Assembly (NCBI GenBank): GCA_902628335.1
Contig: CACOMO010000005.1
Span: forward strand, 1-56,246
From: an uncultured Gammaproteobacteria bacterium
Lineage (GTDB): Bacteria > Pseudomonadota > Gammaproteobacteria > GCA-002705445 > GCA-002716945
Direction: 5' to 3'
DNA length: 56,246 bases
Below are positions 1 to 56,246 of this stretch, in pieces. Position 1 is the stretch's first letter. Every line of letters begins with the position of its first letter. Under the pieces are notes generated by a model that saw only the letters and a program-made list of their open reading frames with translations, searched no databases and was not told the DNA's origin. Made by a program: the position numbers and the translations under genes.

Positions 1-337
1 TAAAGAAGAATCAGATATTTATAGTGACAAAGTAAAACAATTCAAAGAAAGTATATGTGCGGATGCTCGCACGAGATTATTCTCTTCTCGACACAAAATA
101 ACTAATTACGACTCATGTTCAATTGCCAAATGGGCGAAAGAAAATAAATTGAGAAAGATCGTTACTCTGGCTACTCCAACTGGCTACATTAATGACTACT
201 TATCAAGTGTTAAAAAAGATCTTAAAGACGATGGCATCGATTTTATAAAAGTATTTAGAGATTATGATATGAAATACTGGAATTATGCAGCAAAAGGCTT
301 TTTTAATTTTTTTCAGAAAGTAAAAAAGACACTTTAA
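1..337 (+). CDS. C-terminal part of an unidentified protein (5' end outside window)
   Basis: The frame is open from base 2 to the TAA at 335-337, giving about 111 residues with no in-frame ATG, so the true start lies outside the window. The visible part is basic and mixed alpha/beta in character. It contains TRLFSSR near residue 25 and ends in an aromatic stretch (KYWNYAAKGFFNFF) before a lysine-rich tail. I do not recognise the family with confidence. The tail vaguely recalls short photolyase-related proteins, and a real photolyase lies at 2763, but this is an impression and not an assignment. It converges on the tRNA-Arg/rmuC transcription unit, with 43 bases between the stop and the tRNA. 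Confidence 0.6.
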   Translation, partial: KEESDIYSDKVKQFKESICADARTRLFSSRHKITNYDSCSIAKWAKENKLRKIVTLATPTGYINDYLSSVKKDLKDDGIDFIKVFRDYDMKYWNYAAKGFFNFFQKVKKTL

Positions 338-380
338 ATCGATTATCCTCAATCTAACTGTCTTCGATTTTATTTCCATA

Positions 381-454
381 CGCGCACGGGAGGATTCGAA
401 CCCCCGACCCCAAGCTTAGAAGGCTCGTGCTCTATCCAACTGAGCTACGTGCGC
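381..454 (-). tRNA. tRNA-Arg (anticodon TCT)
   Basis: Read on the minus strand this folds as a full cloverleaf. The acceptor stem is GCGCACG with CGTGCGC, the D arm has GCTC/GAGC around AGTTGGATA, and the anticodon stem CGAGC/GCTTG holds the loop CTTCTAA. A five-pair T stem carries the TTCGAAT loop. The anticodon TCT reads AGA/AGG. The discriminator base is G and no CCA is encoded. It lies 2 bases downstream of the rmuC stop on the same strand, so it is probably processed from a shared transcript. In other gammaproteobacteria a tRNA-Arg commonly follows csrA and tRNA-Ser. Confidence 0.95.
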
Positions 455-456
455 AT

Positions 457-1443
457 TTAGTCCTTATTTATTTTTTTTATCTTATCCGAGATAAGTCTTT
501 TAGGTTCTAAGCCACCTATTTTACGCATATCCTCGGCTTTGTTAACTAATTTCTTAGCTCTTTTAATACCCCTATCAATAGAATCCCTTGATTTATCATG
601 ATGGTTGATGAATTCCTCAAATGACTCTAAAACCAACGTACTATGATCATAGAGTGCTGTTGCTTGTGCGATGATTTTTGAGATGTCGTCAGATTGCCTC
701 TTATTACTCCAAGCTCTGCTAATGATCTGTAGTAGAGCTATGAGTGTTGTTGGTCCAACGATTGCTATCTTATTTCTGAGAGCTTGTGAGAGTAGATCAT
801 CCTCGCAAGCAAGTATGTATGCTCCCTCAACTGACATATACATCACAACCAAATCAAGTGAGTCAGAGCCATACAAATCTCGGTAAGATGTAGATGACAG
901 AGTCTTAATATGATTTTTTACAGAGAGGATATGCTTTTTTTTCAATGATTTACGCTCTTCATCTGAATCTGCAGTTAAATATTTACTGTAGTCTGCTAAA
1001 GAAACCTTTGAATCGATTACCACTTTCCTTCCCTCAGGAAGATTTATAACGACATCGGGCTTTTCACTTCCGATTTGCTTCTGCTCTTCAAACCCTACAT
1101 CTGGCACAATTCCGCTATTTTCGAGGATTAATCTCAATGAGCTCTCTCCAAATTGGCCTTGATGGCCTGACCTCCCTCTAGTGAAAAGAGTATATAACTC
1201 CGAGACATTGTTGGACAGTTGATCAGTTGCATGGTTTTGTGCTTGAACAGATTGATTGAGATTCCGCATTAAATTATCAAATCCACTATCGACCTTGTCT
1301 TTAATAGACTGGAAATCCATAATCTCGCTAATTTTATCTTTCTGATTAGATGGTTGCCTTTTCTGTAGTAAAATAAACCCTACTAAGAACAATATAGCGA
1401 GTGAGAGAACAAAAATTGTAGCTTCTGAGTTCATAATTAACAT
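457..1443 (-). CDS. rmuC: DNA recombination protein RmuC
   Basis: This is a 328-residue RmuC family protein, a membrane-anchored protein with a nuclease-like core that limits recombination at inverted repeats in E. coli. The biochemical activity of the family is poorly defined. One N-terminal membrane segment (about residues 8-26) is followed by a short linker. The RmuC core carries GQFGE at 96-100, PDVVI at 129-133 and DSKVSL at 144-149, which resembles a PD-(D/E)xK fold. The protein is clearly shorter than the roughly 475-residue E. coli RmuC, having lost most of the coiled-coil linker. The first ATG is preferred because AGGTG lies 5 bases upstream; the ATG three codons later is possible. 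It is divergent from the glycosyltransferase with about 30 bases between them. Confidence 0.93.
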   Translation of the reverse strand: MLIMNSEATIFVLSLAILFLVGFILLQKRQPSNQKDKISEIMDFQSIKDKVDSGFDNLMRNLNQSVQAQNHATDQLSNNVSELYTLFTRGRSGHQGQFGESSLRLILENSGIVPDVGFEEQKQIGSEKPDVVINLPEGRKVVIDSKVSLADYSKYLTADSDEERKSLKKKHILSVKNHIKTLSSTSYRDLYGSDSLDLVVMYMSVEGAYILACEDDLLSQALRNKIAIVGPTTLIALLQIISRAWSNKRQSDDISKIIAQATALYDHSTLVLESFEEFINHHDKSRDSIDRGIKRAKKLVNKAEDMRKIGGLEPKRLISDKIKKINKD

Positions 1444-1475
1444 TATAACACCTATGTAATTTGAGTAATGTCGAA

Positions 1476-2690
1476 ATGAGAATAATTATTTACACCGAAA
1501 ATATGAAATACGGGGGCATGGATACTTTCATAGTAAATCTTACAAAATACTGGCCTGATAAGGATGACGAATTATTCGTAATATGTAATGATAGTCATCC
1601 TGGTATTAACTTCTTAAGCGAGAATTTACCTTCTTCTGTAAACCTGGTTAAACATCAAATACCCGTTAACTGGAGTTTTTTGAGTACTTTTATGAAATAC
1701 TTGCCTATGTTGCTTCAAAAAATACTCAGGAAGATATTTAGATACGCACTGTTTCCATATCAAATCTATGCAATCTCATCTATGCTAAAAAAACACAAAG
1801 GTGACGCGTTGCTGACTGTTAATGGCTCTTACCCTGGAGGTGAGACGTGTAGAGTTGCTAATATTGCATGGCGACGTGTATCCAAAGGAGTATCGATCCA
1901 CAACTTTCACAACTATGCAGAGAGAGAGATCGGTATAATGTCTCCTCTTGAGTATCTTATTGACCAAAAGCTCCGAGAAGTCACTAATCACATAGTTAGT
2001 GTCTCTGATTATTGTTCATCAACGATAGTCTCGAGAGAGGCATTCAGAAATCATAAGACGATTCTAACCATACCTAATGGAGTTGAGCTACCTATTGGTA
2101 AGAATCAGGTTAATCTTAGAGATAGCTATAAAATTCCAAAAAACAAACACATCCTGCTGATGGTTGGTACTTTTGAGGAGAGAAAAGGACATGAATTCGC
2201 GCTAGATGCTCTAAAGATTGCTCTCAGAAGACGCGATGACCTGCACTTGTTGTTAATTGGAAATGCGAGTGATGAGGAGGTGCATCGTGTCCAGAAACTC
2301 ATAAATGAGAGGAGTTTGTCTAATGATGTCACAATCACTGGCAAGATAGAGAATGTTGCCAACAGCATGTCAGGTGCTGATTTAGTTATAATACCGAGTC
2401 AGAATCATGAGTCTTTTGGTCTTACAGCTGTCGAAGCTATGCTGAATAAATTGCCAGTCGTAGCAACCAATATTGGCGGGATACCAGAAACAATTGGCAA
2501 AGATGGTGGCTGTGGTTTTCTTATAAATCCAAACGACCCTGATGAGTTTTCTCAAAAAATCATATATATTATTGATAATCCTGAATTTTCTAAAAAAATG
2601 GGAGCGAATGGCTTATCGCGAGCCTCAGATGTATTTAGTCCTAAAAAAATGGCTCATGAATATTTCAAACTTACACGGACGAAAGCATAA
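1476..2690 (+). CDS. GT4-family glycosyltransferase, acceptor unknown
   Basis: This 404-residue protein has two Rossmann-like halves typical of GT-B glycosyltransferases. The N-terminal half opens MRIIIYTENMKYGGM, where the GG loop contacts the acceptor or donor. The C-terminal half carries the family 4 signature ESFGLTAVEAM at about residues 312-322, followed by PVVATNIGGIPE, the donor-sugar site with the retaining E-x7-E pattern. No membrane segment is evident, so it probably works at the inner face of the inner membrane on a lipid-linked or LPS acceptor. The ATG at 1476 is chosen over an in-frame TTG at 1461 because the fold starts immediately. No other polysaccharide gene is adjacent, so the acceptor cannot be predicted. 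Confidence 0.85.
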   Translation: MRIIIYTENMKYGGMDTFIVNLTKYWPDKDDELFVICNDSHPGINFLSENLPSSVNLVKHQIPVNWSFLSTFMKYLPMLLQKILRKIFRYALFPYQIYAISSMLKKHKGDALLTVNGSYPGGETCRVANIAWRRVSKGVSIHNFHNYAEREIGIMSPLEYLIDQKLREVTNHIVSVSDYCSSTIVSREAFRNHKTILTIPNGVELPIGKNQVNLRDSYKIPKNKHILLMVGTFEERKGHEFALDALKIALRRRDDLHLLLIGNASDEEVHRVQKLINERSLSNDVTITGKIENVANSMSGADLVIIPSQNHESFGLTAVEAMLNKLPVVATNIGGIPETIGKDGGCGFLINPNDPDEFSQKIIYIIDNPEFSKKMGANGLSRASDVFSPKKMAHEYFKLTRTKA

Positions 2691-2762
2691 CTATCAAAAC
2701 TGAATGATTTACTTTTAAGTTCCTGTTAGTCTTGCATAGTCATATTAAAAAAGATCTTTAGA

Positions 2763-4166
2763 ATGGAAAAATGTATAATTTGGTTCAGAAACGACCTGAG
2801 ACTGCAAAATAACTTAACTATCAAGAATCTCATTGATCGTAATTCATCGGTCTTACCAATATACATATTAGATACCAACTCATTAGGGTCTGCGAGTAAA
2901 ACGTGGCTATATAGAAGCCTTTATGAGCTTGATAAGCAGCTGAAAAATCAGTTAAAAGTGTATGATGGAAACGCGGTTAACATAATCGAAAGGTTGATAG
3001 AAAATTATCAGATTACACAAATATCATGGAATCGTAAGTTTGATTATAAGTCAATTCAAGAAGAACAATTAGTAAAAAATATTGCTAAAAAATATAATGT
3101 TAGGGAATTTATATATAATTCTTCTCTTCTAATGAACCCCGAGGATACATTAAAAAAAGATGGCACACCTTATCGAGTTTTTACACCCTTTTATAAAAAT
3201 AATTATTTAGGATTGAATCATAATGCTTTTTCTATTAATACAAACGACATTATTATCCTAGAAAACAAAGAAGATAAAAATATAGATTTACTCAAGGATC
3301 ATTTAATTCCTGAGCATACGTGGTATGAGAAATTTGACAGATACTGGGAACCAGGCGAGATTGGCGCACAAAAAAGACTCAGAGAATTTTTAGATAAAGG
3401 CCTACTTGGATATGCAGAAGGGAGAAATAGGCCTGATTTAGATAATGTATCAAGACTATCTCCTCATATTCACTTTGGGGAGATTTCGCCTAATGAGGTA
3501 GCAAATTCTCTTGGAGACATTGATAATGAGGACAAGGAGAGATTTTACACCGAGTTAGTGTGGAGGGAGTTTTCTCATAATTTATTATTTTTTAATCCGA
3601 AATTAGATACAACTAATCTTCAAGACAAATTTAATTCTTTCCCGTGGCTTAAAAACAAAGCTTACTTGGATGCCTGGCAAACTGGAAATACTGGCTATCC
3701 AATTGTAGATGCTGGTATGAGAGAGCTATGGGAGACTGGCTACATGCATAATCGAGTGAGAATGATCGTTGGGTCGTTCTTGGTGAAAAATCTTCTCCAT
3801 CATTGGCATTCTGGAAGAGATTGGTTTAAAGATACGCTACTGGACGCGGATGATGCCAACAATAATGCAAGCTGGCAGTGGGTAGCTGGGACCGGTGCTG
3901 ATGCAGCACCATATTTTAGAATATTTAATCCTGTCACTCAAAGTCAGAAGTTTGATCCAAATGCCGAATATATAAGGAAATTCGTCCCAGAGATAGGTGA
4001 TTTACCAAACACTTATATTCATGACCCTTCTAATGCTCCAAAAACAGTTCTCGATAATTCTGGAGTCAAACTCGGCAAGAATTATCCAAGTAGCATCGTC
4101 AATCTCAAAGAATCAAGACAACGCGCCTTATCTGCATTTAGCGAGCTTAAGAAAACGTCAAGCTAG
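2763..4166 (+). CDS. phrB: deoxyribodipyrimidine photolyase (class I CPD type)
   Basis: This light-dependent enzyme splits cyclobutane pyrimidine dimers. The 467 residues match the E. coli PhrB length and layout. An N-terminal antenna domain opens with WFRNDLRL (residues 7-14), and a C-terminal helical FAD domain carries LVWREFSHNLL, TGYPIVDAGMREL, GYMHNRVRMI and GTGADAAPYFRIFNP. These segments hold the FAD-contacting and electron-transfer residues of class I photolyases. The antenna cofactor cannot be read from sequence alone. The gene stands alone after a 72-base gap and ends 4 bases before the convergent tRNA-Ser. It fits a surface-ocean, sunlight-exposed habitat, which is inference. Confidence 0.95.
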   Translation: MEKCIIWFRNDLRLQNNLTIKNLIDRNSSVLPIYILDTNSLGSASKTWLYRSLYELDKQLKNQLKVYDGNAVNIIERLIENYQITQISWNRKFDYKSIQEEQLVKNIAKKYNVREFIYNSSLLMNPEDTLKKDGTPYRVFTPFYKNNYLGLNHNAFSINTNDIIILENKEDKNIDLLKDHLIPEHTWYEKFDRYWEPGEIGAQKRLREFLDKGLLGYAEGRNRPDLDNVSRLSPHIHFGEISPNEVANSLGDIDNEDKERFYTELVWREFSHNLLFFNPKLDTTNLQDKFNSFPWLKNKAYLDAWQTGNTGYPIVDAGMRELWETGYMHNRVRMIVGSFLVKNLLHHWHSGRDWFKDTLLDADDANNNASWQWVAGTGADAAPYFRIFNPVTQSQKFDPNAEYIRKFVPEIGDLPNTYIHDPSNAPKTVLDNSGVKLGKNYPSSIVNLKESRQRALSAFSELKKTSS

Positions 4167-4170
4167 TGTG

Positions 4171-4259
4171 TGGAGAAGGAGGGATTCGAACCCTCGATAG
4201 AGTTTAAACCCTATAACACCTTAGCAGGGTGCCGCTTTCAACCACTCAGCCACTTCTCC
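4171..4259 (-). tRNA. tRNA-Ser (anticodon GCT)
   Basis: This is a class II tRNA on the minus strand. The acceptor stem is GGAGAAG with CTTCTCC, the anticodon stem GCACC/GGTGT holds the loop CTGCTAA, and a long variable arm pairs ATAGGG with CTCTAT around TTTAAA. The T stem is GAGGG/CCCTC. The anticodon GCT reads AGC/AGT. The base at position 73 is A, where E. coli serine tRNAs have G, and CCA is not encoded. It follows csrA by 9 bases on the same strand, the usual gammaproteobacterial csrA-tRNA-Ser arrangement. Confidence 0.95.
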
Positions 4260-4268
4260 TGAACATCC

Positions 4269-4466
4269 CTATTTTTTAGCAGAGTCAACAGCTACAGATT
4301 CGTCGTCGGTTTTTATTTTCTGATAAATTTCCTCTCTATGGACTTGGACATCTTTAGGTGCATTTATTCCTAGGCGAATCTGACTACCTTTAACACCTAA
4401 AACCACTATTTTGGTATCATCACCAACCATCAAAGCCTCACCTACTCTTCTTGTAAGTATAAGCAT
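4269..4466 (-). CDS. csrA: carbon storage regulator CsrA
   Basis: This is a 65-residue RNA-binding post-transcriptional regulator that acts as a dimer on GGA motifs near ribosome binding sites. The sequence starts with the family hallmark [16 protein letters not shown] and keeps [11 protein letters not shown] and the VHREEIY segment that includes the RNA-contacting arginine. Its length is normal. It is the last protein gene of the pncC-recA-recX-alaS-lysC-csrA block and is followed by tRNA-Ser. Its very strong ribosome binding site contains GGA, so translational self-repression, as known in E. coli, is plausible. Confidence 0.97.
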
Positions 4467-4473
4467 ATTACCC

Positions 4474-4479
4474 CCTCCT
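4474..4479 (-). promoter_or_regulatory. strong Shine-Dalgarno site of csrA
   Basis: On the minus strand AGGAGG sits 7 bases upstream of the csrA ATG, inside AAGGAGGGGG. It is one of the few near-perfect ribosome binding sites in a window where many genes have none visible. It also contains the GGA core recognised by CsrA itself. Autoregulation here is inference from the E. coli precedent. Confidence 0.7.
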
Positions 4480-4500
4480 TTTTAACAAGCTATCCTTTTT

Positions 4501-5724
4501 TTATTTTTTATCTAGCTTAAATTCATTATGTAACGCTTGGACGGCTATTTCTAGGTTTTTTTGATCAATTACCACGGATATTTTTATTTCTGAGGTAGAG
4601 ATCATCCTTATATTTACTTTATTTTTTGCAAGACATTTGAACATTTTGCTCGCTATGCCTGCATGTGAGCGCATTCCAACACCAATTAATGAGACTTTGA
4701 CAATGTTGTTCTTTGTATCAAAGCTACTATAACCCATACTTTTCTTATTATTTTCAATGACTTTTATAGCATTCTTTAGTGTATTTCTACTGACAGTAAA
4801 AGTAAAATCAGCAAGGCCATTAGATCCAACGTTTTGGACAATCATGTCAATTTCAATTTTAGCTGTGCCAATCGGACCAAGTATCTTTGCTGCAACACCG
4901 GGCTGGTCTTTGACGCCTTTGATCATAATCTCAGCCTCATCTTTAGTAAATGCTATACCAGATATGATCGCTCCTTCCATCTTCTTCTCCTCTTTAGTAA
5001 TTAGTGTGCCTAGAGCATTATTTTTATGCGCATCCAGAACCCTTATCGGAACATTGTACTTACTAGCAAACTCAACAGAGCGTAGTTGTAATACTTTTGA
5101 ACCTAATCCTGACATTTCTAACATTTCTTCGTATGTAAGTAAATCTAAACGTCTTGCTTTGGAACAAATTCTTGGATCAGTTGTATAAACCCCATCAACA
5201 TCTGTAAAGATATGACACTCATCCGCCTTGAGAGCTGCTGCAAGAGCAACGGCTGTGGTATCAGAACCTCCTCGGCCAAGTGTAGATATATTATCCTCGG
5301 ATGTGATACCTTGAAAACCGGCAATGACAACTATGTTATTTTTTCGCAATTCTGCTTTTATTCTTTTGGTATTAATAGACTTTATCCTCGCATTAGCGTG
5401 TGAAGAGTCTGTTTTAATTCCTGCCTGCCATCCGGTCAAAGGAATAGCTCTGCCACCAAGGTCGTTAATTAACATTGAGAGCATAGCTATGCTAACTTGC
5501 TCACCTGAGGATAGCAGCATATCATAATCTCTTTTGTTAGCATCTTTTACTGCTCTAATCGATAGATCTACAAGCTTGTCTGTCGAAGATCCCATAGCAG
5601 ATAAGACAACCACAATCTTTTGATTCGAATTATGATGTAAGTCGTGAGTAGTCTTAGCAATATTTCTCAATTTTGCAACGGATGAGAGGGATGATCCTCC
5701 ATATTTTTTTACTATAAGTGTCAT
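4501..5724 (-). CDS. lysC: aspartate kinase
   Basis: This enzyme phosphorylates L-aspartate, the first step towards lysine, threonine, methionine and diaminopimelate. Its 407 residues are the usual size of a monofunctional aspartokinase. The N-terminal kinase domain opens with KKYGGSSL at 6-13 (usually KFGGTS) and carries TLGRGGSDTTAVALAAAL near 145-162. Two C-terminal ACT domains follow from about residue 265, the usual site of lysine or threonine feedback. The gene lies between alaS and csrA, as in Pseudomonas, 5 bases after the alaS stop, and is presumably co-transcribed. Confidence 0.96.
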   Translation of the reverse strand: MTLIVKKYGGSSLSSVAKLRNIAKTTHDLHHNSNQKIVVVLSAMGSSTDKLVDLSIRAVKDANKRDYDMLLSSGEQVSIAMLSMLINDLGGRAIPLTGWQAGIKTDSSHANARIKSINTKRIKAELRKNNIVVIAGFQGITSEDNISTLGRGGSDTTAVALAAALKADECHIFTDVDGVYTTDPRICSKARRLDLLTYEEMLEMSGLGSKVLQLRSVEFASKYNVPIRVLDAHKNNALGTLITKEEKKMEGAIISGIAFTKDEAEIMIKGVKDQPGVAAKILGPIGTAKIEIDMIVQNVGSNGLADFTFTVSRNTLKNAIKVIENNKKSMGYSSFDTKNNIVKVSLIGVGMRSHAGIASKMFKCLAKNKVNIRMISTSEIKISVVIDQKNLEIAVQALHNEFKLDKK

Positions 5725-5729
5725 TTTTT

Positions 5730-8300
5730 TTATTTAAATAATTTAGATGCAAAGTCTTTTAATTTATCAGTTTTTATTCCAGTAATAATACATGTAGCAA
5801 AAGTATCACTACCACCACCTTTACAATCAAATTTTTCCGTCAACTCACTGACGATTTTTTTTGAATTATATACGTGTTTACTGTTTTTTGAAACACCAAT
5901 AAGACAAGATATTGTATTGGACATATTTTTAAATAATATTGATATTGAATCAGTAGACTGTGATTTTATAACGTCAGATAACATTCTCATTTGATCTAAA
6001 GTTAAATCATCGCACTCATGAATAAATATTTTTGTTTGATCGGAAGTTATGTGATCAATGGAATTATAATACAACTTTGCGATTTTTTTATTTAGACTTG
6101 ATACTAATTTTTTATTATCATTATCCTCTTTTTTCATGGATATAATCTTATCTGTGACCTCATCGCTTTTTACATTTAGATGTTGTGATAAAAATTTAGA
6201 CTGAGTATGAAGATGATTAAAAAATATATTGGCTTTTTGGGAAGTAATCGCTTCTATTCTGCGAACCCCAGTCGATATACTGGATTCGGATATTATTTTG
6301 AATAAACCGATTTCTCTCGTGTTTGATACATGTGTCCCTCCACATAGCTCAACAGAGTTAGATCCCACAAATACGACTCTAACATCGTCTCCATATTTTT
6401 CATCAAAAAATGCTAATGCGCCAAGTTTCATAGCTTCTTTAAAGCTCATATTTTTTGATCGCGTGTCAATCGATTTATTGACCTCTGAAACAACTTGACC
6501 TTCGATATGCTCGATCTCTTGATTTGATAGAGCTTTATTATGAGAAAAATCGAATCTCAAATAGTCATCAGTGACCAATGATCCTTTTTGCTCAACATGT
6601 GCACCAAGAGTTTCCCTCAACGATTGATGCATTAAATGAGTTGCAGAATGATTTATTGCAGTTTTACCACGTTTAATTTCATCGATGCTAAGTTCCACAT
6701 TATCGCCAACCGCTAATTTCCCCTCTTTCAACCGGACGAGATGTATGATCGTATCTTGTATTTTTTTGACATCAACTACATTTAATTGGCAATTTTTGTT
6801 ACCAATTGAACCTGAATCAGAAATTTGCCCACCTCCCTCTGGATAAAAAACTGTTCTATCAAGAATGACGTAAAACTCGCTATTAATCGCATCAATTTGC
6901 TTTACGTGTTGATTTTTAATAACTATATCTACTATTTTGCTAGTTGATGAAGAGTTAGTGTAACCTATAAACGATGTTTGATGTTTAATGATCTCGTGAT
7001 CTGTCTCATCAACTTTAAAATTACTTGTAGTTTTGCTATTTTTTTTCTGCTTATCCATTAATTGCTGAAAGCCTGAGAGATCCAATGTTAGATTATTCTC
7101 ATTTGCAATCTCTTCGATAATCTCTTTGGGAAAACCGTATGTGTCATATAATTTAAAGATATCAGCTCCACTGAGATTTTTGGACTTAATTGTTAACTTA
7201 TCTATAAGCTTAAGGCCATTATCCAGCGTTCCTAAGTAATTTTTCTCTTCTTGTTGAATTATATCGCTAACCTGACTTCCCTTGTCTCTAAGATTAGAGT
7301 AAATGTCACCAAGCTTATCAGTTATTATTTCGGTTAACTTATACAAAAATGGTTCATCAATGCCTAGGTTGTATAAATACCTCGTCGCCCGTCTAATAAT
7401 TCGTCTAACAACGTACCCTCTTCCATCACTGCTGGGAATTACACCATCTGATATTAGCATGCAAGCTGATCTAGAGTGGTCCATGATAATTTTCTTTATT
7501 GGCGCAGATATTTTTTTTGGTTTGATTAATTTATCAATTTTTTGACTTAGGTCAGAGAAAGCTGATGAATCGTAATTATCTATCTGACCTTCTAAGATAG
7601 CTTGTATGCGCTCCAACCCCATTCCGGTATCAACACATTTCATGGGTAGATCGTGGAGTATGCCATCTTTGTCCTTGTTATATTGTGTAAAAACTAGATT
7701 CCATATCTCAACGTATCTATCACCTGGATCTCCCTTAGTCGGAATTTCACCTTTCAATGATTTCCCATAATCGTAATATATTTCAGAGCATGGGCCACAT
7801 GGTCCGGTCGATCCCATTTGCCAAAAATTATCAGTATCATCAAGTATCCATATTCTGTCTCTGCTCAGCCCAATATCATTAGTCCAAATTAACATTGCCT
7901 CTTCGTCATCTTTATGAACCGAGACATATAATTTTTCACCCGGTATACCAATGATATTTACTAAAAAATCCCATGCATAACTGATCGCATCTTTCTTAAA
8001 ATAATCTCCGAAGCTAAAGTTTCCTAACATTTCAAAAAAAGAATGATGTCTGTTAGTGAAACCAATATTATCTAAGTCATTGTGTTTACCTCCGGCTCTC
8101 ACACATTTTTGACAGGTCACTATCTTTGTACTACTAGGTTTTCTGATTCCGAGAAAAAAATCTTTAAATTGCACCATACCTGAATTTGTAAATAGCAAGC
8201 TTCTATCTTCAGCTGGAATTAATGAACTCGAATCTTGACGTGTATGTCCTTTCTTCTCAAAATACTTAATAAACTCTTTACGAATATCCAAACTACTCAT
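5730..8300 (-). CDS. alaS: alanyl-tRNA synthetase
   Basis: This enzyme charges tRNA-Ala and clears mischarged Ser- or Gly-tRNA-Ala. The 856 residues contain the class II catalytic core at the N-terminus (SSLIPAEDRSLLFTNSGMVQF, then the GCGPCSEIY-like GPCGPCSEIYYD), the editing domain with zinc ligands HSATHLMH and CGGTHV, and a C-terminal C-Ala domain. The ATG at 8300 is chosen over an upstream in-frame codon because conserved sequence begins at [10 protein letters not shown]. The start overlaps the recX stop by 8 bases, implying translational coupling. The order recA-recX-alaS is conserved in gammaproteobacteria. Confidence 0.97.
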   Translation of the reverse strand: MSSLDIRKEFIKYFEKKGHTRQDSSSLIPAEDRSLLFTNSGMVQFKDFFLGIRKPSSTKIVTCQKCVRAGGKHNDLDNIGFTNRHHSFFEMLGNFSFGDYFKKDAISYAWDFLVNIIGIPGEKLYVSVHKDDEEAMLIWTNDIGLSRDRIWILDDTDNFWQMGSTGPCGPCSEIYYDYGKSLKGEIPTKGDPGDRYVEIWNLVFTQYNKDKDGILHDLPMKCVDTGMGLERIQAILEGQIDNYDSSAFSDLSQKIDKLIKPKKISAPIKKIIMDHSRSACMLISDGVIPSSDGRGYVVRRIIRRATRYLYNLGIDEPFLYKLTEIITDKLGDIYSNLRDKGSQVSDIIQQEEKNYLGTLDNGLKLIDKLTIKSKNLSGADIFKLYDTYGFPKEIIEEIANENNLTLDLSGFQQLMDKQKKNSKTTSNFKVDETDHEIIKHQTSFIGYTNSSSTSKIVDIVIKNQHVKQIDAINSEFYVILDRTVFYPEGGGQISDSGSIGNKNCQLNVVDVKKIQDTIIHLVRLKEGKLAVGDNVELSIDEIKRGKTAINHSATHLMHQSLRETLGAHVEQKGSLVTDDYLRFDFSHNKALSNQEIEHIEGQVVSEVNKSIDTRSKNMSFKEAMKLGALAFFDEKYGDDVRVVFVGSNSVELCGGTHVSNTREIGLFKIISESSISTGVRRIEAITSQKANIFFNHLHTQSKFLSQHLNVKSDEVTDKIISMKKEDNDNKKLVSSLNKKIAKLYYNSIDHITSDQTKIFIHECDDLTLDQMRMLSDVIKSQSTDSISILFKNMSNTISCLIGVSKNSKHVYNSKKIVSELTEKFDCKGGGSDTFATCIITGIKTDKLKDFASKLFK

Positions 8301-8742
8301 ACCCCTTAATCGCAAGTTCTATAATATTATATGGGAAACCTCTATAAGATAAAAACGACTTTAGCTTCTCAGTATCCTCTACTCCGTCATTGTTCTTAAA
8401 TTTTTTCCTCAATGCTTTTATAGCTAATTCAACCCAATCTGACTGTGAGTATTGAGAAAGTCCATCCTCGATAAGTTCTCTTGAAACTTGCTGAGTTTTT
8501 AAAAAATTCTCAATAAAATTAGGACCTTTTCCTGCATTAAATTTTACTCTAACTAAGTCCTCGGTATAGCGCTGATCTGACTGGAGATTACGTTCACTAT
8601 AATCTTCTATACACGATAAGATATCTTTTAGGTTATAATTTTTTTTTAAAAGTTTATCGATTAGTTCTTTTTTTGAGTGTTCTCGAATTTTAAGATAACG
8701 AGAAATAGACACATTTATTTCATCAATTTGGCTGTTGCTCAT
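8293..8742 (-). CDS. recX: regulatory protein RecX
   Basis: RecX binds RecA filaments and limits RecA activity. This 149-residue product has the three-repeat, all-helical layout of the family: [19 protein letters not shown] in repeat one, [16 protein letters not shown] in the middle, and a C-terminal repeat ending [15 protein letters not shown]. Its length is normal. Its ATG lies 20 bases inside the 3' end of recA, so expression is probably tied to recA translation. Confidence 0.92.
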
Positions 8743-9775
8743 CTACACTGTCACTAACACTTTTTCCGTTCTTTTGACTAGTATTTTCACTATTAATGTG
8801 TGATTTTATCTTATCTTCAATCTGTTCGGCTATATCAGGATTATCTCTTAGAAAAATCCTTGAATTATCTTTACCCTGACCAATTCGATCACTACCATAA
8901 CTATACCAGGCTCCTGATTTATCGAGAATGTTATACTTAACTCCTAAATCGATGAGTTCAGACTCTTTTGATACTCCCTCACCGTACATTATATCGAATT
9001 CAGCAATCCTAAATGGTGGTGCGACTTTATTTTTTACAATTTTTACTCGTGTTTCATTACCAACAATCTCGTCTCCTTTCTTTATTGCACCTATTCGTCT
9101 TATATCTAATCTCACTGAGGAGTAGAACTTTAGAGCATTTCCACCTGTTGTTGTCTCAGGGCTTCCAAACATAACTCCTATTTTCATTCGAATCTGGTTT
9201 ATAAATATTACCAAAGTATTTGATTTCTTTATATTAGCTGAAAGTTTACGAAGTGCTTGAGACATTAATCTTGCTTGTAACCCCATGTGGGAGTCGCCCA
9301 TATCTCCATCAATTTCTGCTTTTGGAGTGAGAGCAGCAACAGAATCAATTACAATTGTATTAACAGCGCCAGATCTTACTAGCGTATCAGTGATTTCAAG
9401 AGCTTGCTCACCTGAATCTGGTTGAGAAAGTAGTAAATCATCTATATTCACTCCTAAATTTTCTGCATATTTTGGATCTAGTGCGTGCTCTGCATCAATA
9501 AACGCTGCTGTCCCACCATCTTTTTGGGTTTCTGCTATCACCTGCAGTGCCATCGTAGTTTTCCCTGATGATTCTGGGCCATATATTTCGATAACTCTTC
9601 CTTTTGGTAAACCGCCTATGCCAAGAGCAGCATCTAATGTAAGCGACCCAGTTGAAACAGCTTCAATATCTGGGTAAGAGGCACCCTCACCTAACTTCAT
9701 CAAAGCTCCCTTTCCATGATCTTTCTCAATTTGACCAATCGCTACCTGTAATGCTTTTTGTTTATTCTCTTCCAT
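8723..9775 (-). CDS. recA: recombinase RecA
   Basis: RecA is the ATP-dependent strand-exchange protein. The 350 residues carry Walker [10 protein letters not shown], the L1 loop region [11 protein letters not shown], the L2 region [27 protein letters not shown] (shown in part) and a polar C-terminal tail. The ATG at 9775 is preferred over the in-frame TTG four codons earlier, because GAGG lies 12 bases before the ATG but directly abuts the TTG. I see no LexA-type CTGT-N8-ACAG box between this gene and pncC or upstream of pncC. It is followed by recX and alaS. Confidence 0.98.
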
Positions 9776-9809
9776 ATTGTGGTTCAACCTCGAATTCGTT
9801 AATTATTCT

Positions 9810-9815
9810 ATTATA
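9810..9815 (-). promoter_or_regulatory. candidate -10 element upstream of recA
   Basis: A perfect TATAAT on the minus strand, about 35 bases before the recA ATG. It would give a leader of about 28 bases that contains the GAGG ribosome binding site. No convincing -35 box lies at the right distance, so this rests on the -10 alone in an AT-rich gap and may be chance. Confidence 0.3.
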
Positions 9816-9822
9816 ATATCAA

Positions 9823-10329
9823 TTAAACCTCGTTAATGAAATCAGATAAATAATTTAATCCAAATAGGACGCTCAATATTCTATTAGAATCTCTATTACC
9901 GTCAAGTTTAATCATTTTTGTTTGATCTCTCGCTTGATCTCTAATTGAAAACCAGACTGTCCCAATATCTTTCAAAGTGTCATCTGCATCAGGCCCCATT
10001 ATACCCGATACAGCTATAGCAATATCAGTGCTCGTTCTCTCCAAAAGACCTGATGACATCTCCTCAACAACATTTTCGGAAACTGCACCATAAGTACTTA
10101 TTGTGTCCAGTGACACACCCAGTAACTTAGCTTTAGACGCGTTTGAGTAGGCTATAATGGAAGAATCAAAAAACTTTGATGAACCTGGAATACTTGTAAG
10201 ACACTCAGCTAGCTTACCGCCTGTGCATGATTCAGCGGTAGAGATGATTAGATTCTTTGATATAGCCGTAATTTTAATTTGCTCTACAATACGAACTATT
10301 TCCTTTCTACTTTTCTCTAAATTTTGCAT
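9823..10329 (-). CDS. pncC: nicotinamide-nucleotide amidase (CinA C-terminal family)
   Basis: This enzyme hydrolyses NMN to nicotinate mononucleotide for NAD recycling. The 168 residues equal the stand-alone PncC/YgaD form without the CinA molybdopterin-like N-terminal domain. The active-site block STAESCTGGKLAE, including the catalytic serine, lies at about residues 30-42, and IIAYSNASKAKLLGV follows near 58-72. The placement just upstream of recA matches E. coli and Pseudomonas. It is divergent from nadK, another NAD-metabolism gene, with 70 bases between the two starts. Confidence 0.93.
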   Translation of the reverse strand: MQNLEKSRKEIVRIVEQIKITAISKNLIISTAESCTGGKLAECLTSIPGSSKFFDSSIIAYSNASKAKLLGVSLDTISTYGAVSENVVEEMSSGLLERTSTDIAIAVSGIMGPDADDTLKDIGTVWFSIRDQARDQTKMIKLDGNRDSNRILSVLFGLNYLSDFINEV

Positions 10330-10337
10330 TTATGGAT

Positions 10338-10366
10338 ATAGTAAATTAATCTATAATGGTTGTTAA
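10338..10366 (-). promoter_or_regulatory. candidate sigma-70 promoter for the pncC-recA-recX-alaS-lysC-csrA operon
   Basis: On the minus strand TTAACA (10366-10361) is followed by a 17-base spacer and TACTAT (10343-10338). Spacing is ideal and the -35 matches five of six consensus bases, but the -10 matches only four. It would place the transcript start almost at the pncC ATG, giving a nearly leaderless message. The call is tentative because the region is AT-rich. Confidence 0.3.
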
Positions 10367-10399
10367 TATAAATTTTTAGAATCTTTATAGAAGAATTAG

Positions 10400-11287
10400 A
10401 TGAAAAAAATAAAAAAAGTAATTATATATTCACATCAAAAATATTTTGCTAACGCAAATATCAGAAAAATAATCAATCATCTGAAAAGAAATGGGATTAA
10501 ATTGATTCTAATTTCACAACATGCAGGATACGCGAAAGTTGAGTCAACAAGTGAGATTATAAATAATGACTTCAAATTTACAAAATCTAAGATTAACTCA
10601 GATCTAATAATAGTTTTTGGTGGTGATGGATTATTTCTGACTGCTTCGAGATTCGCAATAGACCTAGATGTTCCAATATTAGGAATCAACTATGGTAAAA
10701 TTGGTTTTCTAGTAGATATAGATAAAAAACAAGCTCACAAACAGATTACAGCGATAATTAGTGGTGACTATATCGTTGATAATAGAATGATGCTAGAGGC
10801 AAAAATTCAAGATCAAGAAAATATAGTAAGAAAATGCATATCACTCAATGATGTTGTTGTTCATAACTATGGACAACTAAAAATGATCAAGATGAAAATT
10901 TTTGTAAATAATTTTCTTATTAATGTACAACGCTCAGATGGTATTATCATCGCAACTCCAACAGGATCTACTGCATATTCAATGTCTAATGGCTGCCCAA
11001 TTGTTAGTCCAGATTCTAATGTAATCTGTTGCACACCTGTCTCACCACATACATACAGTCATAGACCTATTATTGTGAATGAGAGAGATAAAATAAAAGT
11101 AGAAGTTGACAAACTATCTGTTAATCATACGATGACGACAGTAGATGGATCTAATAACAATAACTTTGAGAAATCTAAAATAATTGAAATTAAGAAAAGT
11201 AAAAACAAACTCAGGATTTTACACCCAATTGAATACAATTATTTTCAGATATTAAATAAAAAACTGAAATGGGGAGGCAGATCCTAA
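10400..11287 (+). CDS. nadK: NAD kinase
   Basis: NadK phosphorylates NAD to NADP. The 295 residues carry the diagnostic GGDG motif (IVFGGDGLFL near residues 72-81), the ATP/NAD-binding TPTGSTAYSMSNGCPIVSP near 189-207, and the C-terminal VDGSNN segment. Length is normal for the bacterial family. It has no visible Shine-Dalgarno sequence. The stop overlaps the convergent fur stop by 3 bases, so there is no room for a terminator between them. The divergent neighbour is pncC. Confidence 0.96.
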   Translation: MKKIKKVIIYSHQKYFANANIRKIINHLKRNGIKLILISQHAGYAKVESTSEIINNDFKFTKSKINSDLIIVFGGDGLFLTASRFAIDLDVPILGINYGKIGFLVDIDKKQAHKQITAIISGDYIVDNRMMLEAKIQDQENIVRKCISLNDVVVHNYGQLKMIKMKIFVNNFLINVQRSDGIIIATPTGSTAYSMSNGCPIVSPDSNVICCTPVSPHTYSHRPIIVNERDKIKVEVDKLSVNHTMTTVDGSNNNNFEKSKIIEIKKSKNKLRILHPIEYNYFQILNKKLKWGGRS

Positions 11288-11712
11288 TCTTTTTTATTGC
11301 TATTGCACTCGCCATTAGTACATGTGCCAAATAGTGTCATCACATGAGTATCCAAGATAAAATTGTGTCGCTTAGAGATTTTTTCTTGTAACTCTTCTAA
11401 GTCGTCATCAGTAAATTCCACTATTTTGCCACACACATTACAAATTAAATGATCATGATGTTGTTTCTTAATCTCGTATGTCGAAGAGTTATCATCAAAA
11501 TGATTTTTTTGAATTAATCCAACTTCCTCCAATTGAGTCAAGACTCTGTATATGGTAGCAAGACCAATATTCTCGTCTTTTTTCATTAGATTGTTGTGTA
11601 TATCATCAGCGCTAAGATGACTATCGGGATTAGACTGGAACAACTCAAGGATTTTTACCCTTGGGTGGGTTACTTTAAGTCCAGCATCCTTTAAAGTTGA
11701 ATCATTTTTCAT
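11284..11712 (-). CDS. fur: ferric uptake regulator Fur
   Basis: Fur is an Fe(II)-responsive repressor. The 142 residues have an N-terminal winged helix (LKVTHPRVKILELF, GLATIYRVLTQLEEVGLI) and a C-terminal metal-binding dimerisation domain with KQHHDHLIC, CNVCGKIVEF and a CTNGEC pair near the end. Residues 88-97 contain the HHDH regulatory metal site, and the CxxC pairs would bind structural zinc. KK in the H-bearing segment and the HHDH context favour Fur over Zur or PerR, though metal choice cannot be proven from sequence. It is convergent with nadK. A palindromic AT-rich stretch upstream does not match a Fur box well. Confidence 0.93.
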   Translation of the reverse strand: MKNDSTLKDAGLKVTHPRVKILELFQSNPDSHLSADDIHNNLMKKDENIGLATIYRVLTQLEEVGLIQKNHFDDNSSTYEIKKQHHDHLICNVCGKIVEFTDDDLEELQEKISKRHNFILDTHVMTLFGTCTNGECNSNKKD

Positions 11713-11748
11713 GATATATTATTAATATAATCTCAGATCATTGGTAAT

Positions 11749-12033
11749 TCAAGACTTATGATTTTTTTTTACTCGTAATTCTCTTGATTTTTTGGGATCA
11801 GCCGATGCATCATGGTAAACTTCTATTCTATCAAATTCTTTAAGCTTATAGTCTAAATCCTTAGTTTTACCAAAAACACCAAAGCTTAAATTAGCTAATG
11901 AGTGTAATTCCTCAAGTTCTATTTTATCCAAAAATTCTTTCAAAGTTGTGCCATCATTTATAATTTTAAATCTAGATACGATACGTTTGTTGATCGGAAA
12001 AAAGATTTCGATCTTAATTTTTTTGTTTTTCAT
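11749..12033 (-). CDS. rnfH: RnfH family ubiquitin-like protein
   Basis: This is a 94-residue beta-grasp protein of the RnfH family (YfjF in E. coli), whose function is not established. Evidence is the N-terminal strand IKIEIFFP, the central SFGVFGKTKDLDYKLKEFDR (usual form: VGIFGK...L..GDR), and the hallmark C-terminal IEVYHDASADPKKSR, where ADPK is diagnostic. It overlaps the 3' end of ratA by 20 bases. The ratA-rnfH pair divergent from smpB is conserved in gammaproteobacteria. Confidence 0.88.
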   Translation of the reverse strand: MKNKKIKIEIFFPINKRIVSRFKIINDGTTLKEFLDKIELEELHSLANLSFGVFGKTKDLDYKLKEFDRIEVYHDASADPKKSRELRVKKNHKS

Positions 12034-12460
12034 TTTTTAATCGAAAAGCTTCTGATATAAATGAATCTAAAATAGAAGACATTATGGTAGAAAAAATTGG
12101 CTTAAGGGATAGTTCAATAATTTTACTATCAAATTCATACTCCAAAAATAAACTAACATTTGTATTATATTTATCAATTACATGAAATTTCCAATAACCA
12201 TCTAAGTTTTTAAAAGGACCATCCATTAATTGTATTTTTATAATTTCATTAACTTCATAAGTATTTTTAGTTTTAAATTTCCACTTGATTGGCTTTCCTG
12301 ATATTTCAATTTCAGCAACCATTTCCGAAGATGAATCACTCAGAATTATAGAGCTTGAGCACCATGGCAAAAAGGTAGAGTATCTTTCAACATTATTAAT
12401 CAATTTGAAAATCAAAGAGACGTCTACGTTTATATCTTCTGATTGATTAACTACATTCAT
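12014..12460 (-). CDS. ratA: RatA/COQ10-type START-domain protein
   Basis: This 148-residue SRPBCC/START protein belongs to the group that contains bacterial RatA and eukaryotic COQ10. The E. coli member was described as inhibiting 70S ribosome assembly, whereas COQ10 homologues bind ubiquinone; which role applies here is open. The layout fits: an N-terminal strand and helix (residues 1-25), ERYSTFLPWCSSS near 27-39 (the usual YP.FLPWC motif), GPFKNLDGYWKF near 86-97, and a C-terminal helix. The ATG at 12460 shares a base with the symporter stop (TAATG), which fixes the start and indicates coupling. Longer in-frame extension upstream is not conserved. Confidence 0.85.
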   Translation of the reverse strand: MNVVNQSEDINVDVSLIFKLINNVERYSTFLPWCSSSIILSDSSSEMVAEIEISGKPIKWKFKTKNTYEVNEIIKIQLMDGPFKNLDGYWKFHVIDKYNTNVSLFLEYEFDSKIIELSLKPIFSTIMSSILDSFISEAFRLKNEKQKN

Positions 12461-13890
12461 TATACAAAACCATTGATGAAGATGAGGGTAACTGCCACTG
12501 GTGCTATAAACCTGATTATGAATCTCCAAAAATTAAATAATGTTTGGCTCATCTCCAATTCATCACTAACTATCTTTCTTTTAACAATGAATCCAACAAA
12601 TATTGCCATTAAGAGACCACCTAACGGTAACATTATTTTTGAGGTAAAATTATCCAGTAGATCAAAAAATGTCATCCCAAACAAAGTAATATCAGAAAGA
12701 TGATTGAAGGATAAGAGTGTACCTATGCCTAGGAGCCATGTGAGCGAGCTCAAACGAACGGTGGCCTCTGCTCTGCTAAATGAATATTTTTCTATTAGAA
12801 AACTTATCGCTGGTTCTATCAACGATATTGAGGATGTAATAGCTGCAAAAAAAAGTAGAATAAAAAATAAGGTTGCTACTATTTCACCATATGGCATAAC
12901 CCCAAATGCTATAGGTAAAGTCTTGAATATTAGTCCTGGCCCGGCAGATGATGGGTCAAGATTAAATGTGAAAACCATCGGGAAAATTATAATTCCTGCT
13001 AGTATAGCAACAAATGTATCAGAAAATGCAACAACAGCGGTTACTTCTGTTATGGACGACTCTCTTGATAAATACGATCCGTATATCATGAGAGATCCCA
13101 TTCCAATACTCAATGAGAAGAATGCCATACCCATGGCACTTAAAACTACATCTGGACTAATCTTGTCGAGATCTGGTATAAACATATATTTAATACCATC
13201 TTGAAATCCATCTAAATTTAAAGAATAAATAGCTAGGCCGAGTAATAAAATAAATAAACCTGGAATAAGAACTTTTACAGCCTTCTCTAATCCACCTTTT
13301 ACGCCCTTCGCGACAATATATCCAGTAAGGAACATAAATATCGTGTGCCAAGCTAGAAGTTTTTCAGGATCAGAAACTAGATCACTAAAAATAACTTGAG
13401 ACTGCTCAGCAGTAACAAGATTGAAAACGCCGAAAGCTGCTTTAAAAATATATGATATTGTCCACCCTGCGATTACACTATAAAATGACAATATGAGGAT
13501 CCCAGCAATCATACCAGCCCAGCCAACTAGCTGCCAGTTGCTATAATCATCCGAATTCGAATATGACTGTGTCTTAGAGCGAACTCTATTTAGATCACTA
13601 TCGACCTCTAGAAAATTAAAACTGCTAGACTCATTAGCTGTAAATTTAAGACTATCAACTGGATTTTGCTTTCCGTGTCTACCTATAAAAACCTCCGCAA
13701 TCATGATAGGTAAAGCTATAATAATAACGCTAAGTATGTATATCAAGACAAATGCTCCCCCTCCATTCTCACTAGTCATCCACGGGAATTTCCAAATATT
13801 CCCTAGACCAACTGCAGAACCTGTGGCAGCAAAAATAAATATTAATTTAGAGGACCATTCGCCATGGATGGATTTTCTTTCTTTGTTAAT
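12460..13890 (-). CDS. neurotransmitter:sodium symporter (NSS/SNF family), probable ATT start
   Basis: This is a sodium-coupled amino acid or amine importer of the LeuT fold with about 11-12 membrane segments. The first segment carries the family signature ATGSAVGLGNIWKFPW, followed by NGGGAF; these unwound-TM1 residues form the Na+ and substrate sites. The first in-frame ATG (13779) comes after this essential motif, so it cannot be the true start. The frame opens after a TAG at 13903-13905 and has no ATG, GTG, TTG or CTG before the motif. The best candidate is ATT at 13890, with AGGAG 9 bases upstream, giving 476 residues. Substrate is unknown. The gene sits between smpB and ratA, where most relatives have nothing. 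Confidence 0.88.
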   Translation of the reverse strand: MNKERKSIHGEWSSKLIFIFAATGSAVGLGNIWKFPWMTSENGGGAFVLIYILSVIIIALPIMIAEVFIGRHGKQNPVDSLKFTANESSSFNFLEVDSDLNRVRSKTQSYSNSDDYSNWQLVGWAGMIAGILILSFYSVIAGWTISYIFKAAFGVFNLVTAEQSQVIFSDLVSDPEKLLAWHTIFMFLTGYIVAKGVKGGLEKAVKVLIPGLFILLLGLAIYSLNLDGFQDGIKYMFIPDLDKISPDVVLSAMGMAFFSLSIGMGSLMIYGSYLSRESSITEVTAVVAFSDTFVAILAGIIIFPMVFTFNLDPSSAGPGLIFKTLPIAFGVMPYGEIVATLFFILLFFAAITSSISLIEPAISFLIEKYSFSRAEATVRLSSLTWLLGIGTLLSFNHLSDITLFGMTFFDLLDNFTSKIMLPLGGLLMAIFVGFIVKRKIVSDELEMSQTLFNFWRFIIRFIAPVAVTLIFINGFV

Positions 13891-13949
13891 ATTTGCAAAC
13901 TCCTATTTGAAACATGATACAATGTTATTATACATTATGTTTAAATATT

Positions 13950-14405
13950 ATGAATATATTGTGTAGTAATAAAAAATCAACATTCAGATATACGCTCATC
14001 AAAAAACTTGAAGCAGGTATTGTTCTCGAAGGATGGGAGGTCAAGAGTCTTAAGGAAGGTCATGGACAAATTAGCGAAAGTTATGTCAGTGTCTTTCAAG
14101 ATGAGATATATTTGATTAATTCACACTTAAAGGTACTCCCTAATTATGGTAATTCAGATAATCTAAATCCAACCAGAAAGAGAAAACTCTTATTATCCAA
14201 AAGAGAAATTCAACAAATTATAAATGAGATAAAGATTAGCGGTCATACAATCGTCCCAATAAAAATTTATACCAAGAAATCTCTCATAAAGATAGAGGTA
14301 GCAGTTGGGAAAGGTAAAAAAACAGTCGATAAAAGAAATGATATAAAAACAAAAGAGTGGAATCGGAAAAAGCAGAGACTCCTTAAATCGAACTCTAACT
14401 CTTAA
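13950..14405 (+). CDS. smpB: SsrA-binding protein SmpB
   Basis: SmpB delivers tmRNA to stalled ribosomes in trans-translation. The 151 residues include the conserved beta-barrel core EAGIVLEGWEVKSLKEG, ISESYV, TRKRKLLLSKREI and the C-terminal GKGKKTVDKRNDIKTKEW tail that folds as a helix in the mRNA channel. The N-terminus is variable in the family. The ATG at 13950 is chosen over one at 13914, because the latter would add 12 unconserved residues and reach further into the divergent symporter region. The 3' end overlaps convergent dnaQ by 11 bases. No tmRNA gene is seen in the window. Confidence 0.95.
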   Translation: MNILCSNKKSTFRYTLIKKLEAGIVLEGWEVKSLKEGHGQISESYVSVFQDEIYLINSHLKVLPNYGNSDNLNPTRKRKLLLSKREIQQIINEIKISGHTIVPIKIYTKKSLIKIEVAVGKGKKTVDKRNDIKTKEWNRKKQRLLKSNSNS

Positions 14406-15054
14406 AATAATCTTGATGGGCCTCTAATTCATCATTATTAGCTCTAAGTATGATTTGATCACGTTCAGCAATTTCTTGCTCTGTATCAGTAGAATTTGAA
14501 CTTTCCACTTGATTAATCATTGACAAAGATGTTTGGCCTCTAGTCATTTTAAGGTATACGTTTGCTAATAAGCTTGCATCTAGAAGTGCTCCATGAAAAT
14601 TTCTATCAGCATTATCAACTTCTAATCTACTACACAATGCATCGAGAGAATTTCGTTTACCTGGATACTGTTTTCGTGAAATTGTTAATGTATCCAAAAC
14701 TTCATGATTAGACTGGAAGTAATTTTTATCTCTATCACAATATGATAACTCCGAAGATAAGAAGCCAAGATCAAATGGTGCATTGTGGATTACTAATATC
14801 GAATTATGTATAAAGGAGAGAAATTCATCGATTATATCTTTAAATTCAGGCTTATTTTCAAGCATCTGGTTACTTATACCATGAACTTTTTGTGCGCCCT
14901 CATCAATAACTCTTTTTGGATTGATATACTTATGGAATCTATTTGAAGTAATATTTCGATCTATTATCTCCACACACCCTATCTCAATTATCCGATGGCC
15001 ATCATTGACATCCAAGCCAGTAGTTTCCGTATCCAATACAATCAATCTTTTCAT
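14395..15054 (-). CDS. dnaQ: DNA polymerase III epsilon subunit (3'-5' proofreading exonuclease)
   Basis: This proofreading subunit has a DEDDh exonuclease fold. Motif Exo I is VLDTETTGL (residues 5-13), Exo II is VIHNAPFDLGFL near 88-99, and Exo III is HGALLDASLLA near 154-164, with the histidine and aspartate in place. The 219 residues are slightly short of E. coli DnaQ (243). The C-terminal tail, which binds DnaE, is divergent. Its ATG shares a base with the rnhA stop (TAATG). The rnhA/dnaQ neighbourhood is conserved, but here the two genes are on the same strand, not divergent as in E. coli. Confidence 0.94.
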   Translation of the reverse strand: MKRLIVLDTETTGLDVNDGHRIIEIGCVEIIDRNITSNRFHKYINPKRVIDEGAQKVHGISNQMLENKPEFKDIIDEFLSFIHNSILVIHNAPFDLGFLSSELSYCDRDKNYFQSNHEVLDTLTISRKQYPGKRNSLDALCSRLEVDNADRNFHGALLDASLLANVYLKMTRGQTSLSMINQVESSNSTDTEQEIAERDQIILRANNDELEAHQDYFKS

Positions 15055-15494
15055 TACTTCACTGCATCTCTTGCTAATTCATCAGCAAGATTATTATATC
15101 TTGAGTGTTCTGTTTTCTCAATTTGATGACCTTTAACCCATTTCCATGAGACATGATACTTTTCATTCAACGAATCAAGTTGTTCCCAAAGATCCTGATT
15201 TTTCACGGGTTTCTTGGAACTTGTGAGCCAATTATTTTTTTTCCAATTCTCAATCCAGGATGTAATACCATCTTTAACATATTTAGAGTCAGTATAAAGA
15301 GTCAGTGATGAGTCGTCTGCAGCTAGCTTTATCCCCTCTATGGCTGCTTTTAACTCCATTCTGTTGTTAGTGGTATCATTTTCAGATCCGTTATATTTAG
15401 TTATCTCACTGTCTTTGACGATCACAACACCCCAACCACCATTTCCAGGGTTGCCACTGCATGCACCATCAGTAAAGACTCTTATTGTGCTCAT
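15054..15494 (-). CDS. rnhA: ribonuclease HI
   Basis: RNase HI cuts the RNA strand of RNA-DNA hybrids. The 146 residues start with VFTDGACSGNPGNGGWGVV, holding the first catalytic Asp. MELKAAIEGIK supplies the Glu and LYTDSKYVKDGI the second Asp, and the basic protrusion WKKNNW and the late NNLADELARDA complete the set. Length is normal. It is linked to the upstream methyltransferase by an ATGA overlap and to dnaQ by TAATG, so the three genes form one translationally coupled unit. Confidence 0.96.
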   Translation of the reverse strand: MSTIRVFTDGACSGNPGNGGWGVVIVKDSEITKYNGSENDTTNNRMELKAAIEGIKLAADDSSLTLYTDSKYVKDGITSWIENWKKNNWLTSSKKPVKNQDLWEQLDSLNEKYHVSWKWVKGHQIEKTEHSRYNNLADELARDAVK

Positions 15495-16219
15495 TTGACT
15501 CTATTCATGCTGGATTTTGGGAAGGTATGAACAACGTACTTATCTTTAAATTTGAGTTTCTGTGGCGTCAAAGGTACGATTTTTTTGGTAAGAAGACAAA
15601 AATATATCCCACCATAACTCGGAAAAAGTAATTTTTGTAAAAAACTAAATTTATCCATGTATTTACATAGGCTTTTTGAGAGAAATGGGAGAAGACAGCT
15701 TGTTGTGTTAATCTTGACGTCATAGCTTAATATCTTGAACCATTCTTTTATATTTGAAATAGGATGAAAATTTGCTGACCACGGTGAATGATGTTTGTTA
15801 CGTAATTGTCGTGTCAGTCCCCATAGACTGAGTTTATTGAAGCCAACTATAAATATCTTGGCATCATCAGATGCAATTCTGTCTATCTCTCTTATGAAAT
15901 TATATGGCTTATCTAACAAATCAAGTGCATGCATAAGTATTATAATGTCGTGCGACTTGTCCTCAAATGGTAATTTTTTTTCTATACTTTGATATTTGAT
16001 GATATCTTTACCATCCACTGAAAAGAATGATAAGTACTTGGTAGACTCAAATTTTTTTCTAAATTCTGGCAATCCTAGATAAAGCGCATTGTTACCATCA
16101 AGATTATGTCGAAGTTCACTAACCTTCAAGGTAACTGCTTTTCTTATTGGAAGGGTTTTCGTTTTTCTATACCAACGCGCTAATTCTGTATAATGATGGG
16201 TATTTGTGTCTAATTTCAT
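15491..16219 (-). CDS. class I SAM-dependent methyltransferase (YafS-like)
   Basis: This 242-residue protein probably is a SAM-dependent methyltransferase, inferred from layout and context more than from a clean motif I. ALYLGLPEFRKKF near 46-58 stands where the SAM-binding glycine loop is expected. DIIILMHALDLLDKPYNFIREIDRI near 90-114 has the usual post-II pattern, with an acidic residue and HxLD before the helix. The order mltD, (gloB), yafS, rnhA, dnaQ in E. coli supports a YafS orthologue; gloB is absent here. The substrate is not known for the family. It is divergent from mltD. Confidence 0.75.
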   Translation of the reverse strand: MKLDTNTHHYTELARWYRKTKTLPIRKAVTLKVSELRHNLDGNNALYLGLPEFRKKFESTKYLSFFSVDGKDIIKYQSIEKKLPFEDKSHDIIILMHALDLLDKPYNFIREIDRIASDDAKIFIVGFNKLSLWGLTRQLRNKHHSPWSANFHPISNIKEWFKILSYDVKINTTSCLLPFLSKSLCKYMDKFSFLQKLLFPSYGGIYFCLLTKKIVPLTPQKLKFKDKYVVHTFPKSSMNRVK

Positions 16220-16270
16220 ACTTATTTGATTAGAAAATATGCTTGTATTTTGCTAATCTTTAAATGTTCT

Positions 16271-17776
16271 ATGTCAAAAAAAATAACTCAATATCTATTA
16301 ATTATATTGGCTACAAGCTTAATATCAAGTTGTAGTGGCCCAGTCAGTTACAAGCGTCCACAAATTTTGGCTAATTTTGGAGATTTTGATTGCCAAACGA
16401 AGAAACTCAGAAAGAAGGAGTTTTCGTCGATTTGGGATAAGCTAAATGCAGGTTTTTGCCTGGATAATGTTCATTCCTCTAGAGTTGACAAAGAAAGAGA
16501 GTGGTTCATAAAAAATAAACAGTTCTTATATCGATCAATTGATCGTGCTAAACCATTTTTATATCACGTAATAAGAGAATTAGAGAATAGAAATCTTCCT
16601 TATGAGCTAGCACTATTACCGATTGTTGAAAGTGGATATCAGCCATATGCTCACTCGCCATCAAAAGCTGCAGGCATATGGCAATTTATCCCTCCTACAG
16701 CTAGAGAATACAGACTAGCTAAAAATTGGTGGTACGACGGTAGACGAGATATTTTAAACTCCACTAAAGCTGCAACTCACTTTCTCTCAGATATGCACAG
16801 ACATTTCAAGAAGGATTGGTTACTAGCTATCGCATCCTATAATACCGGTGCTGGTAAAGTAGGTAGATCAATGTCAAAAGCGAAGTACGTTATTGGTAAA
16901 ACTAGCTTTTGGGATCTGAACCTTCCTAGAGAGACAGAAATTTACGTACCAAAATTACTTGCTCTTAGAGATATTATGTCAAACCCGAGAAGTTACGGTG
17001 TAACATTACCTAAATTATCTAACAAACCACAAACAGGATTAGTTAAAATATATAATCCAATAGATTTTTATACTCTATCCGTTTTGTCAGATGTTGATTT
17101 AGAAACTCTATACTTTTTAAATCCTGGCTTTAGTGCTTGGTATATAATCCCATCAATGCAGAATAAAATATTGCTGCCATATAATAAAATTGAGAAGTTT
17201 AATGAGCGATATAAAAAGTACAGGACTATTATGTTCAAAGAAAAAATACATATTGTAAAAAAGGGAGATACCCTCTCAGCAATATCAAAACAATATAATG
17301 TAAAAGTACGAGCATTAATGACAAAAAACTCACTTAAATCTGACTTGATTTTAATAAATCAAAAATTACGTCTTCCTATAAAAATAACGGATACAGATAA
17401 AAATACTATATCTATTGGTGATTATGAACATCGTATAATAGATAAAACATTTAATTACTACCATACTGTAAAAAGATATGATAATTGGTATCGTATAGCG
17501 AAATTTTATGATGTGAATATGAAATCGTTACTTCAATGGAACAATGCAGACAAAAATACGAAGTTATTCGTAGGCAATAAAATAAAAATTAAAATGAGAT
17601 CTCCTATACTATCAATTAATGAGAATATGAATTTACGCTACGTCGTAAACACTGGTGATACTACTAAAATTATTGCATCAGGCTTCGATGTTTCGCGAGA
17701 AAAGTTACTTTCATCCAATGGTATCAAAGGCTCTAAATATCTTGTTGCAGGTAAAAATCTTATAATTCAAAAATAA
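16271..17776 (+). CDS. mltD: membrane-bound lytic murein transglycosylase D
   Basis: MltD cleaves peptidoglycan glycan strands, leaving 1,6-anhydro ends. The 501-residue lipoprotein has a signal sequence ending in the lipobox LISSC. Its SLT family 1 domain carries the catalytic ES pair (LLPIVESGYQPYAHS) and the motifs GIWQFIPPTARE and ASYNTGAGKV. Three LysM domains follow at the C-terminus, opening with HIVKKGDTLSAI, YHTVKRYDNWYRI and YVVNTGDTTKII; E. coli MltD has two. The ATG at 16271 is used because an in-frame TTG at 16226 would bury the signal peptide. It ends directly against convergent cysM. Confidence 0.95.
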   Translation: MSKKITQYLLIILATSLISSCSGPVSYKRPQILANFGDFDCQTKKLRKKEFSSIWDKLNAGFCLDNVHSSRVDKEREWFIKNKQFLYRSIDRAKPFLYHVIRELENRNLPYELALLPIVESGYQPYAHSPSKAAGIWQFIPPTAREYRLAKNWWYDGRRDILNSTKAATHFLSDMHRHFKKDWLLAIASYNTGAGKVGRSMSKAKYVIGKTSFWDLNLPRETEIYVPKLLALRDIMSNPRSYGVTLPKLSNKPQTGLVKIYNPIDFYTLSVLSDVDLETLYFLNPGFSAWYIIPSMQNKILLPYNKIEKFNERYKKYRTIMFKEKIHIVKKGDTLSAISKQYNVKVRALMTKNSLKSDLILINQKLRLPIKITDTDKNTISIGDYEHRIIDKTFNYYHTVKRYDNWYRIAKFYDVNMKSLLQWNNADKNTKLFVGNKIKIKMRSPILSINENMNLRYVVNTGDTTKIIASGFDVSREKLLSSNGIKGSKYLVAGKNLIIQK

Positions 17777-18643
17777 TTAAAGTGACGAAAGATATCTATC
17801 ACCTCTATCACAAATTATAGTCACAATAACAGCATTTTTAAGGTCATTGGCTATCTTGTGGGAAATGCATACGTTTGCTGCTGCTGATAAACCACAAAAC
17901 AAGCCTCTCTCTCTCGATAGCTTCATTGAAAAATCTTTAGCATCAGCCTCTGAAATATCAATCGTACGATCGATAATCGCGTCTCTCTTTATCTGTGGTT
18001 CATATCCCTCTTTCCACCTTCTTATACCGGGTATTCTAGAACCGTCCTGTGGTTGAGCGCCAATAATTTCTATGGATGGATTCATTTGTTTAAGATACTT
18101 AGAGACACCGGTTATAGTGCCTGTTGTGCCCATAGCTGATACAAAATGAGTTATCTTACCATTTGTTTGTTGCCATATTTCTGGCCCCGTCCCTTCATAA
18201 TGTGCTAAGTAATTGGATTTATTAGAAAATTGATCAAGGACAAATCCTTCACCAGAGTCTCTCATTTTTATCGCTAGATCCCTTGCACCCTCCATATCTT
18301 CTTCTTTTGATACCAGTATCACATCAGCGCCATATGCCTTCATTGTTTTAATTCTCTCCACTGAAGCTGTCTCAGGCATTATCAGGCGCATACTGTATCC
18401 TTTCATTGCAGCAACCATCGCTAGTGCAATACCTGTGTTGCCACTTGTTGCCTCTATTAAAGTATCATTTTTTTTTATCCGACCAATTTTCTCAGCATCT
18501 TCAATCATCCTAAGAGCTGCCCGGTCTTTTACTGAACCGCCTGGATTATTACCCTCTAGCTTCGCTAATATTACATTCTTATCATTAAAAGCTACATCAA
18601 CGAGTGGTGTGTTGCCTATAAGGTTTAAAACTGAGTCACTCAC
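17777..18643 (-). CDS. cysM: cysteine synthase B (O-acetylserine sulfhydrylase)
   Basis: This PLP enzyme makes L-cysteine from O-acetylserine with sulfide, or S-sulfocysteine with thiosulfate in the CysM type. The 288 residues show the PLP lysine in NPGGSVKDRAAL near 33-44, the substrate loop EATSGNTGIALAM, and the phosphate-binding SAMGTTGTITGV. The short length and the CDRGDRYLS ending are typical of CysM and not CysK. The stop codon touches the mltD stop. The gene end overlaps the acpS stop by one base. Confidence 0.92.
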   Translation of the reverse strand: MSDSVLNLIGNTPLVDVAFNDKNVILAKLEGNNPGGSVKDRAALRMIEDAEKIGRIKKNDTLIEATSGNTGIALAMVAAMKGYSMRLIMPETASVERIKTMKAYGADVILVSKEEDMEGARDLAIKMRDSGEGFVLDQFSNKSNYLAHYEGTGPEIWQQTNGKITHFVSAMGTTGTITGVSKYLKQMNPSIEIIGAQPQDGSRIPGIRRWKEGYEPQIKRDAIIDRTIDISEADAKDFSMKLSRERGLFCGLSAAANVCISHKIANDLKNAVIVTIICDRGDRYLSSL

Positions 18644-19035
18644 TACTCGCCTTCTGCTATTACTATAGCTGTAGATAACTTATCTGTATCTGATATAGAG
18701 AGATGGAGAGAGTTAATAGAGTATTTTTTAAGTATTATTTTCAACTCTTTGCTAATTACGATAATTGGCTTACCTAAGTTATCTTTTTTTATATCAATGA
18801 TTTTTGGGCATAACCCTTTTCTATACAAGCCTATTCCAATAGATTTAGATAGAGCTTCTTTAGAAGCAAATCGTTTAGCGAGAAAGTCAACTTTTTTATG
18901 AGACTTTGAGAACTCCTGTAATTCATTTGTCGACAATATTTTTTTTGCGAATGAGTAGCCGAATCGAGAGAAAGTTTTTTTGATTCTCACGTTTTCTATT
19001 ATGTCTATGCCAACACCTCTAATCACTATTGTCAA
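18643..19035 (-). CDS. acpS: holo-[acyl-carrier-protein] synthase
   Basis: AcpS transfers 4'-phosphopantetheine from CoA to apo-ACP for fatty acid synthesis. The 130 residues contain the magnesium-binding GVGIDIIE at 7-14 and the catalytic FASKEALSKSIGIGL near 56-70, the two diagnostic motifs of this trimeric family. Its ATG lies 17 bases inside the pdxJ 3' end, and pdxJ-acpS is a common gammaproteobacterial pair, so coupled expression is likely. Confidence 0.94.
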   Translation of the reverse strand: MTIVIRGVGIDIIENVRIKKTFSRFGYSFAKKILSTNELQEFSKSHKKVDFLAKRFASKEALSKSIGIGLYRKGLCPKIIDIKKDNLGKPIIVISKELKIILKKYSINSLHLSISDTDKLSTAIVIAEGE

Positions 19036-19762
19036 TTATACGCCTGATTTTTTTTATTGCATCATCTAAACCAATAAAAATAGATTCAGCTATAATAGCA
19101 TGTCCAATATTGAGTTCATTTAAATATGGTATCTTCATTATTTGAGAAAGATTTTGATAATTCAAGCCATGACCTGCATTGACCTTTAATGAGAGACTAT
19201 TTGCTAAGTTGGCAGCATCTATGAGTTTTTGGAATTCGTTCTGGTAGTTATTAGACTCATAGCCAATTGCAAAAGGGCCTGTATGAAGTTCTATGGAAGT
19301 TGCTCCCAGTTGCTTTGATTTCTCAACACTCTCTTCTTCTGGATCTATAAATAAAGAGACCTCTACGCCAGATTCTTCAAGAATATCAATATTTTTTTTA
19401 AATAAATTTTCTTGATCCCTTGTCATTTCATTTAGGGCTAGCCCACCCTCAGTTGTTTTTTCATCACGATTCTCTGGGACAAAACAACAAAAATCAGGCT
19501 TTAGCTTGAGTGCGAATGCTATCATCTCATCTGTATTAGCCATTTCAAAATTTAATTTTCTGCAATGTTCTCTAATTAGAATAGCATCATCATCCTGGAT
19601 ATGTCTGCGGTCTTCTCTTAAGTGAATTGTAATTGAATCAGCACCAGAGTTCTCACAAAGTTTTACAGCGTTTATCAAATCAGGATAACTTGTTTCTCTT
19701 GACTTTTTGATAAAAGCCACATGATCAATATTGACTCCAAGAAGAACTGATGGTGTACTCAT
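19019..19762 (-). CDS. pdxJ: pyridoxine 5'-phosphate synthase
   Basis: PdxJ condenses 1-deoxyxylulose 5-phosphate with 3-amino-2-oxopropyl phosphate, the ring-closing step of vitamin B6 synthesis. The 247 residues form a TIM barrel with LGVNIDHVAFIKKSR at 8-22, SITIHLREDRRHIQDDD near 43-59, and a late VNAGHGLNYQNL and NIGHAIIAESIF. Length is normal. It is joined to sdhE by an ATGA overlap upstream and to acpS downstream. Confidence 0.97.
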   Translation of the reverse strand: MSTPSVLLGVNIDHVAFIKKSRETSYPDLINAVKLCENSGADSITIHLREDRRHIQDDDAILIREHCRKLNFEMANTDEMIAFALKLKPDFCCFVPENRDEKTTEGGLALNEMTRDQENLFKKNIDILEESGVEVSLFIDPEEESVEKSKQLGATSIELHTGPFAIGYESNNYQNEFQKLIDAANLANSLSLKVNAGHGLNYQNLSQIMKIPYLNELNIGHAIIAESIFIGLDDAIKKIRRIIDNSD

Positions 19763-19992
19763 TTATTTAAATTTCTAAGTATCGTTACAATTTTACCGTA
19801 TTTCTGATCAAAGTTTTTCTTATCCATTAAAATATCAAGTATCTCATATGTATCTTTTTCGAGAAACTCTTTGAAAATGTTCTGCTCGATAATGGGTGAA
19901 GTCAAAAAAACATTTTCTAAGTACCTAGTGAGGAGTATGTCAAGCTCTCTTACACCTTTGCGACACTTCCACTTTAACTTTGAAATTTGCAT
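19759..19992 (-). CDS. sdhE: SdhE, FAD assembly factor for succinate dehydrogenase
   Basis: SdhE (YgfY/CptB, related to SDHAF2) promotes covalent attachment of FAD to SdhA. The 77-residue helical protein has the diagnostic KCRKGVRELDILL at about 9-21, where RGxRELD is the flavinylation-critical motif, and a C-terminal helix region with ILDILM. Its length is typical. It lies 22 bases after sdhB at the end of the sdh operon, the same pathway it serves, and overlaps pdxJ by ATGA. In E. coli it is divergent from ygfZ; here ygfZ lies across the sdh operon. Confidence 0.93.
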   Translation of the reverse strand: MQISKLKWKCRKGVRELDILLTRYLENVFLTSPIIEQNIFKEFLEKDTYEILDILMDKKNFDQKYGKIVTILRNLNK

Positions 19993-20014
19993 GTAATTGT
20001 ATACAACTAGTGAA

Positions 20015-20794
20015 CTATTTGTCAGTTGCTAACATTTTCTTAATATGTGAAATTGCTTTAGCGGGATTAAGTGATTTAGGACAGGTTTTTGTACAATTCA
20101 TGATAGTATGACATCGGAATAATTTGAACTTATCCTCTAGATTAGACAAACGCTCTTTCTTTGCATCATCTCTACTATCTATTATCCAGCGATATGCATG
20201 AAGCAAAGAGGCTGGTCCAAGATATTTATCAGAATTCCACCAATAGCTAGGGCAACTGGTCGAACAGCAAGCACACAAAACACACTCAAATAAACCATCT
20301 AACTTGCTTCTGTCTTCTTGACTTTGGTGGTGTTCTCTTTCTGGTTTTTTATCATTTATCAACCAAGGCTTAATTGATTCATACTGCTTGTAAAAATTAC
20401 TTAAATCTGGCACTAGATCTTTTATTACGGGCATATGCGGCAATGGATAAATCTTAAGCTTGTCCTCATCAGAAATATTAAGAATGCATGCCAAAGTATT
20501 AGTCCCGTTGATATTCATAGAGCACGAACCACAAATACCCTCTCTACAAGATCTGCGGAATGTAAGTGTTGGGTCTACATTATTTTTAATGTACATAAGT
20601 ACATCAAGAGCCATCGGTCCAAATTTATCTTTATCTAATATATATGTATCAACGTAAGGATTTGAATTAGTATCAGGGTTGTATCTGTAGACGTCAACAC
20701 GTAGCTTCCTGTTTGCTTTGGTTTCAGCATCATCAGCATTGAATGTTGTTCCTTTCTTTACGATGGAATTAATTGGTAATGTAAATTTTGCCAT
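20015..20794 (-). CDS. sdhB: succinate dehydrogenase iron-sulfur subunit
   Basis: SdhB carries electrons from SdhA FAD to quinone. The 259 residues include the [2Fe-2S] ligands [12 protein letters not shown] with a later C near 93-113, the [4Fe-4S] motif [12 protein letters not shown], and the [3Fe-4S]/[4Fe-4S] ligands [13 protein letters not shown]. The spacing matches functional SdhB. An N-terminal extension of about 20 residues precedes the ferredoxin fold. The ATG touches the sdhA stop without a gap. Confidence 0.97.
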
Positions 20795-22573
20795 TTAATA
20801 TGTCCTCGCTTTCAGAGCTACAGTCTCAACTTCGTCAGTTAGAGTTCTCAGCTCAACAGGTTTATAATCAAACTTGCTATTACCATCCTGATCTACCCAA
20901 ACCATAGTGTGCTTGAGCCACTCTTTGTCATCTCTGTCTGGATAATCTTCTCTAGCATGACTACCGCGACTCTCAGTCCTATTATATGCAGAGTATAGCG
21001 TAGCTAGTGACTGATACAAAAGATTATTTAATTCTAGTGACTCAACAAGATCAGTATTCCATATTAAAGATTTATCACTTACAGATAAGTTATTGAAATC
21101 TCTAAAATTATCTTTCATAATTTCAATACCTTTTTCTAGTGTACTCTTGTCTCTGTACACCGGTGCGTACCTTTGCATAGCTCTTTGCATTTTATCTCTT
21201 AATTCTGCTGTTCTTATCCCACCATTTGAATTCCTTATCTTATCAAATCTAGACAATATTTTGTCTAAGGCGGCTTCATTAATACTTACGTGATTCTTAG
21301 TTTTTTTATCTAATATTTCGCATGCTCTTTCTGCTGCAGATCGCCCAAAAACAATAAGATCCAACAAAGAGTTTGACCCAAGTCTATTTGCTCCATGTAC
21401 TGATACACAAGCAGCTTCTCCTATTGCCATGAGGCCCTCAACAACTTGACCTGAACCATTAGCTAGCACTTCAGTATTAAAATTAGTTGGAGTCCCTCCC
21501 ATATTATAGTGGACTGTTGGTATAACAGGAATTGGCTCTTTTGTTGCATCTACCCCAGAGAATATCTTAGCAGTTTCTGCTATGCCAGGAAGTTTTGATT
21601 GAATAATCTCATCGTCCAGGTGCTCCAAATGAAGAAGAACGTGATCTTTATCTTCGCCAACACCTCTACCCTCGTTTATCTCGATCTGCATCGCTCTACT
21701 AACAACATCACGAGATGCAAGATCCTTTGCATTAGGTGCATATTTAGGCATAAATCTCTCGCCATCAGAATTAGTTAGATAACCACCCTCTCCACGAGCG
21801 CCTTCAGTAATTAAACATCCAGCTCCATATATCCCAGTCGGATGAAATTGTATAAACTCCATGTCTTGTAAAGGTAAACCTGATCTTAAAATCATACCAT
21901 TTCCATCACCTGTACAAGTATGCGCAGAAGTTGATGATAAATATGCCCTACCATACCCACCTGTAGCTAGTATTACCAGATGAGATTGAAATAAGTGTAT
22001 GCTCCCATCATCTAGACACCATGCTAACACGCCTACGCATTTTCCATCATCGTAGACTAGGTCAATAACAAAATACTCAATAAAGAAATCAACGTCATTT
22101 TTTAGTGACTGTGTATATAAAGTATGAAGAATAGCATGACCTGTACGATCAGCTGCAGCACAAGTTCGTTGTGCTATTCCCTTACCGTATTCCGTCGTCA
22201 TGCCTCCGAATGGTCGTTGATAAATCTTTCCTTCTTCTGTTCTAGAAAACGGAACACCAAAATGCTCTAACTCAATTATTGATTCAACAGCATTTTTACA
22301 CATGTATTCAATAGAGTCCTGATCCCCAAGCCAATCAGATCCTTTGACAGTGTCATACATATGCCATCGCCAATCGTCTTCTCCCATGTTGCCTAGTGCG
22401 CCACTGATGCCTCCTTGAGCTGCAACGGTGTGGCTTCTTGTCGGGAAAACTTTGCTAATGCAAGCTACGCTGTGTTTTGATTGGGCTAGCCCCATTGTGG
22501 CTCTTAGACCAGACCCACCTGCACCAATAACAATGGCATCATGTTTGTGTTTTTTTATTTTGTAACTCTCCAT
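20795..22573 (-). CDS. sdhA: succinate dehydrogenase flavoprotein subunit
   Basis: SdhA oxidises succinate to fumarate in the TCA cycle. The 592 residues have the FAD-binding [14 protein letters not shown] near 17-30, the covalent FAD histidine in [11 protein letters not shown], the substrate arginine/histidine region [23 protein letters not shown] (quoted in part), and [14 protein letters not shown]. The ATG at 22573 is used; a longer reading would begin with TTG inside sdhD. Its ATG follows the sdhD TGA by one base. It is encoded with sdhC, sdhD, sdhB and two assembly factors. Confidence 0.98.
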
Positions 22574-22574
22574 G

Positions 22575-22901
22575 TCAAAAACCTGCAATTATATAAAGAC
22601 AAATTAATGTAATAACTAATAATACAGCATGTGTAATCTTAGATAAACCAATAAATAAACCCTGCAGTCTTCCATCGTGAACATAATCCTGCAGTATCGT
22701 CTCGATACCCAAAGAACTATGAAAAAACATTAATGATGATAAAATAGAAATGAACAGAATTCCATAAATTGATGAAATATCTGAAGTAATCTGCTCGTAT
22801 GAGAGTTCATTAATAGATAAAAGATAATATGTTAAATACAACATTCCAGGCACTAATGTTATAGCGGTGATCCTTTGAAATTTCCAATGCAAAATAGCCA
22901 A
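22575..22901 (-). CDS. sdhD: succinate dehydrogenase membrane anchor SdhD
   Basis: SdhD is the second membrane anchor that, with SdhC, binds heme b and ubiquinone. The 108 residues show three membrane segments and the family segment [23 protein letters not shown], containing the heme-region histidine and the DY pair near the quinone site (quoted in parts). No ATG is available at the front; translation probably starts at TTG (22901), with AGGA about 9 bases upstream. The start is in the same frame as sdhC and only one codon past its TAG stop. Confidence 0.93.
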
Positions 22902-22904
22902 AAC

Positions 22905-23288
22905 CTAGTTCCTAAAGATAATTAATACTGAACTTAATGTGGTAATTAGAGAGATTAAAATTACCAAATAACCGGATAAATAACTTTTCTCTAGACTAAG
23001 CCCATAACCATAATCCCAAAAAAGATGTCTAATACCATTGCATAAATGATAAATTAAGGTGAATATAGCTCCCACTAAAAGAAGTTTCACAAAAAAATTA
23101 GAGAAAAATTTTACTAGAAATGCATGATACTCAGACCCTAAGGAAATGATGACTAAAGAGAGCGGAATCATCATAGAAGTAAGTGATAAAATTACCCCTG
23201 TTATCCTATGGGATATAGACAACACGGATGTAAGCTGAGGTTTATAAATCTGTAAATGCGGAGAGGTCGGTCTATTTGGGTTAATCAT
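22905..23288 (-). CDS. sdhC: succinate dehydrogenase cytochrome b556 subunit SdhC
   Basis: SdhC is the cytochrome b subunit that anchors SdhAB and forms part of the quinone site. The 127 residues start NRPTSPHLQIYKPQLTSVLS and continue SHRITGVILS, both family hallmarks. Three membrane segments follow, with YHLCNGIRHLFWDYGY holding the axial heme histidine near residue 83. The ATG at 23288 is preferred over an upstream TTG. The gene begins 14 bases after the small SDHAF4-type gene. Confidence 0.96.
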   Translation of the reverse strand: MINPNRPTSPHLQIYKPQLTSVLSISHRITGVILSLTSMMIPLSLVIISLGSEYHAFLVKFFSNFFVKLLLVGAIFTLIYHLCNGIRHLFWDYGYGLSLEKSYLSGYLVILISLITTLSSVLIIFRN

Positions 23289-23302
23289 TTCGAAAATTAT
23301 CT

Positions 23303-23458
<156 letters not shown>

Positions 23459-23464
23459 TCACGC

Positions 23465-23493
23465 ATTATACGCAAATACTTCTCTTAAATAAA
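23465..23493 (-). promoter_or_regulatory. candidate promoter of the sdh operon
   Basis: A perfect TATAAT (23470-23465, minus strand) lies 18 bases before the ATG of the DUF1674 gene. A weak -35 (TTTATT) sits 17 bases further up. Transcription would start near 23458, just ahead of the GGAG ribosome binding site. The -10 and spacing are good and the -35 is poor. Confidence 0.4.
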
Positions 23494-23535
23494 CACTACT
23501 TTATAAGACATTATATGTATGATTTAATCATATTT

Positions 23536-23549
23536 ATAACATATGTTAT
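23536..23549. repeat. 14-base perfect palindrome in the sdh/ygfZ divergent region
   Basis: ATAACATATGTTAT is self-complementary and lies in the 156-base gap between the divergent sdh operon and ygfZ, about 66 bases upstream of the candidate sdh -10. It could be a regulator site. Several palindromes of this size are expected by chance in 56 kb of this composition, so position is the only argument. The rest of the gap holds AT-rich sequence and no gene. Confidence 0.25.
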
Positions 23550-23602
23550 CGCATTTAATATAAGACATAAAATGGTTTTTGTTATATATTTCAATAGTTT
23601 AA

Positions 23603-24487
23603 ATGAGTATTAAGGAATATTTCGGTATAAATAAAGATAATGATATTGTCACAATAAGTGTGTCAGGTATAGACTCATCAAAATTTCTGCAGGGTCAGCT
23701 CAGTAACGATATTGAAAATCTAGGTAATGATAACTATCAATACTCCTCATTCTCGACTAATCAGGGCAAAGTTATTGCCACGATGAGAATCTTTAAAAAA
23801 AATGATCACTACATAATCCTTACCAACTCTGATGTATCTGGTTCTGTTATCGAAGGACTTAATAAGTATGTCTTAATGTCAAAAGTTGATATAAAACTTG
23901 AAGAGTCTACATGTTACGGAGTTCTTGGTGATAACATAATTGATAATAAGAAAATAAATCTAGGCAGCGATAAATACAGTATGGCTAATGTAAACCACAA
24001 TTATGTGTTAAATACTGGTGTTGCAGGTTGTACCTCATATATAGTTGTGTCATTTGCAGAAGATATTCCAGAGTTCCTTCCAAGTAACATTAAAGATGAA
24101 ATTAATATCGGTAGATTAATTGATCTTAAAAATGTTTTCCCACGACTTAATGATAAATCTAAAGAATCATTCATACCACAAGTACTTAACATGGAGAAAC
24201 ATGATGCAATTAACTATAAAAAAGGATGTTATACAGGGCAAGAAATAGTTGCAAGGACTCATTACCTAGGAAAAATAAAAAAAAGGCTATTCTGTTGCTC
24301 GTGTGAATCAGCACCAAATTCAAATGAGAACAAAATTTATAACAAAGATGGAGAGGTGGTTGGTGAATTACTTACAGGAAATTTTCTTAATCTTGATAAG
24401 TATTATTTTCAATCGATAATTAAAATAACAGCTATCAGTGATGAAATGTTCATAAGTGGTAAAGAGCTAAAAATAGAAGAGTCATAA
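23603..24487 (+). CDS. ygfZ: YgfZ, folate-binding Fe-S cluster assembly/repair factor
   Basis: This 294-residue protein of the GcvT-like YgfZ/IBA57 family supports maintenance of certain [4Fe-4S] enzymes in a folate-dependent way. The N-terminal part has SKFLQGQLSNDIENL near 25-39, and the diagnostic motif KGCYTGQE (essential cysteine) is in INYKKGCYTGQEIVARTHY near 205-223. Succinate dehydrogenase, encoded divergently, is itself an Fe-S enzyme, so the placement makes sense. The gene overlaps convergent mdh by 6 bases at the 3' end. Confidence 0.92.
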   Translation: MSIKEYFGINKDNDIVTISVSGIDSSKFLQGQLSNDIENLGNDNYQYSSFSTNQGKVIATMRIFKKNDHYIILTNSDVSGSVIEGLNKYVLMSKVDIKLEESTCYGVLGDNIIDNKKINLGSDKYSMANVNHNYVLNTGVAGCTSYIVVSFAEDIPEFLPSNIKDEINIGRLIDLKNVFPRLNDKSKESFIPQVLNMEKHDAINYKKGCYTGQEIVARTHYLGKIKKRLFCCSCESAPNSNENKIYNKDGEVVGELLTGNFLNLDKYYFQSIIKITAISDEMFISGKELKIEES

Positions 24488-25453
24488 TAAGTCTTTTATT
24501 ATATCCCTTTCATGTAATAATTCTCTTTCTGTAGCTTTCAAATAATTATGAGAAATATCTGATATGTCCAGATCTTCAATTATTTTGTGATTCTCAGTAT
24601 TCACACTCAAGGGAAATGAATAAAATATTTCTGAAGCTATCTCATAGCTATTTGTTGACAATATACCCATTGACTCCCAATCTTCTGAGCCATTTACAAT
24701 ACAATTTAAATGATCATATACTGCAGAAGCGGCAGAGGCAGCACTTGATTTACCTCTATAATCAATAATTTCTGCGCCACGATTTTGTACTCGTGGAATG
24801 AAATCGTTAATGACCCAACTATCATCATACTTATTATCAAGATTATTCAAGCCATCTACTTGAACATTATTAATATCTGGGAACTGTGTAGAAGAGTGAT
24901 TTCCCCAGACAACAAGTCTACTCACTAATGGAACTGGAACATTCAGTTTAGATGCAAAAATACTTTTAGCTCTATTTTGATCCAATCTCATTAAAGAAGT
25001 TATATTTTCAGAGGGTAACTTTGGGGTATGACGTGAAACAATAAGAGCGTTGGTGTTTGCAGGATTGCCAACAACTATAATTTTAGTTGTATCTTTACAG
25101 TGTTGATTGATGGCTATTCCTTGATTTTTGAATATGTTAGCATTATCTAATAATAAATCAGATCTTTGCATTCCCTTTGAGCGTGGTTTCGCACCAACTA
25201 AAAGTATATAGTCAGAATCTCCAAACGCGACTTCCATGCTATCTGTAGTGATAATCGAATCTAGAGAATCAAATGCACAATCTTCAATCTCATATTTTAC
25301 ACCTTTGAGTATCTTTGCGGACTCGGATATATCAAGGAGATTAAGTTGTATTTTAGTATCTTTCGAGAATATTTGACCAGATAATATTCGGAATATGAGT
25401 GAATAAGCTATATTACCTGCTGCACCTGTTATTGTAATTATTTTCTTTGTCAT
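24482..25453 (-). CDS. mdh: malate dehydrogenase
   Basis: This enzyme interconverts malate and oxaloacetate with NAD(H). The 323 residues are of the cytosolic-type MDH subfamily common in bacteria. The nucleotide-binding ITGAAGNIAYSL lies at 8-19, the substrate-binding arginine loop GAKPRSKGMQRSDLL near 87-101, VVGNPANTNAL near 125-135, and the catalytic histidine in VVWGNHSSTQFPD near 182-194. It is coupled to kdsB by an ATGA overlap, although the two pathways are unrelated. Together with the sdh operon across ygfZ it makes a small TCA cluster. Confidence 0.95.
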   Translation of the reverse strand: MTKKIITITGAAGNIAYSLIFRILSGQIFSKDTKIQLNLLDISESAKILKGVKYEIEDCAFDSLDSIITTDSMEVAFGDSDYILLVGAKPRSKGMQRSDLLLDNANIFKNQGIAINQHCKDTTKIIVVGNPANTNALIVSRHTPKLPSENITSLMRLDQNRAKSIFASKLNVPVPLVSRLVVWGNHSSTQFPDINNVQVDGLNNLDNKYDDSWVINDFIPRVQNRGAEIIDYRGKSSAASAASAVYDHLNCIVNGSEDWESMGILSTNSYEIASEIFYSFPLSVNTENHKIIEDLDISDISHNYLKATERELLHERDIIKDLL

Positions 25454-26166
25454 TTGAATTTCTTCTTTGCTAATTTTAGATCATTCTTAGTATTTATACT
25501 AATTGAATCATTAGATTTTATCGATATACATTTTATCGGCACAGTATTAAATAGAAATCTATTCTGTTCAAGTGATTCTTCAGTTTCTATCTCACCTCTC
25601 TTAAGTTTTCTATATTTAGATAGTACATTCACTCTATAGGCATAGATTCCAAGGTGAGCATAAAAGTTTTTTGAATCATGCGGAATTAAAGATCTTGAGA
25701 AATAGATCGCATCATCATTTTTATTTTTAACAACTTTAACTAGATTTTTATCTATGATGTTTGAATAATTGGTAGATGGGTAAATTAATGTTGCAACGTA
25801 GGTTTTTTTATTATTTCGAAAATATTTTTTTATCTTATCTATTGCTGATAGCGGAAAATTTAATTCATCTGCTTGAATATTGACTATCAGATCCAACGGA
25901 TTATATTTTTTTAATTTACAAAAGTTTGCAATCCTTTCAGTGCCATTAGAATAATTTTTTTTACTATAGTAACAATCAACACCACAAGACTTTACAATTT
26001 TTTGAATTATTTTACTGTCAGTTAAGACAGCAAGACTATCACAATGTATTTTTTTGGCTCTGAGACAAATATGCTCGATTAAAGTTTTGTCTGATATCTT
26101 TTGTAGGAGTTTTTTGGGAAATCTTTTTGATTCAAGTCTAGCTGGTATAAGTATTCTGATTTTCAT
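25450..26166 (-). CDS. kdsB: 3-deoxy-manno-octulosonate cytidylyltransferase
   Basis: KdsB activates Kdo as CMP-Kdo for inner-core LPS. The 238 residues start IRILIPARLESKRFPKKLL, the nucleotide-binding motif of CMP-Kdo synthetases. They continue with VNIQADELNFPLSAI near 93-107 (usually NVQGDEP; here A replaces G and L replaces P) and a later HLGIYAYRVNVL. Length is normal. The gene is coupled by ATGA overlaps to lpxK upstream and mdh downstream. Confidence 0.93.
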   Translation of the reverse strand: MKIRILIPARLESKRFPKKLLQKISDKTLIEHICLRAKKIHCDSLAVLTDSKIIQKIVKSCGVDCYYSKKNYSNGTERIANFCKLKKYNPLDLIVNIQADELNFPLSAIDKIKKYFRNNKKTYVATLIYPSTNYSNIIDKNLVKVVKNKNDDAIYFSRSLIPHDSKNFYAHLGIYAYRVNVLSKYRKLKRGEIETEESLEQNRFLFNTVPIKCISIKSNDSISINTKNDLKLAKKKFK

Positions 26167-27155
26167 ATTTTAATAATTTTATCTACAAGATTATCTATTA
26201 TATTATTATCTTTATATCTATGTTCTAGTATCCAGAGGTTATTATTTCGATATTTTTCTAACTTCATATAATCTTTCATAGTAACAAATATAGGATTATT
26301 ATCATCAAATATTATTTCACTTCCATTAAAATCATGATGATCATTATAGAAGTTACGATCCACCGTAAAACCTTTTTCAATTAATTCATTTTCAATAATT
26401 TCTGGTATAGCTATCCCTATAACCAAATGGATATTCTTTTCTAGAAAATCATTAATTGGAATATTCAGACCTTTAAGAGGATGTCTGATTTGAAAAGTGT
26501 CATATTCTAGATCAATGAACTCTCTATCTACATCAAATACTCTGTGATAAACTAAAGATCGCCAAGGACCGGATGGCAACATTTTACAGAAATGCAAATT
26601 ATCACTTATGGTGCCTATGTAGCTCTTTTTTTTGCTAACAATAATCTCCATCTTCCTTCCGAGTCGAAGGTGATCTAACCCATCATCGTGTATAATATAA
26701 TCTGGATTTTCATGAATCAATTGTTCTGTTGCTTTTACACGATCTTTCCCTGAGATTACTGATGCAGTCGTAGATCTTGCGATAAGTACTGCCTCATCGC
26801 CTATATTACTTGGACTTGACTCAGGTGTAACCTTAGTCAAACTTTTATTTCTTGATTTATATCCTGATACAACTATTCCGACTTTTAACCCTCTTGAACT
26901 AAGCTCATTTGCAACTGAAATAGTAAGAGGAGTCTTCCCTTGACCACCTATGATGCTATTGCCTACAACCACAACAGGTTTTTCAAAATGTATAGTGCGA
27001 AATATTTGATATTTATAGAGGGTAGACCGAATTATCATGGTTAGAAAATATATCCCAGATAAAGGCAGAAGACATAAACTTATAATCAGATAAAACCAAT
27101 ATTGATTATCCCCTTTCTTTATGTACCAAAGTTTATTTAAAAAGAAACTCAACAT
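26163..27155 (-). CDS. lpxK: tetraacyldisaccharide 4'-kinase
   Basis: LpxK phosphorylates the 4' position of the lipid A precursor disaccharide at the inner membrane. The 330 residues begin with a hydrophobic segment (about 18-41). A P-loop follows in VVVGNSIIGGQGKTPLTISV near 61-80, the standard LpxK Walker A, and IIHDDGLDHLRLGR contains the catalytic acidic pair. Length is typical. It overlaps the msbA 3' end by 7 bases; msbA-lpxK-kdsB is a conserved LPS cluster. Confidence 0.95.
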   Translation of the reverse strand: MLSFFLNKLWYIKKGDNQYWFYLIISLCLLPLSGIYFLTMIIRSTLYKYQIFRTIHFEKPVVVVGNSIIGGQGKTPLTISVANELSSRGLKVGIVVSGYKSRNKSLTKVTPESSPSNIGDEAVLIARSTTASVISGKDRVKATEQLIHENPDYIIHDDGLDHLRLGRKMEIIVSKKKSYIGTISDNLHFCKMLPSGPWRSLVYHRVFDVDREFIDLEYDTFQIRHPLKGLNIPINDFLEKNIHLVIGIAIPEIIENELIEKGFTVDRNFYNDHHDFNGSEIIFDDNNPIFVTMKDYMKLEKYRNNNLWILEHRYKDNNIIDNLVDKIIKI

Positions 27156-28918
27156 TTACTATTTACTGGGAATTGCATCCTATGCAGATTGGAGTACAAC
27201 CCATCTTCTTTAATCAGTTTCTCATGATTTCCTTGTTCAACAATCTTACCTTGGTCTAAAACTATTATATTGTCTGCCTTTTCGATTGTTGATAATCGAT
27301 GAGCGATTACTATAGTTGTCCTATTCTTACGAAGATCATCTAAAGCTTGTTGTATTAATTTTTCGGATTCAGAATCAAGTGAACTCGTAGCTTCATCAAG
27401 GAGGAGTATTGGTGAATCCTTAAGTATTGCTCTTGCAATAGCGATTCTCTGTCTTTGCCCTCCCGATAACAAAACACCATTATCTCCTACTAGAGTATCA
27501 AAACCTTTCTCGAAAGACATAATAAAATCGTATGCATGTGCTGTCTTTGATGCATCAATTATTTGTCCTTCTGACTTGTTTTCTAAAAGACCATAAGCAA
27601 TATTATTTCTTACTGTATCATTAAAAAGCGTGAGATCTTGACCAACATATGCAATCATCGCTCTTAATTCAGGTAGGGTAGCTTTATTTATATCTTTATT
27701 ATCAATTTCTATCTTACCCTCATCGATATCATAAAATCTTGGTAGTAAATTCATCAATGTTGACTTTCCACTGCCAGATCTACCAACAATCGCACAACTA
27801 TTACCTCTAGGAACTTCAAAATTTATATTATCCAAAGCAAAGCTATCTGTTCCTGCATATGAGAATTTAATATTAACAAATTTAATATTGCTAAAGTCTT
27901 TATCTAGAAAGTTTTTTTCGCCTTTATCTTTATCCTCTGTCTCAGAGTCTAGTAATGTGAAGATTGATTCGCTAGCTGCAAGTCCTCTTTGAAGAACTAC
28001 ATTTATTTCAGCTAATCTTTTTATGGGAGCAAAAACGAGTATCATAGCTGTAATAAAAGACATGAATGTACCTACAGAGATATCAGAACTATAAGCCTGG
28101 GAAGTTACGTAATAAATCACACCAGCAAGAAAAACTGCAACTACAAATTGTACCATAGGTATACTCACACCTTGAATTAAAGCAAGTTTAAGGTGTCTAT
28201 TTTTATTATTTTCATTCACTATTTCGAAAGAGTTTTTCTCACTCTGCTCTCCTCCAAATATCTTTACTACACGATGACCAGCTATGAGTTCCTCAACAAC
28301 ATTAGTAATGTAACCCATAGAGTCTTGAATATGTTTGCTAGTATCTCTAAACTTTACGCTCATGAGTTTTATGAATATTGCAATCACTGGACCTATTACA
28401 AACAGACCGACAGAGAGAATGAAACTTTGATAGAACATAAGGCTTACTAGTCCGATTACTGTGAGTCCATCACGAACTAAAACTGTCAGCGCTTTCGTGG
28501 CTGCTTCAGCTACTTGTTCAGTATCATATGTCACTTTTGATAACAGTTCTCCAGACGAAGAAAAATCATATGTTCTTGTTGGGGTATGAACTAATCTATC
28601 AAACATTTGTTTTCTTATCTTCTTTACAATATTTCTGCCAACCCAAGCAATACCATATGTTGAGATAAAACCAGCAATACTTCTGAGTAAAAATAAGCTT
28701 ACTAAAATAATTGGAAAAAACTTAATTGTATCAGGATCCTTTTCTACAAAGCTTCCATCTAGAAGTGGCTTCATCAATGCTGCGAACGCAGTATCTGTTA
28801 TTGCGAAAGCAGCCATAGATAGGATTGAGATAAAGAAAACTATTTTATGCTCAAAAGTATAGGATAGTAATCTCCTATATAGACCCTGTTCTTTTGATGG
28901 ATTTCTATTTTGTGACAT
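27149..28918 (-). CDS. msbA: lipid A export ABC transporter/permease MsbA
   Basis: MsbA flips lipid A-core across the inner membrane. The 589 residues form a half-transporter with six membrane segments (about residues 20-315). The nucleotide-binding domain carries Walker A VGRSGSGKSTLMN, the signature LLSGGQRQRIAIARAIL and Walker B ILLLDEATSSLDSE. Its placement directly upstream of lpxK supports MsbA over a generic multidrug exporter. It is divergent from the DUF2062 gene. Confidence 0.95.
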   Translation of the reverse strand: MSQNRNPSKEQGLYRRLLSYTFEHKIVFFISILSMAAFAITDTAFAALMKPLLDGSFVEKDPDTIKFFPIILVSLFLLRSIAGFISTYGIAWVGRNIVKKIRKQMFDRLVHTPTRTYDFSSSGELLSKVTYDTEQVAEAATKALTVLVRDGLTVIGLVSLMFYQSFILSVGLFVIGPVIAIFIKLMSVKFRDTSKHIQDSMGYITNVVEELIAGHRVVKIFGGEQSEKNSFEIVNENNKNRHLKLALIQGVSIPMVQFVVAVFLAGVIYYVTSQAYSSDISVGTFMSFITAMILVFAPIKRLAEINVVLQRGLAASESIFTLLDSETEDKDKGEKNFLDKDFSNIKFVNIKFSYAGTDSFALDNINFEVPRGNSCAIVGRSGSGKSTLMNLLPRFYDIDEGKIEIDNKDINKATLPELRAMIAYVGQDLTLFNDTVRNNIAYGLLENKSEGQIIDASKTAHAYDFIMSFEKGFDTLVGDNGVLLSGGQRQRIAIARAILKDSPILLLDEATSSLDSESEKLIQQALDDLRKNRTTIVIAHRLSTIEKADNIIVLDQGKIVEQGNHEKLIKEDGLYSNLHRMQFPVNSKC

Positions 28919-29013
28919 ACTTAAATTTAATGATATGCATATTGTTGTAATATATGTATGATATTAATACATTTACATATAAAAGTATCTATATAATATC
29001 ACTAGCATTGATT

Positions 29014-29523
29014 ATGAGGAAATTTTTTAAAAAATATACTCCAGATAGAGAAAGTGTTAAAAAATATAAAATTATTAGTTTTTTAGGCTCATCACTTTTT
29101 CATCCTGATCTGTGGAGATTTAATAGAGTTGCCTTCTGCAGAGCTAGTGTTATAGGTATATTTTGGGCCTGGATGCCTATGATGTTTCAGATGATACCAG
29201 CTGCATACTGCGCAGTCATCTTTAGAGCCAATCTTCCTCTGTCTGTTGCTGGAGTGTGGATTAGTAATCCAATCACAATGCCACCTATGATGTACTTTGG
29301 TTATTTATTTGGCAATAAAGTTCTTGGTCTTAACCCTATTTACGATGAATTTAAATTAAATACAGAATGGATCATGTCTGCACTGTCAAATATTTGGGAG
29401 CCACTTTTGGTTGGGACACTTATAATTGGTGTCATATCGAGTATTATTGGATATATTCTTATGCATATCACATGGAGACTATACGCTTATCTTAAACTCA
29501 AACATAGAAGAATTAATCTTTAA
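29014..29523 (+). CDS. DUF2062 family membrane protein
   Basis: This 169-residue membrane protein of unknown function has two or three hydrophobic segments. After a basic amphipathic N-terminus (MRKFFKKYTPDRE), the family core WRFNRVAFCRASVIGIF lies near 38-54, and GVWISNPITMPPMMYFGY near 89-106 is the most diagnostic part. The ATG at 29014 is chosen because relatives begin with a similar basic stretch; a longer frame exists upstream. In Pseudomonas a DUF2062 gene also sits between the lol genes and the lpxK/kdsB cluster, so the synteny is old. The 3' end overlaps lolD by 4 bases. Confidence 0.85.
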   Translation: MRKFFKKYTPDRESVKKYKIISFLGSSLFHPDLWRFNRVAFCRASVIGIFWAWMPMMFQMIPAAYCAVIFRANLPLSVAGVWISNPITMPPMMYFGYLFGNKVLGLNPIYDEFKLNTEWIMSALSNIWEPLLVGTLIIGVISSIIGYILMHITWRLYAYLKLKHRRINL

Positions 29524-30182
29524 ATAAGTTTACCAGAATTCAATTCATAAACCTTATCAAATCTTCTCATCAGTGTCTCGTCATGGGAAACCATTATGAG
29601 AGATGTTTGATTGCTCTTACATGAGTCAAGGAGTAGATCTATTGTGGTGTCAGTATTGTTTTTATCTAAATTGCCAGTTGGCTCATCAGCTACGATAAGA
29701 CGAGGTTTTGTTACCAATGCTCGTGCTATAGCAACTCGTTGAGACTCTCCTCCGGATAAAAGATTAGTTCTAACATTAGCTTTATGATGAATATTAAGTG
29801 ATTTTAAAACAGTTTGCGCAAGTTCAGCTCTCTTAGTGAGATTTAGATTCATTAATGCAAGCGGTAACATAACGTTTTCAAAAACTGACAAGTCATTAAT
29901 GAGGTTGAAGAATTGGAAAACGATACCAAGGTTATCTCTCCTGAATTTCGATAAGTTCGCTTGATCCATTAATGTAATGTCATGGTTTTCAAATAATATT
30001 TTCCCACTTGAAACTTGATCTATTCCAGTAATTAAATTTAATAAAGTTGTTTTACCACTTCCCGAGGGCCCTTTCAATGCAACTGTTTCATTATTATTGA
30101 TAGCTAGATTGATATTAGAGAGTACGCTAATTTCATGATTTGAAACAAAAAAACTTTTAGATAAATTCGAAATGTCTAACAT
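29520..30182 (-). CDS. lolD: lipoprotein-releasing ABC transporter ATP-binding protein LolD
   Basis: LolD powers release of outer-membrane lipoproteins from the inner membrane to LolA. The 220 residues have Walker A LKGPSGSGKTTLLN near 35-48, the signature LLSGGESQRVAIARAL near 138-153, Walker B LIVADEPTGNLDK and a later HDE switch (MVSHDE). The MacB/LolD-type length and the adjacent FtsX-type permease with which it shares a base support LolD over MacB. Confidence 0.92.
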   Translation of the reverse strand: MLDISNLSKSFFVSNHEISVLSNINLAINNNETVALKGPSGSGKTTLLNLITGIDQVSSGKILFENHDITLMDQANLSKFRRDNLGIVFQFFNLINDLSVFENVMLPLALMNLNLTKRAELAQTVLKSLNIHHKANVRTNLLSGGESQRVAIARALVTKPRLIVADEPTGNLDKNNTDTTIDLLLDSCKSNQTSLIMVSHDETLMRRFDKVYELNSGKLI

Positions 30183-31405
30183 TAGTTAATACCCCGTAAC
30201 GAATCCGCTGGCCTCACTGATGCAGCTTTCCTAGCTGGATATAGAGAAGAAAAGATAATAATAAGCATAGAAAAAAAAGTCACAAATTTAATATCTGATA
30301 TTTTTACTATCGCAGGAATCTCTGATAAGTGATAAATTTCTGGTGGTAGTAAGCTTATATTAAAGAGGTGTTCAATAAAATCGATAACTATATTGATATT
30401 ATTGGCTAATAACACGCCAAAAATTGACCCAAAAATTATACCCAATAAACCAAGAAATAACCCTTGTAATAAAAAAATCGAGGTAACGTAAAAATCTGTA
30501 GCACCAAGTGTTTTTAGGATAGCTATTTCCTTCTCTTTATTTTTAACTAACATTAATAGAGAAGATACTATGTTAAATGACGCGATTGCTACTATTAATA
30601 TAAGTATTAGAAACATTATTCGTTTTTCATTATTAATTGCGGTGAAGAGTGCTGAATGTGATTCAATCCAGTCTTGAGCATACATGTTACTGCTACTCTT
30701 ATTGAAATTAGACGAGAATGTCCTCGCATCTAAAGGTTTATGTAGTTTCAATCTAACTTTATTTATTGATATATTGTCGTTTGTAACAATATTGTTATAA
30801 TTTATAAATGCATAAGAGTGATTATACTCATACAAGCCAACATCATAAATTGCTGATACAATATAATTATTTTCGGTTTCCTTAAATTTACCCTCATTTA
30901 GATTAAATTTCATAACAACTCTCACATAATCCCCTACTCTCACGTTGAGATTTCTTGCAATTCCATTACCAAGTACAATAGATTTTCTTTTTGATAAATC
31001 GTTATACGATCCTGATATTATATTATCATCGATAATGTTCACATTAGACTCTAGCTGTGGGTTAACAGCACGAATCATTGCAGTTGAAGTGCCTTCATCT
31101 GAGATTATTAACGCCTGATCTTCGAAATACATCGAGTATGAATCAATATGTCCATTCAAAACTAATTGATTAAAATAATTTGTATTTTCATTAGTGTTTA
31201 AATTATTCCCATACACCGTAATATGTGATGTGAAGCCGAGGACCTTGTCCTTAAGCTGCTGCTCAAACCCATTCATTACAGATATAACCGTAATTAGGAC
31301 AGTTAAACCCAATATAATTCCTATTACTGATATTTTTGATATAGTATTAATGAAACCTGAATTGTCTTTGGACTTTAAAAATCGGTATGCTAAAAGAAAA
31401 CGCAT
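30182..31405 (-). CDS. lipoprotein-releasing system permease (LolC/LolE family)
   Basis: This 407-residue FtsX-superfamily permease has one N-terminal membrane segment (about 25-45, IGIILGLTVLITVISVMNGF), a large periplasmic domain and three C-terminal membrane segments. The N-terminus RFLKSKDNSGFINTISKISVIGI (quoted in part as SKISVIGI) is typical of LolC/LolE. Only one permease gene accompanies lolD, whereas E. coli has lolC and lolE on either side. It may therefore act as a homodimer of the LolF type, or its partner lies elsewhere. It is divergent from aguA with about 20 bases between starts. Confidence 0.88.
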   Translation of the reverse strand: MRFLLAYRFLKSKDNSGFINTISKISVIGIILGLTVLITVISVMNGFEQQLKDKVLGFTSHITVYGNNLNTNENTNYFNQLVLNGHIDSYSMYFEDQALIISDEGTSTAMIRAVNPQLESNVNIIDDNIISGSYNDLSKRKSIVLGNGIARNLNVRVGDYVRVVMKFNLNEGKFKETENNYIVSAIYDVGLYEYNHSYAFINYNNIVTNDNISINKVRLKLHKPLDARTFSSNFNKSSSNMYAQDWIESHSALFTAINNEKRIMFLILILIVAIASFNIVSSLLMLVKNKEKEIAILKTLGATDFYVTSIFLLQGLFLGLLGIIFGSIFGVLLANNINIVIDFIEHLFNISLLPPEIYHLSEIPAIVKISDIKFVTFFSMLIIIFSSLYPARKAASVRPADSLRGIN

Positions 31406-31426
31406 TTTTTAAATATAACATAAAAT

Positions 31427-32461
31427 ATGAAGTATGATAAAAGAAATAAATTGCACCTGACTGATGATCAGATGACGAATTCTGTTGCTTTAGTGTGGCC
31501 AACTCAAAATATGGGAAAAGACAAACTTAATTTACTAGAAGATTTGTATGTAGAACTATTAATAAATTTACTACAACATCAAACTAGGGTTTTCTTGGTT
31601 TCTAATAAGACCTATCTAGATAGAGTAGATAGTATTGAAAAAGATTTTTCCAATAAATATATCAAACATCTTAAATTTAACTCAGATGATATTTGGATTC
31701 GTGATTACAGCCCAATACAAACATTTAATCCAATAAATAAAAGTACTACATTTCTTTCATATACTTATAATGCATATGGTGAGAAATATAAATATATAAA
31801 TGATAAGAATTTCTCAGATTTTTTTCTAGATAGTATTGATAGCTCAAATAATATTAATATCTGTAATAATAAGATTATCTTGGAGGGTGGCAATATCGTA
31901 AACAATGCAGATATGTGTTTGATTAATGCAAACTGTCTTAAGCAACATAACAAAGGACAAGATTTCTACCAAATCAAAAATAATCTTGTGTCATTTTTTA
32001 AAGAAAATATTTTCCAACAACTTGATTTTATTGATATTCCACCCATAACAGGTGATGATACAAATGGACATATTGATAATTTGATAAGATTTCATGATAA
32101 TTCAATATTAATTATGAGTACTAACTCTCAAGAACACCCGGATTACTATAAATTGAAAAAATTAAAAAAACAAGTTTATGATATTTGTAATAGCAATAAT
32201 ATAAACAGTTTAATTGAAGTTGATCATAAAAAAATTTTGAAAAATGAAAAAGGTAAAATACTACCTTTTTCCTATCTGAATTACCTACAGATTGCCAATG
32301 ACATTTATATGCCTTTGATGGGTAATGAGACAAATGATGATAAAGCTTACCTTAGAGAAATCTTTAAGAGAGATGACATAACCTTTATTCATAGCTATCC
32401 ACTGTTAAATGAGTATGGTGGTTTACACTGTTGTAGTTACAATTGGAGATGTATTGAATAA
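31427..32461 (+). CDS. aguA: agmatine deiminase
   Basis: This guanidino-group-modifying enzyme converts agmatine to N-carbamoylputrescine. The 344 residues show the family motifs in order: TQNMGKDK near the N-terminus, SDDIWIRDYSPI near 88-99 (substrate Asp), ILEGGNIV near 151-158 (catalytic Glu region), DTNGHIDNLIRF near 210-221 (catalytic His/Asp), and the catalytic cysteine in YGGLHCCSYNW near 330-340. The last motif usually reads GGGIHC, so there is a mild departure and two adjacent cysteines. Followed by aguB, it forms a two-step putrescine route. Confidence 0.92.
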   Translation: MKYDKRNKLHLTDDQMTNSVALVWPTQNMGKDKLNLLEDLYVELLINLLQHQTRVFLVSNKTYLDRVDSIEKDFSNKYIKHLKFNSDDIWIRDYSPIQTFNPINKSTTFLSYTYNAYGEKYKYINDKNFSDFFLDSIDSSNNINICNNKIILEGGNIVNNADMCLINANCLKQHNKGQDFYQIKNNLVSFFKENIFQQLDFIDIPPITGDDTNGHIDNLIRFHDNSILIMSTNSQEHPDYYKLKKLKKQVYDICNSNNINSLIEVDHKKILKNEKGKILPFSYLNYLQIANDIYMPLMGNETNDDKAYLREIFKRDDITFIHSYPLLNEYGGLHCCSYNWRCIE

Positions 32462-33284
32462 AATAGTAAACATAGTAAATATTCAAAGAGATTTTGGTAA
32501 TGATCAGTCAAAAATCATAAAAAATATACTGAGGTATGTTGAATCACTGAAGATTAAAAAACAATCAATAATTGTCTTACATGAATTATCACTTACTAGG
32601 TATTTCCCTATTACAAAAAAAACAAATACTGAAGAAAAATTATATCATGTTCTACCTGACGAAATAGATCACTTTCTCAAACTTTGCAAAAAAAAGAAAG
32701 TTTATCTTATAATGCCTTTATGTGAAAAGACTAGTAATAAAAGTTTTTTTAACACAACTATAATTATTTCTCCTGATGGTAAAATAATAGCTAAACAAAG
32801 AAAAATATATATTCCAAATGAAACCTGCTATAACGAAAAACATTATTTTAAAAAATCGGATAGGTTAAAAGTCTTTGACATAGGTATTTGTAAACTAGGT
32901 ATATTAATATGCTGGGATCAATGGTACCCTGAAAATTATCAGAAATTATCTGCTCAACAGGCTGATATAATTATTTCTCCAACATCAATTGGATATGCTT
33001 CAAAGAGGGATAAGTCAGTTACGCTTAAAAATGAAAAGAAGAATTGGGAGATGACTATTAAAATGAATAGTCTTTTAACTAGCACCCCAGTTATTGTAGC
33101 AAATAGATGTTCTACTGAGATAAGTGGTGTTCACAAAATAAAGTTTTGGGGCTCCAGCTTTATAACAAATTCAGATGGTGAAATAATTATAAAAGCCGGA
33201 CAATCTAATAAAACTATCAAAACATCAATTAATCTAGGAGATAAGCTTAAATCTATTAGAAAATGGGGCTTTAAAAGACCATAA
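32454..33284 (+). CDS. aguB: N-carbamoylputrescine amidase (nitrilase family)
   Basis: AguB hydrolyses N-carbamoylputrescine to putrescine, CO2 and ammonia. The 276 residues keep the nitrilase-superfamily triad: Glu in IVLHELSLTRYF, Lys in AKQRKIYIPNE, and Cys in ILICWDQWYPE. The DQWYPE form is typical of AguB. The TTG at 32454 is preferred: GGAG lies 5 bases upstream and the codon overlaps the aguA stop, while the ATG at 32409 would add residues translated from inside aguA. Upstream speA (arginine decarboxylase) is not in this window. Confidence 0.9.
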   Translation: MNKIVNIVNIQRDFGNDQSKIIKNILRYVESLKIKKQSIIVLHELSLTRYFPITKKTNTEEKLYHVLPDEIDHFLKLCKKKKVYLIMPLCEKTSNKSFFNTTIIISPDGKIIAKQRKIYIPNETCYNEKHYFKKSDRLKVFDIGICKLGILICWDQWYPENYQKLSAQQADIIISPTSIGYASKRDKSVTLKNEKKNWEMTIKMNSLLTSTPVIVANRCSTEISGVHKIKFWGSSFITNSDGEIIIKAGQSNKTIKTSINLGDKLKSIRKWGFKRP

Positions 33285-33358
33285 ATAGGATTATTAATGA
33301 TTATATATCAAGAAAAAGTATTCATTTAGTGCCCTAGATACTGTAAAATCAGAATATG

Positions 33359-33380
33359 TAGATAACTAGGTTGTTATCTA
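33359..33380 (+). repeat. inverted repeat (possible 5' hairpin) ahead of the small secreted-protein gene
   Basis: Two perfect 8-base arms, TAGATAAC and GTTATCTA, flank a six-base loop, and a G-U pair extends the stem. There is no T-run on either strand, so it is not a terminator. A TAAAAT at 33344-33349 would place a transcript start near 33356, putting the hairpin at the very 5' end of the message, where it could stabilise the RNA or serve as an operator. Repeats of this size do arise by chance here. Confidence 0.35.
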
Positions 33381-33402
33381 TCTCATTCAAAAAGGGAGAT
33401 AT

Positions 33403-33573
33403 ATGAGAATTTTATTGCTACTTTTTGTCAGTTTATTCATGACTAATATAACAATTGCGTCAACTAGCAATTATGTTATATACCATCATAATGACGCTAA
33501 AGTCGTTTCCTCAAGTGAATTAATATTCAATGAAGATGAAGACGCTGAAGAAGAAGAGCCAGAATGTGACTAA
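33403..33573 (+). CDS. small predicted secreted acidic protein
   Basis: This short frame of 56 residues starts with ATG 5 bases after a GGGAG ribosome binding site. Residues 1-19 form a signal peptide (MRILLLLFVSLFMT then NITIA). The mature part is about 37 residues, with a mixed polar stretch (NYVIYHHNDAKVV) and a strongly acidic tail (EDEDAEEEEPECD) that holds the only cysteine. I recognise no family. It is followed after 22 bases, including a GGAGGAGG site, by a periplasmic rhodanese-like gene. The two signal peptides share VSLFMT. The two genes probably form one transcript ending at 34317. Function is unknown. Confidence 0.65.
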   Translation: MRILLLLFVSLFMTNITIASTSNYVIYHHNDAKVVSSSELIFNEDEDAEEEEPECD

Positions 33574-33595
33574 TCTATTATAAAGGAGGAGGAGT

Positions 33596-34270
33596 ATGAA
33601 ATTTAATTCACTACTATCAATACTAATGGTTTCTCTATTTATGACATCACTAGCTTTTGCTGAGAAGCCAGTTGCTATATCTAAAGGTGATGGACCGTAT
33701 TCGTTGGAAATTGGCCTGTCAGTTGATTTAGGTGGCGGGAAAAAAATAATGAGGAATCAGAATAACAAGAATACAGTTAACCCCTCGTTTGCGAAAACAT
33801 CAAGACCATGCCCACCGTTTTGCATTCAACCAATGCAATTGAGGCCTGGCGTTGAAACAATCGGCGAACAAGAAATGATCCACTACGCAATGATGATGAG
33901 CAAGGGACAAAAGATGCCTAATGGTTCTGAAATAATGATTATTGATTCTAGAACACCAGACTGGACTGCTAAAGGTATGATCCCTGGTGCTGTCAATCTA
34001 CCTTGGACACTTTTAAGCGAGCGCAAAGGAGCTGATCCAATATCAATAGCGGAAATAATGACAGAACAATTTGGAGCAAAAGAGCAAAACGGTCTATTTT
34101 ATTTTGACACTGCGAAGACTCTTGTTCTCTACTGCAATGGAATGTGGTGTGGTCAATCACCTAATAACATTAAAAGTCTGCTAAAATATGGATATCCAGC
34201 GGATAAAATAAAATGGTATCGTGGTGGTATGCAAAATTGGGAAATTTTAGGTTTTAATACAGTAAAATAG
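33596..34270 (+). CDS. periplasmic rhodanese-like protein
   Basis: This 224-residue protein has a signal peptide cleaved at about SLAFA/E (residue 22). The mature N-terminal part contains PCPPFC near residues 62-67, a possible disulfide or metal-binding pair, followed by QPMQLRPGVETI. The rhodanese domain (about 80-224) has IIDSRTPDWTAKGMIPGAVNLPW, quoted in parts, and the active-site loop LYCNGMWCGQSP, where a second cysteine sits in the loop in place of the usual arginine-ended CxxGxR. It ends with YRGGMQNWEILGF. Sulfurtransferase or thiol chemistry in the periplasm is likely, substrate unknown. An excellent ribosome binding site suggests good expression. Confidence 0.88.
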   Translation: MKFNSLLSILMVSLFMTSLAFAEKPVAISKGDGPYSLEIGLSVDLGGGKKIMRNQNNKNTVNPSFAKTSRPCPPFCIQPMQLRPGVETIGEQEMIHYAMMMSKGQKMPNGSEIMIIDSRTPDWTAKGMIPGAVNLPWTLLSERKGADPISIAEIMTEQFGAKEQNGLFYFDTAKTLVLYCNGMWCGQSPNNIKSLLKYGYPADKIKWYRGGMQNWEILGFNTVK

Positions 34271-34290
34271 TTTTTTTACTTAATTTAAAG

Positions 34291-34317
34291 AAAGCAGCAC
34301 TGTGTGCTGCTTTTTTT
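34291..34317 (+). terminator. Rho-independent terminator after the rhodanese-like gene
   Basis: A perfect ten-pair stem (AAAGCAGCAC with GTGCTGCTTT) closes a three-base loop TGT, and the right arm runs into an unbroken run of T. It lies 21 bases after the rhodanese stop and 14 bases before mfd. It is by far the clearest terminator in the window. Confidence 0.93.
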
Positions 34318-34330
34318 ATGAAAAGGCATT

Positions 34331-37300
34331 ATGGCAGGAATAAGTTCTAAAGTTAAAAAGCATGTAGGAAGCTTATACGGCTCATCACCTTTATATTTTA
34401 TTCAAAAGAAACTTAAAGATTATAAAAAAGTAGTTATTATACTAGAAAATAATAATCAAGCGTTGAATCTCCGAGAAGAGTTAATATCATTTGTAGGAGA
34501 CAAAAATATTATTGATTTATTTTTGAACTACGAGACACTTCCATATGAAGAGGTCCTTGAAGATAAAGAGATATTATCCGGAAGAGTTCAAACAATCATG
34601 AACAAGGATCAATCTGGTATTGTAATTACAAACATGCAAGCAATCTTAAGAAAATTAAGCTCTAACCTAGGAAAGGATAATTTTTTTAAAAAGATTGATC
34701 ATAATACTAAATATTCAGAAATTATAGATCATCTTAATGAAATGAAATTTGAAAAAACAAATTTAATACAAAATAAAGGTGAATTCACAATTAAAGGACC
34801 CATAATAGATATATACCCAGTCTGCTCTGATGATCCTTATAGATTACAATTTGACGATGAATTTCTAGAGACGATAAAAAAATTTAACCTTGATACACAG
34901 ATTACAATGAATGAACAAAGTTCTATCTATATTTGTGATACATCCGAAGTACTTCTCTCTAATTCCAACATAGAGCATTATAAGAAAAAAGCAGCAAGAC
35001 AGTTTGATAGAGAATATCTCGAGGATATGGAATATCAACGCATAACTAATAATATCCTATGTCCAAATGTACATAATCTAATACCTCTAATATATGACAA
35101 ACACTCTACTTTTTTTAGTTTTTTTGATGATCAAAGCACTTTATATTTATCATCATTAGATATTGATATTGAAAAAAAGAAAATATATGAAAAATATCAA
35201 CAATATTTTATTCTTAATAAAAATTTGAAATATATCTTGGAACCTAATGACATACTCATAAGTCAAAAATTATTAACAGATGTATTTGCTAATAGTGATT
35301 ATATTGAACTATCTAATTTTAAGATTTCTTCAAGTCATAATTACATAAATGAATCTATAAAAAAGCTACCGAGCATATTAATCAATAATAAAAAACATAA
35401 TCCATATTCAGATTTATATAAATTATTGAAAAGTAAAATATATAAAGTGTATATTTTTATAACAAGAGAAAGTTTGAAGAAGGAAATAGAAAAAATTCTC
35501 AAAGATATAGGGCTGAAATATAACCACAGTAAATTTTTTAACAGAAATACTGATAAGTATGATGTGACTATAATTAGTGGGATTCTAGTAGAGGGATTCA
35601 TTGATTACGAAAATAAGATCGCATTCTTGGGTTCTATAGATATTTTTGGTAAACGTGCAATTGAAATTAAAAAAACATACAGGAAGAGGAACCTAAATGA
35701 ATATTATAATGATATATCTGACTTAGAAGTAGGAGCACACATAGTTCATGATGATCACGGGATTGGTATTTATCAGGGTCTTATTAATATGGACATTGAA
35801 GGTATAAAAACAGAATTACTCAAGATAGAGTATGCAAATAAGGACTTATTGTATATCCCTGTTACGTCTATAGATCAAATCAAAAAATATCATAAGTCAA
35901 GTGGTTTGACGATCGCTTTAAATCACTTAGGTACTAGCAAATGGCAGAAAATTAAGAAAAAGGCAAAACAAAAAATTAATGACTTAGCAACAGACATACT
36001 AGAGATAGAAGCTAAAAGAAAATTATCCAAAGGATATAAATACGAGATAGATTCAAAAGAATATGAGAGGTTTATTGAGGAATTTCCATTCACTGAGACT
36101 GAAGATCAATTAAAAACATTAGCTGATGTTCACTCTGATATGTCAAGTGAGTACCCTATGGATAGATTGATATGTGGTGACGTTGGATTTGGTAAAACAG
36201 AAATTATCATGAGAGCATCTTTTATCTCGGCAATAAATAACAAACAAATCCTTTTATTGGCTCCAACAACTTTACTCGTAGAGCAACATTACAAAACCTT
36301 TAAAAAGAGATTTTGCAATACTCCTATAAATATCGGAAAGATGTCGAGATTAGAGAAGAAGAAAAGTAGAGATACAACCATAGATCAAATTTATAATGGA
36401 AAGCTAGATATTTTGATAGGTACTCATGCAGTATTATCCAATGAATTATCTTTCCAAAATCTGGGTCTTCTGATAATAGATGAGGAGCATAAATTTGGCG
36501 TCAGAGCGAAGGAGAAAATTAAAAAATATAGAGGCACAATTGATATCATCACTTTAACTGCAACACCTATTCCCAGAACACTGAATTCAGCATTATCAAA
36601 CATCAGAGATCTAAGTCTAATAGAATCACCGCCAGATAATAGGAAATCAATTGTTACTCAAATCCTTGAATGGGACGATAACATACTCTCTGATGCGATT
36701 GAGAGAGAATTGCAGCGAGGAGGACAGATTTATTTTGTACATAACGATATACAAACTATGTCACATATAAAAGAGAGGCTTACGTTAATTAACAACAATA
36801 TGTCTATAGGTATAGTACATGCTAAATTAGATAATATAAAAATTGAAACTGAAATGAATCGTTTCATAAATAAAGAATACGATCTGATTATTTGTACAAG
36901 TATAATTGAAAGTGGCTTAGATATTACGAATGTCAATACGATTATTATTAATAATTCTGATAAATTTGGATTATCTCAACTTCATCAAATACGAGGCAGA
37001 GTCGGTAGAAGTTCTACCCAAGCATATGCGTATTTACTGATAAGCAATAAATATAAAATTACATCACAATCAAAGCATAGATTAGAAGCACTTGACTCAA
37101 TTGATAGTCTTGGTGGTGGTGTAGAAATAGCGACTAAAGACCTAGAATTACGCGGAGCCGGAGAAATTCTTGGAGAAGAACAAAGTGGCCAAATGTATGA
37201 GATTGGATATGCGATGTTTACAGATTTATTGAAAAAAACTATTGACCTACTTAGAAATGGGAAAGATAAAGAAACATCACAACTTATAATAGATGTTAAT

Positions 37301-37684
37301 AAGCCTTGTTTGATACCTGACTATTACATGGAAGATATATTTCTAAGACTTAAGTATTATCAGAAAATATCATTATGTAATTCTGAAGATGATTTAATCT
37401 CAATAAAAGATGAGATTATTGATATATTTGGACCTATACCTGATCATTTAGATAATCTACTTATCTTAAAGAATCTAAAGAATAACATCAGTGATAAAAA
37501 GGTGACTTATATGAAAATTATTGATACAAATGTTATAGTTGATTATAACTCTCACCGTAAAGATAAAAAGAAAATTTATAAGGATGGTAATGAGTTAAAA
37601 ACAAGAATAAGAATATCATTGGATAACGAAGATTTTGAAAAACAATGCGTTGAAATTCAAGAAAATCTTAATAAACTATTCTGA
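34331..37684 (+). CDS. mfd: transcription-repair coupling factor Mfd
   Basis: Mfd removes stalled RNA polymerase from lesions and recruits UvrA. The 1117 residues are near the usual 1150. An N-terminal UvrB-homology part comes first. The RNA-polymerase-interacting CarD-like domain is near 465-530 (GAHIVHDDHGIGIYQG), and the translocase has Walker A CGDVGFGKTEI near 616-626 and the DEEH box LLIIDEEHKFGVRA. Motif V/VI follow (TSIIESGLDIT, QIRGRVGRSS), then the TRCF C-terminal domain. The start follows the strong terminator, so mfd needs its own promoter. The 3' end overlaps the convergent MscS gene by 9 bases. Confidence 0.97.
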   Translation: MAGISSKVKKHVGSLYGSSPLYFIQKKLKDYKKVVIILENNNQALNLREELISFVGDKNIIDLFLNYETLPYEEVLEDKEILSGRVQTIMNKDQSGIVITNMQAILRKLSSNLGKDNFFKKIDHNTKYSEIIDHLNEMKFEKTNLIQNKGEFTIKGPIIDIYPVCSDDPYRLQFDDEFLETIKKFNLDTQITMNEQSSIYICDTSEVLLSNSNIEHYKKKAARQFDREYLEDMEYQRITNNILCPNVHNLIPLIYDKHSTFFSFFDDQSTLYLSSLDIDIEKKKIYEKYQQYFILNKNLKYILEPNDILISQKLLTDVFANSDYIELSNFKISSSHNYINESIKKLPSILINNKKHNPYSDLYKLLKSKIYKVYIFITRESLKKEIEKILKDIGLKYNHSKFFNRNTDKYDVTIISGILVEGFIDYENKIAFLGSIDIFGKRAIEIKKTYRKRNLNEYYNDISDLEVGAHIVHDDHGIGIYQGLINMDIEGIKTELLKIEYANKDLLYIPVTSIDQIKKYHKSSGLTIALNHLGTSKWQKIKKKAKQKINDLATDILEIEAKRKLSKGYKYEIDSKEYERFIEEFPFTETEDQLKTLADVHSDMSSEYPMDRLICGDVGFGKTEIIMRASFISAINNKQILLLAPTTLLVEQHYKTFKKRFCNTPINIGKMSRLEKKKSRDTTIDQIYNGKLDILIGTHAVLSNELSFQNLGLLIIDEEHKFGVRAKEKIKKYRGTIDIITLTATPIPRTLNSALSNIRDLSLIESPPDNRKSIVTQILEWDDNILSDAIERELQRGGQIYFVHNDIQTMSHIKERLTLINNNMSIGIVHAKLDNIKIETEMNRFINKEYDLIICTSIIESGLDITNVNTIIINNSDKFGLSQLHQIRGRVGRSSTQAYAYLLISNKYKITSQSKHRLEALDSIDSLGGGVEIATKDLELRGAGEILGEEQSGQMYEIGYAMFTDLLKKTIDLLRNGKDKETSQLIIDVNKPCLIPDYYMEDIFLRLKYYQKISLCNSEDDLISIKDEIIDIFGPIPDHLDNLLILKNLKNNISDKKVTYMKIIDTNVIVDYNSHRKDKKKIYKDGNELKTRIRISLDNEDFEKQCVEIQENLNKLF

Positions 37685-38755
37685 TAGCCTCTTATCCCAG
37701 TCAATAGTCGTGGTTGGAAAAGCAATTGCGGAATCATTTAGCGAAATAATATCAGCTATTTTAAAAAGTATTCCTTCTTTTACTTCGAGGAATTGCCGCC
37801 AGTCTTTTGTGTTTGTAAATGCATAAACTATGATGTCACATGAAGATGCCTCGAAGCTTGTGAAATATACAACAGGTGGAATAGATTGATCAATATCACC
37901 ATGTGTTTCAAGGAATGAACGTATCTCAGTAACGATCTTAGGGATATTATCCATATCCTCGTATCTAACTCCAATAACTTCGTTGAATCTTCTATTTGTC
38001 ATACGAGTTGCATTTTCAACTATTATATTCGAGAACGCAGAATTAGGTATGTATAAAACGTTCTTCGAAAATGTTCTCACAACAGTTAATCTCCATCCAA
38101 TGCTCTCAACAATACCCTCAATGTTTCTATCTGGTGATTTAATGAATTCTCCGACCTTAAATGGTCTATCAAAATAAATCATCAATCCACCAAAAAAATT
38201 TGATAGTAGATCTTTAGCTGCTAACCCAACAACTAATCCACCCACTCCACCAAATGCCAGTAGTCCTGATATACTTAGCCCAAACTCTTGCATTAAAATG
38301 AGTATAGTTACAACTATGATTACGATCTTGGTCACTCTGATTGTTATCTCATAAGTCTGTTCTATAACAATAGGATCATCTTGCTTGGATATATTTTTCA
38401 AAAATAATTTACTCTCATAGTACTTATCTAAAAATCTTATCAATGAGAGAGAGAAAAGGATCAAGAATATACTATAAAAAAAATAAGATGGTTCAAATAG
38501 CTCTATATAATTATGATAAGTATTGATCCTATCAAATATTAAAAGAGAGCCTATTATAATAATTAAATAAGAGAATGGTTTGCTCACTGCATCAATAATA
38601 ATATCGTCAAATTCATTCTTAGTATTTTTTGCAACACCTGCAAGAAGCTGAATAAACCAGTTTTTTACGACAAATAATAGTAGACTCAATCCGAGAATCA
38701 GAATTATTTGTAAAGATATTTCATTAGAAGAAATTTGATTAATAAATTTATCCAT
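37676..38755 (-). CDS. MscS family mechanosensitive channel
   Basis: This 359-residue channel protein opens under membrane tension to release osmolytes. It has about five membrane segments (about 15-35, 58-75, 85-105, 135-155, 160-188), resembling YnaI-size members and not the three-segment E. coli MscS. The pore-lining segment is glycine- and alanine-rich (LLAFGGVGGLVVGLAAKD), followed by LLSNFFGG and a beta domain with FIKSPDRNIEGIVESIGWR. The cytoplasmic cage domain ends near residue 340. It overlaps the nagZ end by 8 bases upstream and mfd downstream. Confidence 0.9.
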   Translation of the reverse strand: MDKFINQISSNEISLQIILILGLSLLLFVVKNWFIQLLAGVAKNTKNEFDDIIIDAVSKPFSYLIIIIGSLLIFDRINTYHNYIELFEPSYFFYSIFLILFSLSLIRFLDKYYESKLFLKNISKQDDPIVIEQTYEITIRVTKIVIIVVTILILMQEFGLSISGLLAFGGVGGLVVGLAAKDLLSNFFGGLMIYFDRPFKVGEFIKSPDRNIEGIVESIGWRLTVVRTFSKNVLYIPNSAFSNIIVENATRMTNRRFNEVIGVRYEDMDNIPKIVTEIRSFLETHGDIDQSIPPVVYFTSFEASSCDIIVYAFTNTKDWRQFLEVKEGILFKIADIISLNDSAIAFPTTTIDWDKRLSE

Positions 38756-39809
38756 ATTTATAACTCTTAATTAATTTTAGATTTTCTTTATATAATTCTG
38801 TTTCATTTATATCTTTAGAGATAAACTCTAATTTGTTAATCTTATCATGATTTTCCCTCCTATAATCTAATAAATTATCAGATATATAATTTTCTAAGAA
38901 GTAGTGAGATGAAGATTTATACTCATTAAGATTTTGAACTAATTTTGAGGTACATATTACATACTGACATCCAGCTTTCAATGCCAGAAGAACACGATCT
39001 TCGCATTTAACAAATTTATTATTAATGTATTTAGCAGAATACATCTCTAAGTCGTCACTTATAAAAACAGGTTTTGATTTGAAAATATCTTGCGGAATAT
39101 CATTGAGTAGTTTTTTTGAATAACTACAAATTACGCCATCAATATCTTGATAGAGAACATGATTCGTCATTATAGGTAAAGCATATCTATTCAGTATTTC
39201 TATAAAAGGTATTAGATCCTCGTTCAGCAATGTTTTATACTTAATTTCAGTTGTGCACATTTGAGTGTGTGAGTCAGTCTCGACGCTACCATGACCTGGA
39301 TAATGTTTGATCACAGGTAAAACGCCTGCTTTAATAATTCCTTTAACATATGAAATAGATAGTGTTGTAACTGAATCAACATCTGATCCAAATGTTCTGT
39401 CTCTAAGTAATTTTGACGATGGATGAGAAATATCAACTACTGGCGAGTAATTTATATTAACACCTATCTCTCTTAGCTCATAGCCTGCTACAAATCCACA
39501 ACACGTTGCCAGTCTCTCTCTTTCAGTGGGATTACTTATCCTAGATATAAAATCAAAGCTCGGCAGATGTGTAAAGTTTTTCTTAAATCTTTGAACCCTT
39601 CCGCCTTCATGGTCTATAGAGACGATTAGATAATCCTTAATATTTTTAATGCTTTTAATAAGTTCTGTAACTTGTTGATGGTTTTTGTAGTTATCCTCAA
39701 AAAGTATTACACCGCCAACAAGCGGATGATTAATTAAATCAATTTCGTCAGCGGTTAGTTCATAACCATCTATATTTATAATTAATGGACCTATTAAATT
39801 CAGCATCAT
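38748..39809 (-). CDS. nagZ: beta-N-acetylhexosaminidase NagZ
   Basis: NagZ is the cytoplasmic GH3 enzyme of murein recycling that removes GlcNAc from anhydro-muropeptides. The 353 residues show HPLVGGVILFEDN near 28-40, DHEGGRVQRF near 66-75, the catalytic dyad loop KHYPGHGSVETDSH near 170-183 and the nucleophile in VFISDDLEMYSA near 244-255. Start is one of two adjacent ATG codons. It sits flush with the ispF stop. Pseudomonas also has nagZ near mfd. Confidence 0.93.
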   Translation of the reverse strand: MMLNLIGPLIINIDGYELTADEIDLINHPLVGGVILFEDNYKNHQQVTELIKSIKNIKDYLIVSIDHEGGRVQRFKKNFTHLPSFDFISRISNPTERERLATCCGFVAGYELREIGVNINYSPVVDISHPSSKLLRDRTFGSDVDSVTTLSISYVKGIIKAGVLPVIKHYPGHGSVETDSHTQMCTTEIKYKTLLNEDLIPFIEILNRYALPIMTNHVLYQDIDGVICSYSKKLLNDIPQDIFKSKPVFISDDLEMYSAKYINNKFVKCEDRVLLALKAGCQYVICTSKLVQNLNEYKSSSHYFLENYISDNLLDYRRENHDKINKLEFISKDINETELYKENLKLIKSYKYG

Positions 39810-40277
39810 CTACTTAATAGAAATCAGAGCATGACATGATATTCCCTTGCCTTCGCCAACAAATCCCATATTTTCATTTGTAGATGCCTTGATATTTATA
39901 TTTTTATTACTACATTTAGTGAGCTTTGAGATATTTTCTTTCATCTCATCCTTATATTTAGATATTTTTGGAGATTGCAGTAGTATCACAACATCAATAT
40001 TATTAATATTAAAACCACTAGAGAAAACTAATTCAACAGCATGATTAATTATTTTAGAACTATCTAAATCTTTATTTAAAGGGTCTGAGTCGGGAAAATG
40101 ATCTCCTATGTCTCCCATAGATAAACAACCATATATTCCATCTGCAATTGCATGATAAACTATATCGCCATCAGAATGTGCTAAAATAGATTTTCCGCAA
40201 GATATTCTGACACCTGCAAGAATCAAGTGATCACCATCAATAAGTTTGTGAGTGTCAATACCTATACCGATTTTCAT
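39810..40277 (-). CDS. ispF: 2-C-methyl-D-erythritol 2,4-cyclodiphosphate synthase
   Basis: IspF cyclises CDP-ME 2-phosphate in the MEP isoprenoid pathway. The 155 residues start GIGIDTHKL, with the zinc ligands Asp and His, and continue LAHSDGDIVYHAIADGIYG with the third ligand and DIGDHFPDSDP. The late STNENMGFVGEGKGISCHA closes the trimer site. Length is normal. An ATGA overlap joins it to ispD, the usual pairing. Confidence 0.97.
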   Translation of the reverse strand: MKIGIGIDTHKLIDGDHLILAGVRISCGKSILAHSDGDIVYHAIADGIYGCLSMGDIGDHFPDSDPLNKDLDSSKIINHAVELVFSSGFNINNIDVVILLQSPKISKYKDEMKENISKLTKCSNKNINIKASTNENMGFVGEGKGISCHALISIK

Positions 40278-40957
40278 AATACTTTTATGACCTTCTTTAT
40301 TTTTTCTAGGTCCTCTATATATGTTAATTTTACATTAAAAGGAGATGATTTCAGAATCTTGACTTTATGTGAGTTTAAATGCATGGCCTCAAGGTCATCA
40401 TCAACATTAATATTTTTTTTCAAAATATTTTTATACGACTCAATCAATTTATCGAAATTAAACAATTGAGGGGTAAAGGATATAAAATAATTATCTTTTT
40501 TAATATTTTTTTTAATTACGTTGTTTTTTCCAACTTCCTTTAGTGCATTAGTTAATGGGTAGCCAAAACCAATACCAGTTTTAATCTTGGATGAGTAAGA
40601 TACTAAATTCTTTAAATCATTTTTATCTATGATTGGTCTAACAACATCATGTATTATAACATTTTTCGGTGGTTCTTTATTCAAAAGGTAATTCAAACCA
40701 GAAAAGACTGATTTCGCTCTACTGGAGCCACCTTTTATAGATATGAATTTATCTTTATATTTTGATCTATTTTTCAGAGATATATCATCAGTTATTAAAT
40801 AAATATCTCTAATTTGTTTTAATGCAAGAAATTTAGAAACAGCTATATCAATTATTGATACACCATTTATTTTTATTTTTTGTTTATTTGTTCTAGAGAT
40901 ATATCTAGAACTTTTGCCGTTTGCTAATATTAGTACGTCAGTTGTTAACACTATCAT
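40274..40957 (-). CDS. ispD: 2-C-methyl-D-erythritol 4-phosphate cytidylyltransferase (divergent)
   Basis: IspD makes CDP-ME from MEP. The 227 residues have the expected nucleotidyltransferase layout, but the N-terminal motif is weak: LILANGKSSRY near 9-19 stands for the usual PAAGxGxRM, and NKQK for PKQ. Further support comes from IHDVVRPIIDKNDL near 100-113 (usual HDAARP) and a C-terminal VDDDLEAMHLNSHKV (usual TDDAALVE). Position between ftsB and ispF makes the call firm. The gene overlaps the ftsB 3' end by 20 bases. Confidence 0.88.
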   Translation of the reverse strand: MIVLTTDVLILANGKSSRYISRTNKQKIKINGVSIIDIAVSKFLALKQIRDIYLITDDISLKNRSKYKDKFISIKGGSSRAKSVFSGLNYLLNKEPPKNVIIHDVVRPIIDKNDLKNLVSYSSKIKTGIGFGYPLTNALKEVGKNNVIKKNIKKDNYFISFTPQLFNFDKLIESYKNILKKNINVDDDLEAMHLNSHKVKILKSSPFNVKLTYIEDLEKIKKVIKVL

Positions 40958-41225
40958 TCTTGATTATCTGTACAAAGATCTCATCTTTCTTGATGTATCC
41001 AAAAATCTCTCTAGCGTATATTTCTAGAGCTTTATTACTATTATTTAATTTCGATATTTCAGTTTTTAACATGCTACTATCATTTTTGATTTTATTAATT
41101 TGTTTCTCCTTTGCACCAAGCTGATGCTTGTATTCTAGATAAGAAAAGATGCTATTATTAGATAGAAGGAGTGAGTACTGCAGAAGAGATAATAGTACAA
41201 ATGATGTTAAATAGAAAAACTTCAT
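40938..41225 (-). CDS. ftsB: cell division protein FtsB
   Basis: FtsB is a small bitopic divisome protein that forms the FtsQLB complex. The 95 residues have one membrane segment (about 5-22), then a coiled coil (about 25-70, [19 protein letters not shown]) and the family ending [19 protein letters not shown] near 65-83, close to the E. coli AR.EL.M.K.GE.F pattern. The ATG overlaps the eno stop (ATGA), and AGGTGG lies upstream inside eno. The order eno-ftsB-ispD is conserved. Confidence 0.93.
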
Positions 41226-42493
41226 GTTTCCCACCTATTAAAAACGTTTGCTGTATTATACATATTTTTTCCAACTTTTTCTTCTATTCTCAAGAGACGA
41301 TTATACTTTGCAACTCGGTCTGATCTTGATAATGAACCAGTCTTAATTTGATTCGATCCTGTCCCTACGCTTAAATCTGCGATAGTCGTATCTTCTGTTT
41401 CGCCAGATCTATGAGATATAATAAATGAATAATCTGATTGTTTAGCAATATTGATAGTTTTTATTGTTTCAGTGACTGTTCCGATTTGATTAAGTTTTAT
41501 AAGAATAGAGTTTGCTATACCTGCATCAATTCCATTTTTTAGTATCTCAGGATTAGTGACAAAAACATCATCTCCAACTAGTTGAATTTTATTTCCTAAA
41601 TTATCAGTAAGTTGTTTCCATCCATCCCAGTCATCTTCAGCCATGCCATCCTCGATACTGATTATTGGATAGTTTTCACATAGATTACTTAAATATTTAC
41701 AAAAATCAGAACTACTATAAACTCCATCATTCAATGTGTATTTATTATTTTTAAAAAACTCAGAACTTGCAACATCTAATCCAAGATAAATATCCTTTCC
41801 TGGTGTATAACCTGCAATTTCAATCGATTTAGATATAATATCTAAGGCTTGCTGATTTGATGAAATATTGGGAGCAAACCCACCCTCATCTCCAACAGCA
41901 GTACTCAGAGATTGTTTTGAGAGTTGATTTTTTAGCGAGTGAAAGACCTCACACCCTGCTTGTAGGCTGGACGAAAAAGATGGAAAATTTACAGGAATTA
42001 TCATAAATTCTTGAAAATCTAATTTATTGTTTGCGTGCGCTCCGCCATTAAGAATATTCATGAGCGGGACCGGTAAGGAGCAACTGTCCCCAAATAATTG
42101 AAAAAGCTCAACTCCTTCTAGTATACTTCTCGCCTTACAAAAAGCTATTGAAGTTGCAAGAATTGCATTCGCACCTAAGTTTTTTTTGTTTTTTGTCCCA
42201 TCTAGTTCTATAAGAGTATCATCAAATTCTTCTTGGTTTGTGAAACTTCTCCCAGTAATATTTTTCTTTATGGTTGTATTAATATTATTCACGGCTGTAT
42301 AAACCGATTTACCATTAAATTTATTTTCATCGTTATCTCTTAACTCAATAGCCTCTAATTTTCCAGTTGATGCACCAGATGGTGATATACCTGTCCCTAC
42401 CTGTCCAGACTTGAGCATTACTTCGCACTCAACTGTTGGATTTCCTCTGGAGTCTAGAATCTGACGCGCATGAATCATTTTTATATCTATCAT
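41222..42493 (-). CDS. eno: enolase
   Basis: Enolase converts 2-phosphoglycerate to phosphoenolpyruvate and is also a degradosome partner in some bacteria. The 423 residues carry [17 protein letters not shown] at 9-25, [16 protein letters not shown] near 152-167, the Mg ligands in [24 protein letters not shown] with the catalytic lysine, and [15 protein letters not shown]. All catalytic motifs are intact. It is followed without a gap by ftsB and preceded 3 bases earlier by kdsA. Confidence 0.98.
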
Positions 42494-42496
42494 TTA

Positions 42497-43294
42497 TTAT
42501 CTCTTTGCAATTTCGTTTATGCTCACTAGCGAGCTCAATAAGTCTTCCATCTTGCTAAGATCAAGAGAATTTTTACCATCACTATGTGCATTAGTTGGAT
42601 CTGGATGTGTTTCTATAAATATAGCATCTATCCCAACTGCTGTAGCGGCTTTTGCTAGAGCCGGTATAAATTCACTCTCACCACCTGACCCAGATATATC
42701 GCCACCTGGTTGTTGTACAGAATGGGATGCATCGTAGACAACTGGACAACCTGTTTCTCTCAAGATGACAAGGGACCTCATATCTGATATTAGATTATTA
42801 TAGCCAAAGCTTACTCCTCTCTCACATACATAAATCTGATCATTTCCTGTTGATTTCGCTTTTTCAACAACACTTTTCATTTCTTTTGGAGATAAAAATT
42901 GTCCTTTTTTAATATTAACTGGTTTTTGTGTTGATGATACTCTTAAAATAAAATTTGTTTGTCTACATAAGAAAGCTGGGGTCTGTAAAATATCAACACA
43001 ATTTGCGACTTCGTCTACCGGTGTATCTTCGTGAACATCTGTTAGAACAGGGATAGCAAATTCTGATCTTATTTTCTCTAAAATTCTTAAGCCCTCCTCC
43101 ATGCCTATGCCTCTTTTAGAGGACAATGAGGTTCTATTTGCTTTATCGAAAGATCCCTTAAACACATAAGAAATAGGGAGATTTTCAGTAATCCTAACTA
43201 ACGTTTCAGCCACTGACATGCAAAGTTGTTCTGATTCTATAGCGCAAGGTCCAGATATAAGTGTTAAGTTTTTCTCTTTACCAATATTGAGCAT
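42497..43294 (-). CDS. kdsA: 3-deoxy-8-phosphooctulonate synthase
   Basis: KdsA condenses arabinose 5-phosphate and phosphoenolpyruvate to Kdo 8-phosphate. The 265 residues begin ISGPCAIES after a short leader and include KGSFDKANRTS, PVLTDVHE, QTPAFLCRQTN, CERGVSFGYN, DASHSVQQPGG and an ending region FIETHPDPTNAHSDG. The absence of a metal-site cysteine is not checked by alignment. The phosphoenolpyruvate-producing enolase is encoded next to it. The ATG touches the pyrG stop. Confidence 0.97.
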   Translation of the reverse strand: MLNIGKEKNLTLISGPCAIESEQLCMSVAETLVRITENLPISYVFKGSFDKANRTSLSSKRGIGMEEGLRILEKIRSEFAIPVLTDVHEDTPVDEVANCVDILQTPAFLCRQTNFILRVSSTQKPVNIKKGQFLSPKEMKSVVEKAKSTGNDQIYVCERGVSFGYNNLISDMRSLVILRETGCPVVYDASHSVQQPGGDISGSGGESEFIPALAKAATAVGIDAIFIETHPDPTNAHSDGKNSLDLSKMEDLLSSLVSINEIAKR

Positions 43295-44914
43295 TTATAT
43301 TTTTCCTCTGAAACTTGCCTTAATGAAGCCGTTAAAAAGTGGATGTCCTCTTAATGGAGAGGATGTGAATTCTGGATGGAATTGACAACCAAGGTACCAC
43401 GGATGGTTCTTAATTTCTATAATTTCCATTAAACCCTCTCTAGCTGATTCCCCACTGAAAACTAAATCACTATCTTTAAAGAATTTCACGAAATTACTGT
43501 TCACCTCATATCTATGTCTGTGCCTCTCATCAATCGAAGCTTTTCTATACATTTTGTATGCGAGCGTATTCTTGCGAATGTTACATTTTTGAGCACCTAA
43601 TCGCATAGTGCCCCCAAAATTAGACTTGTCTACGATAATCTTTTTCCCTTTTGAGTCACGCCATTCATTTACTAAAGCAACGACAGGATTGTTAGTCTTC
43701 ATATCAAATTCAGTACTGTTGGCTTTTTTCAAATTTATAACATTTCTTGCATATTCAATTACAGAAATTTGCATGCCTAAGCAGATACCAAAGTAAGGTA
43801 CATTATTCTCTCTGGCATATTTTGCAGCTAAAATCTTTCCTTCGATACCTCGATTACCAAAACCACCTGGCACAAGTATGCCATCCATAGTTTCTAAAGA
43901 TTTAATTGTAGATTTTTTTATACTATCAGAGTCTATATAATCAATCTCTACCTTAAGCATGTTTATGATTCCAGCGTGGTATAAGGCTTCGTTTAAAGAT
44001 TTATAGGAATCCTCTAAATCAACATATTTGCCAATCATTGCAATTTTCACATTTTTACGACATTTTTTGACTTTTTGTTTGTATTCAGTCCATGGCTTGA
44101 TATTAGATTTATTTTTTCTAAGATTCATTTTCTTGATAATAAAATCATCCATCTTTTGATTTTTAAGCATTATTGGGATGTCATAAATGGAGGAGGCATC
44201 TTCAGCAGAAAAAACTGCATCTTTAGACACATTCGTGAATAAGGCTATTTTCTGTTTTATTGGTTCATCAATAAGATCACTCGATCTACATAGAAGTATA
44301 TCTGGCTGAATTCCAATTGACCTTAACTCTTTAACTGAATGTTGGGTTGGTTTTGTTTTTATTTCTTTTGTAACAGCTATATATGGAAGTAATGTCAGGT
44401 GTATGAATAATGAATTTTTTGGACCTAATTCTAATCCAAACTGTCTTATTGATTCAAGAAAAGGTAGTGACTCAATATCACCTACCGTTCCTCCTACTTC
44501 AACAAATGCGATATCAGATTTTTTTGCTCCTATTATTATAAGTTTTTTAATTTCATCGGTGATATGCGGTACTACTTGCACTGTGCTACCTAAGTAATCA
44601 CCTTTCCTCTCTTTGTTAATAACATTTGAATAAACTCGGCCTGCAGTCACGTTACTATCCTGTGACATCTCGATATCCACAAAACGCTCGTAATGACCTA
44701 AGTCAAGATCAGTCTCTGCTCCATCCCTTGTGACAAATACTTCTCCATGTTGGATAGGGCTCATTGTACCAGGATCTAAATTAATGTAAGGATCTAGTTT
44801 TTGGAGGGAAACATTAAATCCTCTGAGCTTGAATAAGGATGCAAGGGAGGCAGATGCAATACCCTTTCCTAGGGATGATACTACACCACCAGTAATGAAA
44901 ACATATCTTGTCAT
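43295..44914 (-). CDS. pyrG: CTP synthase
   Basis: PyrG aminates UTP to CTP using glutamine and ATP. The 539 residues comprise an N-terminal synthase domain ([20 protein letters not shown] at 5-24, in part; [17 protein letters not shown]) and a C-terminal class I glutaminase domain with the nucleophile in YFGICLGMQ near 382-390 and the His-Glu pair in [12 protein letters not shown] also feeds KdsB and IspD in the same region. A 69-base gap separates it from tilS; no gene is visible in that gap. Confidence 0.98.
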
Positions 44915-44970
44915 ACCTACAAGATGAGTATAGACGATATCTTAGTAGAAATATATATATTGTTTAAATA

Positions 44971-44985
44971 AAGATGAAACATCTT
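44971..44985 (-). terminator. weak hairpin at the end of tilS
   Basis: AAGATG and CATCTT pair around a three-base loop, overlapping the tilS stop codon, and the minus-strand copy is followed by TATTT. The stem is short and the T-run poor, so termination would be partial at best. The remainder of the gap to pyrG is AT-rich and contains TATACT near 44927-44932, a possible pyrG -10. Confidence 0.25.
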
Positions 44986-45946
44986 AGGATTTTCCAATAA
45001 TTAATTTATTACCAATTTTTGTAATTTTTACATTATCAAATATAAACAAAGGATTTGAGTCATTATTTGTATTCATAATTTTCAATATCTCGTTTATATG
45101 CCTTAGGTTAAGATTAGTCGCGGACATTCTATATATCCATCGATGAAGTAATAGTACTTTTACGCCAAAGTCTAAATAGTTGACTTTATCTATATATAGA
45201 TTTTTCTTATCACTTGATAGATAGTCTTTAGAAATTGAATCAATGAAGTTATCTAAAACAGATGATTGAAGAGCTAGGATGTCGATATTATTCGACATAA
45301 TTTTTTCTAATGATGTCCATCGTTCTTTTAATTTAGGTATAATATTAGATCTAATAAAATTCCTATCAAATTTTATATCATAATTTGATTTATCATCAAT
45401 GAAACTTATCTTATTTAGTTTGCTATAACTTTGTATCTGACTTTTTGATGCTCCAAGTAAAGGCCTTACAATTCTTCTATTATTTAACATTGTAGATGTA
45501 TCCATAGAGCTCAAACCTTTCAATGCTGAACCTCTAAGTACTCTGAGGAAAAAAGTTTCTATTTGATCATCAAGATGATGAGCAGTTAGTATTATCTCGT
45601 TCTTATGTGAATGCTCACTCAGAGCACTATATCTAAGTACTCTGCATGTCTCTTCTATGTTTGATGACTTTTCGATCTTAACCTCATAAGAAAAATGTTC
45701 AATTGCATAATCTTTTGATACTTGAGCACAATGAGCTGATACTTCTTTAGCATTTTCTTGCAAGTTATGATTAATATGAATTGTTCTTAACTTAATTTTT
45801 TTTTCTTCCATCAAGTTTACCATTGCATGTAATAAAACAGAAGAATCTTCACCTCCACTAAAGGCGACGATGTATTCATTTTGCTCATGTGAGTCAATTA
45901 ATATACTGCAAGCATCTAAGATAAAATTAGGACTCGTATTCTCCAT
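44984..45946 (-). CDS. tilS: tRNA(Ile)-lysidine synthase
   Basis: TilS converts C34 of the CAU-anticodon tRNA-Ile to lysidine so that it reads AUA. The 320 residues start with the PP-loop [14 protein letters not shown] near 28-41 (SGGxDS) and include [21 protein letters not shown] near 121-141 and a middle domain with RPLL...[17 protein letters not shown]. coli TilS is about 432 residues; this protein stops soon after the middle domain, so most of the C-terminal tRNA-binding region is reduced. The gene overlaps accA by 20 bases, and accA-tilS is conserved. Confidence 0.92.
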
Positions 45947-46889
45947 ATGATTCTAATTTCTCCCTTCTCTTATGTATGATTTGTTCAATAGTCAATTTAG
46001 AAAGTTCATTGAACATGTTTAGGATGTTAATTTTCAATGAGGAACTCATAGCAACTAGATCTCTATGCGCACCCCCTAATGGTTCAGGAATAATTAAATC
46101 AATTAAGTTAAACTCTAGAAGCTTCGATGATGTTATGCAAAGCGCTTCTGCTGCTTGCGCTGCTTTTTTTGCATCCTTCCATAATATTGACGCGCATCCC
46201 TCAGGGCTTATAACTGAGTATATACTGTGCTCTAACATACAAAGCTTATCTGCTATTCCAATCGCTAGCGCTCCACCGGAGCCACCTTCTCCGATAATCA
46301 CAGATATGATGGGAATTTTTAGATTTGACATGATTGATAAATTTTCTGCAATTGCTTGACTTTGATTTCTTGACTCAGCATCGATTCCAGGATACGCACC
46401 AGGAGTATCTATAAATGTAATAAGAGGTAGTTTAAATTTTTCAGCCAATTTCATTATCCTAAGTGCTTTTCTATAACCTTCTGGCTTTGGCATACCAAAA
46501 TTTCTATGGACTTTTTCTTTAGAATCTCTTCCTTTTTGATGACCAATAAATAAAAAAGTGAATTTATCAATTTCTCCAATGCCAGCTATTATTGCTTTGT
46601 CATCACCAAACATTCTATCACCGTGCAGCTCTGTAAAATTGTCAAATATATTTGGAATATAATCCAAGGTATGCGGTCTTAGTGGATGACGTGCTAATTG
46701 AGATATTTGCCAATCCGTTAAATTACTAAAAATTTTCTTGGTTAGAGTCTCATGATCTTTGCTCAGCTTATCTATTTTGCTATCACTTTTTGCAGTTTTG
46801 TCTGGATCGTCATTAATTTGTTGTATTTTATTCTCAAGATCAAGGAGAGGTTGCTCAAAGTCTAGATAATTAGGATTATATTCTTTCAT
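45927..46889 (-). CDS. accA: acetyl-CoA carboxylase carboxyltransferase subunit alpha
   Basis: AccA with AccD transfers carboxyl from carboxybiotin to acetyl-CoA, the first step of fatty acid synthesis. The 320 residues start [15 protein letters not shown], include [54 protein letters not shown] and the oxyanion-type [12 protein letters not shown]. Length is normal for the gammaproteobacterial form. It is 33 bases downstream of dnaE. Confidence 0.97.
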
Positions 46890-46922
46890 TCTAAATAATT
46901 ATAAACAAAATAAGCAAAATAA

Positions 46923-49900
46923 CTATTGATATTTAACGATAATATTCTCACTTCCAAGTAATTTTGTCAGATTATTTATCAGAATGCTTGTTGGATTAAT
47001 ATGCCATTGCTCATCGAGTGATAGAGGAACAATATGCTGTTTACTTATACATTTGATTATAAGTGGACATTTTCCATTTTTATGAGGTTCCAGAATATTC
47101 AATAATTTTCTTATTGTCTCATCATTGGTTTTATCGGACGATATAAGAAGCTCAATCTTCTTTGAAAAGTTTTGTCGTGCGTAATCAATGTCAACAACAC
47201 TTGACGCTTTTATGCTTAAAGATCCATTGTAATCATCTATAGATATGTTACCCGTAACAAAAAGAATCTCATTTTCTCTCAACATCTCTTTGTATTTATC
47301 ATAAACATCAGGATAAACTATTACCTCTATAGATCCGCTGGAATCATCGATTGATAGAATATTAATGAACCTATCATTGCCAACCCTCTGCATTCTAGAA
47401 TCTATGATAACTCCAGAGAGAGAAACATACTCTGAATATTTTTCCTTCATACCATCATTTATTTTATTTAAATAATAACTGATAGATTTGAAACCCATAG
47501 ATTTTATTTCTGATTCATATTCAGTTATCGGATGGCCTGATAAGTATAGGCCTAAAACTTTTTTTTCATTTTGAAGGATCTCCAGACGATTTTCTCTTGT
47601 CTGCTTAAGTATCTTTTCTGTTGATTTGACATTTTTCGCTACTGATGAAGATGTGTCTGATGCAAACAATTCGGTTTGTCCGGTAGTCTTAGTAATTTGT
47701 TTTTTTTGACCATATGTAAGTGCCTTATCGAGTACTCTCTTTAAAAAGATTCTATTTTCATCAAATAGGTCAAATGCTCCTGAGAATATAAGTGCATCCA
47801 TTGCCGCAATATTAATTACTGAGTGTGAAACTCTCTCACAAAATTCAAAAATGTTATTAAAAGGACCATTTTGATCTCTTTCGATAGTCAAATGTTTTAC
47901 TGCATTTAAACCAACTCCCTTTATTGCACCAAGTCCAAACATTAATACCTTGTCATCAAGTGCCTTGAACTCATAACTGGAAGTATTTATATTAGGTCTG
48001 ACAACTTTAATACCTATTTCATTCGCAGCTTTGATTAATGAAATAACTTTATCAGTATTATCTATATCAGAAGATAATGCAGATGCAAGAAACTCTGATG
48101 GGTAGTATGTTTTTAATAATGCAGTTTGATAAGATATGTATGCATAAGCAACTGAGTGAGATTTATTGAAGCCATATCCAGCGAATTTCTCCATTTTGGA
48201 AAATATAGATTCAGCTATGTGTTCCGGGATTTTATTCTCTTTAGCTCCTAATAAAAACTTTTGTCTTTGATTTTCCATTTCCTCCTTCTTTTTCTTACCC
48301 ATTGCTCTTCTTAAAATATCTGCTTCACCTAATGTATACTTCGCTAGAGCTCTTGATATTTCCATAACCTGTTCCTGATACAATATGAGACCATATGTTG
48401 GTGATAATATAGGTTCGAGCAATGGATGCTCATAATTTATTTTTTTTCCATGTTTGTTATTGATGAAATCATCTACCATGTTGGTGCCTAAAGGACCAGG
48501 CCTATATAATGCTACAAGTGCCACGATATCGTCAAAGCAGTCAGGTTTTAGTTGGCCCATGTATCTTTTCATCCCAGAAGATTCGAGTTGGAAAACGCCT
48601 GTTGTTAATCTTTTTTGCATCAAATCATATACTTTTGGATCATTCGGAATAATGGTGTCAATATTGATGTCGGAAATTTTCTTTGCTCTGAGGTTGTGTA
48701 TCGTTTTATCTATAATGCTTAATGTTCTTAAACCCAAGATATCAAATTTTACTAATCCTAGTTTTTCAATATCGTCTTTATCGTATTGTGTAACTATCTC
48801 ACCACTTTCCTCCACTCTATACAAGGGTATATGATTATAAATTTCATTTGGCGATATGACTATACCAGCCGCGTGCTTGCCTACATTGCGAGGTAAGCCC
48901 TCAATTTTTTTTGATGTATCAATAAGATTTTTTATTTCCTCACTAGAATCATATTTTTCCCTGAGTTCTTTATTTTGTTTTAGTGCATCATTGATAGTAA
49001 TTCCAGGTGTGAAGGGGACTAGTTTTGCAATCTTATCTACAAAAGTATACCCCATTCCTAATACACGCCCAACATCCCTGATTACAGCACGAGCAGCTAG
49101 AGATCCATAAGTTATAATTTGAGAAACTTTGTCATTTCCATATTTTTCTGATATGTGTTCAATTACTTTTTGTCTATTTACCATACAAAAATCAATATCG
49201 AAATCAGGCATAGATATCCTATCGCTATTTAAAAATCTCTCAAACAATAAGTTATGTGGTAGTGGATCAACCGATGTTATGCCAAGCGAATAGGCAACTA
49301 AAGACCCAGCTCCTGATCCTCTGCCAGGACCTACAGGGATATTATTATTCTTTGACCATGAAATAAATTCATGTACGATCAAAAAATAACTCGTAAATCC
49401 CATCTTTTTAATCACATGCATTTCGCTATCTAATCTTGAAAAATATTTCTCATGTTCTGTTTCATTGACTGTAATCAGCTTTTCCTTTAATCCATTTCGC
49501 ACAACAGTCTCAAAGTGCTTATCAATTGTGACACCAGTCGGGGCTTCAAACTCAGGCATATGGTATGTATTAAGTTCGAGCTTTAGATTACATCTTTTAA
49601 TGATCTCGCCAACATTGATGATAGCATCAGGCAGATCATGAAAAAGCTCTCTCATTTCATCTGGCGTTTTAAAGTATTGATTTTCTGTATATTCTGTTTG
49701 CTCAATACGATCATCCAGTTTAATTTTCTTATTTATACAAACTTTCACTTCGTGAGATTCAAAATCATCTTTATTAACAAAAAGAACATTATTTGTAGCA
49801 ATGATTGGTAATTTAATTTCCTGTGCAATCTTGAGTACTCTATTATTTATATTCTTTTCTGAAATATGGTTTGTTCTTTGTATTTCAATATAAAGATTAT

Positions 49901-50387
49901 TTTTGAAAATATTCCCAAGTAGCTTAATGTTCCTTCTTACATTATCGTTATCTACATTTAATAGATTTTTACCAACAATTCCATTATACCCACCTGTACA
50001 TAATATAAGATCATGACTATTTTTCTTTATATCCTCAATAGAAATTGAAGGTAATTTACTTCCAGACTTATTAATATGTATATCGGTAATGAGTTTAATT
50101 AAATTTCTATATCCTTTTTGATTTTTGCAAAGTAATGTAACAAAAGGTTGTTGATTACTGTACTCAAAATTACTTATTGGTACCTGACAGCCTATTATTG
50201 GCTTAATCTTGTTGTCGATACATGCCTGATAAAATTTGATCACATTAAATGTGTTGAGAAAGTCCGTAATCGCCAGCGCAGTTAGTTTATGTTTTTTTGC
50301 CTTTTTAATAAGAGTATTTAGATCGATCGTACTATCGATTAGTGAGTAAGCTGTTCTTAATGACAAATGTGTAAATAAATTCTTCAT
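46923..50387 (-). CDS. dnaE: DNA polymerase III alpha subunit
   Basis: DnaE is the replicative polymerase subunit. The 1154 residues have the N-terminal PHP domain (FTHLSLRTAYSLIDS at 4-18) and a polymerase core with PVGPGRGSGAGSLVAY near 347-362 and the catalytic acidic motif MPDFDIDFC near 390-398. KHAAGIVIS and GYGFNKSHSVAYAYISYQTA follow, with a helix-hairpin-helix and OB-fold in the C-terminal third (SLSGVIIDSRMQRVG). The gene is intact. It shares an ATGA overlap with rnhB. Confidence 0.98.
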   Translation of the reverse strand: MKNLFTHLSLRTAYSLIDSTIDLNTLIKKAKKHKLTALAITDFLNTFNVIKFYQACIDNKIKPIIGCQVPISNFEYSNQQPFVTLLCKNQKGYRNLIKLITDIHINKSGSKLPSISIEDIKKNSHDLILCTGGYNGIVGKNLLNVDNDNVRRNIKLLGNIFKNNLYIEIQRTNHISEKNINNRVLKIAQEIKLPIIATNNVLFVNKDDFESHEVKVCINKKIKLDDRIEQTEYTENQYFKTPDEMRELFHDLPDAIINVGEIIKRCNLKLELNTYHMPEFEAPTGVTIDKHFETVVRNGLKEKLITVNETEHEKYFSRLDSEMHVIKKMGFTSYFLIVHEFISWSKNNNIPVGPGRGSGAGSLVAYSLGITSVDPLPHNLLFERFLNSDRISMPDFDIDFCMVNRQKVIEHISEKYGNDKVSQIITYGSLAARAVIRDVGRVLGMGYTFVDKIAKLVPFTPGITINDALKQNKELREKYDSSEEIKNLIDTSKKIEGLPRNVGKHAAGIVISPNEIYNHIPLYRVEESGEIVTQYDKDDIEKLGLVKFDILGLRTLSIIDKTIHNLRAKKISDINIDTIIPNDPKVYDLMQKRLTTGVFQLESSGMKRYMGQLKPDCFDDIVALVALYRPGPLGTNMVDDFINNKHGKKINYEHPLLEPILSPTYGLILYQEQVMEISRALAKYTLGEADILRRAMGKKKKEEMENQRQKFLLGAKENKIPEHIAESIFSKMEKFAGYGFNKSHSVAYAYISYQTALLKTYYPSEFLASALSSDIDNTDKVISLIKAANEIGIKVVRPNINTSSYEFKALDDKVLMFGLGAIKGVGLNAVKHLTIERDQNGPFNNIFEFCERVSHSVINIAAMDALIFSGAFDLFDENRIFLKRVLDKALTYGQKKQITKTTGQTELFASDTSSSVAKNVKSTEKILKQTRENRLEILQNEKKVLGLYLSGHPITEYESEIKSMGFKSISYYLNKINDGMKEKYSEYVSLSGVIIDSRMQRVGNDRFINILSIDDSSGSIEVIVYPDVYDKYKEMLRENEILFVTGNISIDDYNGSLSIKASSVVDIDYARQNFSKKIELLISSDKTNDETIRKLLNILEPHKNGKCPLIIKCISKQHIVPLSLDEQWHINPTSILINNLTKLLGSENIIVKYQ

Positions 50388-50953
50388 ATATCAATATCTT
50401 TAAGGGGTGAGAATGACATCCTATGATAAATTGATGGACCGAATTGTTTAAGTAACTCAATATGCTTAGCTGTTCCATATCCTTTATTTTTACCAAACTG
50501 ATATACATTATATGGCTGATCAATTCTAATCATAAAATTATCTCTTACAACTTTAGCTAAGATAGATGCCGCGGAGACAGCGGGTATAGATTTATCAGCC
50601 TTCACAACTGATTCGCATCTTATAGAGTGATCTGGAATATATAGGCCATCAATAATTGCTTTTTCTGGTGTAATAGATAATGATGAGAGTGATCTACTCA
50701 TAGAAAGTAGTGTTGCATGATGGATATTCATTTGATCAATCTCAATATTATTACATAACCCTATGCCGACAGCTACAGAATTTTTAATAATGTGATCAGC
50801 GATCTTCTCTCTTTTAACAGATGTCAGTTCTTTTGAATCACATAGTAGCGACATATCTATAGTGTCAGCAAGTACCACAGATGCAGATATAACAGGACCC
50901 GCAAGACACCCTCTGCCAACCTCGTCTACGCCAGCTAAAATTGAGCTTGTCAT
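50384..50953 (-). CDS. rnhB: ribonuclease HII
   Basis: RNase HII removes ribonucleotides embedded in DNA. The 189 residues begin ILAGVDEVGRGCLAGPV, with the first catalytic acidic pair, and show LCDSKELTSVKRE, IIDGLYIPD (Asp), and SAASILAKVVRDNFM with the last Asp. The ATG at 50953 is chosen because upstream in-frame codons only offer TTG and no conservation. It is divergent from the oxidoreductase block with 67 bases between starts. Confidence 0.95.
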   Translation of the reverse strand: MTSSILAGVDEVGRGCLAGPVISASVVLADTIDMSLLCDSKELTSVKREKIADHIIKNSVAVGIGLCNNIEIDQMNIHHATLLSMSRSLSSLSITPEKAIIDGLYIPDHSIRCESVVKADKSIPAVSAASILAKVVRDNFMIRIDQPYNVYQFGKNKGYGTAKHIELLKQFGPSIYHRMSFSPLKDIDI

Positions 50954-51020
50954 AAAAAGTCCACTATATATAATTGAATCTATACTTAAATATATCAAAA
51001 AAGAGAATTCAATACTCCAT

Positions 51021-51935
51021 ATGGCGAAAAAAAAATTAAGAGTAGCAGTAATAGGCCTAGGTTACTTAGGCAAATATCATCTTGAAAAATATCTCAATAA
51101 TCAGAATGTTACTGTTAAATGGGTGATTGACAGTGATATCAATAATTTAAAGCTAAATATTAACGATTCAATTAAAAAATCCACTGATTATAAGGATATC
51201 ATTGGCAATGTTGATTGCGCCTCAATTGTTACTCCTACAGTAAGCCATTATCAGATTGCAAAATCATTATTGCAAAATAGAATAAATATCCTATTAGAAA
51301 AACCAATGACTCAGACACTATACCAAGCAAAAAAATTAAATAGCTTAATCAAGAGAAAAAAAACTATCATGCAAGTTGGTCACTTGGAGAGATTTAATCC
51401 TGTAATGGAGAAGCTAACTAGCGAGATTAATAATCCTGCATTTATTGAAGTACACAGACTTGCTGAATTTAACCCAAGGTCAACAGATGTAAACGTAATA
51501 TTTGACTTAATGATTCATGACATAGATATTATTCTCTCTTTAATAAAATCACCCATAAAGAAAATATTTGTATTTGGAAAAAAAATAATTACAGAAACTA
51601 CAGATATCGCTAATGTACGAATTGAGTTCACAAATCATGCTGTTGCTAACTTAACAGCAAGTAGAATAAGCGCGAAGAATGAGAGAAAAATCCGTATCTT
51701 TGAAAAAAATAAATACTATTCTGTTGATTTCTTACTCTCTAAAATGAATATATTTACCAAAAAGTCTAATCGTATTTTTAAAAAAAATGAGTATAGCTAT
51801 AAAAAAACTGACTCGCTAAAGAAAGAGATTAATAATTTTGTCAACTCTTGCTTAGGACTTGAAAAACCTCTTGTTGATGGTATAAATGGAATGAATGCTC
51901 TAAAAGTGGCTGAGGATATATCGAGAAAACTATGA
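51021..51935 (+). CDS. gnnA: Gfo/Idh/MocA oxidoreductase, probable UDP-GlcNAc 3-dehydrogenase GnnA
   Basis: This 304-residue NAD(P)-dependent sugar dehydrogenase has a Rossmann loop GLGYLGKYH at 12-20, the family motif LLEKPMTQT near 92-100 (EKP lysine), GHLERFNP, and MIHDIDII, a DxxxH-type catalytic pair. The ATG at 51021 is used; upstream frame lies inside rnhB on the other strand. By itself this is a generic family. Next to a DegT-type aminotransferase and lpxB, and beside lpxA, it matches GnnA of Acidithiobacillus ferrooxidans and Leptospira, which oxidises the 3-OH of UDP-GlcNAc for lipid A. An O-antigen role like WbpB/WlbA is the main alternative. Confidence 0.7.
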   Translation: MAKKKLRVAVIGLGYLGKYHLEKYLNNQNVTVKWVIDSDINNLKLNINDSIKKSTDYKDIIGNVDCASIVTPTVSHYQIAKSLLQNRINILLEKPMTQTLYQAKKLNSLIKRKKTIMQVGHLERFNPVMEKLTSEINNPAFIEVHRLAEFNPRSTDVNVIFDLMIHDIDIILSLIKSPIKKIFVFGKKIITETTDIANVRIEFTNHAVANLTASRISAKNERKIRIFEKNKYYSVDFLLSKMNIFTKKSNRIFKKNEYSYKKTDSLKKEINNFVNSCLGLEKPLVDGINGMNALKVAEDISRKL

Positions 51936-53029
51936 AAAAAATTAAATTATTTGATCTCTCCCGGCAGTACAGTCGTCTGAAATCTACTTTAGAACCTAAA
52001 ATATCTAAAGTTTTAAAGAATGGACAATACATAATGGGTAAAAATGTAAGTACATTTGAGAAAAATGTTTCAAAATATCTATCGACTAAAAATGCAGTAA
52101 CTTGCAACTCTGGTACAGATGCCTTAATTATAGCGCTGAGAGCTCTCGATATTAATAAGGGTGATGAGGTTCTCACAACCCCATTTACCTATTTCTCTAC
52201 GACAGAAGCAATTTTACTCGTTGGTGCAAAACCTATATTTGTTGATATTGATCCGATAACTTTCAATATTGATCCATCTAAAATTGAACAAAAAATTACA
52301 AAGAAAACAAAAGCTATTTTAGGTGTGCATATTTTTGGTCATCCCTATCAAGCAGACAAAGTCAATAATATTTGTAAAAAATATAAGATAAAAATGATCG
52401 AAGACTGTGCTCAATCTTTTGGAGCATCGATTGATAATAAGCAAACAGGTACTTTCGGTGACGTGGGTTGTTTTAGTTTTTTTCCAACTAAGAATTTAGG
52501 ATGTGCTGGTGATGGTGGCATGTTTATAACAGATAATAATCAACTTGCTAATAAGGCTAGAATGCTCCGCAATCATGGAGGGATTCAAAGAAATGAACAT
52601 AATCTAATAGGTTATAATAGTCGTTTGGATGAAATTCAAGCTGTCGTTCTCCTAGAGAAACTCAAGTTAGTAACTAAACTTAATAATGATAGAATTAGAA
52701 TTGCAAATAAATATAGTAAGTCCATCAATAACGATAAAATAATCACGCCCTCTAGTCTTGATAATGTTAAGCATATTTATCATCAATATACACTAGTTGT
52801 AGATAATAGGACTAAATTTACTAACTATTTAACCAAGAATGGTATACCTTACGGAATCTACTATCCTAAACCTACATATATGCAAGCAGCTGTTAAAAAG
52901 AAAATAAAAAATTTACCAAAGCTTAAAAATGCAGAAAGACTATGCAAGAGTTGTGTATCTATACCAATGTTTCCTGAATTAACAAAAAAAGAATATGAAA
53001 CAATTATCGATATAATTAATGACTATTAA
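51932..53029 (+). CDS. gnnB: DegT/DnrJ/EryC1 aminotransferase, probable GnnB
   Basis: This 365-residue PLP-dependent sugar aminotransferase has NSGTDALIIALRAL near 54-67, TPFTYFSTTEAILLVGA, MIEDCAQSFGA with the PLP-binding Asp, and the Schiff-base lysine in FSFFPTKNLGCAGDGG near 180-195. YNSRLDEIQAVVLLEKL and the C-terminal SIPMFPELT follow. It is coupled to the oxidoreductase by an ATGA overlap. In GnnB the enzyme aminates the 3-keto sugar to UDP-GlcNAc3N, using glutamate. The proposal depends on context; related enzymes (WbpE, ArnB) act on other sugars. Confidence 0.72.
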   Translation: MKKIKLFDLSRQYSRLKSTLEPKISKVLKNGQYIMGKNVSTFEKNVSKYLSTKNAVTCNSGTDALIIALRALDINKGDEVLTTPFTYFSTTEAILLVGAKPIFVDIDPITFNIDPSKIEQKITKKTKAILGVHIFGHPYQADKVNNICKKYKIKMIEDCAQSFGASIDNKQTGTFGDVGCFSFFPTKNLGCAGDGGMFITDNNQLANKARMLRNHGGIQRNEHNLIGYNSRLDEIQAVVLLEKLKLVTKLNNDRIRIANKYSKSINNDKIITPSSLDNVKHIYHQYTLVVDNRTKFTNYLTKNGIPYGIYYPKPTYMQAAVKKKIKNLPKLKNAERLCKSCVSIPMFPELTKKEYETIIDIINDY

Positions 53030-54161
53030 AGAGACAAGTGAAATATTTGTGATAACAGGTGAATCATCTGGTGACCAGCATGCTGCCAAATATATCAGAG
53101 AACATCGCCTCCTAAACAAAAATGTTCAGTTTTCAGGAATTGGGCAAGACAGCATGAGAGATGCAAACGTGACATTGATTCATAATTCAGAAGACATCGC
53201 GGTAGTAGGACTAACAGAGGTTATATTTAAATATAGGAATATAAAGCGAGTTCTTAATTTAGCCAAGAAATATATCAAGGATAATAAACCTGATTTAGTC
53301 GTTTTAGTTGATTATGTTGAATTTAATCTCAAGATTGCTGCTTATGCGAAGTCATTTGATATACCAACGCTTTTCTATATAGCACCTCAAGTATGGGCTT
53401 GGCGGAAAGATAGAATCAATAATATTATTAAAGTTGTAGATCATTTAGCTGTTGTGTTTCCTTTCGAATTTGAAATTTTCTCGAGAGTCTCGAAAAATGT
53501 ATCCTTTGTTGGGCACCCACTAGCTGATGATATTGAACTGAAACCGAGTGATGTAAGTTATCAAGATAAAAAATATGATTTAGGTATTTTTCCTGGTAGT
53601 AGAGAGTCTGAAATTAAAAATAATATTTTTACAATGCTTGACTGTATAAAACCTTCTAAAGAAAAAGATTCGAGACACACTAATATAAAGATTTTTTATT
53701 CTAACGAACGATCTAAGAAACTATTAGAGAAAATGTTACCAAAACATATGCATTCGAACCTTGCAAGCGGAAAAGATAGAGAAAAGATTAAGCTTTGTAA
53801 AAAAGCAATAACCGCATCAGGTACGATCACACTCGAGTTGGCTTTGATGGGTATTCCAATGGTTATAGTGTATCAATTGTCTCTGATAACTTACCTTATT
53901 ATGAAAAGAATGGTTAAACTAAAGTATATTGGATTAGTAAATTTAGTGCTAGGAGACAATTTAGGAGATGAAATGGTTGTTAAGGAATATATTCAACCAA
54001 AATATCATGATCAAGTAGAGATCATGGCAGAATTAGACAGAATAGATAATGATATCAATTACCGTGATGAGATAATAGAAAAATACACTAGAGTAAGGAA
54101 AGAATTGAAGCCTGGTGCAGCAAAAAATCTTGCCTCTATTGCCGATAAACTTATTTCCTGA
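53019..54161 (+). CDS. lpxB: lipid-A-disaccharide synthase
   Basis: LpxB joins UDP-2,3-diacylglucosamine and lipid X to the lipid A disaccharide. The 380 residues include ITGESSGDQHAA at 12-23, VVGLTEV, VLVDYVEFNLKIA, and the family hallmark APQVWAWRKDRI near 125-136. GHPLAD and PGSRESEIKNN follow, with a late TASGTITLELALMG. The start lies 11 bases inside the aminotransferase gene, so the three genes are one operon. Its stop is one base from the convergent lpxA stop. Confidence 0.97.
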   Translation: MTIKETSEIFVITGESSGDQHAAKYIREHRLLNKNVQFSGIGQDSMRDANVTLIHNSEDIAVVGLTEVIFKYRNIKRVLNLAKKYIKDNKPDLVVLVDYVEFNLKIAAYAKSFDIPTLFYIAPQVWAWRKDRINNIIKVVDHLAVVFPFEFEIFSRVSKNVSFVGHPLADDIELKPSDVSYQDKKYDLGIFPGSRESEIKNNIFTMLDCIKPSKEKDSRHTNIKIFYSNERSKKLLEKMLPKHMHSNLASGKDREKIKLCKKAITASGTITLELALMGIPMVIVYQLSLITYLIMKRMVKLKYIGLVNLVLGDNLGDEMVVKEYIQPKYHDQVEIMAELDRIDNDINYRDEIIEKYTRVRKELKPGAAKNLASIADKLIS

Positions 54162-54162
54162 T

Positions 54163-54933
54163 TTATCTTGTAATGCCTCTACTACTCTCGAGAATAAAAT
54201 CAACAAAATATTTTGATTCTTTGGAGTTATGTTCAGATTCATTAAATGTCCTAATGCAATCTTCCCTAGGGATTTTTGATTTTATAAATAACTTAAATAT
54301 TTTTTCCAAAGACTGAATTACTTCGTCAGTCATCCCAGATCTTCTAAGGCCAGTAGTATTAATTTTATATGCGCGAGCATGGTTACCAGCAACTAATGTA
54401 AAGGGAGTTACATCTCTAGAAATAACAGAACCAAGACCACTAAAAGCATAATCTCCTATATTGCAAAATTGGTGAACTAATGTAAACCCACCAAGTGATA
54501 CATTATTTCCTATCACTACATGTCCTGCAAGAGATGCAGCATTAGAAAAAATACAATTATCTTTAATAATACAATCATGTGCAACATGTGTATATGACAT
54601 GAAAAGATTATTTGATCCTATTACTGTTTTGTTAATTCCTGCTTCTGTACCTCTGTTAATAGTACAAAATTCTCTAAAAGTGTTATTATCAGATATTATT
54701 AATTCAGATTCCTCACCATGAAATTTCAAATCTTGGGGTATTTCACCTATTGAAGTAAATTGATAAATTTTATTGTTAGATCCAATGGTAGTATTACTTC
54801 TTATAATAGCATGAGGTTCTATTGAAGTATTTTTATCAATTCTCACACCTTCTTCGATTATAGAATACGCTCCAACTGAAACTGTTGAATCTAATTCAGC
54901 ACTTGGATGAACTATAGCTGTTTTATGTATCAT
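54163..54933 (-). CDS. lpxA: acyl-[ACP]--UDP-N-acetylglucosamine O-acyltransferase family protein LpxA
   Basis: LpxA adds the first 3-hydroxyacyl chain to UDP-GlcNAc, or to UDP-GlcNAc3N in organisms with GnnAB. The 256 residues form a left-handed beta helix of hexapeptide repeats (HPSAELDS, IGSNNKIYQFTSIGEIPQDLKF in part), with the catalytic histidine in YTHVAHDCI near 114-122 and GNHARAYKINTTGLRR. At the position that measures chain length (Gly173 in E. coli) the hand alignment gives Leu in SGLGSV. The ATG at 54933 is chosen over an upstream TTG and overlaps the fabZ end by 11 bases. Confidence 0.96.
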   Translation of the reverse strand: MIHKTAIVHPSAELDSTVSVGAYSIIEEGVRIDKNTSIEPHAIIRSNTTIGSNNKIYQFTSIGEIPQDLKFHGEESELIISDNNTFREFCTINRGTEAGINKTVIGSNNLFMSYTHVAHDCIIKDNCIFSNAASLAGHVVIGNNVSLGGFTLVHQFCNIGDYAFSGLGSVISRDVTPFTLVAGNHARAYKINTTGLRRSGMTDEVIQSLEKIFKLFIKSKIPREDCIRTFNESEHNSKESKYFVDFILESSRGITR

Positions 54934-55363
54934 TTTTGTTTTTAACTGCGCCCAATAACTCTGCAAGACATACTACATTGTCATCAACTTTACAGACTGC
55001 GTCAAATTTATGAACATCTCTTTTACTATTGGTTAGCTTGACTTCAATAATTAAAACATCGCCGGGATAAACTGGTTTTTTGAACCTTGCTTTATCTATG
55101 CCAACAAAGTAGTAAAGTAAATCTGGATTATTTCTCTCATTACTTTTAAAGTCTAGTAAAGCAGTGGCCTGAGCCATTGCCTCTAAAATTAGAACACCAG
55201 GGAATACAGGATAATCTGGAAAATGTCCTTGAAAGAATGGTTCGTTATTACTAACATTCTTTTGAGCGATAAGATATTCATGCTTCTTATAGTCGATTAA
55301 TTTATCAATTAAAAGAAAAGGATACCTATGAGGTAAGTAATTAATTATGTCGTTCTTAGTCAT
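54923..55363 (-). CDS. fabZ: 3-hydroxyacyl-[ACP] dehydratase FabZ
   Basis: FabZ dehydrates 3-hydroxyacyl-ACP in fatty acid elongation and competes with LpxA and LpxD for the same substrates. The 146 residues of the hot-dog fold show [13 protein letters not shown] at 9-21, the catalytic His in [12 protein letters not shown] near 45-56 and the catalytic Glu in [10 protein letters not shown] near 57-66. [16 protein letters not shown] follows. It overlaps lpxD by 8 bases upstream and lpxA downstream, the usual lpxD-fabZ-lpxA operon. Confidence 0.97.
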
Positions 55364-56246
55364 TTTTTTTCCCTTTATCTTTGGTTAATTTTTTTAAAGT
55401 ATTATCAAGAGCTTTGAACCTGGCTTGATTTCTTCTCCAGCTATCAGCTGGTTCTACCGTAGTTCCTGATGCATATTGCCCAGCCTCTAAAAGACTTTTC
55501 GTTACCATCGTCATTCCGTGAATATGAACATCATCTGTAATTGTTATGTGCCCATTTATGCCACTTCCTCCTCCGATTGTACAATTTTTTCCAATAATTG
55601 TGCTACCTGCAATCCCGACACATGCTGCGATCGCAGTATTTGTTCCGATCTGTACGTTGTGAGCTATGTGGACAAGATTATCAATCTTTACATTATCAGC
55701 AATTCTTGTCATATCTATTGATCCACAATCAATTGTCGTATTTGCACCAATTTCAACATGATCACCAATAGAAACACCGCCTACTTGAGGTACCTTCTCC
55801 CACAACTTCTGCTCATTTAGAACAAGGCCAAAGCCATCGGCACCGATTACTGCACCTGAGTGAATTATCACATTAGAGCCAATTTTTACATTACTATATA
55901 TTGTAACATTAGGATAAATAATACTGTTATCTCCAACTACAACATCATTTGCAATATCTGCGCTATTAGCTATTAGCGCGGTTGATGCTACATTCCTTAA
56001 ATTTGAAACATCTTTGATGCTGTGAAAGTTAATTTTTTCTTTGATATTATCTTTCAGTATTCTAGAAAAAATAAGCTGAGGGTTTCTAGAAATTAAACAA
56101 CATTTATTAATTGATTTAGATAGTTCATTGGTTGTCAGTAAGCATGTTATTTTATTATTCTCGGCAAATTCTAACATTTTTTTATCATTTATAAATACTA
56201 ATGATTCATGAGTCGGTTTGATAATACTAGCGATTGAGCTTACATG
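55356..56246 (-). CDS. lpxD: UDP-3-O-acylglucosamine N-acyltransferase LpxD (5' end outside window)
   Basis: LpxD adds the N-linked hydroxyacyl chain in lipid A synthesis. The frame stays open to the right edge of the window (296 residues visible), and relatives are about 340 residues, so roughly 40-45 N-terminal residues are missing. An ATG at 56177 is internal: residues before it (SLVFINDKK) match the N-terminal LpxD domain. The beta helix carries many hexapeptide repeats, the catalytic histidine in [13 protein letters not shown], and [11 protein letters not shown]. It heads the lpxD-fabZ-lpxA run. Confidence 0.95.

Follow-up and report, generated by a model that had tools for sequence, protein, structure and literature searches.

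Probable synthesis of lipid A on a 2,3-diamino sugar through a gnnA-gnnB-lpxB locus in an uncultured marine family of Gammaproteobacteria

Introduction

Do the two genes that run directly into lpxB in an uncultured gammaproteobacterium supply a 2,3-diamino sugar for lipid A, or do they serve another product? We address this question in the stretch of DNA analysed here (56,246 nucleotides, referred to as the window), for which a preliminary description had proposed lipid A built on such a sugar. The gnnA-gnnB pathway is already known in other bacteria, and as far as could be found it has no earlier report for this lineage. Amide-linked lipid A elsewhere gives weaker stimulation of immune receptors and is harder to deacylate. 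If the proposal is true, a streamlined family of uncultured marine Gammaproteobacteria retains two extra genes for amide-linked primary chains.

Results

Organization of the locus

In the window, gnnA, gnnB and lpxB form one overlapping unit on the forward strand (51021-54161) that converges on lpxA on the reverse strand. The genes of the locus, together with lpxK elsewhere in the window, are as follows.

26163..27155, reverse strand: lpxK (PF02606, E 3.3e-55 at 26178-27080)
50384..50998, reverse strand: rnhB, the divergent neighbour (RNase HII families)
51021..51935, forward strand: gnnA, predicted UDP-GlcNAc 3-dehydrogenase (Gfo/Idh/MocA), 304 aa (PF01408; NF040723, E 1.3e-50; PDB 7bvj, E 5.7e-44; tree)
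51932..53029, forward strand: gnnB, predicted 3-keto-sugar aminotransferase (DegT/DnrJ/EryC1/StrS), 365 aa (PF01041, E 7.6e-114; PDB matches; trees)
53019..54161, forward strand: lpxB, lipid-A-disaccharide synthase of the gnnA-linked type, 380 aa (TIGR00215; clade placement)
54163..54933, reverse strand: lpxA, predicted UDP-GlcNAc(3N) acyltransferase, the sole LpxA of the genome (PRK05289/TIGR01852 above cut-off; single copy)
54923..55363, reverse strand: fabZ, 3-hydroxyacyl-ACP dehydratase (NF000582/TIGR01750 above cut-off)
55356..56246, reverse strand: lpxD, with its N-terminus lost at the contig end and its ORF open at the 5' side (TIGR01853 above cut-off)

The overlap between gnnA and gnnB is ATGA, gnnB and lpxB overlap by 11 bases, and lpxA, which starts with ATG at 54933, ends at 54163 on the reverse strand, 1 base past the lpxB stop. 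The ORF coordinates and family matches thus bear out the preliminary description of an oxidoreductase and an aminotransferase coupled by ATGA and running straight into lpxB, one base from lpxA. The neighbour rnhB, also found at this place in E. coli and in relatives, marks the canonical lpxA-lpxB-rnhB-dnaE locus.

The GnnA-GnnB pair of Acidithiobacillus ferrooxidans, reportedly the subject of work by Sweet et al. in 2004, is described as sitting between lpxA and lpxB. Compared by description, the two systems share the same two enzyme families, the lpx linkage and a predicted route from UDP-GlcNAc to UDP-GlcNAc3N; the 80 named matches included no A. ferrooxidans locus. The order given in the preliminary description for A. 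ferrooxidans is not that of the window: here gnnAB lie upstream of lpxB, while lpxA lies beyond lpxB in the opposite direction, facing the block, so that gnnAB are not between the two genes.

Conservation of the block

The gnnA-gnnB-lpxB block was intact in 22 of the 25 genomes of the family, which are all those with the locus assembled. The remaining three were assembly gaps: in G002 the contig stops within lpxA, and G023 and G024 (68-69% complete), which have none of the three genes, were counted as such. Recurrence in 22 of 25 genomes, with the other three being assembly gaps, shows that the block is not there by chance. The host genome is streamlined (0.9 Mb), marine and uncultured. Comparable blocks were found across Gammaproteobacteria and Desulfobacterota, Legionella included, and GnnA was present in about one third of the sampled Gammaproteobacteria. 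The layout is widespread and in no way restricted to this lineage.

Legionella provides a link to chemistry, as its lipid A has been chemically proven to contain GlcN3N (PMC7867332). In L. wadsworthii, L. bononiensis, L. rowbothamii and L. santicrucis, gnnA encodes a protein 42-44% identical to that of the window and adjoins rnhB, which points away from gnnA, and gnnA is followed on the same strand by an lpxB of the same clade as the window's. Unlike in the window, in the stretches from these four species gnnA was not accompanied by gnnB, nor lpxB by lpxA.

The two candidate sugar-modifying enzymes

The GnnA protein belongs to the Gfo/Idh/MocA family, with PF01408 over the cut-off. Its top-scoring NCBIfam model was NF040723 (UDP-GlcNAc 3-dehydrogenase), with 172.7 bits and thus below the cut-off of 450; this model was built for the archaeal enzyme, and no bacterial GnnA model was among the NCBIfam matches. 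Lys94 of the EKP motif and Asp162 and His166 of the DLMIHD motif were invariant across 28 aligned homologues. GnnA shares 42-47% identity with lpx-linked GnnA from across the Proteobacteria and is present in one copy per genome, the second Gfo/Idh protein of the genome being a weak match (25.5 bits). Among solved structures, 7bvj was by far the best homologue, with the next Gfo/Idh relative 31 orders of magnitude weaker, and no WbpB-named entry was among the best 60 PDB matches. In the phylogenetic placement that had been suggested as a check, GnnA grouped with lpx-linked GnnA and not with other Gfo/Idh enzymes (branches 99/95 and 96/89).

GnnB, a member of the DegT/DnrJ/EryC1 family, was the single DegT match in the genome. 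The PLP lysine (Lys187 of the PTK motif) and Asp158 are present, both assigned by motif position. Its PDB matches were 7b0d, 7n63, WbpE and QdtB, with a scyllo-inositol transaminase also among the labels; WbpE is one of its closest solved relatives. The same placement check gave a divided answer for this enzyme: GnnB lay in neither the WbpE clade (100/100) nor the ArnB clade, and QdtB formed a separate clade, but the grouping with the lpx-type GnnB clade in the best tree reached only 78/58, and the topology test did not reject a union of the family's GnnB with the WbpE clade (p-AU 0.22). The lpx-type GnnB clade also contains entries unlinked to lpx.

LpxB, LpxA and the remaining pathway

The window LpxB scored 235.1 bits with the equivalog TIGR00215, above the cut-off of 190.25. 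The LpxB tree consists of two deep clades (split 100/98). All 35 sampled gnnA-linked LpxB proteins, the window's included, fell in one clade, and the E. coli type fell in the other. This two-clade split with gnnA linkage is new here. In some gnnA-bearing genomes gnnA lies far from the lpx genes, and LpxB is of the E. coli type.

The LpxA sequences also followed the linkage. Gln104 (E. coli LpxA numbering) was present in 47 of 61 genomes without gnnA, versus none of the 21 with gnnA beside lpxB. The window LpxA has Leu, Lys, Ala and Thr at E. coli positions 75, 76, 104 and 200 and keeps all histidines; Ala104, Leu75 and Thr200 are as in gnnA-linked genomes. The gnn genes are inherited together with particular LpxB and LpxA types. 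Six genomes that lack gnnA and carry a gnn-type LpxB also lack Gln104, so that residue 104 may mark the lineage rather than the acceptor. This residue pattern is an association with gnnA linkage; N-acylation of the 3-amine of UDP-GlcNAc3N is the predicted role of the window LpxA. Catalytic residues do not tell O-acylation from N-acylation by LpxA.

LpxB, LpxC, LpxD, LpxH, LpxK, WaaA and LpxL were all found in the genome, and LpxA in a single copy. LpxI was not found in the genome, LpxH being there instead. The lpx-linked gnnAB are thus accompanied by a complete Raetz pathway.

Discussion

We propose that gnnA and gnnB very probably feed UDP-GlcNAc3N into lipid A synthesis, with GlcN3N lipid A as the predicted product. 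From the enzyme families we infer the individual reactions, which acceptor LpxA uses and how the finished molecule is built. GnnA would oxidise UDP-GlcNAc at its 3-OH, GnnB would convert the resulting ketone to the 3-amine by transamination, and the single LpxA would then attach a 3-hydroxyacyl chain to the 3-amine as an amide. At the 2-amine, LpxC would deacetylate and LpxD would acylate. The disaccharide would be made by LpxH and the gnn-type LpxB and finished by LpxK, WaaA and LpxL, giving a lipid A in which as many as four primary chains are amide-linked. Lipid A on a 2,3-diamino sugar, as first suggested, is supported at the sequence level by the GnnA tree, the overlap with lpxB in 22 genomes, the LpxB clade, the LpxA residues and the Legionella loci.

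WbpB and WbpE of the Pseudomonas aeruginosa O-antigen belong to the same superfamilies as GnnA and GnnB, and WbpE is an aminotransferase acting on a 3-keto UDP-sugar. It could be argued that gnnAB make a GlcNAc3NAc-type 2,3-diamino sugar for O-antigen or capsule and that the adjacency to lpxB is accidental. The closeness of WbpE to GnnB among solved structures, the failure of the tree test to reject their union and the genomes with gnnA far from lpx genes agree with this, but the genes overlap or are closely coupled to lpxB in every family member with the locus, the block is without an acetyltransferase, and LpxB type and LpxA residues track gnnA linkage. With no WbpB-named entry among the top 60 PDB matches of GnnA, and GnnB outside the WbpE clade, though perhaps sister to it, we consider this explanation improbable. 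It is more improbable still that the genes are relics, or encode enzymes for another nucleotide sugar (a dTDP-sugar, as for QdtB) or inositol: the labels QdtB and scyllo-inositol transaminase among the GnnB matches would fit, but the frames are intact and the motifs conserved in a streamlined 0.9 Mb genome and its relatives, and QdtB stands in a separate clade.

A hybrid lipid A, in which LpxA takes both UDP-GlcNAc and UDP-GlcNAc3N and the activity of GnnAB sets the GlcN/GlcN3N mix, is a variant of the GlcN3N explanation and compatible with it. E. coli LpxA reportedly accepts UDP-GlcNAc3N once gnnAB are supplied, which would allow a mixed backbone like that of some Legionella. In the window, one LpxA would serve both sugars, and it retains all histidines as well as the Lys that corresponds to E. 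coli position 76 (the GlcNAc 6-OH contact). Mixed backbones occur in Legionella israelensis and L. bozemanae (PMC7867332) and in Granulibacter (PMC8036547). However, LpxA positions 75, 104 and 200 are in the gnnA-associated state, and the genes are always coupled, suggesting a constant supply; we regard such a mixture as rather unlikely here.

Returning to GlcN3N lipid A as the predicted product, we suggest tentatively, and with some doubt, that gnnA(-gnnB)-lpxB is a co-inherited module in which one LpxB clade is tied to GlcN3N and LpxA carries changes in the acceptor pocket and at the Gln104 position. The LpxB clade together with LpxA residue 104 would be a testable sequence signature for GlcN3N lipid A. 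If the module is real, users of GlcN3N would be predictable from sequence alone, uncultured marine lineages included.

The order gnnA-gnnB-lpxB is shared by Thioalkalivibrio, Simiduia, Methylomonas and Geobacteraceae, in which, unlike in the window, the genes do not overlap. Thioalkalivibrio has the complete layout of the window, with rnhB pointing away from gnnA, gnnB and lpxB, and with lpxA, fabZ and lpxD converging on them from the opposite strand. Simiduia differs from the window in having two tandem lpxA genes, and Geobacteraceae in having lpxA upstream on the same strand.

Genes of the putative GlcN3N lipid A locus

The window comprises the whole of contig C5 in an assembly of 0.91 Mb. 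The preliminary description placed three plus-strand genes facing lpxA, and the coordinates proved exact (gnnA and gnnB products assigned by family profiles):

51021-51935, plus strand: gnnA, Gfo/Idh/MocA protein
51932-53029, plus strand: gnnB, DegT/DnrJ/EryC1 aminotransferase, ATGA overlap with gnnA
53019-54161, plus strand: lpxB, 11-base overlap with gnnB
ATG 54933 to 54163, minus strand: lpxA, ending 1 base from the lpxB stop

Next in line on the lpxA side are fabZ and lpxD, the latter cut by the contig end, and the opposite flank has rnhB, dnaE and accA. While the E. coli order is lpxD-fabZ-lpxA-lpxB-rnhB-dnaE on a single strand, the interval between lpxA and rnhB in the window is gnnA-gnnB-lpxB in reversed direction; thus gnnAB adjoin lpxB and do not lie between lpxA and lpxB.

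We found gnnA, lpxB and lpxA in the same block in 22 of the 25 family genomes. The family includes the metagenome-assembled genome ERR599066_bin.47 (L071), presumably from Tara Oceans reads. Of the remaining three, G002 has a contig that ends within lpxA, and the other two, at 68-69% completeness, have none of the genes; no family genome had lpxA-lpxB without gnnA. The window genome encodes a single LpxA, one GnnB with no other DegT match, and one weak second Gfo/Idh protein. LpxA, LpxB, FabZ and LpxD scored above curated cut-offs, and LpxC, LpxL, WaaA, LpxK and LpxH were also found, so the genome has the core route that leads from UDP-GlcNAc to finished lipid A. The confirmed lpxK lies within 25450-28918 (minus strand) between ORFs of 589 and 238 amino acids, by size alone candidate msbA and kdsB.

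Relationships of GnnA and GnnB

The best NCBIfam model for GnnA was UDP-GlcNAc 3-dehydrogenase (E 1.3e-50), an archaeal model whose own cut-off was above the score. Among solved structures, the top GnnA match was 7bvj (E 5.7e-44; second match 7.3e-13), with no WbpB-named entry among the best 60; solved relatives of GnnB were 7b0d, 7n63, WbpE and QdtB. In the trees, where the AT-rich family sequences form long branches, family GnnA was placed among lpx-linked GnnA as sister to a second marine MAG, L077 (99/94). Family GnnB belonged to neither the ArnB clade nor the WbpE clade (100/100) and joined the lpx-type GnnB clade at only 78/58; a union with WbpE was not rejected (p-AU 0.22). Clear clustering with WbpB/WbpE, which the preliminary description named as contrary to its proposal, was not seen, but the GnnB tree alone gives no proof of the converse.

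GnnA (one copy per genome) occurred in 99 of 274 evenly sampled Gammaproteobacteria. Among 80 named loci, gnnA was followed by lpxB in 54 and by gnnB in 29, and lpxA was convergent in 8, Thioalkalivibrio included. In Legionella, gnnA-lpxB adjoins rnhB, as gnnA adjoins the rnhB side in the window. Chemical evidence shows that most Legionella build their lipid A as a GlcN3N disaccharide carrying amide-linked chains (PMC7867332), which is the firmest chemical footing we have for our reading. GlcN3N lipid A and gnnAB have also been described in Phyllobacterium (PMC5644692), Granulibacter (PMC8036547) and Oligotropha (PMC7663294). Many Desulfobacterota loci and Legionella have gnnA directly followed by lpxB with no adjacent gnnB (L086, L102, L111, L120, L125, L083, L112, L119, L147); in many such Desulfobacterota loci a gap of ~800-1100 bases (lpxI-sized) separates lpxA from gnnA.

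By their families, GnnA would oxidise C3, GnnB would transaminate the product, and LpxA would N-acylate it. The genes, their order, conservation and co-inheritance, and the completeness of the pathway are direct observations. Judged from sequence, the GnnA-GnnB lipid A proposed in the preliminary description, whose observation was right, is very likely the explanation for the window. A mixed GlcN/GlcN3N backbone is possible because the single LpxA would serve both sugars. Given the chemistry of the amide bond, such amide-linked chains would be expected to resist base and deacylases. The GnnA-GnnB system is already known and common; the part worth following is the association of gnnA with LpxB type and LpxA residues.

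LpxB and LpxA associated with gnnA

A tree of 68 LpxB proteins had two parts (split 100/98); resemblance to the window was one criterion in picking the rows, and the proportions are therefore no population estimates. The gnn-type part held all 35 LpxB adjoining gnnA (Gammaproteobacteria, Legionella and Desulfobacterota, the window included), together with 8 rows whose genomes lack gnnA and 5 that are unlinked. The E. coli-type part (20 rows) held E. coli and 11 others from gnnA-lacking genomes, and 8 with gnnA elsewhere in the genome. Thus, gnnA and gnn-type LpxB travel together. In the gnnA-bearing genomes with E. coli-type LpxB (G265, G118, G050, G038, G156, G106, G207, G141; L341-L348), gnnA is mostly far from lpx and may serve surface polysaccharide. 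Genomes with gnn-type LpxB and no GnnA match (G161, G273, G026, G183, G177, G267, G210, G280; L302, L304, L305, L311, L314, L316, L324, L332) are candidates for secondary gnnA loss or assembly gaps.

We compared LpxA between 42 gnnA-bearing and 61 gnnA-lacking genomes that each have a single LpxA, the window and E. coli included. The columns (E. coli numbering) with the best separation of the two sets were Gln104, Lys76, Glu200 and Lys at 75. Gln104 was present in 6/42 gnnA-bearing versus 47/61 gnnA-lacking genomes (p 2e-10) and in none of 21 with gnnA adjoining lpxB. The corresponding counts were 27/42 versus 61/61 for Lys76, 12/42 versus 49/61 for Glu200, and 10/42 versus 44/61 for Lys at 75. 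In a correlated-evolution test on the LpxA tree, with 17 gnnA state changes, Lys76 and Gln104 took first and second place among 186 columns, with likelihood ratios of 24.4 and 21.5 against a median of 3.8 and a 95th percentile of 13.1. Gln104 was also absent in the six gnnA-lacking genomes with gnn-type LpxB that were examined, which fits either later gnnA loss or simple lineage history. Leptospira LpxA prefers UDP-GlcNAc3N. In published structures, residues 71, 72 and 196 of P. aeruginosa LpxA (Leu75, Lys76 and Glu200 in the numbering used here) lie in the substrate pocket; in the Leptospira enzyme this lysine is missing and Val stands in place of the glutamate (PMC7072397). At 75, 76, 104 and 200 the window LpxA carries Leu, Lys, Ala and Thr, so that three of these four positions are gnnA-like; it keeps the catalytic and pocket histidines.

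Several gnnA-bearing Gammaproteobacteria have two LpxA genes, possibly one per acceptor; they are in tandem in Simiduia aestuariiviva (L073:14279-15860), and in an Ectothiorhodospiraceae MAG (L092: 7213-7998 and 11969-12739) one is directly upstream of gnnA. Leu178 of the 267-residue window LpxA corresponds to E. coli position 173, the acyl-chain ruler site (Gly in E. coli, Met in P. aeruginosa), and suggests an acyl chain shorter than C14.
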